Shown here piece after piece: positions 1 through 44,064 of a stretch of 44,064 nucleotides of DNA. The stretch lies in the NCBI GenBank assembly GCA_021732145.1, contig JAKFVN010000012.1:1-44064 (forward strand), given 5' to 3'. The notes beneath the pieces were generated by a model. The model ran no database searches. It was not told where the DNA came from and was given only the letters and a program-made list of their open reading frames with translations. Every line of letters begins with the position of its first letter. The first letter of the stretch is position 1. The position numbers were made by a program, and so were the translations under genes. This stretch comes from Alphaproteobacteria bacterium. GTDB taxonomy: Bacteria; Pseudomonadota; Alphaproteobacteria; UBA9219; RGZA01.

Positions 1-1084
1 AATTATCAGGGTTGGTGAGGTTGCCCAGCACATCCTGAACGGGATCAAGTGCATGATTCAAGGTATTATCAACCGTGGAAACAATTGTATCGATAGCAGG
101 CGTAACGCTATTCACAACGTCATTCACCACAGGGATAACGGTATCAACCACATGATCAACAGCCTGTACGACGTTATCTATGATACCCGTAACGGTTGAG
201 ACGACATTGCCAACCAGTGGTGGCACGCATGTTCCGCCATCATTGCAGTGATTTCCATCATTGCTGCCGCAATCATTGCCGCCACCATTACCTCCGCCAC
301 CATTACCTCCGCCACCATTACCTCCGCCACCATTACCTCCGCCACCATTATTACCACCGCCATTATTGCCGCCGCCATTATTGCCGCCGCCATTACTGCC
401 ACCACCATGATTTTCACAATGATTACCTCCACCAGGTGGATTGCCGGGTGGGTTGCCGGGCGGATTGCCAGGTGGATTTCCAGGTGGATTTCCAGGTGGA
501 TTGCCGGGCGGGTCATTCGGTGGATTATGGGTTGGCCCATCATGCGGCGGTGTTGTTGGCGGATGTTGGCCAGTGCCAGGGTTGCCGCCTGTTGGCGGGT
601 TGGTGAGCGCCGTTATAATTGGGGGCTGTTCATTTGAATTCAGCGTAACAAACGGAGCAGATAACGGTGATGCGGTTTTAATACCGTCATCAATGCCGCC
701 ATCAATGACTGCTGGCGCATAAATGACAGCATCAGTTTGCGTTAATGCATTATTGGTAGCAGTTGTTAAAGGTTCGGCAATGCTATGCAAAGAAGCCGAA
801 CGCAGCGGGATGGTATCATCATATGCGGCAAAATCACTGAACACTGGGATGCCGCCATTGCTTGCGGCTGCTTCCAGTTTATTGCCGGCAAAGCCAGAGA
901 TGATCGGGCTGGATGCGCTGTGGTCTGCATTGAACATTTCTTCGGCATCATAAACCTTGGCCGATAAGTCCACATAATCGACATGCTGAAGCGCATTCAA
1001 GGTATCAAATGCGATGCGCGCTTCTTCGCTTTCATGCGTTGAGCGAAGGGTATCTTTTGAAACTGGTTCGTTATCAAGTGCCAT
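1..1084 (-). CDS. Gly/Asn/Pro-repeat protein, N-terminal part (3' end outside window)
   Basis: The minus strand is open without a stop from an ATG at 1084 to the window edge, giving at least 361 residues. The protein begins MALDNEPVSKDTLRS and has no obvious signal peptide. Residues about 1-160 look like ordinary mixed sequence. They are followed by a Pro/Gly/Asn tract (repeats of NPPG) and then a Gly/Asn tract (repeats of GGGNN and GGNGG). A hydrophobic beta-prone stretch rich in Val, Asp, Asn and Thr (SVTPAIDTIVSTVDN) comes next. Long Asn/Gly repeats followed by Val/Asp/Thr repeats are typical of large secreted or surface proteins exported by type I systems, but no RTX calcium motif is in view, so the function is unknown. 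The coding frame is clear because codons are non-repetitive at the N-terminus and the frame continues across both repeat tracts. Confidence 0.75.
   Translation of the reverse strand, partial: MALDNEPVSKDTLRSTHESEEARIAFDTLNALQHVDYVDLSAKVYDAEEMFNADHSASSPIISGFAGNKLEAAASNGGIPVFSDFAAYDDTIPLRSASLHSIAEPLTTATNNALTQTDAVIYAPAVIDGGIDDGIKTASPLSAPFVTLNSNEQPPIITALTNPPTGGNPGTGQHPPTTPPHDGPTHNPPNDPPGNPPGNPPGNPPGNPPGNPPGNPPGGGNHCENHGGGSNGGGNNGGGNNGGGNNGGGGNGGGGNGGGGNGGGGNGGGNDCGSNDGNHCNDGGTCVPPLVGNVVSTVTGIIDNVVQAVDHVVDTVIPVVNDVVNSVTPAIDTIVSTVDNTLNHALDPVQDVLGNLTNPDN
281..410. repeat. 15-bp tandem repeats encoding Gly/Asn runs
   Basis: Four to five near-identical 15-bp units (accattacctccgcc on the plus strand) run from about 285 to 350. 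Three degenerate units follow (ccattattgccgccg). The period is a multiple of three, so gain or loss of units keeps the minus-strand reading frame. It encodes a GGGGN/GGGNN repeat. Confidence 0.85.
433..513. repeat. 12-bp tandem repeats encoding NPPG
   Basis: Seven units of 12 bp (ggtggattgccg and variants) encode consecutive Asn-Pro-Pro-Gly on the minus strand inside the partial protein. Third-position differences between units show the array is not a very recent amplification. Confidence 0.8.
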
Positions 1085-1332
1085 AATAAATGCCTTTGAA
1101 AATATGTGTTTTTCAAAAGCGATATTAGGAAGATTATCTTGCAGCCCCCTTAATCGAATGCATACTTAAGTGTGCATAATTGCTTTAAATTTCGAAGCAA
1201 TTTGAAACTGTCATGCGTGACGGTCAGCGTATTTCATCGCACATAATCGGCATGTAATCCATATGGGCTTTAAAAAGGCGTTGAAGTATATATATAAGTG
1301 TCTTCACGCCTTACGCATTCAGAAAGCCCTTC
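1085..1332. promoter_or_regulatory. Divergent intergenic region with several dyads
   Basis: This spacer lies between the minus-strand repeat protein and the plus-strand ABC exporter. It holds three inverted repeats: TTTGAAAA/TTTTCAAA at 1095-1117, a near-perfect 18-bp palindrome at 1159-1176 (TGCATACTTAAGTGTGCA), and AATTGCTT/AAGCAATT at 1178-1202. The 1159-1176 site looks like a dimeric repressor operator. No regulator can be named. A TATATA tract near 1289-1296 could be the -10 region for the exporter. Confidence 0.4.
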
Positions 1333-2283
1333 ATGCCTGATTTCATGCCCGACCCTGCCGTCAATGCGAATGCCATTACCATTTCTGCCCTTTACAAAAC
1401 CTATGATAACGGATTTAAAGCCCTTGCTGGCATTGATCTGGAAATCAAGCGCGGTGAAATCTTTGCGCTGCTTGGCCCGAATGGCGCAGGCAAGACAACA
1501 TTGATTAACGCGGTATGCGGCATTGTGCAGCCAAGCAGCGGGCATATCCGCGTATGCGGGTACGATAATGCCGTGCAATACCGCGCCGCGCGTTCGGCGA
1601 TTGGCCTTGTGCCGCAGGAACTGACAACCGATGCGTTTGAATCCGTCTGGAACACGGTAAGCTTCAGCCGCGGATTATTCGGCAAGCCAAAAAACCCAGC
1701 TACTATCGAAAAAATCCTAAAAGACTTATCGCTGTGGGATAAGAAGGATGAACAAATCCGCAAATTGTCCGGCGGCATGAAGCGCCGCGTGATGATTGCC
1801 AAGGCATTATCGCATGAACCGCAAGTCCTGTTTCTGGATGAGCCAACGGCGGGCGTGGATGTTGAGCTGCGCAAATCCATGTGGGCGCAGGTGCGCGCGC
1901 TGCGCGAAACAGGCGTGACGGTTATTTTGACGACGCACTACATCGAAGAAGCGGAAGAAATGGCAGACCGCATCGGCGTGATTAACAAAGGCCAATTAGT
2001 TTTGACAGAAGAAAAAAACGCGCTGATGCAGAAAATGGGCAAGCGGCAAATGGTGTTCACGCTGCGTGATGCCATTCAAGCCATCCCGCCTGCGTTGTCT
2101 GCTTATGGCCTTGCGCTCGCTGAAAACGGTGCGAAGTTGATTTATACCTATAACACGCATCAGGCATCGCATGATGTGTCGGATATGATGGATGTATTGA
2201 AGGCGAATAATATCCGGCCCAAGGAAATTGACAGCCGCAGCAGCAGCCTTGAGGAAATTTTTATCGAATTGGTAGGTGCATAA
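1333..2283 (+). CDS. yadG: ABC transporter ATP-binding protein, YadG/ABC-2 type
   Basis: This 316-aa ATPase energises a two-component ABC-2 exporter. Its Walker A is GPNGAGKTT (residues 48-56), its signature motif LSGGMKRR (145-152) and its Walker [13 protein letters not shown] (165-176), followed by the switch His in [16 protein letters not shown]. The length and the ~100-residue C-terminal extension ending [14 protein letters not shown] fit the YadG group (E. coli YadG is 308 aa). The stop codon shares one base with the permease start, so the two are translationally coupled. The substrate of YadG/YadH is not established. The start at 1333 is the first ATG ahead of the conserved N-terminus. 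Confidence 0.85.
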
Positions 2284-3059
2284 TGAGTAATACGGCAATG
2301 AACTGGCGCGGCATTTGGGCAATTTATAATTTTGAAATGGGGCGCACCTGGCGCACGATTGGGCAAAGCATTGCATCGCCCGTGATTTCAACGGTATTGT
2401 ACTTCATCGTGTTTGGCGCGGCAATTGGCTCGCGCATTCAGGCAATTAATGACATTCCCTATGGTGCATTCATCGTTCCTGGCCTCGTGATGCTGACCAT
2501 TTTGGGGCAAAGCATTTCCAACGCGTCATTCGGCATTTATTTCCCGCGCTTCACGGGAACGATTTATGAAATCCTTTCCGCGCCATTATCCTATGTTGAA
2601 ATCATCATCGGTTATGTCGGCGCTGCTGCATCGAAATCAGTGCTCATTGGCGTGATTGTGCTGATTACGGCGGCGTTTTTTGTGCCCATGCGCATCATGC
2701 ACCCGTTCTGGATGCTGTTTTTCCTGGTGATGACCAGCATCACGTTCAGCTTAATGGGCTTTATTATTGGTATTTGGGCAGATGGATTTGAAAAACTGCA
2801 ACTCATACCGTTGCTTATCGTCACGCCGCTCACATTCCTTGGCGGAAGTTTCTATTCCATCAATATGTTACCGGAATTCTGGCGCGGCGTATCGATGTTA
2901 AACCCCGTTGTATATCTGGTAAGTGGTTTCCGCTGGAGTTTTTACGAGCATGGTGATGTCAGCCTTGCCACCAGCGTGATGATGATTACGGCGTTCACCA
3001 CTATTTCCATCGCCATCATCGCATGGATGTTCCGAACCGGTTACCGTTTACGTAAGTAA
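2283..3059 (+). CDS. yadH: ABC-2 type transporter permease, YadH-like
   Basis: This 258-aa inner-membrane permease is the partner of the ATPase immediately upstream. It has about six hydrophobic segments. The conserved ABC-2 membrane region is visible ([19 protein letters not shown] near residue 40, [17 protein letters not shown] near 65, and [22 protein letters not shown] at about 180-200). Length and order match YadH (256 aa). The one-base stop/start overlap with the upstream gene indicates a single transcript. Substrate unknown. Confidence 0.85.
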
Positions 3060-3231
3060 GCTTTTCGAGCATGGCCATTTCGCGGCCACTGAAACTTTGC
3101 ACTGTCGTATCCGCAATCAATATGTGACAGACGTTTTGCTCGATCACATTATTGCTTCCGAGCACGGCGCTGGCGCTAGCCCAATATAATAATACCTTTG
3201 CGAAAGCTATATCAAAGCTTGGTTCTTATTG

Positions 3232-4392
3232 TCAGGGCGATGATAAGAGTGCTTGCTCTTCTCTCCTGCCAAATAGAAAAGTGATATTGATGCGTCGGTT
3301 TATATAGCCCGGCTTGAAGTTGATGCGGTCTGTCTCATGGAAAAGGCTGGGATTGAAAATAATCGCGCGGTTGGAGCGGTGCGGAATGGTCGTTGGTTTT
3401 GCCCCGCTGGCAGCAAGGAATTCCCGCGCTGCATGTTCATTCTGATTATAGGTCTTGAAATCCCAGTCTAGGGGTGCGGGCTTATCCCAAATGACGAGAC
3501 CGCCGCCATCTGGATCATCTGTGGCTTCGTCCGGTGTAATCCAGAGGTTGATGTTGATAGCAGAAAAATCGGCATGCAAATCCACGCCCTTCATCTTGCT
3601 GCTATATTTAAAAGCCCAGAACTGTAGTAGGGGCAGATTACCTACAATCGGTGACAAAACGTCTCTCAGTTCCTCGATGATCTGTGCAAGCAGCGGGGAG
3701 CCAAATCCATGTTCAGGCAAAGCACCCAGATATCCGTTTTTATAAACTCGGTTCCAAACAGTTGAGCCCCAACAAAATTGTCTAAGGCGTTGAAGTGCCT
3801 CATCTGTCAAAAGATCATCGATTACTAGTAATTTTGGATCTGCATGTTGCCAAGTTTCGAAAAGGCGATGTGCAGATATGTTTGGATTAATCGCAGAACT
3901 TTCAACACGTGCAGCTGGCTGTATGACAAAGTCAGGACGGCCTGTGTGATGTTTGGCTCCGGCCTTACCGTGCAAATAGTCGAATTGTTCCTGGTCATGC
4001 ACAGCTTTATGGGATGTGACAGGTTCGTCTCGCAAAGATGCTCGCTCTGAAGCATGGGTGATATCTGCGTATTTACGGTAGGCGGCAAAGCTTTTTTCCA
4101 GTAAACCCATTTGGGATAAAGTCGCGGCTAGGTTTCTATGCAAAAATGCCAGTTCAGGTTTTAAGGATGCGGCTTTTCCAAATGCCTCTGCGGCTTTTGC
4201 ATAGTTATTTTGTAGTAAAAATATGCGGCCTGTTTCATTTAGCACAACGACATTGTCTGGATCATCATGCAGCACACTTCGATAAATCTTGATAGCTTCA
4301 TCGATATTCTTGGTTTCAAAATAAATTGCAGCCTGTTCTAGCAAATGGTTGGTATCTGCTTTTTTATTTTTAAAAATCCCCATGTTAAACAC
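3232..4392 (-). CDS. TPR protein with 2-oxoglutarate/Fe(II) dioxygenase-like domain
   Basis: The 386-aa product has two parts. Residues about 15-115 contain tandem tetratricopeptide-like helices (AIKIYRSVLHDDPDNVVVLN and AAEAFGKAASLKPELAFLHR). The C-terminal half contains a probable double-stranded beta-helix with an iron-binding HxD (H273, D275 in LHADF), a distal His (H352 in FNPSLFHETD) and a following Arg (366-367) that could bind 2-oxoglutarate. This is the pattern of prolyl-hydroxylase-like oxygenases. It probably hydroxylates a protein or peptide, but the substrate is unknown. The GTG start at 4392 is preceded by AGG at a suitable distance; an internal ATG three codons later is the alternative. 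It is a lone gene facing away from the tRNA-Gln region. Confidence 0.7.
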   Translation of the reverse strand: MFNMGIFKNKKADTNHLLEQAAIYFETKNIDEAIKIYRSVLHDDPDNVVVLNETGRIFLLQNNYAKAAEAFGKAASLKPELAFLHRNLAATLSQMGLLEKSFAAYRKYADITHASERASLRDEPVTSHKAVHDQEQFDYLHGKAGAKHHTGRPDFVIQPAARVESSAINPNISAHRLFETWQHADPKLLVIDDLLTDEALQRLRQFCWGSTVWNRVYKNGYLGALPEHGFGSPLLAQIIEELRDVLSPIVGNLPLLQFWAFKYSSKMKGVDLHADFSAININLWITPDEATDDPDGGGLVIWDKPAPLDWDFKTYNQNEHAAREFLAASGAKPTTIPHRSNRAIIFNPSLFHETDRINFKPGYINRRINITFLFGRREEQALLSSP

Positions 4393-4882
4393 GGTGTAAC
4401 CTATTTGCTGGGGACATAAGATCTCTCAATCGCCATTTCGATGTTTGACCCTCTAATTATAGTGCATCCGTGCAATTTTGTGGAGACATTAATAGCAAAG
4501 CTGCAAACGGCAATGCCTCAATGCATAAGACCCTAAAGAGGTGCTAGGGATGCCTTATGGAAAAGGCTTTTTAAATCCAGTCAGCCTACTTAGTGCTAAA
4601 CATCAGCATAATGCTCTTATCGTTGAATATAATGAGCTTTCTCTACTGCCACCATTTTTAAGTTTTATGCGCGATGCATTCTCTGGGCTAGACTTTATAT
4701 TGTGACTTGTTCAAAACGACAGCCTCTAAAAATGTCCTCAGAGAATTTCGTGAGATGTATCAAAAAATGATACTAATGACAAATTCTCTGCACATAAGTT
4801 TTTAAAAACTATCGCGCAATTCGCCGCAAAAGTTTAATAATGTGAGATATGAATTTGAAAATTGTCAGAGAGAAAGACTAAA
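4393..4882. other. Gene-poor spacer between the dioxygenase-like gene and tRNA-Gln
   Basis: AT-rich spacer of about 490 bp. It contains one weak small ORF (4550-4705) and no clear terminator or repeat. It must also carry the promoter of the minus-strand dioxygenase-like gene, but no convincing -35/-10 pair stands out. Confidence 0.5.
4550..4705 (+). CDS. Possible 51-aa small ORF or gene remnant
   Basis: The ATG at 4550 is preceded by GAGGTG about eight bases upstream, a plausible ribosome-binding site. The reading frame encodes MPYGKGFLNPVSLLSAKH and ends DAFSGLDFIL. Composition is protein-like, with a hydrophobic LSLLPPFLSF segment, but there is no homologue I recognise. It could be a small protein, the remnant of a decayed gene or chance. 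Confidence 0.22.
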   Translation: MPYGKGFLNPVSLLSAKHQHNALIVEYNELSLLPPFLSFMRDAFSGLDFIL

Positions 4883-4957
4883 TGGTTGGGGTGCTAGGGA
4901 TCGAACCTAGGAATGACGGAATCAAAATCCGTTGCCTTACCGCTTGGCTACACCCCA
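4883..4957 (-). tRNA. tRNA-Gln (anticodon TTG)
   Basis: The reverse complement folds as a full cloverleaf. The acceptor TGGGGTG pairs with CACCCCA, the anticodon stem CGGAT/ATTCCG carries a loop with TTG, and the T-arm is CCTAGGTTCGATCCTAG. The 3' CCA is encoded (4883-4885). The anticodon reads CAA/CAG codons for glutamine. It stands alone. Confidence 0.95.
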
Positions 4958-4981
4958 TTACCAGATTTACGCCATTCGCTC

Positions 4982-5010
4982 TGTGACTATTTCCGCTGGA
5001 AATAGTCACA
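4982..5010. repeat. Perfect 13-bp inverted repeat upstream of tRNA-Gln
   Basis: TGTGACTATTTCC pairs perfectly with GGAAATAGTCACA across a three-base loop. It starts 25 bp upstream of the mature tRNA 5' end and has no T-run on either side, so it is not a standard intrinsic terminator. It could be a processing hairpin, an operator or a mobile-element scar. Confidence 0.8.
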
Positions 5011-5207
5011 ACCGCTTGGGCGTTAGCAGATTTCTTGAAGGAAAAAAGCTTAACCGCATGGGTTAAAGAGCCATCTTTGAACCATGCCTAGGCTTTGAAC
5101 GCAAGATGTTCATTAAGCCTTAAGACTATTTTTCTGGTTTGTTAAAGAAATGAGCCACAGGTAAGCGCTTATCCGCAGTTTCTTTTGAAGTTTTTTGTAA
5201 AGGAAAA

Positions 5208-5330
5208 ATGAATGCCGTGGCGGTTGCCCCCGAAAAAACCCTGATTCTGCCTACGGTACAGGGCCTTTTAAGGGCATTATTCATAATTTTATTTTCACCT
5301 TTTGCTAAGGTTTTCTTGGATTTTTTTTAA
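5208..5330 (+). CDS. Possible 40-aa hydrophobic small protein
   Basis: The ATG at 5208 has AAAGGA five bases upstream, a good ribosome-binding site. The product begins MNAVAVAPEKTLILPTVQGL and ends with a hydrophobic helix (LLRALFIILFSPFAKVFLDFF). It could be a small membrane protein. No family is recognised, and an ORF this short could be chance. Confidence 0.3.
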   Translation: MNAVAVAPEKTLILPTVQGLLRALFIILFSPFAKVFLDFF

Positions 5331-5510
5331 GGACTCCCCCGCATGATGCCCCCATCAAACGTACAAGCCCAACGCAATAAACCAGTGAAGGCCGCACAGA
5401 GATAAACCTTGGAAGTTACCAACAAGGTAAATAGCTCAAATGCGGTATAATAATAACCAATCATTCACGGGAAAACGTTAGGCTAATTAACTAGGGGAGC
5501 TAAAGTTTCA

Positions 5511-5978
5511 ATGAAAAAGTCCGTGATCAAGAACCCGATTGACCGCACCTTTGATGAAGGTGTTGCCCTCACGCTGGAAGCGCGCAACTACATCGCGTTC
5601 CATGAACAATCGGATCGTAAAAGTTTGAACCTGCCTGATTGCCTGCATATTGGCTATCACCACACCCGCGTTTCCGCGCGCCTCATTCAAATCATGACCT
5701 GGTTGCTGGCGATGAAAGCCGTGAACAGCGGTGAAATCACACGCGAGCAATTCCAGGCTCCAGCCTTCGCGCTTGGCGGCGGCCCGGAATGCACCGATGA
5801 AACCGGCCCAGACATGGAAGAGCTGCCGCAGGGGCTGCGCAGCCTGCTGGATCGTACGCACAAATTGTACATGCGCGTTGCACGGCTTGATGAGCAAGTG
5901 CGTGGCCAGCCCGCGCATGGCATCGACCCGGCGCATCTTTCAAAGATGGGCGTGACCGCCTTGCAGGTTGCAAACTAA
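5511..5978 (+). CDS. rcdA: DUF1465 / RcdA-like protein
   Basis: The 155-aa product matches the compact helical alphaproteobacterial DUF1465 family, with the characteristic RLIQIMTWLLAMKAVNSGEIT and a helix ending LYMRVARLDEQV. The family includes Caulobacter RcdA, an adaptor in the ClpXP degradation hierarchy that removes the cell-cycle regulator CtrA. Caulobacter RcdA is somewhat longer, with a disordered tail that is short here. GGGGAGC lies about ten bases before the ATG. It is a single gene with its own terminator downstream. The gene symbol follows family membership; function in this organism is inferred. Confidence 0.65.
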   Translation: MKKSVIKNPIDRTFDEGVALTLEARNYIAFHEQSDRKSLNLPDCLHIGYHHTRVSARLIQIMTWLLAMKAVNSGEITREQFQAPAFALGGGPECTDETGPDMEELPQGLRSLLDRTHKLYMRVARLDEQVRGQPAHGIDPAHLSKMGVTALQVAN

Positions 5979-6005
5979 CGCTTTCAGGTTTTCATAAGTT
6001 ACAGG

Positions 6006-6037
6006 AAAAGCCTGGCCCGCTTTGGGCCAGGCTTTTT
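6006..6037. terminator. Bidirectional intrinsic terminator
   Basis: AAAAGCCTGGCCC and GGGCCAGGCTTTT form a 13-bp stem with a five-base loop, with A's on one side and T's on the other. It serves the convergent rcdA-like and substrate-binding-protein genes. Confidence 0.9.
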
Positions 6038-6042
6038 GCTAT

Positions 6043-6071
6043 TTATTCCAAGGTTGCTTATTCCAAGGTTG
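6043..6071. repeat. 15-bp tandem duplication over a stop codon
   Basis: TTATTCCAAGGTTG occurs twice with a 15-bp period. The duplicate repeats, in frame, the last codons and the stop of the minus-strand substrate-binding-protein gene, so the protein end is unchanged. Confidence 0.85.
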
Positions 6072-7029
6072 TTTTAATCAGTGTGCCGCGGATATCGACC
6101 GCATCATCTATGGCTTTCTGCTCGCGAAGGAAATCGGCAAAAGGCTGCATGATATTGACCGCTGATTCATCAAGCTTTGCGCCCCAGTTGTGCCGCCAGA
6201 ATGCCTTGCGGATAACTTCTATCGGCATGCTCATTTCATTGGCGGTGATGGTGATGGCGGTAATTTCGTTAAACGGTATCCATGCCTTTGCTTCATCGAC
6301 CACATTGATTAAATCGACAAAGGCTTTGGCTTTCTGCGCCTTGAACGCATCGCGCACCACCAGAATGCTGTAGGCTTTTGCCTCGCTTTTTGGCAATGCG
6401 CGCATGTAGCGGTTTAATTCGCCCAGCTCCGCATAGGGTGAATTGACCGCCCAGCCATCGACGCTGCCTTCTTTCATTGCGGCGATGCCTTCGCGCACGG
6501 GCATTTCAGTAATGGCATAGTCGTTCGGCGTAACGCCGACCACGCCCAGCATCTTGCGCAGATTATAATGGTTGCTGCTGTTCGTTTGCACAATCACCTT
6601 GCGGTTGCGCATTTCCTCAACCGTTTTAATGGTGCTGTCGGTGGGTATCATCAATTGTTCCTGATAGGTTGATGTTACCTGCGCGATGAATACGGGAAGT
6701 TTTTGCGCCTTTGCCAAAATCACCGGCACGATGTCGCTCTCAAACACCACATCAATCTGGTCATTCAAGAAGGCCATGTTGACTTCTTCGGGCGTTGAAA
6801 ACGTTGAATACTCTACCTTGTATCCGTACTCGGCAAAGGCCTCTTCGAATTTCTTGTTGTGCTTGGCAACATAAAACGGCGCATAGCTGACCGATTGGCC
6901 GACGCGCCCGATACGCACGGTGCGTAAATCCACCACCACGACTTCCGGTTTTGGCCAGAACACAGCCGTGCTAAGCCCGATAACGAGAGAAAGGCCACCT
7001 ATAACGACTGCTTTTTCAAGATTGTTCAT
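6058..7029 (-). CDS. ABC transporter substrate-binding protein, NMT1/TauA (SsuA) type
   Basis: The ~323-aa product has an N-terminal membrane segment or lipid-free signal (NLEKAVVIGGLSLVIGLSTAVFW). It then has the two-lobed periplasmic-binding fold typical of nitrate/taurine/sulfonate/thiamine-precursor binding proteins: VGQSVSYAPFYVAKHNKKFEE, NDQIDVVFESDIVPV and EGSVDGWAVNSPYAELGE. No cognate permease or ATPase lies nearby. I choose the ATG at 7029 because it puts the hydrophobic segment at the N-terminus. The frame stays open to a TTG at 7080, which would add 17 unusual residues. It is transcribed divergently from the Cys-rich cluster and shares its upstream region. Confidence 0.75.
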   Translation of the reverse strand: MNNLEKAVVIGGLSLVIGLSTAVFWPKPEVVVVDLRTVRIGRVGQSVSYAPFYVAKHNKKFEEAFAEYGYKVEYSTFSTPEEVNMAFLNDQIDVVFESDIVPVILAKAQKLPVFIAQVTSTYQEQLMIPTDSTIKTVEEMRNRKVIVQTNSSNHYNLRKMLGVVGVTPNDYAITEMPVREGIAAMKEGSVDGWAVNSPYAELGELNRYMRALPKSEAKAYSILVVRDAFKAQKAKAFVDLINVVDEAKAWIPFNEITAITITANEMSMPIEVIRKAFWRHNWGAKLDESAVNIMQPFADFLREQKAIDDAVDIRGTLIKTTLE

Positions 7030-7118
7030 CGGGGTTGCGGGGGTAGAGGTGTAATTAATGAAAATAATACATAGAAACAACAGCTTAGCAAAATTATAAT
7101 TTAAGCATGGATTAGGTG

Positions 7119-7147
7119 TTGCTATTAAGAATCGTTCTTACTAGAAC
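7119..7147 (+). promoter_or_regulatory. Probable sigma-70-type promoter for the 7207-10394 cluster
   Basis: TTGCTA (7119-7124) and TAGAAC (7142-7147) are separated by 17 bp; each matches the consensus at four of six positions. The first Fur-like dyad lies exactly in the spacer. Confidence 0.4.
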
Positions 7148-7169
7148 ATGACCTTAAGAATGACTCTTA
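7126..7169. promoter_or_regulatory. Two Fur-like 7-1-7 operator dyads
   Basis: Two sites have the same architecture: TAAGAAT-C-GTTCTTA (7126-7140) and TAAGAAT-G-ACTCTTA (7155-7169). Their centres are 29 bp apart. The four half-sites read TAAGAAT, TAAGAAC, TAAGAAT and TAAGAGT. The 7-1-7 design and sequence resemble the Fur-family box (TGAGAAT-N-ATTCTCA). The first lies between the putative -35 and -10, and the second near or just after the likely transcription start, which fits repression of the downstream cluster. The metal sensed cannot be told from sequence. Confidence 0.55.
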
Positions 7170-7206
7170 ATCGCATGAACACCCCATTGCCAGATAGGAT
7201 TTTGTA

Positions 7207-9618
7207 GTGAGACCGCGTAATTATTCAGTGTTATCAAAGGCCGAGGCAGAAGTTGATACCTCATATAATGATACAAGTGCCGAACTCGAATTTCTCCAAG
7301 AACTTGAAGATGCCATTGAAAGCATGGGCGCAAACCGCTTCACGGTGGATGGTCGCCCTGTAACGGTTGCTGCCGAAACCAGGGCAAAGCTGGGCAAAGC
7401 GATTAAAGAACTCACCCAAGTTCAAATCAATCAAATCGCCGATGGCGCAGAAAAATTCGGCAATAAAGACCAGCGCGTTTTGCTGGAAGTGGTGCAGGGG
7501 GAAGATAAGCCCGATGCGCAATTGAAGTTTCCGGATACCGATGTTACTGCCCAATACATTTATTATACCGAAGAACAAAAAGAAGATGCACGTTTGCTGA
7601 TGGAATTGAAGCGCATTCAATACCTGCAAAACGTTGTCATGAAGCAGTTGGAAATGACCGACCGCAGCGGTTCATCGCAAGTGGTGCAGGGCATGATTGC
7701 TGCTGGCCAGAAATTCGTGCAAGGCCTTACAGCGGTATTCAAGCAAGTTGAAACGCTTTCCAAGCAAATTGAAAAAGGCCTGCAAAACAAGGCCGACATG
7801 CCAACCGCGGAACAGAAAACTGCCGCGGTTGCGGCTATTACGCAAGCGTTGCGCGCATTGCCAGCGGTTGATCCGCGCCATATTGCAGTGAAGAATTTGG
7901 TGATGCAGCAGGTTGAGCGCTTGCAGGCAAAATTCAACATGGTGCCAGCCGCGCCGCGTGCTTCTGCAACCATTTTACAAATGAAAGCGCCAACCGCAGA
8001 CGCAACAAAAGGCGCAGCCCAACCAATGCGTGCTGAAACGCGCGCTGATGCTAAAACTGTACCGACAGCAAAAGGCGCGGATGCGGCAGTAAAAGGTAAT
8101 GATGCAAAGGTCGTAGCAACTGCCAAGACCGCGCCGCTCGCAAAGGTTGATGCGAAGGCTGCGCCAGTTGCGAAAGGCCAAACCGCAGAACTCCGCGTTG
8201 ATGCAAAGGGCCAACCGATTGCGCCGCTCGCAAAGGTTGATGCGAAGGCTGCGCCAGTTGCGAAAGGCCAAACCGCAGAACTCCGCGTTGATGCAAAGGG
8301 CCAACCGATTGCGCCGCTCGCAAAGGTTGATGCGCAAACTCAAACTCAAGTGAAGGGTACGCCCGTTGCCGTTCAACAAACCCGCGCGGATGCAGCGCAG
8401 CAAGTAAGGGGCGCAACCGTTACATCGATTACGCCAAATGTAACCGCGCAGCAGGCGATTGCCCGCGCAAGCACGGTGACATCACCTGTGCACACCATGC
8501 AGCAGTCGCTTGCCAATGCGCTGGGTATTACGCGGCCTGTAGCGGGCGTTGCGCAACCCGCGCCAGCGCAAATTGTAACTGCGCAAGTTCAGCACCAAGC
8601 GCAGCCGATTGCTCAACAGCAGGCGCAGCCACAACAATCTCAACCGCAAGCGCAGCAGGTTCAACCACAGCAGACGCAACAACAGGCACAGCCACAACAA
8701 AGCCAGCCGCAGGATCAAATTATTCAGCCTGTGCAACAGCAGCCACAACAAATCGAGCCGCAGCAAGTACAGCAACAGCCTGTACAACAGGTTGTGCACA
8801 TCAACCCGAATACAGGTGTGGCCAATCATGTTGAGCAGCCAATAAATATGCAGTCTATTGGGGCACAACAAACAGGCGCGCAAGTTACAGGCGCGCAGCC
8901 AATCGCGGTGCAACCGAATACAGTGCAACCTATTGTTACGCAGATAAGTGGGACACAGGTAAGCGGTACGCAAGTTGGTGGTACACAAGTTATCGGGGCA
9001 GCGCCCATTGTTGCTCCGCAGCAGGGCCAGCCGGTTGTCGCGCAAGTTGTTATTGATAATAAAGGTCAGCCGATTGTGGCTGATGCAGGTGTGAAGGGCG
9101 TTGAAGTGCGCTCCGTCCCTGCTGGCAGTGAAGCCCGCGCCGATACAACCATTGCCAAAGGCCAGCCAGCCGAAGCGCGTCAAACCGATAAATCACAGCC
9201 AGCGGAAGATAAGAAGGCTGACAACAAAGGCGTTGAAAACAAATTGCCTGAACGCCCAACTGAGCGCACCGAAGCAAAGGGCGGTGAACAGGAGATAAAA
9301 GAAAAGAAAGAGGTCAAGGTTGATGAAGGCCCATGCGGTGGTTGTGGCCGAAAGGGTATAGGATGCGGTACCTGTGGTATTACTGGAACGGTAAAAACCA
9401 ATTTAATTCCAAGCGACAAGAATGTTGATGAAGCGAAGAAAACATTTCCAGACAACGCAAACCCATGCACGAGCGGTAATTGTGGTGGTTGTAGAAAATG
9501 TGCCCGCGCTGACGCAGATCCTGCCGTAACAGCAAATGCAACCAAAGATGCGCAGGCAAAATATGGGCCGCGCCGCGCAGCAACCGTATCAGCGCCAGCG
9601 CCAGGAAAGGCAGCATAA
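7207..9618 (+). CDS. Large low-complexity protein with Cys-rich C-terminal zinc-finger-like region
   Basis: I do not recognise this 803-aa protein. Residues 1-260 appear folded and largely helical (for example KAIKELTQVQINQIADGAEKF). Residues ~260-700 are low complexity. They hold Ala/Lys repeats (30-aa units), a Gln/Pro-rich tract near 470-535, a run of short repeats of the type xGTQV or TGAQ, and a charged Lys/Glu linker. The C-terminus has two Cys clusters: CGGCGRKGIGCGTCG (C710, C713, C720, C723; two CxxC pairs reminiscent of the DnaJ zinc centre) and CTSGNCGGCRKC (C754, C759, C762, C765). There is no signal peptide. The start is a GTG with AGGA about eight bases upstream. It is the first gene of a tight cluster downstream of Fur-like dyads, so a metal-responsive role is inferred. 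Confidence 0.7.
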   Translation: MRPRNYSVLSKAEAEVDTSYNDTSAELEFLQELEDAIESMGANRFTVDGRPVTVAAETRAKLGKAIKELTQVQINQIADGAEKFGNKDQRVLLEVVQGEDKPDAQLKFPDTDVTAQYIYYTEEQKEDARLLMELKRIQYLQNVVMKQLEMTDRSGSSQVVQGMIAAGQKFVQGLTAVFKQVETLSKQIEKGLQNKADMPTAEQKTAAVAAITQALRALPAVDPRHIAVKNLVMQQVERLQAKFNMVPAAPRASATILQMKAPTADATKGAAQPMRAETRADAKTVPTAKGADAAVKGNDAKVVATAKTAPLAKVDAKAAPVAKGQTAELRVDAKGQPIAPLAKVDAKAAPVAKGQTAELRVDAKGQPIAPLAKVDAQTQTQVKGTPVAVQQTRADAAQQVRGATVTSITPNVTAQQAIARASTVTSPVHTMQQSLANALGITRPVAGVAQPAPAQIVTAQVQHQAQPIAQQQAQPQQSQPQAQQVQPQQTQQQAQPQQSQPQDQIIQPVQQQPQQIEPQQVQQQPVQQVVHINPNTGVANHVEQPINMQSIGAQQTGAQVTGAQPIAVQPNTVQPIVTQISGTQVSGTQVGGTQVIGAAPIVAPQQGQPVVAQVVIDNKGQPIVADAGVKGVEVRSVPAGSEARADTTIAKGQPAEARQTDKSQPAEDKKADNKGVENKLPERPTERTEAKGGEQEIKEKKEVKVDEGPCGGCGRKGIGCGTCGITGTVKTNLIPSDKNVDEAKKTFPDNANPCTSGNCGGCRKCARADADPAVTANATKDAQAKYGPRRAATVSAPAPGKAA
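8131..8334 (+). repeat. 90-bp tandem repeat (two full copies plus 24 bp)
   Basis: 8131-8220 and 8221-8310 are identical 90-bp units, followed by a 24-bp partial third copy. They encode 30-residue units starting APLAKVDAKAAPVAKG. Full identity at all codon positions implies a very recent duplication. Confidence 0.95.
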
Positions 9619-9619
9619 T

Positions 9620-9772
9620 ATGTGTGAAACAAATCGGGTGACGCAGGTCATGGAAAAAAGCAAAGAATGTTCGGGTGATTGCGATAACTGCGAGCGTAAG
9701 CAGACGCAATTAACTGGCATGCAGGAACAGGTTGCCCTGATTTTGCAGCAACTTAATCAAACCGCCAAATAG
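9620..9772 (+). CDS. Small 50-aa cysteine-motif protein
   Basis: The ATG at 9620 lies one base after the stop of the 803-aa gene, so translation is probably coupled. The product begins MCETNRVTQVMEKSKE and has CSGDCDNC near residue 17, then a helical Gln-rich tail (QEQVALILQQLNQ). SGDCDNC resembles SGNCGGC in the C-terminal Cys cluster of the upstream protein, suggesting a shared metal-binding design. No known family is recognised. Confidence 0.6.
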   Translation: MCETNRVTQVMEKSKECSGDCDNCERKQTQLTGMQEQVALILQQLNQTAK

Positions 9773-9812
9773 CGGCGCAGTATTTTTAACTTCATTTTTT
9801 AAGGAGAGTATA

Positions 9813-10394
9813 ATGGTACAATTGAATATCAATAATGGTGCATCCGGAATGCCTTCACCAGACGGCACGCTGGGCTTGACCGATTGCGGTACATGCGCAA
9901 CCCACGTTTCAGATTGCATCACAGGTATTTTGGGACAAGCTGTTTTGTCTGCGCTGGAAATCACGCGCAACGCATTTGCAAATAAAGAAGCACAGCTTGA
10001 CCCGCACAATCCGGAAGATGTTGATTACCTTTATAACATCGTCAGCGATGTGGTTGCATCGCGTCCTGAATTGAAAGTGGCAATGCCAACCGATCCTGCT
10101 GAAATTGCAAAGGTGAAGGCACGTATCCCTGAAGCAATCCGCGAAGGGCAGGCGGTATATGCCGCAGTTGGCATTATTGCTACGCGCTTGCAGGCATCAC
10201 CTGGCGCTAAACCCGCTTCGCTTATCAACCCAACCAATGCCGGCGATTTGGATGCTGTGTTTGGAAAAGTGGTTGAAACCTTCAAGGGCGAATTGCCGCG
10301 CTTGGTATCTGATGCAGAAGAAATTAAAGCTTACAGAAGCCGCATGGGTTCTGCGGTTGTTACCGCAATCCGCGCGATGCCAAATCCTGCATAA
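9813..10394 (+). CDS. Conserved-looking hypothetical protein of the Cys cluster
   Basis: The 193-aa product is predicted mainly helical. An N-terminal CGTCATHVSDC (C25, C28, C35) is its only cysteine motif; the remainder has amphipathic helices such as ALEITRNAFANKEAQLD and RLVSDAEEIKAYRSRMGSAVV. AAGGAGA lies five to six bases before the ATG, a strong ribosome-binding site. It is 40 bp downstream of the 50-aa gene and is followed by a strong terminator, so it ends the cluster. Function unknown. Confidence 0.7.
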   Translation: MVQLNINNGASGMPSPDGTLGLTDCGTCATHVSDCITGILGQAVLSALEITRNAFANKEAQLDPHNPEDVDYLYNIVSDVVASRPELKVAMPTDPAEIAKVKARIPEAIREGQAVYAAVGIIATRLQASPGAKPASLINPTNAGDLDAVFGKVVETFKGELPRLVSDAEEIKAYRSRMGSAVVTAIRAMPNPA

Positions 10395-10414
10395 TCTGGT
10401 TTGGATAAGACATT

Positions 10415-10448
10415 AAAAAACCCGCTTCATCACTGAAGCGGGTTTTTT
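10415..10448. terminator. Bidirectional intrinsic terminator
   Basis: AAAAAACCCGCTTCA pairs with TGAAGCGGGTTTTTT over a TCAC loop. It ends the 7207-10394 cluster and, on the other strand, rpmE. Confidence 0.95.
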
Positions 10449-10509
10449 TAATTCTATACTTATTAGAGCGATGCCTCTGCGGTTCCCGCAACCGGCCCTG
10501 CTTTCATAA

Positions 10510-10821
10510 TTACTTTTTCTTCTTTGCGTCTGGCTTGTCGCTGGCTTTCTTTTCAGCCTTGTTCGCGCTGCCAGTTACCTTTTCGCCTTCCTTGTGGCCC
10601 TTAACATCCACGATGCCAGCAAAACGGTTTTTGAACTTATCGAGCTGACCGCCGCGGCCAATCAACTTGGAAATACCAGTCCAAGCCGGGTGGGTCTTCG
10701 GGTCGATGTCGAGGCGCATGGTATCGCCAGCCTTACCCCAGGTGGTGCGTGTTTCAAACTCGCTGCCATCGGTCATAATGACCTTGATGGTGTGATAATC
10801 GGGGTGAATTTTTTCTTTCAT
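10510..10821 (-). CDS. rpmE: 50S ribosomal protein L31
   Basis: The 103-aa L31 begins [20 protein letters not shown] and has the family core ([25 protein letters not shown]). The cysteines of the zinc-binding form are absent, so it is a C-minus type that does not need zinc. A Lys/Asp/Ala-rich tail of about 30 residues lengthens it beyond the usual ~70, as in many alphaproteobacteria. AAGGA precedes the ATG. It is a single gene. Confidence 0.95.
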
Positions 10822-10974
10822 AGCTTATTCCTTAGTATTGCAAGCGGCGGTTATAGACAGCCAAACCATGCAACGCAAGGGGTTTTCGCGGTTAAACAAT
10901 TAATTCTATTCGCCCGTCAAACGATGTTAAAATGATGCTTATCATTCAATGATATGAGTGTTAAAGAATGTGGC

Positions 10975-11331
10975 ATGAATTTTTTAAGATTTAGAGCAGC
11001 GCAGTTTTTTGCAGATCTTGCCCTTGTAGGCGGGCTGGTGATTACCATGCCCATTCCGCCTGCACATGGCCAGCAATCGCAACCAACCAAGAACCCATCT
11101 GCTTTGGCGCGGGTTTGCGCGGATGAATTAAAGGCAGGAATTGCACAAAAGTACCATTATATTGGGGGTTCGCGGGGGTATAACGTGCTAACCACTAACC
11201 CAAAGACCGATTTATTTGAGCCTTGCCGCTTCGATTTCGAAGGAAATATGACGGAAGGCGCAGCGGGACGCCCATCATGCAGCATTGGCAAGCGCATTGC
11301 CGCCTGTTTAAAGCAAAAACTGCAATCATAA
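10975..11331 (+). CDS. Small secreted four-cysteine protein, copy 1
   Basis: Small exported protein of about 118 aa (125 if the ATG at 10954 is used). The N-terminal signal peptide (FFADLALVGGLVITMPIPPAHG) has a likely cleavage after AHG. The mature part holds four cysteines spaced C-x35-C-x17-C-x8-C, with GRPSC before the last pair. The next gene has the same pattern, so these are probable tandem paralogues of a small periplasmic or secreted family stabilised by disulfides. I do not recognise the family. The ATG at 10975 gives a more typical signal peptide than the upstream one. Confidence 0.6.
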   Translation: MNFLRFRAAQFFADLALVGGLVITMPIPPAHGQQSQPTKNPSALARVCADELKAGIAQKYHYIGGSRGYNVLTTNPKTDLFEPCRFDFEGNMTEGAAGRPSCSIGKRIAACLKQKLQS

Positions 11332-11421
11332 CGACCCAAATCATAACGATTAAGAAAATATTTTTATTTTCAGGCGATAGCGCTTAAAACTACGCTCACT
11401 TCTATATTTTCAAGGTGATTT

Positions 11422-11799
11422 ATGACGCGTCCGATTATGGCATATGCTGCATTAGCAGGGTTAGGTGCAGGATTAGCCATGCCAGTGCAAGCGCAAGAAA
11501 GAAGCCCCGTTATTGAACAACTGATGCGTGTTATGAAATTGAGAGAATGCGCCAAAAAAGCAGGCGAGCAATTGAATACCACGGTTGATTTGATGGGAAA
11601 TGGCACAAAAGTTGGCGTTATTGTACCTGCGCCCGCCCCGCATACCGGAAAATTTGATGGCTGCGTTATTCACGAAGATGGCAGTTTAACCGATACAAAA
11701 GGCCGCGCGCCCATACCCGGCAGGCCAGCCTGCGCCGTTGCCGACTTAATTAAAAAGTGCATGGCAGGCGAAGAGCCAGCGCCCGTGCCCGGAAGTTAA
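11422..11799 (+). CDS. Small secreted four-cysteine protein, copy 2
   Basis: This 125-aa protein has a classical signal peptide (MAYAALAGLGAGLAMPVQAQ, cleavage after VQA). The mature domain has four cysteines spaced C-x37-C-x22-C-x8-C with GRPAC before the last pair, which closely matches the preceding gene. It lies 90 bp downstream of copy 1 on the same strand. Function unknown. Confidence 0.65.
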   Translation: MTRPIMAYAALAGLGAGLAMPVQAQERSPVIEQLMRVMKLRECAKKAGEQLNTTVDLMGNGTKVGVIVPAPAPHTGKFDGCVIHEDGSLTDTKGRAPIPGRPACAVADLIKKCMAGEEPAPVPGS

Positions 11800-12056
11800 T
11801 AAGACTTGAAGCCCTGCCTTTGCGGCTTATGTGGCGGTGGCATTAAAAAACTGTAAATTCTGCTTGCATGACCCACTAAAATATGGTGATTCACGCCTCG
11901 TGCACACTTGCTGACAATAAAGATACCCGATAACACGCATCACTGATCAAAGGTGATAGGCCGCGTGCCCAGCTTTTTTTGCTCTGGGGTTGTTTTCGCT
12001 TTTTGTCTCTTTTGCAATTGCGCCGCGCAAACACTTTTGACCCTTAAGGGAATGAC
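11800..12056 (+). promoter_or_regulatory. Leader region of rpoBC
   Basis: In most bacteria rpoB follows rplL directly. Here it is preceded by unrelated genes, so its promoter must lie in this 257-bp spacer. A possible TTGCTG/GATAAC pair (11908-11934) has only 15-bp spacing and is weak. A hairpin ATCAC/GTGAT (about 11939-11957) precedes a T-run near 11975 that could act as an attenuator. AAGGGA lies before the rpoB start. Confidence 0.4.
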
Positions 12057-15000
12057 ATGGCCACGATTCTAAAAACAAAAGAAATTCTCCCAGATACAAA
12101 CAGCTTCACCGGACGCCAGCGCATCCGCAAGAGTTTTGGTCGCATCAGTGAAGTGGTGTCGATGCCAAATCTCATCGAAGTGCAACGCCAATCCTATGAA
12201 GCATTCTTGCAGATGGGCACACCTGCAACTGGCCGCACCGTTACCGGTCTTCAAGAAGTTTTCAAATCCGTTTTCCCGATTAAAGATTTTGCAGAGCGCG
12301 CTGTTCTTGATTTCGTTTCCTACGAATTGGAAGAACCAAAATACGACGTTGAAGAATGCCAGCAACGCGGCATGACCTTTGCCGCGCCATTGCGCGTAAC
12401 CCTTCGTTTGTCGGTGTTTGACGTGGATGAAACCACGGGCCTGCGCTCCATCCGCGACATCAAGGAACAAGATGTTTACATGGGCGATATGCCATTGATG
12501 ACCAATAACGGTACGTTTGTTATCAACGGAACCGAACGCGTTATCGTATCCCAGATGCACCGTTCACCGGGCGTATTCTTTGACCATGACAATGGCAAGA
12601 CCCACGCATCCGGCAAATTCCTGTTTGCTGCGCGCGTCATTCCTTACCGCGGTTCATGGCTCGACTTCGAATTCGATGCGAAGGATATTTTGTATGTTCG
12701 TATCGACCGTCGCCGCAAACTGCCAGTAACCACGTTGATGTATGCGTTGGACGACGAAGCAACTGAAAAGATGCGCGCGAAACGCGATGCACAGGAAAAG
12801 CCATTAGCTCCTGGTGAAGCCATTGGCATGAGCAAGGAAGAGATTCTTTCCTCCATCTACGAAACCAAGACCTATGACCGCACCAAGACCGGTTGGAAGA
12901 CCCGCTACATCGCAGAAAACTGGCGCGGCGTGAAGCTGACCCATGACCTTATCAACGCCAAGGGCGGTGAAGTGGTGATGGAAGCCGGCGCGAAGATTAC
13001 CGCGCGCAAGGCAAAGCAACTGGAAGAAGAAGGTCTGCGTGAAATTCTCATCCAGTCCGAGCAATTGATGGGCCAATACCTTGCTCAAGACGTAATTGAT
13101 GCCAAGACCGGCCTCGTGCTGCATGAAGCGGGTGATGAAATCACCAAGGACATGCTCGACAACTTTGCTGAACTGAACACGAAGGAAATTCCTGTTCTGG
13201 CGATTGACCACGTAAACGTTGGCCCATACCTTCGTTCAACGATGATGGTTGACCGCAACTCCACCCGTGAAGAAGCGCTGATCGACATCTACCGCGTGAT
13301 GCGTCCGGGTGAACCACCAACCCTGGAATCCGCTGAAGCATTGTTCCGCGGATTGTTCTTTGATCTGGAACGCTATGACTTGTCACCAGTGGGCCGCGTA
13401 AAAATCAATGGCCGCTTGAATGTTCAAGCTGCAGACACGGTACGTGTACTGCGCAAGGCTGACATCATTTCCATCATCAAGATTTTGCACGACCTGAAAG
13501 ATGGTCGCGGCGAAGTGGATGATATCGATCACTTGGGTAACCGCCGTGTTCGCTCGGTGGGTGAACTCATGGAAAACCAATACCGCGTTGGCTTGCTGCG
13601 CATGGAACGCGCCATCAAGGAACGCATGGGTTCGGTTGAAATCGACACCGTGATGCCATCTGACCTTGTGAACGCAAAGCCTGCGGCTGCTGCGGTTCGT
13701 GAATTCTTTGGTTCATCCCAGCTTTCACAATTTATGGATCAAACCAATCCACTTTCCGAAATTACCCATAAGCGCCGTTTATCAGCGTTGGGCCCCGGTG
13801 GTTTGACACGTGAACGCGCAGGCTTTGAAGTACGCGACGTTCATCCAACCCATTATGGCCGTATCTGCCCGATTGAAACACCGGAAGGCCCGAATATCGG
13901 TCTGATCAACTCGCTCGCAACCTACGCACAGGTCAATCCATACGGCTTTATCGAAACGCCATATCGCCGCGTTTCAAAGAGCAAGGTGATGGACGAAGTT
14001 GTGTATATGAGCGCGATGGAAGAAGGTCAGCATGTGGTGGCGCAAGCCAACGCTGCGCTCGACGCGTCGGGTAAGCTAACAGCGGAACTCGTCTCCTGCC
14101 GTAAGGGCGGTGAGTACATGATGCTCCCACCAGACCAAATCGAATACATCGACGTAAGCCCTAAGCAGCTCGTTTCCGTTGCTGCGGCGCTTATTCCATT
14201 CCTTGAAAACGATGACGCGAACCGCGCGCTCATGGGCTCCAACATGCAACGTCAGGCTGTGCCGTTGTTGCAATCGGATGCTCCGCTCGTTGGTACAGGT
14301 ATGGAAGGCACGGTTGCACGCGATAGCGGCGTGACCGTTGTTGCAAAACGCGCAGGTATCGTTGACCAGGTTGACGCAACCCGCGTGGTTGTTCGTGTGA
14401 ACGATGAAAAGGCCACCAAGAATAGCGGCCTTGGCGTTGATATTTACAATCTTCTCAAGTTCCAACGTTCCAACCAAAACACCTGCATTACGCAGCGCCC
14501 ATTGGTGCGCGTAGGCGATGTGGTGAAGGCGGGCGATATCATCGCTGACGGCCCATCCACCCAGCTTGGTGAATTGGCGCTTGGCCGTAACGTGCTCGTC
14601 GCGTTCATGCCATGGAATGGTTACAACTTCGAAGATAGTATTCTGATTTCCGAACGTATTGTGCGCGATGACGTATTCACATCTATTCACATCGAAGAAT
14701 TCGAAGTGATGGCACGTGATACCAAGCTCGGTCAGGAAGAAATCACGAGAGATATTCCAAACGTGGGCGAAGAAGCACTTAAGAACCTCGATGAAGCAGG
14801 TATTGTTTACATCGGCGCAGAAGTGAACCCAGGTGACATTTTGGTAGGTAAAGTCACACCGAAAGGTGAATCACCTATGACGCCGGAAGAAAAATTGCTG
14901 CGCGCCATTTTCGGTGAAAAGTCAGCTGACGTTCGCGATAGCTCTTTGAAGGTTCCACCAGGTGTATCTGGAACAATCGTGGAAGTGCGCGTGTTTAATC

Positions 15001-16355
15001 GTCGCGGCGTTGATAAGGATCAACGCGCGGTTGCGATTGAACGCGAAGAAATCACCCGTCTTGCAAAAGACCGTGACGATGAACGCGCCATTCTGGAACG
15101 TGGTTTCTTTGACCAGCTGAAGAATTTGCTCATCGGCCAAAAGGCTGTATCAGGCCCCAAGAACTTCCCGGCAGGTAAGGAAGTAACCGAGGCATTGCTC
15201 GCAGATTACACTCATGGTCAATGGCGCCAAATTGCGCTTAAGGATGATGGCGTGATGGAACAGATTGAAGCCGTTTCAAAGAGCTTTGATGCAGCGATTG
15301 ATGCATTGAAGAAGCGCTTTGAAGACAAGGTTTCGAAGCTGCAACGCGGCGATGAATTGTCCCCCGGCGTGATGAAGATGGTGAAGGTATTTATTGCCGT
15401 GAAGCGCAAGCTGCAACCCGGCGATAAGATGGCCGGCCGCCACGGTAACAAGGGGGTTATTTCCAAGATTAATCCAATGGAAGATATGCCATGCCTTGAA
15501 GACGGTACACCGGTTGACGTTGTGCTGAACCCGCTCGGCGTGCCTTCACGCATGAACGTGGGCCAGATTCTTGAAACCCATTTGGGTTGGGCATCTGCTG
15601 GTATTGGCAAGCAAATCGGCGAAATGCTCGATGCTTATTATTACAAGCGCGGCGATTTGAAGTCGGTTCGTGAACGCCTTCGCGAAGTTTACGGCGAAGA
15701 TATTTATAACCGTGACATCAAGCGCATGGATGATGACCAGTTGATGACCCTTGCGAACAACCTGCGTAAGGGTGTTCCATTCGCAACGCCGGTATTTGAC
15801 GGTGCGCGCGAAGACGACATCGTTGGCGCATTGAAGCAAGCTGGTTTGGATAGCTCCGGCCAAGTCACGCTGACCGATGGCCGTACCGGCGAACCGTTCG
15901 ACCGCAAGGTTACCGTGGGCTTCATCTACATTCTTAAACTGCACCATTTGGTGGACGACAAAATCCACGCCCGCTCCATTGGTCCATACTCCCTTGTTAC
16001 GCAGCAACCCTTGGGCGGTAAAGCGCACTTTGGTGGTCAGCGCTTTGGTGAAATGGAAGTGTGGGCACTTGAAGCTTATGGCGCTGCATACACCTTGCAG
16101 GAAATCCTCACCGTTAAGTCGGATGACGTTTCCGGTCGTACCAAGGTTTATGAAAGCATCATCCGCGGCGAAGACAACTTTGAAGCTGGTATCCCAGAAT
16201 CCTTCAACGTCTTGGTCAAGGAAATGCGTTCGCTTGGTCTCAACGTCGAGCTCACTCGCAAGGATTTGGGCGCAGAAGGCGAGGCCCTTGAAGGTGCCGC
16301 GGCTGCCAATGACGATACACCAGGTAAGCCAGCTTTATTGATTGGTAAGGAATAA
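12057..16355 (+). CDS. rpoB: DNA-directed RNA polymerase subunit beta
   Basis: The 1432-aa beta subunit forms the catalytic core of RNA polymerase with RpoC. It shows the conserved N-terminus ([20 protein letters not shown]) and the rifampicin pocket ([29 protein letters not shown]) with the wild-type Asp, His and Ser, so it is predicted rifampicin-sensitive at those positions. It also has [19 protein letters not shown], the C-terminal [11 protein letters not shown] and [26 protein letters not shown] ~90-residue insertion around residues 300-400 is of the type seen in alphaproteobacteria. It is detached from rplJL and forms a two-gene unit with rpoC. Confidence 0.98.
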
Positions 16356-16362
16356 CAAAATT

Positions 16363-16389
16363 GCCGGAGCGAAAGCTCCGGCGGTTTTT
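16363..16389 (+). terminator. Hairpin with T-run between rpoB and rpoC
   Basis: GCCGGAGC-GAAA-GCTCCGGC is an 8-bp perfect stem with a stable GNRA tetraloop, followed by GGTTTTT. It probably allows partial termination or is an RNA processing/stability site, since rpoC must be transcribed through it. Confidence 0.65.
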
Positions 16390-16413
16390 GAAGAAAATTT
16401 TGACGGTTCTTAA

Positions 16414-20598
<4,185 letters not shown>

Positions 20599-20619
20599 AA
20601 AGACTTTCCCAAGTATTTT

Positions 20620-20649
20620 AAAAGGGCGGTAGCAATACCGCCCTTTTTT
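20620..20649 (+). terminator. Intrinsic terminator of rpoBC
   Basis: AAAAGGGCGGTA pairs with TACCGCCCTTTT over a GCAA loop, followed by more T's. It lies about 20 bp after the rpoC stop. Confidence 0.93.
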
Positions 20650-20710
20650 ATTGCCGAGCTGGAAGCGGGAGGTTTAAGCTGAAAAATTCGTTCCTAATCG
20701 GATTTACCTC

Positions 20711-21757
20711 ATGCCTAATACTGCCAGACCCTCTATTGCCATTATCCTGACCGGCGGCACCATTGGTTCCGTGTTGACCGATAACGCAACGCGCGCCGAT
20801 ATGGCAGGCAACCAATTGCTGCAATCGCGCATGGAAAGCCTGACCAAGAACCGCATTTTCGATTTCCATTTCCACCAGTTGCTGGCAAAAGATTCCGGCG
20901 ATTTCGATATGCCCGAATGGCATGCCGTTGCCAGCGAAGTGGATGCGCAGATTAAAAAAGGCTGCAAGCGTTTCCTGATTACCCACGGCACCGATACACT
21001 GCCTTTTACCGCCACGTTGCTGCAATTGTTGTTCGGCAAGCGTGATGTCAGCATTGCCTTGGCGGCCGCGTTTTATCCCCTGGAAGATGCGCGGACGGAT
21101 GCAACCGCAAATATCACGGCGGCGATGGCACTGCTCACGCAGCCCGAACCGCATCGCGGGGTTTATATTCCATTCCGCGGTACGGGGCGCGATGTAACAT
21201 TGCACCACGCCACCAATGTGCAGCAAATGTCAGCCGATGCCGGTAGTTTCCATTCCTTTTATGATGCGGCCGTGGGCGTATATAAGGAAGGCATTGGCAT
21301 TGAATGGGCACCCGAACAGCCCAAGCAGATTGAAACCGATTATACCGTGCCAAGTGAAAGTTCGATGGTGGATGCAGCAAAACGCGTCTTTTTCCTGAGC
21401 GTTTATCCGGGCATGAGCCTGCTACCCTTTCATGCGCTGGCAAAACAGAACGATCTTTTGCTTATCATCCGCAATTATCATAGTGGTACGGCGAATGCCA
21501 GCGATGCGCATGGCGGCATTGCGGAATTCATCAGGCTGTTCCCCAATTCATTAATCGCGTTTTCGCCATTGCCCGCAGCGCTGGTCAAAAAACCATATGA
21601 ATCCACATGGAATTTGATGCGTTTGGGTGCGCAGGTATACCGCGATTTGCCACCGCATAAACTCTATGTGCTGGGTGTGCTTGGAATGGCCAGTGGTAAA
21701 TCACCGCGCGATGCGATTGCGCCCGCCAAATACTGGTTGATGAACCAGACTGCCTAG
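20711..21757 (+). CDS. L-asparaginase family protein
   Basis: The 348-aa product has both threonine motifs of bacterial asparaginases: ILTGGTIGS (T14, T17) and THGTDTLPFTA (T94 and D95 of the second catalytic triad). These enzymes hydrolyse asparagine, and often glutamine, to the acid and ammonia. No signal peptide is present, so a cytoplasmic (type I-like) enzyme is likely. The C-terminal domain has the usual GMSLLPFHAL and VLGVLGMASG strands. It is a single gene between the rpoC terminator and the convergent rluD-like gene. The exact substrate cannot be assigned. Confidence 0.8.
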   Translation: MPNTARPSIAIILTGGTIGSVLTDNATRADMAGNQLLQSRMESLTKNRIFDFHFHQLLAKDSGDFDMPEWHAVASEVDAQIKKGCKRFLITHGTDTLPFTATLLQLLFGKRDVSIALAAAFYPLEDARTDATANITAAMALLTQPEPHRGVYIPFRGTGRDVTLHHATNVQQMSADAGSFHSFYDAAVGVYKEGIGIEWAPEQPKQIETDYTVPSESSMVDAAKRVFFLSVYPGMSLLPFHALAKQNDLLLIIRNYHSGTANASDAHGGIAEFIRLFPNSLIAFSPLPAALVKKPYESTWNLMRLGAQVYRDLPPHKLYVLGVLGMASGKSPRDAIAPAKYWLMNQTA

Positions 21758-21925
21758 TTGCCATTGCTTTTGTTGCATCAGTGGGCTTTTTTAGCATCCG
21801 GCTGCTTTCTGGTCTGCGCGGTTGGTTCGGGCGGCGTGTCGAGATTAGCGGCGCGATGCTTTGCAAAGCACTAATGAGCGCGGCTTTACCAAATTGTAAA
21901 ACGGTTATTTACCAACGCGATTAGT

Positions 21926-23008
21926 TCAGATTTTAGCGACTTTGCCAAGTAAGGCGTGCAATTCTTCCATGTCATCCGGCAGTTCGGTTTCAAAAGACAT
22001 TTTCTTGCCGGTGATGGGGTGAAGAAATGAAAGCGCCTTAGCATGCAAAGCCTGACGCGGAAAATCACTGAGAATGCTTAGTTTTTTTTCATCATCATAG
22101 ATTTTGGCAAGAGTGCTAAGGCCGCGTTGCTTGGAACCCTTGGCATTTCCATACAGCGCATCGCCCAAAATGCTGTTGCCAATATGCGCAAGATGCACAC
22201 GGATTTGGTGCGTGCGGCCCGTTTCCAATTCGCATTTAATCAGCGCGGCAAAGGGTGCCTTGTTTTCCTTGCGCGTGGATTTTTTCTGGCGCACCACGCT
22301 GCCAAATCCTGCTTCATCTGGCGCGGGCGCATAGGTTTCCAATACTTCAAAATGCGTGATGGCGTGCTTGCCGTGTCTGACTAGCGCCATTTTCTTGCGG
22401 TTGATTTCGCTGCGGCCGATATCGCCCGTAATGGTGCCGCGCTTCGTGCTTGGTGCGCCCCAGATAAAGGCCTGATAGACGCGCGATAGCGTCTTGCCGT
22501 TTTCGCCACTGAACTGGTCGGATAATCCTTGGTGCGCTTTATCGTGCTTGGCGATCACCATCAACCCGCTGGTATCTTTATCCAAACGGTGCACGATGCC
22601 AGGGCGCTTTACGCCGCCAATGCCCGACAGGCTTTTGCCGCAATGCGCCAGCAGTGCATTGACAAGTGTGCCATCCAAATTACCAGCCGCAGGATGCACC
22701 ACCATGCCTGCTGGTTTGTTGATCACCAGCACGTCTTTATCTTCATAAACAATATCCAGCTTAATTTTTTGCGCGCGGGGTTTGGCATCCTGGCTTTCGG
22801 GAATTTCCAGCGCAATAATTTCCGCGCCGCGCAATTTATGCGCAACATCGGTCACGGGTTTGCCGTTTACGGTCAACGCGCCTTCCGAAATCAGTTTTTG
22901 CAGGCGCGCGCGGGAGACATCCGGCAAGAGGGCGCTTGCGACCTTGTCCAGCCGTCCTGCCTGACCTGACAGCGAAATCTCGTGCTTTTGCGTTTTTTTA
23001 GCTTTCAT
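21926..23008 (-). CDS. rluD: RluA-family 23S rRNA pseudouridine synthase, RluD-like
   Basis: The 360-aa product has an N-terminal S4 RNA-binding domain (RLDKVASALLPDVSRARLQKLI and GALTVNGKPV). The RluA-type catalytic domain has GIVHRLDKDTSGLMVIA, with catalytic Asp at 143 in HRLD, and ETGRTHQIRVHLAHIG. It is most like RluD, which modifies helix 69 of 23S rRNA at uridines 1911/1915/1917 (E. coli numbering), though RluC cannot be excluded. A short insertion rich in Lys and Arg (QKKSTRKENK) precedes the conserved RTHQ motif. Transcribed divergently from tRNA-Trp. Confidence 0.85.
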   Translation of the reverse strand: MKAKKTQKHEISLSGQAGRLDKVASALLPDVSRARLQKLISEGALTVNGKPVTDVAHKLRGAEIIALEIPESQDAKPRAQKIKLDIVYEDKDVLVINKPAGMVVHPAAGNLDGTLVNALLAHCGKSLSGIGGVKRPGIVHRLDKDTSGLMVIAKHDKAHQGLSDQFSGENGKTLSRVYQAFIWGAPSTKRGTITGDIGRSEINRKKMALVRHGKHAITHFEVLETYAPAPDEAGFGSVVRQKKSTRKENKAPFAALIKCELETGRTHQIRVHLAHIGNSILGDALYGNAKGSKQRGLSTLAKIYDDEKKLSILSDFPRQALHAKALSFLHPITGKKMSFETELPDDMEELHALLGKVAKI

Positions 23009-23089
23009 AGGGGGTAATCTAACCTATTCATTTATAAAAGTCTTTTTTAGACTTTGCTTTCAGGGGCGGTTTCATCTATAAAACCATCC

Positions 23090-23128
23090 AACGGCTCGCA
23101 ACCTATAAAGGTTTGCGGGCCGTTATTT
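23090..23128. terminator. Imperfect terminator-like hairpin
   Basis: AACGGCTCGCAACC pairs imperfectly with GGTTTGCGGGCCGTT, followed by ATTTTA. It lies between divergent rluD and tRNA-Trp, so its target transcript is unclear. It may instead be a leader hairpin. Confidence 0.4.
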
Positions 23129-23140
23129 TAGGCCCGAGTT

Positions 23141-23262
23141 AAAGCCTAACTATGCTGTGTGCTTTTCGCGTTTTTCTGCGCTTCCGGTGCTCACGTACTT
23201 AAATGTACGCTCCGCTCCGATTCTCGAAAAATCCCGAAAATCCCAGACAGCCTAGCGGCTTT
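23141..23262. repeat. ~120-bp palindromic element, copy A
   Basis: It shares the core TGCGCTTCCGGTGCTCACGT followed by a GTAC-TTAAAT-GTAC hairpin tip with copies B and C. The outer arms (AAAGCCTAACTATGCTGTGTG and the complementary strand of 23244-23262) pair imperfectly with each other but differ from those of the other copies. It ends 14 bp before tRNA-Trp. Confidence 0.75.
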
Positions 23263-23276
23263 AATAAAGTCTATGG

Positions 23277-23352
23277 AGGAGTTTAGCTCAACTGGTAGAG
23301 CGTCGGTCTCCAAAACCGAAGGCTGTGGGTTCGAGCCCCCCAACTCCTGCCA
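23277..23352 (+). tRNA. tRNA-Trp (anticodon CCA)
   Basis: Full cloverleaf: acceptor AGGAGTT/AACTCCT, D-arm AGCTCAACTGGTAGAGC, anticodon loop CTCCAAA and T-arm GTGGGTTCGAGCCCCC. The 3' GCCA is encoded. tRNA-Trp directly upstream of secE-nusG is the ancestral arrangement in many bacteria. Confidence 0.97.
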
Positions 23353-23380
23353 CTTTTGTCGCTCAGTTGCCGCTGGGCTT

Positions 23381-23416
23381 CGTCTGCATAAGCAGACGGG
23401 ACTGCGGTCGCAGTCC
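23381..23416 (+). promoter_or_regulatory. Two adjacent stem-loops between tRNA-Trp and secE
   Basis: CGTCTGC-ATAA-GCAGACG and GGACTGC-GGTC-GCAGTCC are two perfect 7-bp stems with tetraloops, directly next to each other. No T-run follows, so they are probably processing or stability structures in the tRNA-secE transcript. Confidence 0.6.
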
Positions 23417-23468
23417 TTAAGTGGGTGTATGGCGGTTGCCGAGAGTGTGAATTTTTGAGAGAACGACG

Positions 23469-23663
23469 ATGATAAACAAGATTACAACCTTCTTTTCCGA
23501 AGTAAAAAAAGAAGCCAATAAAGTGACCTGGCCTACCCGCAAGGAAACCGTGATGACCTCGGTGATGGTGGTGGTGCTATCGGGCGTGATGTCGATTTTC
23601 TTTTTGGTGGTGGACGGTGTGCTTTCATACCTTTCACGCGCCCTTATTAACCTGAGATTTTAA
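23469..23663 (+). CDS. secE: Preprotein translocase subunit SecE
   Basis: The 64-aa single-span SecE contains the conserved amphipathic stretch FFSEVKKEANKVTWPTRKET (residues 8-27) followed by one membrane helix (VMVVVLSGVMSIFFLVVDGVL). With SecY and SecG it forms the protein-conducting channel. The short one-helix form is usual outside enterobacteria. nusG follows 21 bp downstream. Confidence 0.97.
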   Translation: MINKITTFFSEVKKEANKVTWPTRKETVMTSVMVVVLSGVMSIFFLVVDGVLSYLSRALINLRF

Positions 23664-23684
23664 AGCCTTTATCGGAGCAGTATC

Positions 23685-24287
23685 ATGGCTGAGACAAAAA
23701 CCAAGAAACCAAAAGAAGCAAAGACGGATGCCGCACCGCGCGCGCCGCGCGCGATTGCAACCCATCGCTGGTATGTGGTGCATGTGTATTCCGGTTTTGA
23801 AAAGAAGGTAGCAGCCGCTATCCGCGAAAAGGCTGAAAGCCTTGGCCTGGCCGATATGTTTGCCGATATTCTGGTGCCCACCGAAGAAGTGGTTGAAGTG
23901 GCGCGTGGCCGCAAGGTGAATATGGAACGCAAATTCTTCCCGGGTTACGTATTGGTGAAGATGGCGCTGACCGACCAAAGCTGGCACTTGGTGAAGAACA
24001 CGCCAAAGGTAACCGGTTTCCTTGGCGGCGGCGCAAAGCCAGTGCCAATGAGCGAAGCGGAAGCCATGCGCCTGATTTCCCAAATGCAGGAAGGCATCCA
24101 GCATCCCAAGAACTCCATCATCTTCGAAGTGGGTGAACAGGTTCGCGTGGCGGATGGCCCGTTTGCTTCATTCAACGGTACGGTTGAAGAAGTGGATGAT
24201 GAAAAAGCGCGCCTCAAGGTGTCGGTATCCATCTTCGGCCGTGCAACACCGGTGGATTTGGAATTCACCCAAGTTGAGAAGCTGTAG
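23685..24287 (+). CDS. nusG: Transcription termination/antitermination protein NusG
   Basis: The 200-aa protein has a Lys/Ala-rich N-terminal extension of about 27 residues. The NGN domain follows (WYVVHVYSGFEKKVAAAIREKA and KFFPGYVLVKM), then the KOW domain (FEVGEQVRVADGPFASFNGTVEEVD, about residues 144-170). It binds RNA polymerase and couples it to Rho or ribosomes. Its 3' end overlaps the convergent hypothetical gene by 23 bp, with no terminator between them; in the canonical locus rplK would follow here. Confidence 0.97.
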   Translation: MAETKTKKPKEAKTDAAPRAPRAIATHRWYVVHVYSGFEKKVAAAIREKAESLGLADMFADILVPTEEVVEVARGRKVNMERKFFPGYVLVKMALTDQSWHLVKNTPKVTGFLGGGAKPVPMSEAEAMRLISQMQEGIQHPKNSIIFEVGEQVRVADGPFASFNGTVEEVDDEKARLKVSVSIFGRATPVDLEFTQVEKL

Positions 24288-25122
24288 GCTTTTCCTTAAT
24301 TCCAGCTTTGCGTTTTGCTTCTTTCACATGCTCGCGCTTTGGAAAGCCGAGAATGCTGGCGCGCGGGCGTGAATGTTCGCTCATGGCCCAATTGCCCAGC
24401 GTATCGGTATGCGGCGGGTTAAACGCCGACACTGCATCCATGCTTGAAAAATATAATCCCCTATCGGCTATGTCCAACAGCGCTTTCAGCGATTGCGCTG
24501 GCGGGATATAGGCAGGGCGGTCGCGCAAATCCGGTATATCGGTGACAGCGCACACCGCTGCCTGCACAAAGCCTGCATCATAACCCTTTAGTTCATTTGG
24601 AACCGGCACATCAGGGTCTGCGGCAAGCTGGAAAATTTGCGAGAACGCATAGATGGTTGGTTCTTCCGATGGGTCGCTGTCATCCGTAAATGGAACGGCA
24701 TGAAAGAAGCTCATCGCTGAAGGCAGTTTGGTATCAAGCGGAATTGCTTTTGCCATCTCCGCTGTATCACCGGCACTGAATATCGGCATTTCTTCATCGC
24801 CCGATAATCCGCCGTGCAGCGCATAAGCGATGCTGGCAGTGAGCGCGTTATTAAAATCATTCATCCATGCGCGCATCCGCGGGTTTTCATCAAAGCCCTG
24901 TTCGGGTTGCACATAAACATGCGCAACCTCAACCGGTTTGCGCAGTGTGTTTGCCTGATAATAAACGGTGATGACCGGTACACTATATTCAGTAACCAGA
25001 TTGACGGAATAATTGGAAGCTTGCGCCGTGTTGGTGAGTTCAAACTTCACGCCATCAAGATAAAGGGCAGGCGCATTATCTTGTACTGCGTCTTGCTCTG
25101 CGGATGGTGTAAGCTGGGTCAT
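24265..25122 (-). CDS. Hypothetical protein
   Basis: I do not recognise this 285-aa soluble protein. The first third suggests beta strands (YLDGVKFELTNTAQASNY and LVTEYSVPVITVYYQANT). The C-terminus is basic and Lys-rich (KREHVKEAKRKAGIKEKP). No signal peptide or membrane segment is visible. Its last seven codons overlap the end of nusG tail to tail. It is one of four genes that separate nusG from rplK, and lies 72 bp downstream of the isochorismatase-like gene on the same strand, so the two may be co-transcribed. Confidence 0.6.
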   Translation of the reverse strand: MTQLTPSAEQDAVQDNAPALYLDGVKFELTNTAQASNYSVNLVTEYSVPVITVYYQANTLRKPVEVAHVYVQPEQGFDENPRMRAWMNDFNNALTASIAYALHGGLSGDEEMPIFSAGDTAEMAKAIPLDTKLPSAMSFFHAVPFTDDSDPSEEPTIYAFSQIFQLAADPDVPVPNELKGYDAGFVQAAVCAVTDIPDLRDRPAYIPPAQSLKALLDIADRGLYFSSMDAVSAFNPPHTDTLGNWAMSEHSRPRASILGFPKREHVKEAKRKAGIKEKPTASQLG

Positions 25123-25194
25123 AAAGCAGCGGTTTCCTTGGCGGTGTTAGCACGATTAGCTATAGCCAAGAATCCTTCTGGAGGCAAAACAAAT

Positions 25195-25938
25195 CTAGGT
25201 TTTGTAATCCTGATCTGGCGCAGTTTTGGGAATGGCAACGGGTCTGCCAAGGTTTGCGTTAACTTCTGCCATGAGCTGCGGGGTTGTCACCGTGCGGATG
25301 CCGCATTGTTCAACGCGCGTTTGTGTTGCGGCTGCATCCGGCAATGGGCGGAACATGTTTTTGGAAGAATGCGTATCCATCGATAAATCGGAAATCATCA
25401 CCATTTCAATACCGCGTGCGGTTTTTTGAAATACTTGTTCAATGGATTGTTTTAGGGCGGTACTCAGCGCGCATTCGGTTTTCTGGCAACCGGCAATATA
25501 GATATGCGTATAGCCTTCCTTTTCCAATAGCTGCATAAAGGTTGGATTGGAAAGCGCGGAATTCTCCGATTTTGCGACAAACAAATCGCCGTCTTTGGGC
25601 TGTGCTTTATAAAAATCAAACAGGGTGTTGCCCGGTCTAACCAGTAGCTTGCGGAATTCTTCAAGATTATCGCCAATCTTAAGACGGTTCTCAAAATCCA
25701 AAACCATCGCTGCCCAGCCGATTTTGACCTTGCCGCGCATTAAATCAGCAAGGGTATTACAGCCATCGACCATGTCATCCACGCCCTTAATATCTTGCGC
25801 CGTTGGCACATAGGCGTTCCCGCTTTTCATCAGTGCGGCTTCTTCCGCGCTGGGCGGGGCGCAATAAAGGTTCTGTAAATCAATGAACAGAATAAGCGGC
25901 TTATATGGGCGCGTTTCAATCATCACCCATTTTAACAT
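25195..25938 (-). CDS. Isochorismatase-like cysteine hydrolase
   Basis: The 247-aa product shows the isochorismatase-superfamily pattern. D20 is in ILFIDLQN, K123 in LFVAKSENSALSN and the nucleophile C156 in YIAGCQKTECALST, with the nearby loop ISDLSMDTH. Members hydrolyse amides or isochorismate; the substrate here is unknown. An N-terminal alternative start at MIETRPYK (25923) is possible. Part of the minus-strand insertion between nusG and rplK. Confidence 0.75.
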   Translation of the reverse strand: MLKWVMIETRPYKPLILFIDLQNLYCAPPSAEEAALMKSGNAYVPTAQDIKGVDDMVDGCNTLADLMRGKVKIGWAAMVLDFENRLKIGDNLEEFRKLLVRPGNTLFDFYKAQPKDGDLFVAKSENSALSNPTFMQLLEKEGYTHIYIAGCQKTECALSTALKQSIEQVFQKTARGIEMVMISDLSMDTHSSKNMFRPLPDAAATQTRVEQCGIRTVTTPQLMAEVNANLGRPVAIPKTAPDQDYKT

Positions 25939-26053
25939 GTTGGAAGGCTGGCATTATTTTCAAGATGTGGTTAACGCGGTGAATTATCACAATAGTTTCG
26001 GGCGGACGTGGTATTTTTAAAAGGTATATTTTATGCATAGTTAGAGGCGTTTT

Positions 26054-27055
26054 GTGACCACTTCGTATCTTGAACAATTGATGCAGGATGTGCCGGGCAA
26101 AAGCTCGTTCCGTCAATTCTTGATGACGACACAAGATGATAAGGAACAAATTCTGCGTGACCTTGCCGCTGAATCCATGGCGGTATTTCGAAAAAAATTT
26201 GCTGTCAGTGAAAGCGATGTTATCCCGCTCAAATCGTTCGAGGTTGTTGGCGCGGTAGCGATGGATTTGAAAAAGGGTGGAAGTATCGACAGTACCCGCT
26301 TTATGGATATGGTTTTATATCTGATTAAAACCGGCATACCGGTGGACCCCAATTTTACAGTACGCGCTACCAATCTGATTGATGATGTTGATTATCTGGA
26401 AACCAACACACAGGCAGATGTGACGCTTGTCAGCTATGTGTTAATGGCTGAAAACCATGACAACCCTGGTATTAAAGTGGTGGATTTAAAGAGTCCTAGT
26501 GTTGATTTCATGCGCGCCAAGTATGGTGTAGCAGATGCACGCAGGCGCGGGGCAACCCCGCAGGAATTGCAGGTTCTTTCGGGTGAAGCCAATCGGATGA
26601 TCAGCCATTTAGGAACAGTAGAAAAATGGCGCGAGCGTTTGGCATTATCACGCAGCAAACTTATTTTCAGTATTTTTGGCGGACGCGAAGTTGACCTTGC
26701 CGAGGTAATGCCGGAGGGTTATCGCTCCCTTGGCAGCTTGGATAGATATGATGCATTACGTGACCCAACGCGCGTTGGTGATATTGGCCCGATGGGTAAT
26801 TTGAACTGGCAGGTAATTGGTGAGGATAAATATATTGAAGCAGCCAGCTTTGTCGCACGTACGCATGCAGATCCGGACACAGGTAAATTAAAGGATCCAA
26901 AAAAAGCCGGAACCCAGCTGGGTACGGGCATCCACCGCGTGCTGACAGCTATATTTGAGGAACAAATGGCAGAGCTTGATAAAGAAGTATCCAACGATCG
27001 TCCGGCAGATCACCGTAAGGGGCCATCATCGCTTAAACGCAATGATGAGATATAA
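26054..27055 (+). CDS. Hypothetical protein
   Basis: The 333-aa product has no family I recognise. It starts at a GTG preceded by GAGG about seven bases upstream. The sequence is mostly helical with mixed charge and lacks a signal peptide or membrane helix. Recognisable stretches are KSFEVVGAVAMDLKKGGSID, LSRSKLIFSIFGGREVDLAEV and a charged C-terminus. It is divergent from the isochorismatase-like gene, and its product could work with neighbours, but nothing shows this. Confidence 0.6.
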   Translation: MTTSYLEQLMQDVPGKSSFRQFLMTTQDDKEQILRDLAAESMAVFRKKFAVSESDVIPLKSFEVVGAVAMDLKKGGSIDSTRFMDMVLYLIKTGIPVDPNFTVRATNLIDDVDYLETNTQADVTLVSYVLMAENHDNPGIKVVDLKSPSVDFMRAKYGVADARRRGATPQELQVLSGEANRMISHLGTVEKWRERLALSRSKLIFSIFGGREVDLAEVMPEGYRSLGSLDRYDALRDPTRVGDIGPMGNLNWQVIGEDKYIEAASFVARTHADPDTGKLKDPKKAGTQLGTGIHRVLTAIFEEQMAELDKEVSNDRPADHRKGPSSLKRNDEI

Positions 27056-27090
27056 TCCAAATAATCAATATAACAATTTAAAGTGAGTTC

Positions 27091-28422
27091 TTAGTTCTGC
27101 GCCACGGTAGGGCCGCCATTTGCTTTTTGCGCGGTGCGCACTTTGGTTGGCATGGACGGCGCTAAACCATTATCACTGAGCTCGCTGGCGTATAGATCAA
27201 GCGGACGGGCGTTTTTGTGGTGCGCTTCCCATCTGCGCATGATTTCTTCCTGAATTTGGTTGGCAGTAAGCGGCACAACGATGGTGCGGATTTTGGTAAG
27301 CTTGGTGGCAACGCCTTTAGCATCGCGCGGCCCATCAACTTCTTGTTTGATGCGTTGCACTTTAAAGAACAGGCTTAAATTGCCCGGCGCACGGTTTGAA
27401 AGCCTGCTGTCAAATGCCGGATAAATAGCACCGGCATTGGTTGGCAGAACCAGTTCTTTGTACTCCTTGCCATTCACGGCATTAATGCGTTCCAGCATGA
27501 GTTTGATCTGCGCGGCAGTAATCTCTTGGGGCGGCGCGATGGTTTGTTTTGCAGCAACGGCCTTAGCATGTGCTGTTGTGGATTTTCTTTCCTGATCCTG
27601 AAGCGACAACAAAATTTCCATATCATCCTGAAAAATATGTTCCCCATACGCGGTGCCGTTATAGAGGCGGTCAGGATTTACGGTGGTCAATTTGTGAACA
27701 TATTGAATGGCAATAACCGCTAGCGGATATTGTTCGAGCAATGTTTTGCGCATATCACCGCGTCGTTTTGTAATGCGTGCATTTATTTCTTGTATCTTTG
27801 CCGCGCGCTCTTCTTTTTTAAGTTTAAGGCTTTTGCGAACAGCTTTGCGCAAGGTTTTATCGGCGCGGTATTGCGCCATATAGCCTTGGCAAATGCTGGC
27901 AACGTCATCAATCAGCTTGGGATTGTCTGGGAAATGCTGTTTGACATTTCTAATCAGCATCATGTTCTTATTGCGGATATCACCATTGCCGACGACTTTG
28001 CGGTCGGTGACCAGTTTATCGCAGAAGGTATCAACAAGATAATGGAACGGGCCAAAGGCGGTGCTTTTATCGCTTTCGCCATCAAGGATATCACCTTCGT
28101 TTTCGACCAATTGCAGGGCGAGCAATGCAGATGGATTTTTATGCCCGTAATAGCGGCTGAATTGCACAGTCATGTTAATGGTGGCAGTGGTAAGCGCGGG
28201 ATATTTTCGCTGCAACGCTTGGCACATTAAAATGGTATCGATGCTCTTGGTGCATAAATCCTGCGCGGCTGACGCATACTTATCCGCTGGCTGCGAGCCA
28301 TTGGCGCTGGTGGTCATGCCTTCCAGCGATGGCGGCACAGGCTTTTTCTGGCTTAAAATGTTGTATAAAGACAATCCAGTTAGCGTGATACTGCCTAATA
28401 CGACTAATGTTCTAAATCTCAT
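27091..28422 (-). CDS. Membrane-anchored hypothetical protein, possibly lytic-transglycosylase-like
   Basis: The 443-aa product starts with a membrane anchor or signal (LVVLGSITLTGLSLYNIL, residues ~6-23). A region at residues ~95-130 reads ALLALQLVENEGDILDGE followed by STAFGPFHYLVDTF. This resembles the catalytic neighbourhood of SLT transglycosylases (E-x-x-x ... SSA-GPFQFI) but is not a full motif match. The middle is a Lys/Arg-rich coiled coil (RKSLKLKKEERAAKIQEINARI). It probably acts at the envelope. The transglycosylase idea is an inference. Confidence 0.5.
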   Translation of the reverse strand: MRFRTLVVLGSITLTGLSLYNILSQKKPVPPSLEGMTTSANGSQPADKYASAAQDLCTKSIDTILMCQALQRKYPALTTATINMTVQFSRYYGHKNPSALLALQLVENEGDILDGESDKSTAFGPFHYLVDTFCDKLVTDRKVVGNGDIRNKNMMLIRNVKQHFPDNPKLIDDVASICQGYMAQYRADKTLRKAVRKSLKLKKEERAAKIQEINARITKRRGDMRKTLLEQYPLAVIAIQYVHKLTTVNPDRLYNGTAYGEHIFQDDMEILLSLQDQERKSTTAHAKAVAAKQTIAPPQEITAAQIKLMLERINAVNGKEYKELVLPTNAGAIYPAFDSRLSNRAPGNLSLFFKVQRIKQEVDGPRDAKGVATKLTKIRTIVVPLTANQIQEEIMRRWEAHHKNARPLDLYASELSDNGLAPSMPTKVRTAQKANGGPTVAQN

Positions 28423-28846
28423 GCAAGTAATATAACAGACCAGAAAGACATTAATACTTTCAAGCGGTTAACATTGATGGTTAAGCCAATAAAAGGTTAG
28501 ACACGATAGGGCATATTGCCCTATAAAACGCCCAAGTTTCTGTGGGAGGAAGGGCAAATGAGTTCGCTCGCCCGCCCTTAGAGTTTTAAAAACTCGGCCG
28601 CACCACGGGAGACGCAACCTTAGAAAATAGGGTTGCGGTAAGTACTATCGGTTTTGAAAACAAATGTTGGTGTTTTCAATGCCGAGAGTATCGAGGGCTT
28701 TGGAAGATTTTCTCCCATCGCATTACAAAAATTGTCCTGATGCATGCGCGCATTTGTGTTCGCATGTCTAAGGACGACGACCGTCGTCCCCTGAGCTTAT
28801 GCGAAGGAAGCCGAGCGGCGTCTGAGCAATAATAAGGAGATGCCAT
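28423..28846 (+). promoter_or_regulatory. 5' leader of rplK-rplA
   Basis: This 424-bp region should hold the promoter of the detached rplKA unit. It contains GGGAGGAAGGGCAAATG (28544-28560) opening a seven-codon ORF, a GCAACC/GGGTTGC stem (28614-28636) and GACGAC-GACC-GTCGTC (about 28773-28788). L1 is known in other bacteria to repress rplK-rplA by binding an upstream mRNA site, but I cannot identify that site with confidence here. AAGGAG precedes the rplK start. Confidence 0.5.
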
Positions 28847-29278
28847 ATGGCAAAAGAAGTAATTGGCTTTATTAAATTGCAGGTGCCAGCAGGCGGCGCC
28901 AATCCATCACCCCCAATTGGCCCCGCATTAGGTCAAAAGGGCTTGAACATTATGGAATTCTGCAAGCAGTTCAATGCAAAGACTCAGCAAATGGAAAAGG
29001 GTATTCCTGTTCCAGTTGTGATCACCGCGTTCTCTGACCGCAGCTTCACCTTCGTGACCAAGACCCCGCCAAACAGCTACTTCGTGATGAAGGCAGCCAA
29101 GATTGCCAAGGGTTCAAGCACGGTTGGTTTAAACACGGTTGGTAACATCACGATGGATCAGGTTCGCGAAATTGCGAAAACCAAGATGCCGGATTTGAAC
29201 TGCCACACCATCGAAGCCGCAATGCAACAAGTTATTGGGACTGCACGCTCGATGGGCGTGACGGTTTCCGAAAAGTAG
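28847..29278 (+). CDS. rplK: 50S ribosomal protein L11
   Basis: The 143-aa L11 shows the N-terminal [20 protein letters not shown] that contacts elongation factors and the C-terminal 23S rRNA-binding domain ([20 protein letters not shown] and GTARSMGV). Normal length for the family. Twelve base pairs separate it from rplA. Confidence 0.98.
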
Positions 29279-29289
29279 GAGATTGAAAC

Positions 29290-29982
29290 ATGGGTAAGCG
29301 TTTTAAGAAAATCCAAGCTTCGGCTCCAAAGACTTCAGTGAAGCTGGAAGAAGCGATCAAGTTTGTAAAAGCCAATGCGAATGCGAAGTTCGATGAAACC
29401 ATCGAAATTTCCATGAACCTTGGCGTTGACCCGCGCCAGAACGACCAAAACGTTCGCGGCATGGTGCAATTGCCACATGGCACCGGTAAGTCAGTTCGCG
29501 TTGCTGTATTCGCCAAGGGCGAAAAAGCAGCAGCAGCAAAAGCAGCAGGTGCTGAATTTGTTGGCGCGGAAGATTTGGCCGAAAAGATTGAAGCTGGCGA
29601 AATGGGTTTTGACCGCGTGATTGCAGCGCCGGATACGATGGTGATCGTGGGTAAGCTCGGTAAGGTTCTGGGCCCGCGCGGCTTGATGCCAAACCCGAAG
29701 CTTGGCACCGTAACGCCAAACGTGGTGGAAGCTGTTAAGGCTGCTAAAGCGGGTGCGATTGAATTCCGTGTTGAAAAAGCCGGTATCGTGCAAGCAGGCA
29801 TCGGCAAGGCATCGTTCACTGAAGCCAAGCTTGTTGAAAACATCCGTACCTTTGTTGCGGCTGTTACCAAAGCCAAGCCAGCTGCTGCCAAGGGCAACTA
29901 CATTCAACGCATCGCGATTTCATCCACCATGGGTGCGGGCGTGAAGCTGGATGTGCCAAGCGTAGTTGCTGAAAGCGCATAA
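29290..29982 (+). CDS. rplA: 50S ribosomal protein L1
   Basis: The 230-aa L1 begins [20 protein letters not shown] and shows [20 protein letters not shown], the conserved [20 protein letters not shown] and [17 protein letters not shown]. It binds the L1 stalk of 23S rRNA and often represses its own operon. A palindromic element (copy B) begins right after its stop, instead of rplJ. Confidence 0.98.
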
Positions 29983-29983
29983 T

Positions 29984-30104
29984 AAATCCCGACTACAGCG
30001 TCGGCTTTTTGCGCTTTTCTGTGCTTCCGGTGCTCACGTACTTATACGTACGCTGCGCCCCGGTTCTCGAAAAGCATCAAAAATCCTTAGCCGTAGCGAG
30101 ATTT
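29984..30104. repeat. ~120-bp palindromic element, copy B
   Basis: The core TGTGCTTCCGGTGCTCACGT with a GTAC-TTATAC-GTAC tip and CCGGTTCTCGAAAAG is shared with copies A and C. The flanks (ATCCCGACTACAGCGTCGGC versus TAGCCGTAGCGAGAT) are mutually complementary but unique to this copy. It follows rplA directly. Confidence 0.75.
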
Positions 30105-30122
30105 TAAAAGGCTAAAAAATTC

Positions 30123-30156
30123 AGGGGAAACAGGGAAACTTGTTTCCCCTTTTTTA
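30123..30156 (+). terminator. Intrinsic terminator of rplKA
   Basis: AGGGGAAACA pairs with TGTTTCCCCT over an eight-base loop and is followed by a T-run. Confidence 0.88.
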
Positions 30157-30165
30157 TAGGTTGAT

Positions 30166-30618
30166 ATGCACACAAAAAATTTAAACGTAAAGAATTTACA
30201 CAACTTTATTGAAAAATATCATCGCAGCTTGATGGTACGCGGTGATGTCAGCATGACACCTGCTTACCTGAAGGGTGTGCTGAAAGGCATTTGGGATATG
30301 GCCGAAGGCAAGGTACAGAACGCGCGGCGTAATTATTTCGCGCTGGCCGCGGTTGCATTTGCAGGGGATGTGGCGGTATTTGGCGGTTCATTGCATATGG
30401 CGCGGCTGGCGCTGACCGCAGGCGAACTGGCTGCATTGATGATGCTGGGCACGAAAATTTATTGCACGCGCAGCCGCAGCGCCAAGCAGTATCTGGATGA
30501 AGATTTGGGAACAACCAATCCCGATGCGCCGGAAGATACCGTGATTTATGACCGCGCTGCGCGCAATATTCAGGGCCGCATTCCAAAACGCGACGCGCAG
30601 GCTTATTTTCCAATTTGA
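30166..30618 (+). CDS. Hypothetical membrane-associated protein
   Basis: This 150-aa protein of unknown family has two hydrophobic segments in the middle (YFALAAVAFAGDVAVFGGSL and LALTAGELAALMMLGTKIYC, residues ~57-105) flanked by soluble ends. It could be a two-span inner-membrane protein. The start follows the rplKA terminator by ten bases, so its promoter must overlap the terminator or it depends on readthrough. Its stop codon directly abuts the stop of the convergent gene. Confidence 0.55.
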   Translation: MHTKNLNVKNLHNFIEKYHRSLMVRGDVSMTPAYLKGVLKGIWDMAEGKVQNARRNYFALAAVAFAGDVAVFGGSLHMARLALTAGELAALMMLGTKIYCTRSRSAKQYLDEDLGTTNPDAPEDTVIYDRAARNIQGRIPKRDAQAYFPI

Positions 30619-31533
30619 TTATTTAATCGCGTTGGCAAGGAAGCCAAGCAATTTATGCTGCTTGGGATTATTGCGTTCCAAGAACATGACATCAGAGAAT
30701 GAACGGATGCAGGATACAAAAACGCTGTTGCTTTTTATTTCATCTGTCTCAAATGCCTTCACCTTGCCAACGGCAACGCGCGCAATCGAAATGCGGCGCG
30801 GCGGTGTTTGATTGGTGCCAAGCTTGCCTGCTTGCGCGGCCTTCAGGCGATCTTCAACCTCGCCCTGGGTTAGCGCCAATTGCTGGCGGATATCGGTGAG
30901 CAATTCGCGCGCAACCTTGCGGAATAATTCGATGCTGGCTTTCTTGCCCGTTTTGGCTTGATACACCGTCATGTGCTGCTCGGCATAAGCGCGCAGCAGC
31001 GGTGAAATCCACGCTTCATCCGGATAGGTATCTTCCAGTTTTTTTATTAGATTATCGATGGATTCCTTGGAAACCGGCACGCGGCCATGAATGGCGAAGT
31101 CGCGCAATTCCTGCGTGGGCATGCCAAGTTTCTGCGCGGCTTCCTGAATGTTATCCTTGCCGTCAATCATATACGCAACCGTATCTGCAAAGTTTTCCGG
31201 TAGTACAAATGGCTTTGCAGCGGTGGCATCTTTGGCAAGCAAGTTTAGCTGCGCTGTATAAAGGGGTAGGCATTGCGCAAAACGCGCTTTGGATGCTTTA
31301 CGCAAATTGGTTTGCCAGCCAGCATTCTGGATTTCTTCCTTGGTCGTGTTCGGGCGATTGCCGAGCAGGAAGTTCAGAGTGATGCTGTGTGATTTTTGCG
31401 ATTGGCCAGCTGATAGCCGCTGCGCGGCAGAGCGAAGCGAAATCGGCGCATCCGAAATCTCCCCTCCTGCTTCCAGGATGTAGAGAATAATATCCCTTAA
31501 GCTGCTGTCTTTAGTGGGTGCTGGCCGTGCCAT
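30619..31533 (-). CDS. Hypothetical protein, possibly DNA-binding
   Basis: The 304-aa soluble protein is Lys/Arg-rich. A possible helix-turn-helix lies around residues 128-150 (NIQEAAQKLGMPTQELRDFA), and the N-terminal SLRSAAQRLSAG is similar in form. No enzymatic motif is visible. Its stop codon begins on the base after the stop of the facing gene, with zero spacing. With that gene it separates rplA from rplJ. Confidence 0.5.
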   Translation of the reverse strand: MARPAPTKDSSLRDIILYILEAGGEISDAPISLRSAAQRLSAGQSQKSHSITLNFLLGNRPNTTKEEIQNAGWQTNLRKASKARFAQCLPLYTAQLNLLAKDATAAKPFVLPENFADTVAYMIDGKDNIQEAAQKLGMPTQELRDFAIHGRVPVSKESIDNLIKKLEDTYPDEAWISPLLRAYAEQHMTVYQAKTGKKASIELFRKVARELLTDIRQQLALTQGEVEDRLKAAQAGKLGTNQTPPRRISIARVAVGKVKAFETDEIKSNSVFVSCIRSFSDVMFLERNNPKQHKLLGFLANAIK

Positions 31534-31916
31534 AACTGTAAATCCTTTAAATATAAGGGTATTTTAAGCATGGAACGGGGGCGTTCAACGGCATTAATAA
31601 TTTCACGCCAAAGCGCATTTTTGCTGTTGTTTTAGCGCCTAAACCCCACTATAAAATGCGCCAACCGGACTAGTCCGGCTATCAGTTTCCAAGACCGCAG
31701 GTGAGGCCACATCTTAAAAAAGAGGGCCTCTTAATATCCCGCGCAGAAACGGAAGAGCACGGAATTCTTGAAATGCGCATCAGCGTCTTTCTTGCCGCTT
31801 CCATTTTCCCCGTCAAACGAAACAGATTTCATGAACATGTCAGTAATGACGTGCGCATGGAACATGGTTGGGTTTAGAAATGTTTTCTGAACCTATTTTT
31901 AATGGAAGGAGGCGTC
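31534..31916 (+). promoter_or_regulatory. Promoter and leader region of rplJL
   Basis: This 383-bp region contains the L10-leader-like structure at 31655-31790, then about 125 bp without clear structure, and finally the AAGGAGG ribosome-binding site of rplJ. The promoter is probably upstream of 31655 but no consensus pair is convincing. Confidence 0.55.
31655..31790 (+). ncRNA. Ribosomal protein L10 leader
   Basis: The segment has the known leader landmarks ahead of rplJ: a stable stem (the 14-bp palindrome CCGGACTAGTCCGG, 31665-31678), then GACCGCAGGTGAGGCC, a GAGGCC/GGCCTC hairpin with an A-rich loop, TTAATATCCCGCGCAG and AAACGG. L10 (with L7/L12) binds this type of leader to repress its own translation. 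Boundaries are approximate. Confidence 0.65.
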
Positions 31917-32435
31917 ATGAATAAAAATCGTACGCTAAAAACCGAAACAGTCGAAAGCTTTCAAAAAGCTCTGGGCGGACAAGAATTTGCAGTGGTAGTA
32001 CAGGCTTCGGGCCTGACCGTTGCGGAAGTGTCCAAGCTGCGTGGTTTAATCCGCGCTGCGGGTGCTAGCTACCGTGTTGTTAAAAACACGCTCGCACGCA
32101 TTGCTCTGAAGGGCACCACCTTTGAAGGCTTAACGCCACTGATGAAAGGCCCAACGGCGATTGCATATGCAAAAGACCCGGTGGCTGTTGCCAAGGTTCT
32201 GGTTGATTTTGCAAAAACCAATCAAAAACTGAAGCTCGTTGGTGCAAATCTCAATGGTCAAATGCTGGATGCGAATGCGACAAAGACGCTCGCAACCCTT
32301 CCATCGATCAACGAGCTGCGCGCAAAGATTGTTGGAATGCTCCAAACCCCTGCTACCCGTATGGCTGTATTGCTCAAGGCTCCCGCTGGCCAGATTGCCC
32401 GCGTACTTTCAGCAAAAGCGTCAAAGGGCAGTTGA
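31917..32435 (+). CDS. rplJ: 50S ribosomal protein L10
   Basis: The 172-aa L10 begins MNKNRTLKTETVESFQKALG. The start at 31917 is chosen because AAGGAGG lies five bases upstream; an ATG at 31902 would overlap that site. It shows VVVQASGLTVAEVSKLRGLIR, YRVVKNTLARIALKGT and the C-terminal helix that binds L7/L12 dimers. rplL follows. Confidence 0.96.
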   Translation: MNKNRTLKTETVESFQKALGGQEFAVVVQASGLTVAEVSKLRGLIRAAGASYRVVKNTLARIALKGTTFEGLTPLMKGPTAIAYAKDPVAVAKVLVDFAKTNQKLKLVGANLNGQMLDANATKTLATLPSINELRAKIVGMLQTPATRMAVLLKAPAGQIARVLSAKASKGS

Positions 32436-32494
32436 GGATTTTCGGAACTAAAGTGTTTTTGTTCACTGTTACTATCAAACTAAAGGAGACTTAA

Positions 32495-32875
32495 ATGTCA
32501 AAACTCGAAAAATTGGTTGATGAATTGTCAACCTTGACCGTTCTCGAAGCTGCTGAATTGTCAAAATTGCTTGAAGAAAAGTGGGGCGTTTCTGCTGCTG
32601 CTCCGGTTGCTGTTGCTGCTGCGGGTGCGCCTGCTGCTGGCGGCGGTGCTGCTGCTGAAGAACAGACCGAATTCACCCTCGTTCTGACCGATGGCGGCGC
32701 TAACAAGATCAACGTGATCAAGGAAGTTCGCGCCATCACCAACCTTGGCCTCAAAGAAGCTAAGGACCTTGTCGAAGGCGCACCAAAGACCGTTAAGGAT
32801 GCTCTTTCCAAGGCAGATGCTGAAAAGTTCAAGAAACAAATTGAAGCAGCTGGCGGTAAGGTAGAACTGAAGTAA
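32495..32875 (+). CDS. rplL: 50S ribosomal protein L7/L12
   Basis: The 126-aa stalk protein has an N-terminal dimerisation domain ([20 protein letters not shown]), an Ala/Gly-rich hinge at residues ~35-52 and the conserved C-terminal domain ([31 protein letters not shown]). AAAGGAGA precedes the ATG. In the usual order rpoB would follow; here the unit ends with an element copy and a terminator. Confidence 0.98.
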
Positions 32876-32994
32876 AAACCGGTCAGGTTGTATGCCTGCT
32901 TGTTTGTTCTGCGCTTCCGGTGCTCACGTACTTAAATGTACGCTGCGCTCCGGTTCTCAACCAAACGGCGCAATCATCTCAACCTGATGGTTTT
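32875..32994. repeat. ~120-bp palindromic element, copy C
   Basis: It carries the same core as copies A and B (TGCGCTTCCGGTGCTCACGT, GTAC-TTAAAT-GTAC tip, CCGGTTCTC). The outer arms AAAACCGGTCAGGTTG and CAACCTGATGGTTTT pair with each other and are specific to this copy. It starts on the last base of the rplL stop codon. Confidence 0.8.
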
Positions 32995-33007
32995 ACGCAA
33001 AGTAATT

Positions 33008-33036
33008 AAAGGGCGCTCGAAAGAGCGCCCTTTTTT
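33008..33036 (+). terminator. Intrinsic terminator of rplJL
   Basis: AAAGGGCGCTC pairs with GAGCGCCCTTT over a GAAA tetraloop, followed by T's. Confidence 0.95.
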
Positions 33037-33160
33037 GTTGCGCCATACATATGAATTGTGATGGGTGAATTAAACAATTTTGTTTGTCATATTTTTATGG
33101 GGGCGACGCGGCGATTTTTTCTTTCAGGGTGCATTTATCTGGGTGCATACTTTGCATCGC

Positions 33161-34870
33161 ATGAAGCAAATGAGCCTTCGCCATTACCTTGGATTGTTCC
33201 GCCCAAAACTGCTGACCGTTTTGCACGAGGGCTATGGCATTGACCGGCTTTTTAAAGACATCATCGCTGGCCTGACGGTTGCGGTGGTGGCATTGCCGCT
33301 GGCGATGGGGATTGCGATTGCATCGGGCGCAGCGCCGGAGCAGGGATTGTTCACCGCGATTATCGCGGGCTTCATCATCTCCACACTTGGCGGCAGCCGT
33401 TACCAGATTGGCGGGCCGACGGCAGCGTTCATTGTTGTTGTCTATCGCACGATTGAACATCACGGTTATGACGGCATGCTGCTGGCGACATTTCTGGCGG
33501 GCATCATGCTGCTGATTGTCGGGTTTTTGCGCCTTGGCAATTACATTAAATACATCCCATACCCTGTCACCATTGGGTTCACGGCGGGTATCGGCATTAC
33601 GATTATGGTCAGCCAATTATCGGATTTATTTGGCCTGACGGTTTCCAAATTACCCGGCGAATTCATCCCAAAACTATGGATGCTGATTAACGCGATGCCG
33701 ACCGCGCAACTGAATGTCATCCTGCTATCGCTGGGCAGCGTGATTGCATTGCTGTTGATGCAGAAATTCAAGCCCCACTGGCCGCGCATGCTGATTGTGG
33801 TGGTACTGGCATCATTGGCCGCATCATACCTATCGCTGAATGCAACAACGATTGGTTCAAAGTTCGGCGAAATTTCCAGCGACTTACCGGTGATGAATTT
33901 TTCATGGCTGCAATTTCCGGAATTCACATTCGAAAAATTCAAGGCCGTATTGCCGGATGCCGCGACTATCGCGCTGCTGGCGGGGATTGAATCATTATTA
34001 TCTGCCGTCGTTGCCGATGGCATGACGGGAAGACGGCACCGTTCGAATGCCGAGCTGGTCGCGCAGGGCTTTGCCAATATCGCCTCCCCGTTATTTGGCG
34101 GGTTGCCGGCAACAGGCGCGATTGCACGTACTGCGACCAATGTGCGCGCAGGATCAACGGGGCCAGTTTCCGGCATGTTGCATGCCGTATTCCTGCTGAT
34201 TTTTGTGGTAATTGCTGCGCCCTTGGCCAGCTATGTGCCATTAGCGGTGCTGGCGGTTATCCTGACCATTGTCGCATGGAATATGAGTGAAGTGCATGTG
34301 GTTGGCGAATTCATCAGCCATGCGACATGGGGCGATCGAACCGTATTGCTGACCACCATGACGCTGACAGTTTTGTATGACTTAACGCTGGGCATTGAAG
34401 TAGGTGTGGTGATGTCCGCATTCAAATTCATGCATAACATGGCGGACGTGGTGGAAGTTGAAACCAATGTGAAAATCGTGGAAGAAGAACGCCCAGATGT
34501 GGTGCGCGCGCCGCGCCCTTATTTCGATATTCCAAACCTGGATCAAAGCATTGTGATTTACCGTATCCACGGGCCGTTTTTTTTCGGCGCGGCATCGGAG
34601 CTAACCGCAACGATGGGCCGCGAAAGCAAGCCGCCGCGTCTGCTGGTTCTGGATTTTGCCGATGTGCCATTGCTGGATTCCACCGGCGCATCCGCATTAA
34701 AAGGCGTGATTGGCAGCGCCAAGCGCAAGGGAACGAAAGTGGTGATAACCCATGCATCCAAGCGCATTTTGCGCAGTTTAATCCGGTACGGCGTGAAGCG
34801 GCCGGAACTGGAATTTTTTACAGCATCCAGCATAGAACGCGCGATTGAACAGCACCGCGAAGCGGCTTAA
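33161..34870 (+). CDS. SulP-family anion transporter with STAS domain
   Basis: The product is about 569 aa from the ATG at 33161; the frame stays open to 33080 but the extra 27 residues are not family-like. It shows the SulP N-terminal signature region (FKDIIAGLTVAVVALPLAMGIAIASGAAPEQGLFTAIIAGF), about ten to twelve membrane helices, GGLPATGAIARTATNVRAG, and a C-terminal STAS domain (LLVLDFADVPLLDSTGASALKG). Members carry sulfate, bicarbonate or other anions; the substrate here cannot be told. It has its own promoter after the rplL terminator. Confidence 0.88.
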   Translation: MKQMSLRHYLGLFRPKLLTVLHEGYGIDRLFKDIIAGLTVAVVALPLAMGIAIASGAAPEQGLFTAIIAGFIISTLGGSRYQIGGPTAAFIVVVYRTIEHHGYDGMLLATFLAGIMLLIVGFLRLGNYIKYIPYPVTIGFTAGIGITIMVSQLSDLFGLTVSKLPGEFIPKLWMLINAMPTAQLNVILLSLGSVIALLLMQKFKPHWPRMLIVVVLASLAASYLSLNATTIGSKFGEISSDLPVMNFSWLQFPEFTFEKFKAVLPDAATIALLAGIESLLSAVVADGMTGRRHRSNAELVAQGFANIASPLFGGLPATGAIARTATNVRAGSTGPVSGMLHAVFLLIFVVIAAPLASYVPLAVLAVILTIVAWNMSEVHVVGEFISHATWGDRTVLLTTMTLTVLYDLTLGIEVGVVMSAFKFMHNMADVVEVETNVKIVEEERPDVVRAPRPYFDIPNLDQSIVIYRIHGPFFFGAASELTATMGRESKPPRLLVLDFADVPLLDSTGASALKGVIGSAKRKGTKVVITHASKRILRSLIRYGVKRPELEFFTASSIERAIEQHREAA

Positions 34871-34877
34871 GCGGGCT

Positions 34878-35564
34878 TTAAGCTGGTTTACTGGGCAGGC
34901 CTTCCAGTTTTGCAATCACCACATCGCTTTTCTTTAAAATGCGGCTGTGTTCGAAGTTGAATTCAAACTGGTTGCGGAAGCTTTCGGCAATCATCGCATT
35001 ATTCACCAGCAGAATGCGCAAGGGCGGGCCCCAATTGATCATCGCGAAGCGATCGGCATAAACGTAATAGGGAACATGCTGGTGAAAATGACGTGGTGCC
35101 ACGCGGTAGGTTTCGGTATCTGATAAAATCAGCGTCTCGCCTTCGGGAATAATATGACGGTTGCGGATGCCAAGCTTGCGGCGCTGGATAAGCGCAGCGG
35201 TCACTTCTTCCTTATAACGCTTGAGCCATAACTTGCTGCTCACGCCGCTGATGAGCACTTCGCCGCCCGTTTTACCCAAAGCGAGGATGATGTCATCCCA
35301 CAATTCCATCACGGCGTGTTCGCCTTCCAATACGCGGAACTGGTATTTTTCGCGCCTTAAGCGCACGCCGGGTTCGGGGGTGAATTCAATGCCCGCCTGC
35401 TGCAAGACATTGCACACCGCATCAAACACCTTGCCGCCGACTTTGCCCACGCCCTGCTCAAGATTGGCGGCCGAGGCCAGCGATATGCCCGCTTGCTTGG
35501 CTAAATCACGCTGAGTCCAGTCGAGGAGGGTTCGGGCGGCTTTAATCTGGCTGATAGTTATCAT
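34878..35564 (-). CDS. XRE-type helix-turn-helix regulator
   Basis: In this 228-aa protein residues 1-60 form a Cro/CI-type HTH (ISQIKAARTLLDWTQRDLAKQ and AGISLASAANLEQG). The remaining ~165 residues form a separate domain of unknown kind (ALGKTGGEVLISGVSSKLWLKRYKEEV and YYVYADRFAMINWGPPLRILLVNN) that may sense a ligand. It is convergent with the SulP gene (7-bp gap) and divergent from a small hypothetical gene, with a dyad in the shared upstream region that it might bind. Confidence 0.75.
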   Translation of the reverse strand: MITISQIKAARTLLDWTQRDLAKQAGISLASAANLEQGVGKVGGKVFDAVCNVLQQAGIEFTPEPGVRLRREKYQFRVLEGEHAVMELWDDIILALGKTGGEVLISGVSSKLWLKRYKEEVTAALIQRRKLGIRNRHIIPEGETLILSDTETYRVAPRHFHQHVPYYVYADRFAMINWGPPLRILLVNNAMIAESFRNQFEFNFEHSRILKKSDVVIAKLEGLPSKPA

Positions 35565-35601
35565 TGCTAATCTTAAGCATCTTATTTAGTTAAAATCACT
35601 A

Positions 35602-35634
35602 AAAAAATCTCAGTTCGCAGATGCGAGATTTTTT
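35602..35634. promoter_or_regulatory. Dyad with A/T tracts between divergent genes
   Basis: AAAAAATCTC and GAGATTTTTT are perfect 10-bp arms separated by 13 bases. An inner TCGCA/TGCGA pair offers an alternative fold. It has the form of a bidirectional terminator but sits in the upstream region of two divergent genes, so it may be an attenuator or the binding site of the XRE regulator. Confidence 0.55.
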
Positions 35635-35714
35635 GGATTTGGCTAATATGTAGGCATAACAAAAGGAAACAAGAGCGAATTTCGATAACCCCAAACGAAG
35701 CTAGCGAGACGAAC

Positions 35715-35972
35715 ATGAACGATAATAAAAAACCAGACCATCTTAAAGCTATGGAAGATGAAGTAAACGAGTTCCTTCAGGTTCTCGCAGGCTATCCTGT
35801 TGATACACAAAAGTTAACACCCCTGCAAAAGCAGGTGGTGAAGTTGAATAACATCTGCGCCAACATCTTCAAAGTGGGCGGAAACGCGCTGAACGCAACT
35901 AATAATTTTATTTTCGGCGAAGCCGATCAGAACCAGGTTAGTCGCGGCGAGAGCAATCATTACGAGCCGTAA
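35715..35972 (+). CDS. Small hypothetical protein
   Basis: The 85-aa soluble protein begins MNDNKKPDHLKAMEDEVNEF. Mostly helical (LTPLQKQVVKLNNICANIF), then a Asn-rich segment (GNALNATNNFIFG). No family is recognised. GCGAGA lies before the ATG. Divergent from the XRE regulator, which may control it. Confidence 0.5.
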   Translation: MNDNKKPDHLKAMEDEVNEFLQVLAGYPVDTQKLTPLQKQVVKLNNICANIFKVGGNALNATNNFIFGEADQNQVSRGESNHYEP

Positions 35973-36078
35973 TCAATTTTGTTCTAATTACTAAATTTTG
36001 GTTACTTTGTGGCATACGGCGTTAACCTCTGCTTTGTAGATGGCTGTTTATAACCTGACCTTGGCCCTGACATAGGCA

Positions 36079-38817
36079 ATGACAGTCGTGCAAACGCTCC
36101 CTTATAGTTTGCGCATGACCAATCCCGCCCAAGCATCATTTTTATCCGAACCCAGTGAAGCGCCTGCGCTTACCCCCCAATTAACTCCAATGATGCAGCA
36201 ATATTGGGATTTGAAAAACGCGCATCCCGAATGCCTGCTGTTTTTCCGCATGGGTGATTTCTATGAATTATTCCACGATGACGCCGTAAAGGCTGCGCCT
36301 GTCTTAGATATTGCGCTGACCAAACGCGGCAAAGACCACAGTAAAAGTGAAGGGGGCGATGATATCGCGATGTGCGGCGTGCCCGTTCATGCCTATGAAG
36401 CTTACTTGCCAAAACTTATCCGTGCTGGGTTCCGTGTTGCGATTGCCGAGCAAATGGAAAACCCCGAAGAAGCCAAGGCGCGCGCTAAAGCGCAAAAAGG
36501 CGGCAAGGCGTTGGTTACCCGCCAAATCATCCGCATTATCACGCCGGGGACGCTGACCGAAGATAGTTTTCTGGATAGCGCGCGGGCCAATTACCTTGCG
36601 GTATTATCGGAAAGCATGGGCGAATATAGCCTTGCATGGTGCGATTTGGCACAAGGCATTCCATACGTGCAATCGATGCAATGGGCGGACGTACCAGCGC
36701 TGCTCAGCCGTTTAAATCCAGCCGAGCTTGTTATCTCGCAAAAGATGATTTCGGCGGAAGATAAGCGTGAGTTTCTCGATGCGCAAAAAGACATCATCAC
36801 CTTTGTTGCGCCGGTTCGGTTTGATAGCGAAAGCGCGAAACGCGCCGCGCTTCGCCAATACAGCGTCACCAGCCTGGATAGTTTTGGCAGTTTCACAAAA
36901 AATGAAACAACCGCGCTGGGTGTATTGCTGGATTACATTGCGCTGACGCAAAAGCAGCAGGTGAGTTTACTGTCACCGCCGCGCATGGCGAATATTGCAG
37001 GGGTGGTGGCGATTGATGCCGCAACGCGCCGCAATCTGGAACTGACGCAAGGCCTGGATGGCGGACGCAAGGGAAGCTTGCTGGCAACGATTGACCGCAC
37101 GCAAACCAATGCGGGCGCGCGTTTATTGGCTGAACAGTTATCAGCCCCCGTTACCGATATTGCAGTGATTAACGCGCGCTTATCACGCATTGAATGTTTT
37201 GTGCAGCATGATGATTGGCGCGAAAGCTTGCGCGCGATGCTGAAAGCTTGCCCGGATTTACCGCGTGCCTTAACGCGCCTGTCATTGCAACGTGGAAGCC
37301 CACGTGATTTGGCCATTGTGCGCGTTGCATTGGAAAGCGCGACCAGGCTGCGGTTTTTCCTGAACCAGCATGCGCATGAACTGAATGATGATTTGAAAAA
37401 GCTGAGCGTGGATCTGGGTGAGCATTCCAGCTTGATTGATGTGCTCACCCGCGCGCTCAAAGCCGAGCTACCCTTCCTTGCGCGTGATGGCGGGTTTATT
37501 GCCGCCAATTATAATGCGCAATTGGATGAATTGGTCAGCTTACGCGATGACAGCAAGAAGCTGATTGCGGGCTTACAGAATAAATATGTGCACCAAACCA
37601 AAATCACCACGCTGAAAATCAGACATAACAATGTGATTGGCTATCATGTGGAAATAACGCCTGGCCAAGCGGATAAAATGCTGCAACCGCCGTTTAATCA
37701 GGATTTTATTCATAGGCAAACGCTGTCCAGCGCGGTGCGTTTTACCACCAATGAACTGGCGGAGCTGGAACGCAAAACCAGCGAAGCGGGCGATAAGGCA
37801 TTGCAGATTGAATTGCAGCTATTCGATGAACTGGTGCAAAAAGTGCTGGCAAATTTTGATGGCTTACGCGGTGTTGCAGATGCCATGGCGCAATTGGATG
37901 TTTCAACGGCACTCGCCGAAATCTCCGTTGAACAAAACTGGTGCAAGCCAGTGATGGATGATAGCGATGCGTTTGAAATTAAGGGCGGGCGGCATCCGGT
38001 GGTTGAGGCATCGCTGCGGGTATTAAGCAAAAACTTCATCGCCAATGATTGCGATTTAAGCGCGGCGAGCCGTTTATGGCTCGTCACCGGCCCCAATATG
38101 GCGGGTAAATCCACATTTTTGCGGCAGAATGCGTTGTTGGTTGTACTCGCCCAAATGGGTTCATACGTGCCCGCAGCATCAGCGCATATGGGTATTGTTG
38201 ATAAACTCTTCAGCCGTGTTGGCGCAGCCGATGATTTGGCGCGTGGGCGTTCGACATTCATGGTTGAGATGATTGAAACCGCCGCCATTCTTCATCAAGC
38301 CACTGCGAAGTCGCTCGTTATCCTTGATGAGATTGGCCGCGGCACAGCGACGTTCGATGGATTGTCGATTGCATGGGGAAGTTTGGAATATCTGTATCAT
38401 CAGAATAAATGCCGCGGATTATTCGCAACCCATTACCATGAGCTGACAGTGCTTAAAGACCAGTTGCCGAATTTGCGCTGCGCCACCGCCAAGGTGAAGG
38501 AATGGGAAAACGAGATTATCTTCCTGCATGAAGTGGGCGAAGGCATTGCCGAATGTTCTTACGGCATTCACGTGGCGCAACTGGCGGGTTTGCCAGCAGC
38601 CGTGATTGCACGCGCAGGCGCGATTTTGCAGCAATTGGAGCAGGGCCAAACCAAGAATACGGTTATCACATCTGCCAAACCGCAGGATTTCACATCACGT
38701 GTGCTGCGCGATAAATCGGCGGTTGATAAAGCGATTGATGCATTAAACCCGGATGATTATTCGCCCAAGGAAGCGCTTGAGAAGTTGTACGCGCTTAAAA
38801 AAATGGTGAAGGAATAA
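36079..38817 (+). CDS. mutS: DNA mismatch repair protein MutS
   Basis: The 912-aa MutS recognises mismatches and small loops and recruits MutL. It shows the mismatch-probing Phe-x-Glu in RMGDFYELF (F61, E63), the connector and lever domains (GARLLAEQLSAPVTDIAVIN and RHNNVIGYHVEITPGQ), Walker A TGPNMAGKSTFLRQNA (about residue 669), SRVGAADDLARGRSTFMVEM, Walker B SLVILDEIGRGTATFDG, and FATHYHEL. The ATG at 36115 (MTNPAQAS) is an equally plausible start, 12 codons in; neither has a clear ribosome-binding site. Confidence 0.96.
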   Translation: MTVVQTLPYSLRMTNPAQASFLSEPSEAPALTPQLTPMMQQYWDLKNAHPECLLFFRMGDFYELFHDDAVKAAPVLDIALTKRGKDHSKSEGGDDIAMCGVPVHAYEAYLPKLIRAGFRVAIAEQMENPEEAKARAKAQKGGKALVTRQIIRIITPGTLTEDSFLDSARANYLAVLSESMGEYSLAWCDLAQGIPYVQSMQWADVPALLSRLNPAELVISQKMISAEDKREFLDAQKDIITFVAPVRFDSESAKRAALRQYSVTSLDSFGSFTKNETTALGVLLDYIALTQKQQVSLLSPPRMANIAGVVAIDAATRRNLELTQGLDGGRKGSLLATIDRTQTNAGARLLAEQLSAPVTDIAVINARLSRIECFVQHDDWRESLRAMLKACPDLPRALTRLSLQRGSPRDLAIVRVALESATRLRFFLNQHAHELNDDLKKLSVDLGEHSSLIDVLTRALKAELPFLARDGGFIAANYNAQLDELVSLRDDSKKLIAGLQNKYVHQTKITTLKIRHNNVIGYHVEITPGQADKMLQPPFNQDFIHRQTLSSAVRFTTNELAELERKTSEAGDKALQIELQLFDELVQKVLANFDGLRGVADAMAQLDVSTALAEISVEQNWCKPVMDDSDAFEIKGGRHPVVEASLRVLSKNFIANDCDLSAASRLWLVTGPNMAGKSTFLRQNALLVVLAQMGSYVPAASAHMGIVDKLFSRVGAADDLARGRSTFMVEMIETAAILHQATAKSLVILDEIGRGTATFDGLSIAWGSLEYLYHQNKCRGLFATHYHELTVLKDQLPNLRCATAKVKEWENEIIFLHEVGEGIAECSYGIHVAQLAGLPAAVIARAGAILQQLEQGQTKNTVITSAKPQDFTSRVLRDKSAVDKAIDALNPDDYSPKEALEKLYALKKMVKE

Positions 38818-38820
38818 GAG

Positions 38821-38912
38821 CATCGTCATTGCGAGGGGCTTTTAGGCGATGAAGCAATCCAGTTTTATGTATTTCTGGATTGCCACGCCGCTGACGCGGC
38901 TCGCAATGATGT
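38821..38912. repeat. Palindromic intergenic element (TCATTGCGAG family)
   Basis: Outer arms CATCGTCATTGCGAG and CTCGCAATGATG pair, inner arms GCAATCCAG and CTGGATTGC pair around an AT-rich loop. This TCATTGCGAG...GCAATCCAG layout is a well-known kind of dispersed palindromic repeat in many bacteria. Only one copy lies in this window. It might also help end mutS transcription. Confidence 0.75.
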
Positions 38913-38925
38913 TGTGCAATACAGC

Positions 38926-39405
38926 TTACTTGGGATGCTTGGAAAGCCATTCATTCATGAATTTAATCTCGGCGCTTTGGGCCTTGATGATGTCTTGGGC
39001 AAACTTTTTAATTTCCGGATCTTTGCCGTATTTCAAAACAGTCCTTGCCATATCCACCGCGCCCTGATGGTGCGGAATCATGCCTTTTACAAAATCCACA
39101 TCTGGGTTATCTGAAAAATCAATCATCATGCCGCCATGCATTTTGGCATTGGTTTCGATGAATTCCTTGGTGGCTGGCGTTGCACCCGTTGGCGCGGTCA
39201 TTACCATCGCGCCATGCAAGGCGGGCGCGGCAGCAGGTTGAGCAACTGGCACTGGCGGCGCGCCTTTTGGAAGCGGCGGTTCTTTTGTAATTGCGCTGCC
39301 GATGGCGCGTTCTTCAACAAGCGTTTTGGCGGCGGTTTCAGCATGCGCAAAACTGGCTACGGCAAGGCATGCAATCGCGGCGATGGTAAAAGAGGCATAT
39401 TTCAT
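38926..39405 (-). CDS. DUF305 periplasmic protein
   Basis: This 159-aa protein has a signal peptide (MKYASFTIAAIACLAVASFAHA, cleavage after AHA), a Pro/Ala linker (residues ~40-60), and a DUF305 domain with the family motif VDFVKGMIPHHQGAVDMARTVLKYG and a C-terminal helix EIKFMNEWL. The His-His and Met residues may bind metal; some family members are found with copper-resistance genes, but none is nearby. AAGGAG lies six bases before the ATG. Confidence 0.85.
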   Translation of the reverse strand: MKYASFTIAAIACLAVASFAHAETAAKTLVEERAIGSAITKEPPLPKGAPPVPVAQPAAAPALHGAMVMTAPTGATPATKEFIETNAKMHGGMMIDFSDNPDVDFVKGMIPHHQGAVDMARTVLKYGKDPEIKKFAQDIIKAQSAEIKFMNEWLSKHPK

Positions 39406-39615
39406 AAGAACTCCTTAGCTAAAGGGGCGGGGATGCGTCGATGGAGCCGTTAAAATACGGCGTTTTAAAGGTGATTCAAACAATCAAGACATTCTTAACC
39501 CAAACAGGTCAAAAATGCAGGCAGGAAAAATACTGGCAGTGCTGAATTGGCTTGACCAAACCGGCAGGCTGTTTACAAGATATATACCGGTTAAAAAAAC
39601 GATTGTGATTGTCTC

Positions 39616-40248
39616 ATGAATCTAAATTGGCGAGTTTTGCCACGCGCAGATGCAATGCGCATCATCGCAGCTGTTAATCCCCATCTTGGTGAGTATGCGC
39701 TGCCGCCGAGCACCAGCCCCGTGCGCCAGGCAAAATTATCGTTCTATGAAAATTACCAGTTCTTCGAGCTGACCGATATCCGCGAAGCGCAGCCCAAAAG
39801 CATGTTCGCGCTGCATAACCCCAATGGCGGCGAAGATGCGACCTTTGTGATGGATTGGACGAACCGCCCGATTTACACCGTGAACGAACAAGACCCGATT
39901 TCCTTGCGCACCGATAACATGGCCGATTATCTCGGTTTCTTTTTTGCGTGCGTACAGGGGCCATATGGCCCGATGACGGTTGTTGAAAATCTTGACCCGC
40001 CAGCCGATGCGGATGAAGAAGTTAAGAAGCGCGTGAAGGAAGTTTTGCGCATGACTCCGCCAAAGGTCGTGAATTATGACCGCGCCAGTGGCACATTCAC
40101 GGTTTATGCCGGTATGCTGTTCAAAGACTGCATCTTCAAAACCAAGATGGAAGTAGGCAGCAACGGCCTTATCCAGATTGTTGATCATGAATTGGCCATT
40201 GGTGCCCTAAATGATCAGGCTCAAGCACCAGAAGCAGCAAGCAGATAG
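39616..40248 (+). CDS. Hypothetical protein
   Basis: The 210-aa soluble protein begins MNLNWRVLPRADAMRIIAAVN. It looks alpha/beta with beta-rich segments (FYENYQFFELTDIREAQPKS and ASGTFTVYAGMLFKDCIF). No catalytic motif, signal peptide or membrane helix is evident, and I recognise no family. Stand-alone gene. Confidence 0.6.
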   Translation: MNLNWRVLPRADAMRIIAAVNPHLGEYALPPSTSPVRQAKLSFYENYQFFELTDIREAQPKSMFALHNPNGGEDATFVMDWTNRPIYTVNEQDPISLRTDNMADYLGFFFACVQGPYGPMTVVENLDPPADADEEVKKRVKEVLRMTPPKVVNYDRASGTFTVYAGMLFKDCIFKTKMEVGSNGLIQIVDHELAIGALNDQAQAPEAASR

Positions 40249-40573
40249 TTTTTGAATCAAAAAATTTAAGCAGAAATTGCGCGTCAAAATGTGAGCGTGT
40301 TTTGTTCTTGTCATGCTGATGCAGCATGGGTGCAACGAGTGTGCTTTTGCGCAGTAACAGCACTGTGACAAATGCGCCTGTTGAACAAAAAAGTTATCCA
40401 CAGGCTAAATTCATCCCCGTGCAATAATTGTGTTCAAATTTCCCCCCTGATGTTGCTACAGTGCCCGCTCAAGAATCAAAATAGTCCGTTTTTAGTTTTT
40501 TATTAAGAACTCATAAACGCGCGTTTTTATGCTTTGAAATTATATATTTGCGCACACTCATCTCGAGGAAACT
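40249..40573. other. Spacer ahead of the coiled-coil protein
   Basis: AT-rich 325-bp spacer. It contains one perfect DnaA-box-like 9-mer, TTATCCACA (40394-40402), and a long T-tract near 40490-40503. It presumably carries the promoter of the large coiled-coil gene. No other structure is seen. Confidence 0.5.
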
Positions 40574-43500
40574 ATGGCGAAAAAACCGCAAGCTCCCGCT
40601 TCTGCAGGCCAAAACCAAGCCAAACCGCAACCGCAGAGTTTTGCAGGCCCTCTTGCACCTCCTGTTCCACCACAAGCTTTTCCGCAATTGCGCAGCGGCG
40701 TGACCAATAAACAAAACGAAAGCAATCGCCGCGCAATGGGCGGTGCGATTATTGATCCGCCAAAACCACGCGAACAATTTGCATCATGGCCTTTCTGGAC
40801 CGGTATGGGGCTGACCATTGTGTGGTTCGCGGCCGTGTTCCTTGCAACGATGAGCGTGAATGCATCGGGCAGCATCGCGGGCTTGCCCGTGACAACCCTT
40901 GCGCTTGGCATTTCCGGCGTGATTGCACCAGTTGCATTCCTTTGGATGATTATTGCTTACCTGCAACGCGCATCGGATGTGAAGGCGATTACCGAGCCGC
41001 TTCGCCGCCAATTGCAAATGGTGTTGGGAACAGGCGCGAATGCTGAATCGCGCGTTCGCCGCTTCAACGAAGCGCTGGAACGCCAATTGGAATTGCTGCG
41101 CCAAGCGGGCGATGGTTCATACGATGTATTGCAAAATGCCGTGCAGGTTTTGCAGGAAGAAGAACGCGCCATCAACAATCTGGCTGAACGTTCAGGAAAA
41201 GAAATCCAGCGCGTGGCTGGCATCGTGCGCGATAACAGCGAAGTCTTGGAAGATTTGCTGCATGATAACCGCGAACGCTTCAATGATTTGTCAGGAAAAA
41301 TTGCCGGCCACATCGCAACCTTGGATGACCGCGCTGACCAAGCGGCTGGCCGTTTGGGTGATATGGTTGACCGTTTGCATTTGCTGATTGAACAATTCAA
41401 ATCCGCTGCTGACCAAAAGCTTGCTGATGTTGCACATGTTTCCGACCAGATTGGTCGCCAAGAAAAAGATACTGAAGCATCCGCGCAGCGCATGAGCGAT
41501 ACGTTGCAAGCTGCACGTCAATCGGCGCAAGACCTTGGCAACATGCTTTCCAAGAATCAGGATATTCTGGATGGTGCTGGTCAACGTTTGATGGCGCGCA
41601 TGCAGGAAATCGGCACGCAGATTGAACACTTCGCCGCCATCAGCGATACCAAGGAAGCCAAGCTCGCACAAAGCGGCAAGCAACTTTCTGAAACCATGAC
41701 GCATGAAATTGCGGCATTGGAAGCATTGACCAGCCGTTTGGAAGCGCAGATTTTTGCAGCCAACCAAGGCATTGGTTCACGCACCGATGAATTGGAAAGC
41801 CGCCAAGTTCGCCTTGCCGAACAAGCCGGCAATTTGATGCAGAATTTGCAGAACACGGTTGTGTTGCTTGACACCACCGCGACCGAAGCGTTCAACAAAT
41901 ACTCAACCGTGCGCGATGATGTTGCCAACCAAAGCGAACGCATTGCACGCCAGTTCCGTGAATCGTCATCGCACTACGACAGCATGGCGCAACGTTTGGA
42001 AGATGTTTCCAAAAATGTTGTGGAACGCGTTGCGGTCATCGGCAGCAGCCTTTCATCCCAAGTGGAAAGCATTTCAGAAGGCAGCGAGCGCGCATCCAGC
42101 GCCAGCCAGCAAGCCAGCGCCGCCATCAGCTATTCCTTGCAGCAACTGGAAATAATGATTGAACGCATTTACGAAGCTGAAAAACAAGCCAAGGAAAGCA
42201 GCAGCGGCCTCATCGGCAGCATTGAAGAAAAGTTCAACAGCCTTATTGGTATGAGCGACCAGCATGTTGCCCGTTTGAATACAACCCATGAGCAATTGGA
42301 AGATGTTGGCCAGAAGCTGTCTGAGCGCGCGCGCGAAGCGGAAGGCACATGGCAGTCACTGGTGCAATCTGCCAACAACCAGCAGGAAGCATTGCAGCAC
42401 CAGTTGCGTTCCAAGGTGGATGAAGCCGTTGGATTGCTCAATGAAAATGCGCAAGCGATTGAAGCAGCACGCGACAGCCTTTATGCCCAAGTGGAAGCTG
42501 GCCTTTCACGCAGCGAAGAAATGGTGGAAACGCTCACCAAGCTTGGCAACATTACCGATGCACCATTTAATGATGCCGTTGCACGCGTGAAGACCTGTGT
42601 TGAACAGGGCGAAGACCAATTGAGCCGCTTCACGGCAGTATTGCAAAAGAATGCAGCGGATATTTCCGAACTGAACACCCGCCTTGCGACCTATGGCGAT
42701 AATGCTGGTCATAAGGCTGCTGAAACATTGGCAGGTCTCGATGCTGTAGCAGCGCGTATGGAAGCCATTCAACACGGCAATATGCAGGCAACCCAGGATG
42801 TTCTGCTGCGCTTGAACCATGTTGCGCAACAAGTGCAAAACCGCATGGGCGATATTAGCAGCACGGCGGAAGATGAACAAAAACGCCTTGGCGAAACTGT
42901 GCGTCAGCTCAGCTTTGATATTAATGGTCTTATCCATGACAGCCAAACGGCTGACCAGCGCATCCGCATTGCGGCAAGCCTTTTATCCGAACAAGCTTCG
43001 GATGTTCGCAGCAAGCTGGAATCCCAAGCGATGGGTATTGAAACCTCGCTCGGCAATCTGAATGAGCAATTCAGCGCGATGTCACAGCAAATGCGCGGCG
43101 CAACCGAAATTGCCCAAGCGCATATCGAAGAAATCAGCAAGCGATATGGCGAAATCACGCACATGTCTGGCGCAGGCCTGGAAGATAAAATCCGCGGTCT
43201 TGATGCGGTGGTAACAGGCGCTTCCGAACGCTTGTCCAGCCTTGGCGAAACCATTGATGGCCGCACGCAGCAATTAACAAGCGTGCACAACCAAATCCAT
43301 GACAGCACGCAGATTTTGGATAGCGCAACCCAGCAAGCGCTAGACCGCTTGTCGGTATTCACCCATGCGGTTGTGGCCGCCAAGGCAACATCGGGCGACA
43401 CCGCGCAGGAAGTTTATGCGCGCTTGACCGATGTGCATGAACAATTCAACCGCCAGATTAGCGCGGTAAGCGAAGGCAGCCAGACGATTGCGCACACCAT

Positions 43501-44064
43501 GCGCGATGCGGTTGCAAGCCTTGTCGAGCAATCGGTTGGTTTGGCAGCAGCATCACAGCAAGCCGAACAACGCATTGAAAACCTCGCGGCAACCACGGCT
43601 GCCCTGCAATCGGAAGCGCAAAATGTGCGCATCTCCATTGAAGGCGAAGCCAAGGCCATGCAAACCCGCCTTTCCGACATCCTGTCGCAAATCGAAAGCG
43701 CAAGCGTGGGCATGGAACGCAATGCCGTTATCGCATTCGACCGCACCGAAGGCATGACGAAACGCTTTGATGGCATCAGCCAATCGGCATTCGCGCGTTT
43801 GGGCGAAGCAGCAACGCAAATTGAAAGCATCGCCGATGGTTCGATTGCCAAGGTTGAAGCCGTCAACAAGTCATTGATGGATCAAATGGCAAGCCTTACC
43901 TTTGCAGGCGAACATTTGGCTGAAGTGGACAGCGAAATCCGCCGATCCGCGCAGGAAAGCACTGCGTACCTCAACCGTCTTTCCAGCGAAGCAGGTGCGA
44001 CGGCATCCTTTGCTGCGGAACAATTGCGCCAGCAAATTACCGGTCTTAAGACGGAAGCTGAAGG
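40574..44064 (+). CDS. Very large membrane-anchored coiled-coil protein (3' end outside window)
   Basis: At least 1,163 residues are visible. A Pro/Gln-rich N-terminus of about 65 residues precedes two membrane helices (FWTGMGLTIVWFAAVFLATMS, ~74-94; TTLALGISGVIAPVAFLWMI, ~107-126). After that comes an almost unbroken heptad-rich coiled coil rich in Ala, Gln, Glu, Ser and Leu (ESRVRRFNEALERQLELLRQ and so on), with recurring short segments like SEQASDVRSKLESQ. This is the layout of alphaproteobacterial polarity/cell-tip proteins such as TipN, and also of some chemoreceptor-like or tail-fibre-like proteins. No MCP signalling hairpin is seen so far. GAGGA lies five bases before the ATG. The role is inferred from architecture only. 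Confidence 0.7.
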   Translation, partial: MAKKPQAPASAGQNQAKPQPQSFAGPLAPPVPPQAFPQLRSGVTNKQNESNRRAMGGAIIDPPKPREQFASWPFWTGMGLTIVWFAAVFLATMSVNASGSIAGLPVTTLALGISGVIAPVAFLWMIIAYLQRASDVKAITEPLRRQLQMVLGTGANAESRVRRFNEALERQLELLRQAGDGSYDVLQNAVQVLQEEERAINNLAERSGKEIQRVAGIVRDNSEVLEDLLHDNRERFNDLSGKIAGHIATLDDRADQAAGRLGDMVDRLHLLIEQFKSAADQKLADVAHVSDQIGRQEKDTEASAQRMSDTLQAARQSAQDLGNMLSKNQDILDGAGQRLMARMQEIGTQIEHFAAISDTKEAKLAQSGKQLSETMTHEIAALEALTSRLEAQIFAANQGIGSRTDELESRQVRLAEQAGNLMQNLQNTVVLLDTTATEAFNKYSTVRDDVANQSERIARQFRESSSHYDSMAQRLEDVSKNVVERVAVIGSSLSSQVESISEGSERASSASQQASAAISYSLQQLEIMIERIYEAEKQAKESSSGLIGSIEEKFNSLIGMSDQHVARLNTTHEQLEDVGQKLSERAREAEGTWQSLVQSANNQQEALQHQLRSKVDEAVGLLNENAQAIEAARDSLYAQVEAGLSRSEEMVETLTKLGNITDAPFNDAVARVKTCVEQGEDQLSRFTAVLQKNAADISELNTRLATYGDNAGHKAAETLAGLDAVAARMEAIQHGNMQATQDVLLRLNHVAQQVQNRMGDISSTAEDEQKRLGETVRQLSFDINGLIHDSQTADQRIRIAASLLSEQASDVRSKLESQAMGIETSLGNLNEQFSAMSQQMRGATEIAQAHIEEISKRYGEITHMSGAGLEDKIRGLDAVVTGASERLSSLGETIDGRTQQLTSVHNQIHDSTQILDSATQQALDRLSVFTHAVVAAKATSGDTAQEVYARLTDVHEQFNRQISAVSEGSQTIAHTMRDAVASLVEQSVGLAAASQQAEQRIENLAATTAALQSEAQNVRISIEGEAKAMQTRLSDILSQIESASVGMERNAVIAFDRTEGMTKRFDGISQSAFARLGEAATQIESIADGSIAKVEAVNKSLMDQMASLTFAGEHLAEVDSEIRRSAQESTAYLNRLSSEAGATASFAAEQLRQQITGLKTEAE

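Follow-up and report, generated by a model that had tools for sequence, protein, structure and literature searches.

A conserved three-gene unit of undescribed Cys-rich proteins under likely Fur-family control in an alphaproteobacterial genus

What is the function of three consecutive genes whose products (803, 50 and 193 aa) resemble nothing described, carry conspicuous Cys motifs and are preceded by a pair of operator-like dyads? The question arose from an earlier note on an alphaproteobacterial contig, made from the DNA letters alone, which proposed that the genes form one metal-responsive system. The window analysed here is a 44,064-nucleotide stretch of that contig, and we compared the window's genome (G000) with two congeners (G003 and G004) and with a member of the sister genus (G002).

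A conserved unit of three genes

The three ORFs, both dyads and the terminator reported in the earlier note were all found at their coordinates (Table 1), and the terminator has a predicted folding energy of −21.3 kcal/mol (z −7.7). An Rfam search of positions 6000–12100 returned zero matches. The note had proposed co-occurrence in related genomes as a check, and the three genes do indeed stand together, in the same order and the same place, in all three genomes of the genus compared here (G000, G003 and G004), within the common arrangement rcdA–SBP–cluster–rpmE. Here SBP is a divergent SsuA-like binding protein; on the other side of the cluster comes the terminator and then the convergent rpmE.

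Table 1. Coordinates of the features of the three-gene unit in the window
Feature	Position	Strand	Remarks
Core promoter: −35 TTGCTA (7118–7123), 17-nt spacer, −10 TAGAAC (about 7141–7147)	7118–7147	+	from alignment of three species
Operator-like dyad 1, TAAGAATCGTTCTTA	7126–7140	.	inside the −35/−10 spacer
Operator-like dyad 2, TAAGAATGACTCTTA	7155–7169	.	at or after the predicted transcription start
Gene 1, 803-aa protein, GTG start	7207–9618	+	orthologues in two congeners
Perfect 90-bp tandem repeat, 2.3 copies, within the gene 1 linker	8131–8334	+	
Cys cluster 1 of gene 1, CGGCGRKGIGCGTC, CX2CX6CX2C	9334–9375	+	aa 710–723; spacing identical in three species
Cys cluster 2 of gene 1, CTSGNCGGCRKC, CX4CX2CX2C	9466–9501	+	aa 754–765; four Cys in three species, spacing varies
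Gene 2, 50-aa protein, MC...CSGDCDNC	9620–9772	+	all four Cys kept in G004 and G003 orthologues
Gene 3, 193-aa mainly helical protein, CGTC plus a third Cys	9813–10394	+	C25, C28 and C35 unchanged across the three species
Intrinsic terminator, symmetrical, shared with convergent rpmE	10415–10448	+	one likewise in G003 and G004

Inspection of the large protein agreed with its earlier description. An N-terminal alpha/beta-helical domain (approximately aa 1–250) is followed by a low-complexity linker, in which an Ala/Lys tract precedes a Gln/Pro tract, and by a C-terminal tail with two Cys clusters. The protein has eight Cys in total in each of the three species, all confined to the tail. The CxxC plus one further Cys noted in the third protein correspond to CGTC and C35. 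The SGxCxxC motif said to be shared by the large and the 50-aa proteins stood only in part: it is present in both here but absent from the large protein's orthologues. SGNCGGC occurs in the large protein of G000 only, whereas CSGDCxxC is conserved among the orthologues of the small protein, and this link between the two proteins is specific to the window's genome.

For G000 against G004, dN/dS within gene 1 was 0.12 over the N-terminal 256 aa, 0.30 over the linker and 0.35 over the Cys tail; the 50-aa protein and the third protein gave 0.16 and 0.26. With values of 0.12–0.35, all three ORFs, tail and linker included, encode real proteins under purifying selection. The third protein and its orthologue in the more distant congener G003 are only 22% identical, yet all three Cys are invariant; the small protein retains MC and CSGDCxxC in G003 and little besides. 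Across these alignments the Cys residues are the parts kept while the remaining sequence diverges.

The note's view that the proteins belong to no known family held up, as searches of Pfam, NCBIfam, PHROGs, PADLOC and PDB sequences gave no match or merely coiled-coil noise. Scans of a genome contig collection with the third protein and a profile of the large protein's N-terminal domain, and scans of viral contigs and plasmids, likewise found nothing. AlphaFold run without alignments produced poor models (pLDDT 48–51), and a Foldseek search with the low-confidence model of the third protein gave no match below E 2. Within the window's family, the large protein's N-terminal domain occurs in four of five genomes, in two genera. 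Its profile identified no other genome in the order, apart from one partial match at E 1e-4, and only weak partial matches in a sample of the class outside the family. We take the matches beyond the family (E 1e-4 to 1e-2, order and class together) to be chance helical matches. The dense Cys tail and the small Cys proteins recall bacterial metallothioneins and Cys-rich metal buffers, but here the Cys are packed into two tight groups in the C-terminal tail of a large, modular protein, and no metallothionein profile in Pfam or NCBIfam was matched. The Cys motif of the 50-aa protein weakly resembles that of the FeoB-associated Cys-rich protein (PF12669, E 0.12). This assignment was rejected on a score of 13.1 bits against a cut-off of 27, the lack of a hydrophobic segment and the absence of FeoA from the genus. 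The three-gene unit is real, conserved and undescribed.

Promoter dyads and their candidate reader

Both dyads have a 7-1-7 arrangement with six of seven pairs matched. The earlier placement of dyad 1 between a −35 and a −10 was confirmed by aligning the promoters of G000, G003 and G004, which share TTG(C/A)TA, a dyad-filled 17-nt spacer, a −10 (TATAAC in G004) and dyad 2 near the start; the G004 promoter carries a third dyad. A simple consensus promoter scan did not list the 7118–7147 promoter. A single 7-1-7 dyad with at most one mismatched pair is not rare in an AT-rich region of 178 bp, arising in 28% of shuffles. Two such dyads without overlap arose in 3.3% of dinucleotide shuffles of this 178-bp intergenic region, and two dyads as similar to each other as these (12 of 15 letters) in 0 of 20,000. 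Zero-mismatch sites for TAAGAATNRYTCTTA in the 2.09-Mb genome are these two dyads and no others.

At the position of dyad 2 both congeners read TAATAATCATTCTTA, and the identical 15-mer is also found upstream of an unlinked 59-aa ORF in all three genomes. There it fills the 17-nt spacer of a promoter (TTGCAA-17-TATAGT) laid out on the same plan as that of the operon. The 59-aa ORF is 83–88% conserved and belongs to no known family. The other sites of similar score that we examined lie nearly all inside coding frames, and relaxed-motif sites were rejected as further regulon members on that ground. Since the relaxed motif shows no clear enrichment over the control across the genome, we regard the dyad, on present evidence, as a two-target operator.

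AT-rich 7-1-7 dyads set in a promoter spacer follow the plan of Fur-family operators, and control of the operon by a Fur-family protein is likely on these features. Agreement of the dyads with the E. coli Fur consensus is modest, at only 9–11 of 14 positions, and the B. subtilis PerR consensus fits about equally well. Matches of the genus's dyads to the Zur box consensus number 4–5 of 14. Irr, suggested by a likeness to its ICE motif (TTTAGAA-N3-TTCTAAA), was rejected, as the Fur-family members present are of the Fur/Mur and Zur types alone.

The Fur/Mur-type protein (138 aa, G000:C20:1314-1673, E 1.1e-37) is represented by an orthologue in each of the family's five genomes and is the sole Fur-family protein common to G000, G003 and G004; in G003 it is the single member. 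The Zur of G000 is missing its N-terminal, DNA-binding part (approximately the first 65–70 residues) when compared with the 157-aa Zur of G004. Because Zur is truncated in G000 and absent in G003, the Fur/Mur protein is favoured, and we infer that it would be the repressor. Neither the form of the boxes nor the state of Zur would place the window operon in a Zur regulon.

Fur/Mur is the iron regulator in basal alphaproteobacteria such as Caulobacter crescentus (PMC3751524). The window operon resembles the Fur-repressed iron-starvation operons of that group (PMC3751524) in that the genome encodes a Fur/Mur-type regulator and in the AT-rich 7-1-7 dyads over its core promoter, and genes of unknown proteins occur in those regulons too. 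The differences are that its proteins fit no described family, that the box strays from the E. coli consensus and that no iron transporter here is known to carry it as well. No iron-transport gene with the same box was found; FeoA, tried as an anchor for the Fur box, is absent from the genus, and the one TonB receptor is located in a copper-type operon.

A dedicated repressor outside the Fur family, serving only the operon and the 59-aa ORF and responding to a non-metal signal such as redox state with the Cys acting as thiol switches, is an unlikely alternative. Two conserved promoter targets per genome, with no more found, would suit such a protein; the Cys pairs could form disulfides, and PerR-type sites fit the dyads as nearly as Fur-type sites do. 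Against it, AT-rich 7-1-7 dyads in the spacer are the Fur-family plan, and homologues of the large protein stand under other metal-type controls.

Homologues under other metal-type controls

In the sister genus (G002), two Zur-like boxes precede the start of the large-protein homologue, with 13 and 12 matches out of 14 to the Zur box consensus. A best score of at least 13 was reached in 0.02% of shuffles, and two boxes of at least 12 in 0 of 5,000. These boxes resemble one lying between the zur and znuA genes of the same genome, and the tails of the G002 homologue are of the form CXCX2C. In G004 a paralogue (G004:C7) with CX3-4CXC tails lies directly 3' of a DUF2946 ORF (PF11162, E 8.8e-7), whose C-terminus reads ...SPRAPPAYT and includes RAPP. 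DUF2946 ORFs serve as copper-responsive leader ORFs of the CruR type in Bordetella (PMC9426467). The paralogue shares with the CruR/DUF2946 operons (PMC9426467) its position directly behind such an ORF with a C-terminal RAPP; in contrast, CPF(G/A) replaces the copper-sensing CXXC in the leaders found here (CPFG at G004:C7), and the window operon has no such leader. A dyad before this DUF2946 ORF was rejected as an operator; we took it for the terminator of the tRNA gene preceding it.

The G002 boxes invite the reading that the window operon is a zinc-starvation unit of Zur type, its Cys tail a zinc chaperone or reserve and its dyads a drifted Zur box now recognised by another Fur-family protein. 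Four-Cys sites suit Zn, as would the CXCX2C tails of G002, and the likeness to Zur regulons extends from the boxes before the G002 homologue to the box type between zur and znuA. Within the window's genus, however, the dyads do not look like the Zur box, and they persist although G003 has no Zur and that of G000 is truncated. We consider this reading distinctly unlikely.

The three homologues display three metal-type controls and three tail types, a pattern that, among so few genomes, is suggestive only. The homologues may represent a new family of scaffold proteins in which one N-terminal domain and linker carry an exchangeable Cys tail, with copies under separate metal controls and a tail geometry that follows the metal. 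This is possible, if on the doubtful side. The pairings under such a scheme are Fur-type dyads with CX2CX6CX2C, Zur boxes with CXCX2C and the DUF2946 leader with CX3-4CXC. For the window operon itself, the reading of metal control gains support from the second promoter with the same operator and from the apparent metal-type controls on two homologues.

A proposed role in metal allocation

As the best explanation we tentatively favour a cytosolic, thiolate-based metal-allocation system encoded by a Fur-family-repressed operon that is derepressed when metal is scarce. The three genes would be transcribed as a single operon; with ample metal, a Fur-family protein, probably the one Fur/Mur-type protein of these genomes, would bind the two dyads covering the core promoter and repress it. 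Scarcity of a metal, most likely iron and possibly manganese, would relieve repression. The products would be cytosolic, the large protein serving as a modular scaffold with a lineage-specific N-terminal domain, a long disordered linker and a tail with two four-Cys sites. This tail, the 50-aa protein with its four Cys and the helical third protein with its three may together bind a thiophilic metal or an Fe-S cluster and hand it on during starvation, as a chaperone or allocation system that buffers and delivers. Delivery or re-allocation is preferred over storage because one would expect storage genes to be switched on by excess metal, not derepressed from a starvation box. Metal binding, the identity of the metal and the role in allocation are all presumed here from the arrangement of Cys sites and operators.

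Two further alternatives concern the placement and nature of the products. Many surface or secreted proteins carry extended, repeat-bearing, low-complexity linkers, and the Ala/Gln/Pro linker of the large protein, with its recent tandem repeats, could be the spacer in a protein that is secreted or displayed on the surface, for attachment or as an extracellular metal scavenger, with the Cys tails as disulfide or metal sites outside the cell. Hydropathy revealed neither a signal peptide nor a membrane segment in the gene products, and the unit includes no secretion gene; a cytosolic location fits both the reduced CXXC-type sites and the conserved partner proteins, and we judge export improbable. 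That the unit is a RiPP-like cluster with the 50-aa Cys protein as metallophore precursor is very improbable: the gene is small, Cys-rich and operator-controlled, but the unit has neither modifying enzyme nor transporter (the upstream ABC-2 exporter genes at 1333–3059 are separate), a scan of the window proteins surrounding the unit showed no MNIO or other RiPP modifying enzyme beside the 50-aa gene, and G004 conserves the C-terminal half of the 50-aa protein, which shows no core-peptide repeats.

In model bacteria the regulons of the Fur family have been mapped in detail. The genomes of this genus, however, lack FeoA and show at most one TonB receptor, and a conserved operon that encodes orphan Cys proteins behind a Fur-type operator offers a direct and testable entry to how the genus meets metal scarcity. 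If the homologues do answer to iron, zinc and copper through different controls, a single scaffold would have been put to use for several metals, the tail being its variable part.

A solitary ORF behind the operator, and the operon's surroundings

The operon's operator, a 7-1-7 dyad of candidate Fur-family type, also lies upstream of a conserved 59-aa ORF that stands solitary behind it and matched no known family. Within the operon, the low-complexity linker of the 803-aa protein carries a perfect tandem repeat, a very recent duplication. The divergent SsuA/NMT1-like gene has no adjoining permease, and its synteny extends across the genus's three genomes. Both 125-aa proteins have signal-peptide-like N-termini and several Cys but no match in Pfam or NCBIfam; a palindrome, AATGATGCTTATCATT, lies immediately 5' of their genes.

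Features and their positions
Feature	Position	Remark
59-aa ORF (MKIERLIGPKQ...)	G000 (window's genome):C14:37756-37992 (L016)	also G003:C240, G004:C21 (same genus)
SsuA/NMT1-like binding protein	window 6058-7080	
90-bp tandem repeat	window 8131-8334	2.3 copies
Palindrome	window, near 10931	
125-aa proteins	window 10954-11331, 11422-11799	adjoining
zur, G000	C39:13796-14035 (L002)	
zur, G004	L074:1276-1749	157 aa; length reference

The TonB receptor operon

The sole TonB-receptor match in G000, and likewise in G003, sits within a DUF2946-like–YcnI-like–TonB receptor operon (loci L048 and L047) whose DUF2946-like ORF ends in the RAPP motif. The arrangement is of the type seen with CruR, a copper-responsive DUF2946 leader ORF, but the copper-sensing CXXC is replaced by CPF(G/A).

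Zur in the genus

Sequence comparison with G004 Zur revealed that G000 zur lacks the first ~65-70 residues, and no Zur match was found in G003, although ZnuA-type genes are present. This pattern suggests decay of Zur within the genus.

What the first reader, a model, noticed from the sequence alone, without database searches (positions are those of the whole stretch)
10975..11799. Tandem paralogues of an unrecognised secreted four-cysteine family
Two adjacent genes encode small exported proteins that share C-x35/37-C-x17/22-C-x8-C and a GRP[SA]C motif, with very little other identity. Strict cysteine spacing with divergent sequence suggests a disulfide-stabilised fold under diversifying or relaxed selection, such as a secreted effector, inhibitor or envelope factor.
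Basis: partly seen in the sequence, partly recalled or inferred. Interest (0 to 1): 0.5.

Follow-up and report, generated by a model that had tools for sequence, protein, structure and literature searches.

The report
Orphan exported four-cysteine protein pair
Two neighbouring bacterial genes make small, probably exported proteins that look like old, very different copies of one another with four matching cysteines; relatives were found only in one bacterial genus and their job is unknown, so this is a genuine but modest orphan family.

Summary
Genes at 10975-11331 and 11422-11799 encode small proteins with signal-peptide-like N-termini and cysteine spacings 35/17/8 and 37/22/8. They are homologous: each is the other's only further match in its genome up to E 10, BLASTP E is 2e-5, and 0 of 5000 shuffles reach the score even with cysteines fixed. 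With cysteines masked, 204 of 5000 do. Separate predictions give the same order, helix-four strands-helix, with cysteines in equivalent elements (the second has modest confidence).

Gene 1 has an 82% identical orthologue at the same place in a sister species, with all four cysteines and dN/dS 0.135. That is purifying, not diversifying or relaxed, selection. "GRPSC" reads "ARPSC" there. Gene 2 is absent from that genome; both are absent from the one genome of the sister genus that could be read at this place.

No convincing relative outside the genus appeared in searches of 33 order-, 385 class- and 398 phylum-level genomes, pattern scans of genome and viral contigs, or four family libraries. 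Most likely a genus-restricted, disulfide-stabilised envelope or secreted binding domain; function is not shown.

The parts
10930..10967 (+). 38-bp block just upstream of gene 1, identical in the sister genome; holds half-sites AATGAT-gctt-ATCATT-c-AATGAT; probably promoter, operator or leader
   Evidence: DNA alignment of the two genomes. Of 14 places in the genome with AATGATNNNNATCATT at up to one mismatch (2 for the reversed control) the only other perfect one lies inside an enolase-like ORF (name recalled from the sequence); the other 12 were not inspected, so a regulon is not shown
10975..11331 (+). Gene 1 (P0001, 118 aa): probably exported four-cysteine protein, cysteines at residues 48, 84, 102, 111
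   Evidence: orthologue G002:C16:6008-6352 82% identical, dN/dS 0.135; predicted helix-four strands-helix domain
10975..11070 (+). probable Sec signal peptide of gene 1 (cut near AHG|Q33)
   Evidence: sequence inspection; residues 1-36 have pLDDT below 50, outside the folded domain; no signal-peptide predictor was available
11422..11799 (+). Gene 2 (P0002, 125 aa): tandem paralogue, cysteines at residues 43, 81, 104, 113
   Evidence: same predicted order of elements from its single sequence; absent from the sister genome
11422..11493 (+). probable Sec signal peptide of gene 2 (cut near VQA|Q25)
   Evidence: sequence inspection

Best explanation
A genus-restricted family of small exported proteins. 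Each has a signal peptide and one compact domain (helix, four strands, helix) expected to be locked by two disulfides, and probably sits in the periplasm or outside the cell, where it binds a partner rather than acting as an enzyme. Gene 1 is the conserved member, kept by purifying selection under its own promoter region; gene 2 is an old, diverged tandem copy that is dispensable in the sister species (lost there, or gained here). Shown: homology, cysteine equivalence, purifying selection on gene 1, presence and absence. Inferred: export, disulfide formation, binding role.
For: Mutual and only further match of the neighbours in the genome and BLASTP E 2e-5; shuffle tests. Gene 1 predicted with a three-row alignment: H41-53, E60-64, E69-74, E81-86, E92-94, H100-117, pLDDT 82-91 by ten-residue blocks from residue 41. 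Gene 2 predicted from its single sequence: H29-51, E56-60, E63-67, E81-83, E89-91, H102-114. In both models Cys1 falls in helix 1, Cys2 in strand 3, and Cys3 and Cys4 in the last helix. Orthologue with all four cysteines and dN/dS 0.135. Four cysteines and signal-like N-termini in all three sequences. Conserved block upstream of gene 1.
Against: Only three sequences exist, so conservation is thinly sampled. The gene 2 model has modest confidence (mean pLDDT 66 in the best of five models, 52.5-58.7 in the others), and its best structural neighbours (SMC and Rad50 head domains) are not those of gene 1 (RnlA, AMPK), though RnlA and AMPK chains are in both lists. The cysteine-masked similarity is weak (204 of 5000 shuffles). 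No functional partner, operon or significant fold match supports a binding role. Disulfide pairing was not determined.
Confidence: 0.5

Rival explanations
1. The proteins are secreted antagonistic or host- or prey-directed effectors, or inhibitors of such, and the tandem copy diverged in an arms race.
For: Small, exported-looking, disulfide-type, lineage-restricted, with a tandem copy gained or lost between species.
Against: Gene 1 evolves under purifying selection (dN/dS 0.135). No further ORF of 70 aa or more lies between gene 2 and rpoB, no PADLOC or PHROGs match, and only these two copies in the genome apart from one weak profile match at E 0.094.
Confidence: 0.2
2. The two genes are not homologous; the similarity comes from chance or convergence on cysteine spacing in two separate small exported proteins.
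For: 28% identity over 54 columns; with cysteines masked 204 of 5000 shuffles match the score.
Against: Adjacency, the only mutual match in the genome, 0 of 5000 with cysteines fixed, and the same predicted element order from separate inputs. A loose four-cysteine pattern scan of 89 sequences (337,750 bases, overlapping loci counted more than once) found only these two proteins, their orthologue and one match in an 866-residue frame of another genome (L008).
Confidence: 0.07
3. Gene 2 is a decaying or recently gained copy without function, and only gene 1 matters.
For: Gene 2 is missing in the sister genome and no convincing orthologue was found among 96 relatives.
Against: The ORF is intact, with a signal-like N-terminus, a ribosome-binding-like AAGG before the start, and all four cysteines at equivalent places. 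Divergence from gene 1 is far larger than between the species' gene 1 copies, which points to an old copy kept open (synonymous distance saturated).
Confidence: 0.2

Closest known systems
KA1-type domains of AMPK, Chk1 and MARK3 kinases
   Same: Similar order of helix, strands, helix; VIA-align Z 5.1 over 72 residues at 3.4 A (AMPK chain 4eak_A) for gene 1 and 5.1 over 76 residues at 4.1 A (6c9j_A) for gene 2. That the AMPK segment is a KA1-type domain is recalled; the Chk1 and MARK3 rows name it
   Different: Eukaryotic and intracellular (recalled); no sequence match; Z under 8 may mean only a common arrangement (tool note)
N-terminal domain of RnlA toxin (E. coli)
   Same: Similar arrangement: Z 5.2 over 67 residues at 2.7 A for gene 1 and 4.4 over 71 at 3.1 A for gene 2
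   Different: A small part of a 344-residue protein; RnlA is not among the sequence matches in the PDB searches
BamC N-terminal domain
   Same: Envelope protein with a helix-and-sheet domain, Z 3.8 over 63 residues at 3.6 A for gene 1
   Different: Weak match, tied with unrelated folds; not among the rows shown for gene 2; no sequence match

Membership tests
any Pfam, NCBIfam, PHROGs or PADLOC family | match to a family profile | tested here: not met
   0 families for genes 1 and 2 in each library, at E limits of 1, 10, 10 and 1; HMMER filters drop most weak matches
KA1 domain | KA1 fold, matched by structure | tested here: inconclusive
   Z about 4-5, within the range that may be only a common arrangement; no Foldseek match at E <= 0.001
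RnlA N-terminal domain | same fold, matched by structure | tested here: inconclusive
   Z 5.2 and 4.4
BamC | BamC domain fold matched by structure | tested here: inconclusive
   Z 3.8 for gene 1
Sec-exported disulfide proteins (general kind) | cleavable N-terminal signal peptide | not testable with these tools
   Hydrophobic N-termini ending AHG|Q and VQA|Q read by eye; no predictor or experiment
Sec-exported disulfide proteins (general kind) | paired conserved cysteines | tested here: inconclusive
   Four cysteines kept in all three sequences; pairing not visible without coordinates

The most novel reading that the evidence does not exclude
A protein family that arose recently within one alphaproteobacterial lineage, already exported and disulfide-stabilised, and duplicated in place next to rpoB, so that a young protein fold and its paralogue can be followed between sister species.
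Probability: 0.15. Interest if true: 0.45.

Novelty: new member of a known kind. Interest (0 to 1): 0.25.

Why it matters
Lineage-restricted small exported proteins are, from general knowledge, common and mostly uncharacterised. In this pair one member is under measurable purifying selection, the other is a diverged tandem copy present in only one of the two genomes of the genus that could be assessed, and gene 1 has a reasonably confident predicted domain that can be tested. It would matter mainly as a case of orphan-gene birth, duplication and loss in a bacterial envelope.

Tried and rejected
Looked for further members and rejected the weak matches. P0002 in 96 relatives (own genome included): 28 of 96 with E <= 1, best non-self 0.003 with five stops in frame. 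P0001 in the same 96: 28 of 96, only the window's genome and G002 convincing. Profile A1 in the order: 4 of 33 at E <= 0.1, two of them weak (0.037 with two stops, and 0.096); the own genome also gave a third, weak match at C6:50688-50846, E 0.094, in a 325-residue frame. Class sample: 2 of 385 at E <= 0.01, one of them weak (0.0055). Phylum sample: 3 of 398, the two others at 3.4e-4 with three stops in frame and 0.0087. For many genomes only about 11 of the first-look candidates were scored, so distant members could be missed. None of the loci brought in for these weak matches (L072, L073, L075, L076, L087, L088) holds the four-cysteine pattern; I did not align them one by one. Genome contigs scanned twice by degenerate peptide patterns, 43 and 161 stretches, none confirmed; viral contigs 41, none. 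Plasmids with P0001: 3 Shinella records at E 0.7, under an oxidoreductase; phages with P0002: none; the other two combinations were not run. PDB by sequence: 8 matches to the profile, best E 0.21 (archease), none for P0002.

A DNA pattern for RPxC-x8-C in the own genome gave 16 forward and 17 reverse matches (reversed control 10 and 13). Of the 30 loci listed and scanned, only that of gene 1 holds the four-cysteine pattern (in genes 1 and 2); 3 matches without a locus were not checked. The pattern takes CGN arginine only and itself misses gene 2, so this test is partial.

Considered a metal-type operator from the AATGAT half-sites: 14 places with up to one mismatch against 2 for the reversed control, the other perfect one inside a coding frame, the rest not inspected; no regulon is claimed. 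The consensus promoter scan found no plus-strand promoter-like site in 10380-12100 and no more sites than shuffles.

Fold searches: no Foldseek hit at E <= 0.001 in PDB for either model. In viral models, gene 1's best was E 0.013 to an unnamed 75-residue protein (Foldseek probability 0.99, TM-score 0.39 by query), followed by mostly uncharacterised phage proteins; treated as a common small fold, not pursued. Gene 2 was not searched in the viral library. The same-genus genome G001 cannot be assessed: its contig ends 42 bases after its L31 match, and the rpoB start was not found. Papers: two searches, listings only, nothing read; they were not a search for this family in print.

Full report
What is there. 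The window is a whole contig (C17) of a 2.09 Mb genome in 54 contigs. Its RpoB start resembles alphaproteobacterial RpoB most: of 66 plasmid-collection records matched, the six above 60% identity are Methylobacterium, Shinella and four Sinorhizobium (63.7-65.3%); the next listed, Shewanella, Aeromonas and Proteus, have 50-51%. Between a ribosomal protein L31 gene (10510-10821, minus strand; Pfam E 5e-22) and rpoB (12057) lie two plus-strand genes: gene 1, 10975-11331, 118 aa, and gene 2, 11422-11799, 125 aa.

Is the observation more than chance? Cysteine spacings are 35/17/8 and 37/22/8. BLASTP of the pair gives E 2e-5, 15 of 54 identical. In six-frame searches of the whole genome the only other match of each protein up to E 10 is its neighbour. 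Mature-part shuffles: 0 of 5000 reach the score, also with cysteines held fixed; for the orthologue against gene 2, 0 of 5000 and 1 of 5000; with cysteines masked, 204 of 5000. So homology is well supported, but it leans on the cysteine columns.

Fold. Gene 1 with a three-row alignment gives helix 41-53, strands 60-64, 69-74, 81-86, 92-94, helix 100-117, with pLDDT 82-91 by ten-residue blocks from residue 41 and mean 71.9 overall. Gene 2 folded from its single sequence gives helix 29-51, strands 56-60, 63-67, 81-83, 89-91, helix 102-114; mean pLDDT 66 in the best model and 52.5-58.7 in the other four. Gene 2's run used no alignment, so it did not borrow from gene 1. The four cysteines fall in the same elements in both. 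Structural neighbours are weak in both cases: gene 1 best RnlA and AMPK chains (Z 5.2 and 5.1); gene 2 best SMC and Rad50 head domains (Z 5.4 and below), with AMPK (5.1) and RnlA (4.5) further down. The tool itself says such Z may reflect only a common arrangement. No Foldseek hit reached E 0.001. Pairing of the cysteines was not seen; Cys1-Cys4 and Cys2-Cys3 would fit the order of elements, but that is a guess.

Evolution. A sister genome of the same genus (G002) has gene 1 at the same place, 82% identical, all cysteines kept, with ARPSC in place of GRPSC. Nei-Gojobori dN/dS is 0.135 for gene 1, against 0.025 for rpoB, 0.057 for L31, 0.067 for the NMT1-like gene and 0.25-0.26 for the two hypothetical genes at 7207 and 9813. 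Gene 2 is absent there: the alignment has a gap of its whole length between gene 1 and the rpoB upstream region, and neither protein nor profile searches found it elsewhere in G002. In G003, a different genus of the same family, no gene with the pattern lies between L31 and rpoB and neither protein matches. G001 of the same genus is not informative because its contig ends just past L31. So gene 2 is present in 1 of 2 assessable genomes of the genus, gene 1 in 2 of 2. Distance between genes 1 and 2 is saturated at synonymous sites, so the copy is older than the species split, or diverged fast; loss in G002 is then the simpler reading, though with two genomes gain cannot be excluded.

Reach. The family was not found convincingly beyond the genus in the order (33 genomes), a class sample (385), a phylum sample (398), two degenerate-pattern scans of genome contigs, viral contigs, plasmids (gene 1) or phages (gene 2). 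The degenerate scans find mainly near relatives, and the three-row profile is thin, so very distant relatives are not excluded. No curated family matches.

How it most likely works. The signal-like N-termini, four conserved cysteines and compact predicted domain suggest an envelope or secreted protein stabilised by two disulfides. With no catalytic-family match, a binding role is the most likely, held at low confidence. The 38-bp block upstream of gene 1 (10930-10967), identical in both genomes, suggests its own promoter region, but a consensus scan found no plus-strand sigma-70-like site there and the motif is not shown to define a regulon.

Verdict. It is a new orphan family of an ordinary kind.

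Noticed in passing
10467-10502: A 36-nt element just beyond the L31 stop codon recurs in the genome: 4 places with up to 3 mismatches against 0 for the reversed control, also beside L31 in G002 and with short matches at other places in G001, G002 and G004. Either strand folds as a hairpin (-13.2 and -15.0 kcal/mol, no shuffle control), and at copy L131 the flanks look like inverted repeats. It looks like a small interspersed palindromic repeat; Rfam finds only two tRNAs in the window.
   Followed up: partly
7207-9618 and 9813-10394: Two neighbouring hypothetical genes (803 and 193 aa; the larger with internal repeats and a cysteine-rich C-terminal part by eye), with no Pfam family above its cut-off, are kept in G002 at 65% and 61% identity and dN/dS about 0.25.
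   Followed up: no
L129 end (G001:C24) and L061 about 6500-6560: The G001 contig breaks inside a sequence that also lies between L31 and gene 1 in G002 ('GCTCGCGGGTCGGC'), perhaps a second interspersed repeat that stops assembly.
   Followed up: no
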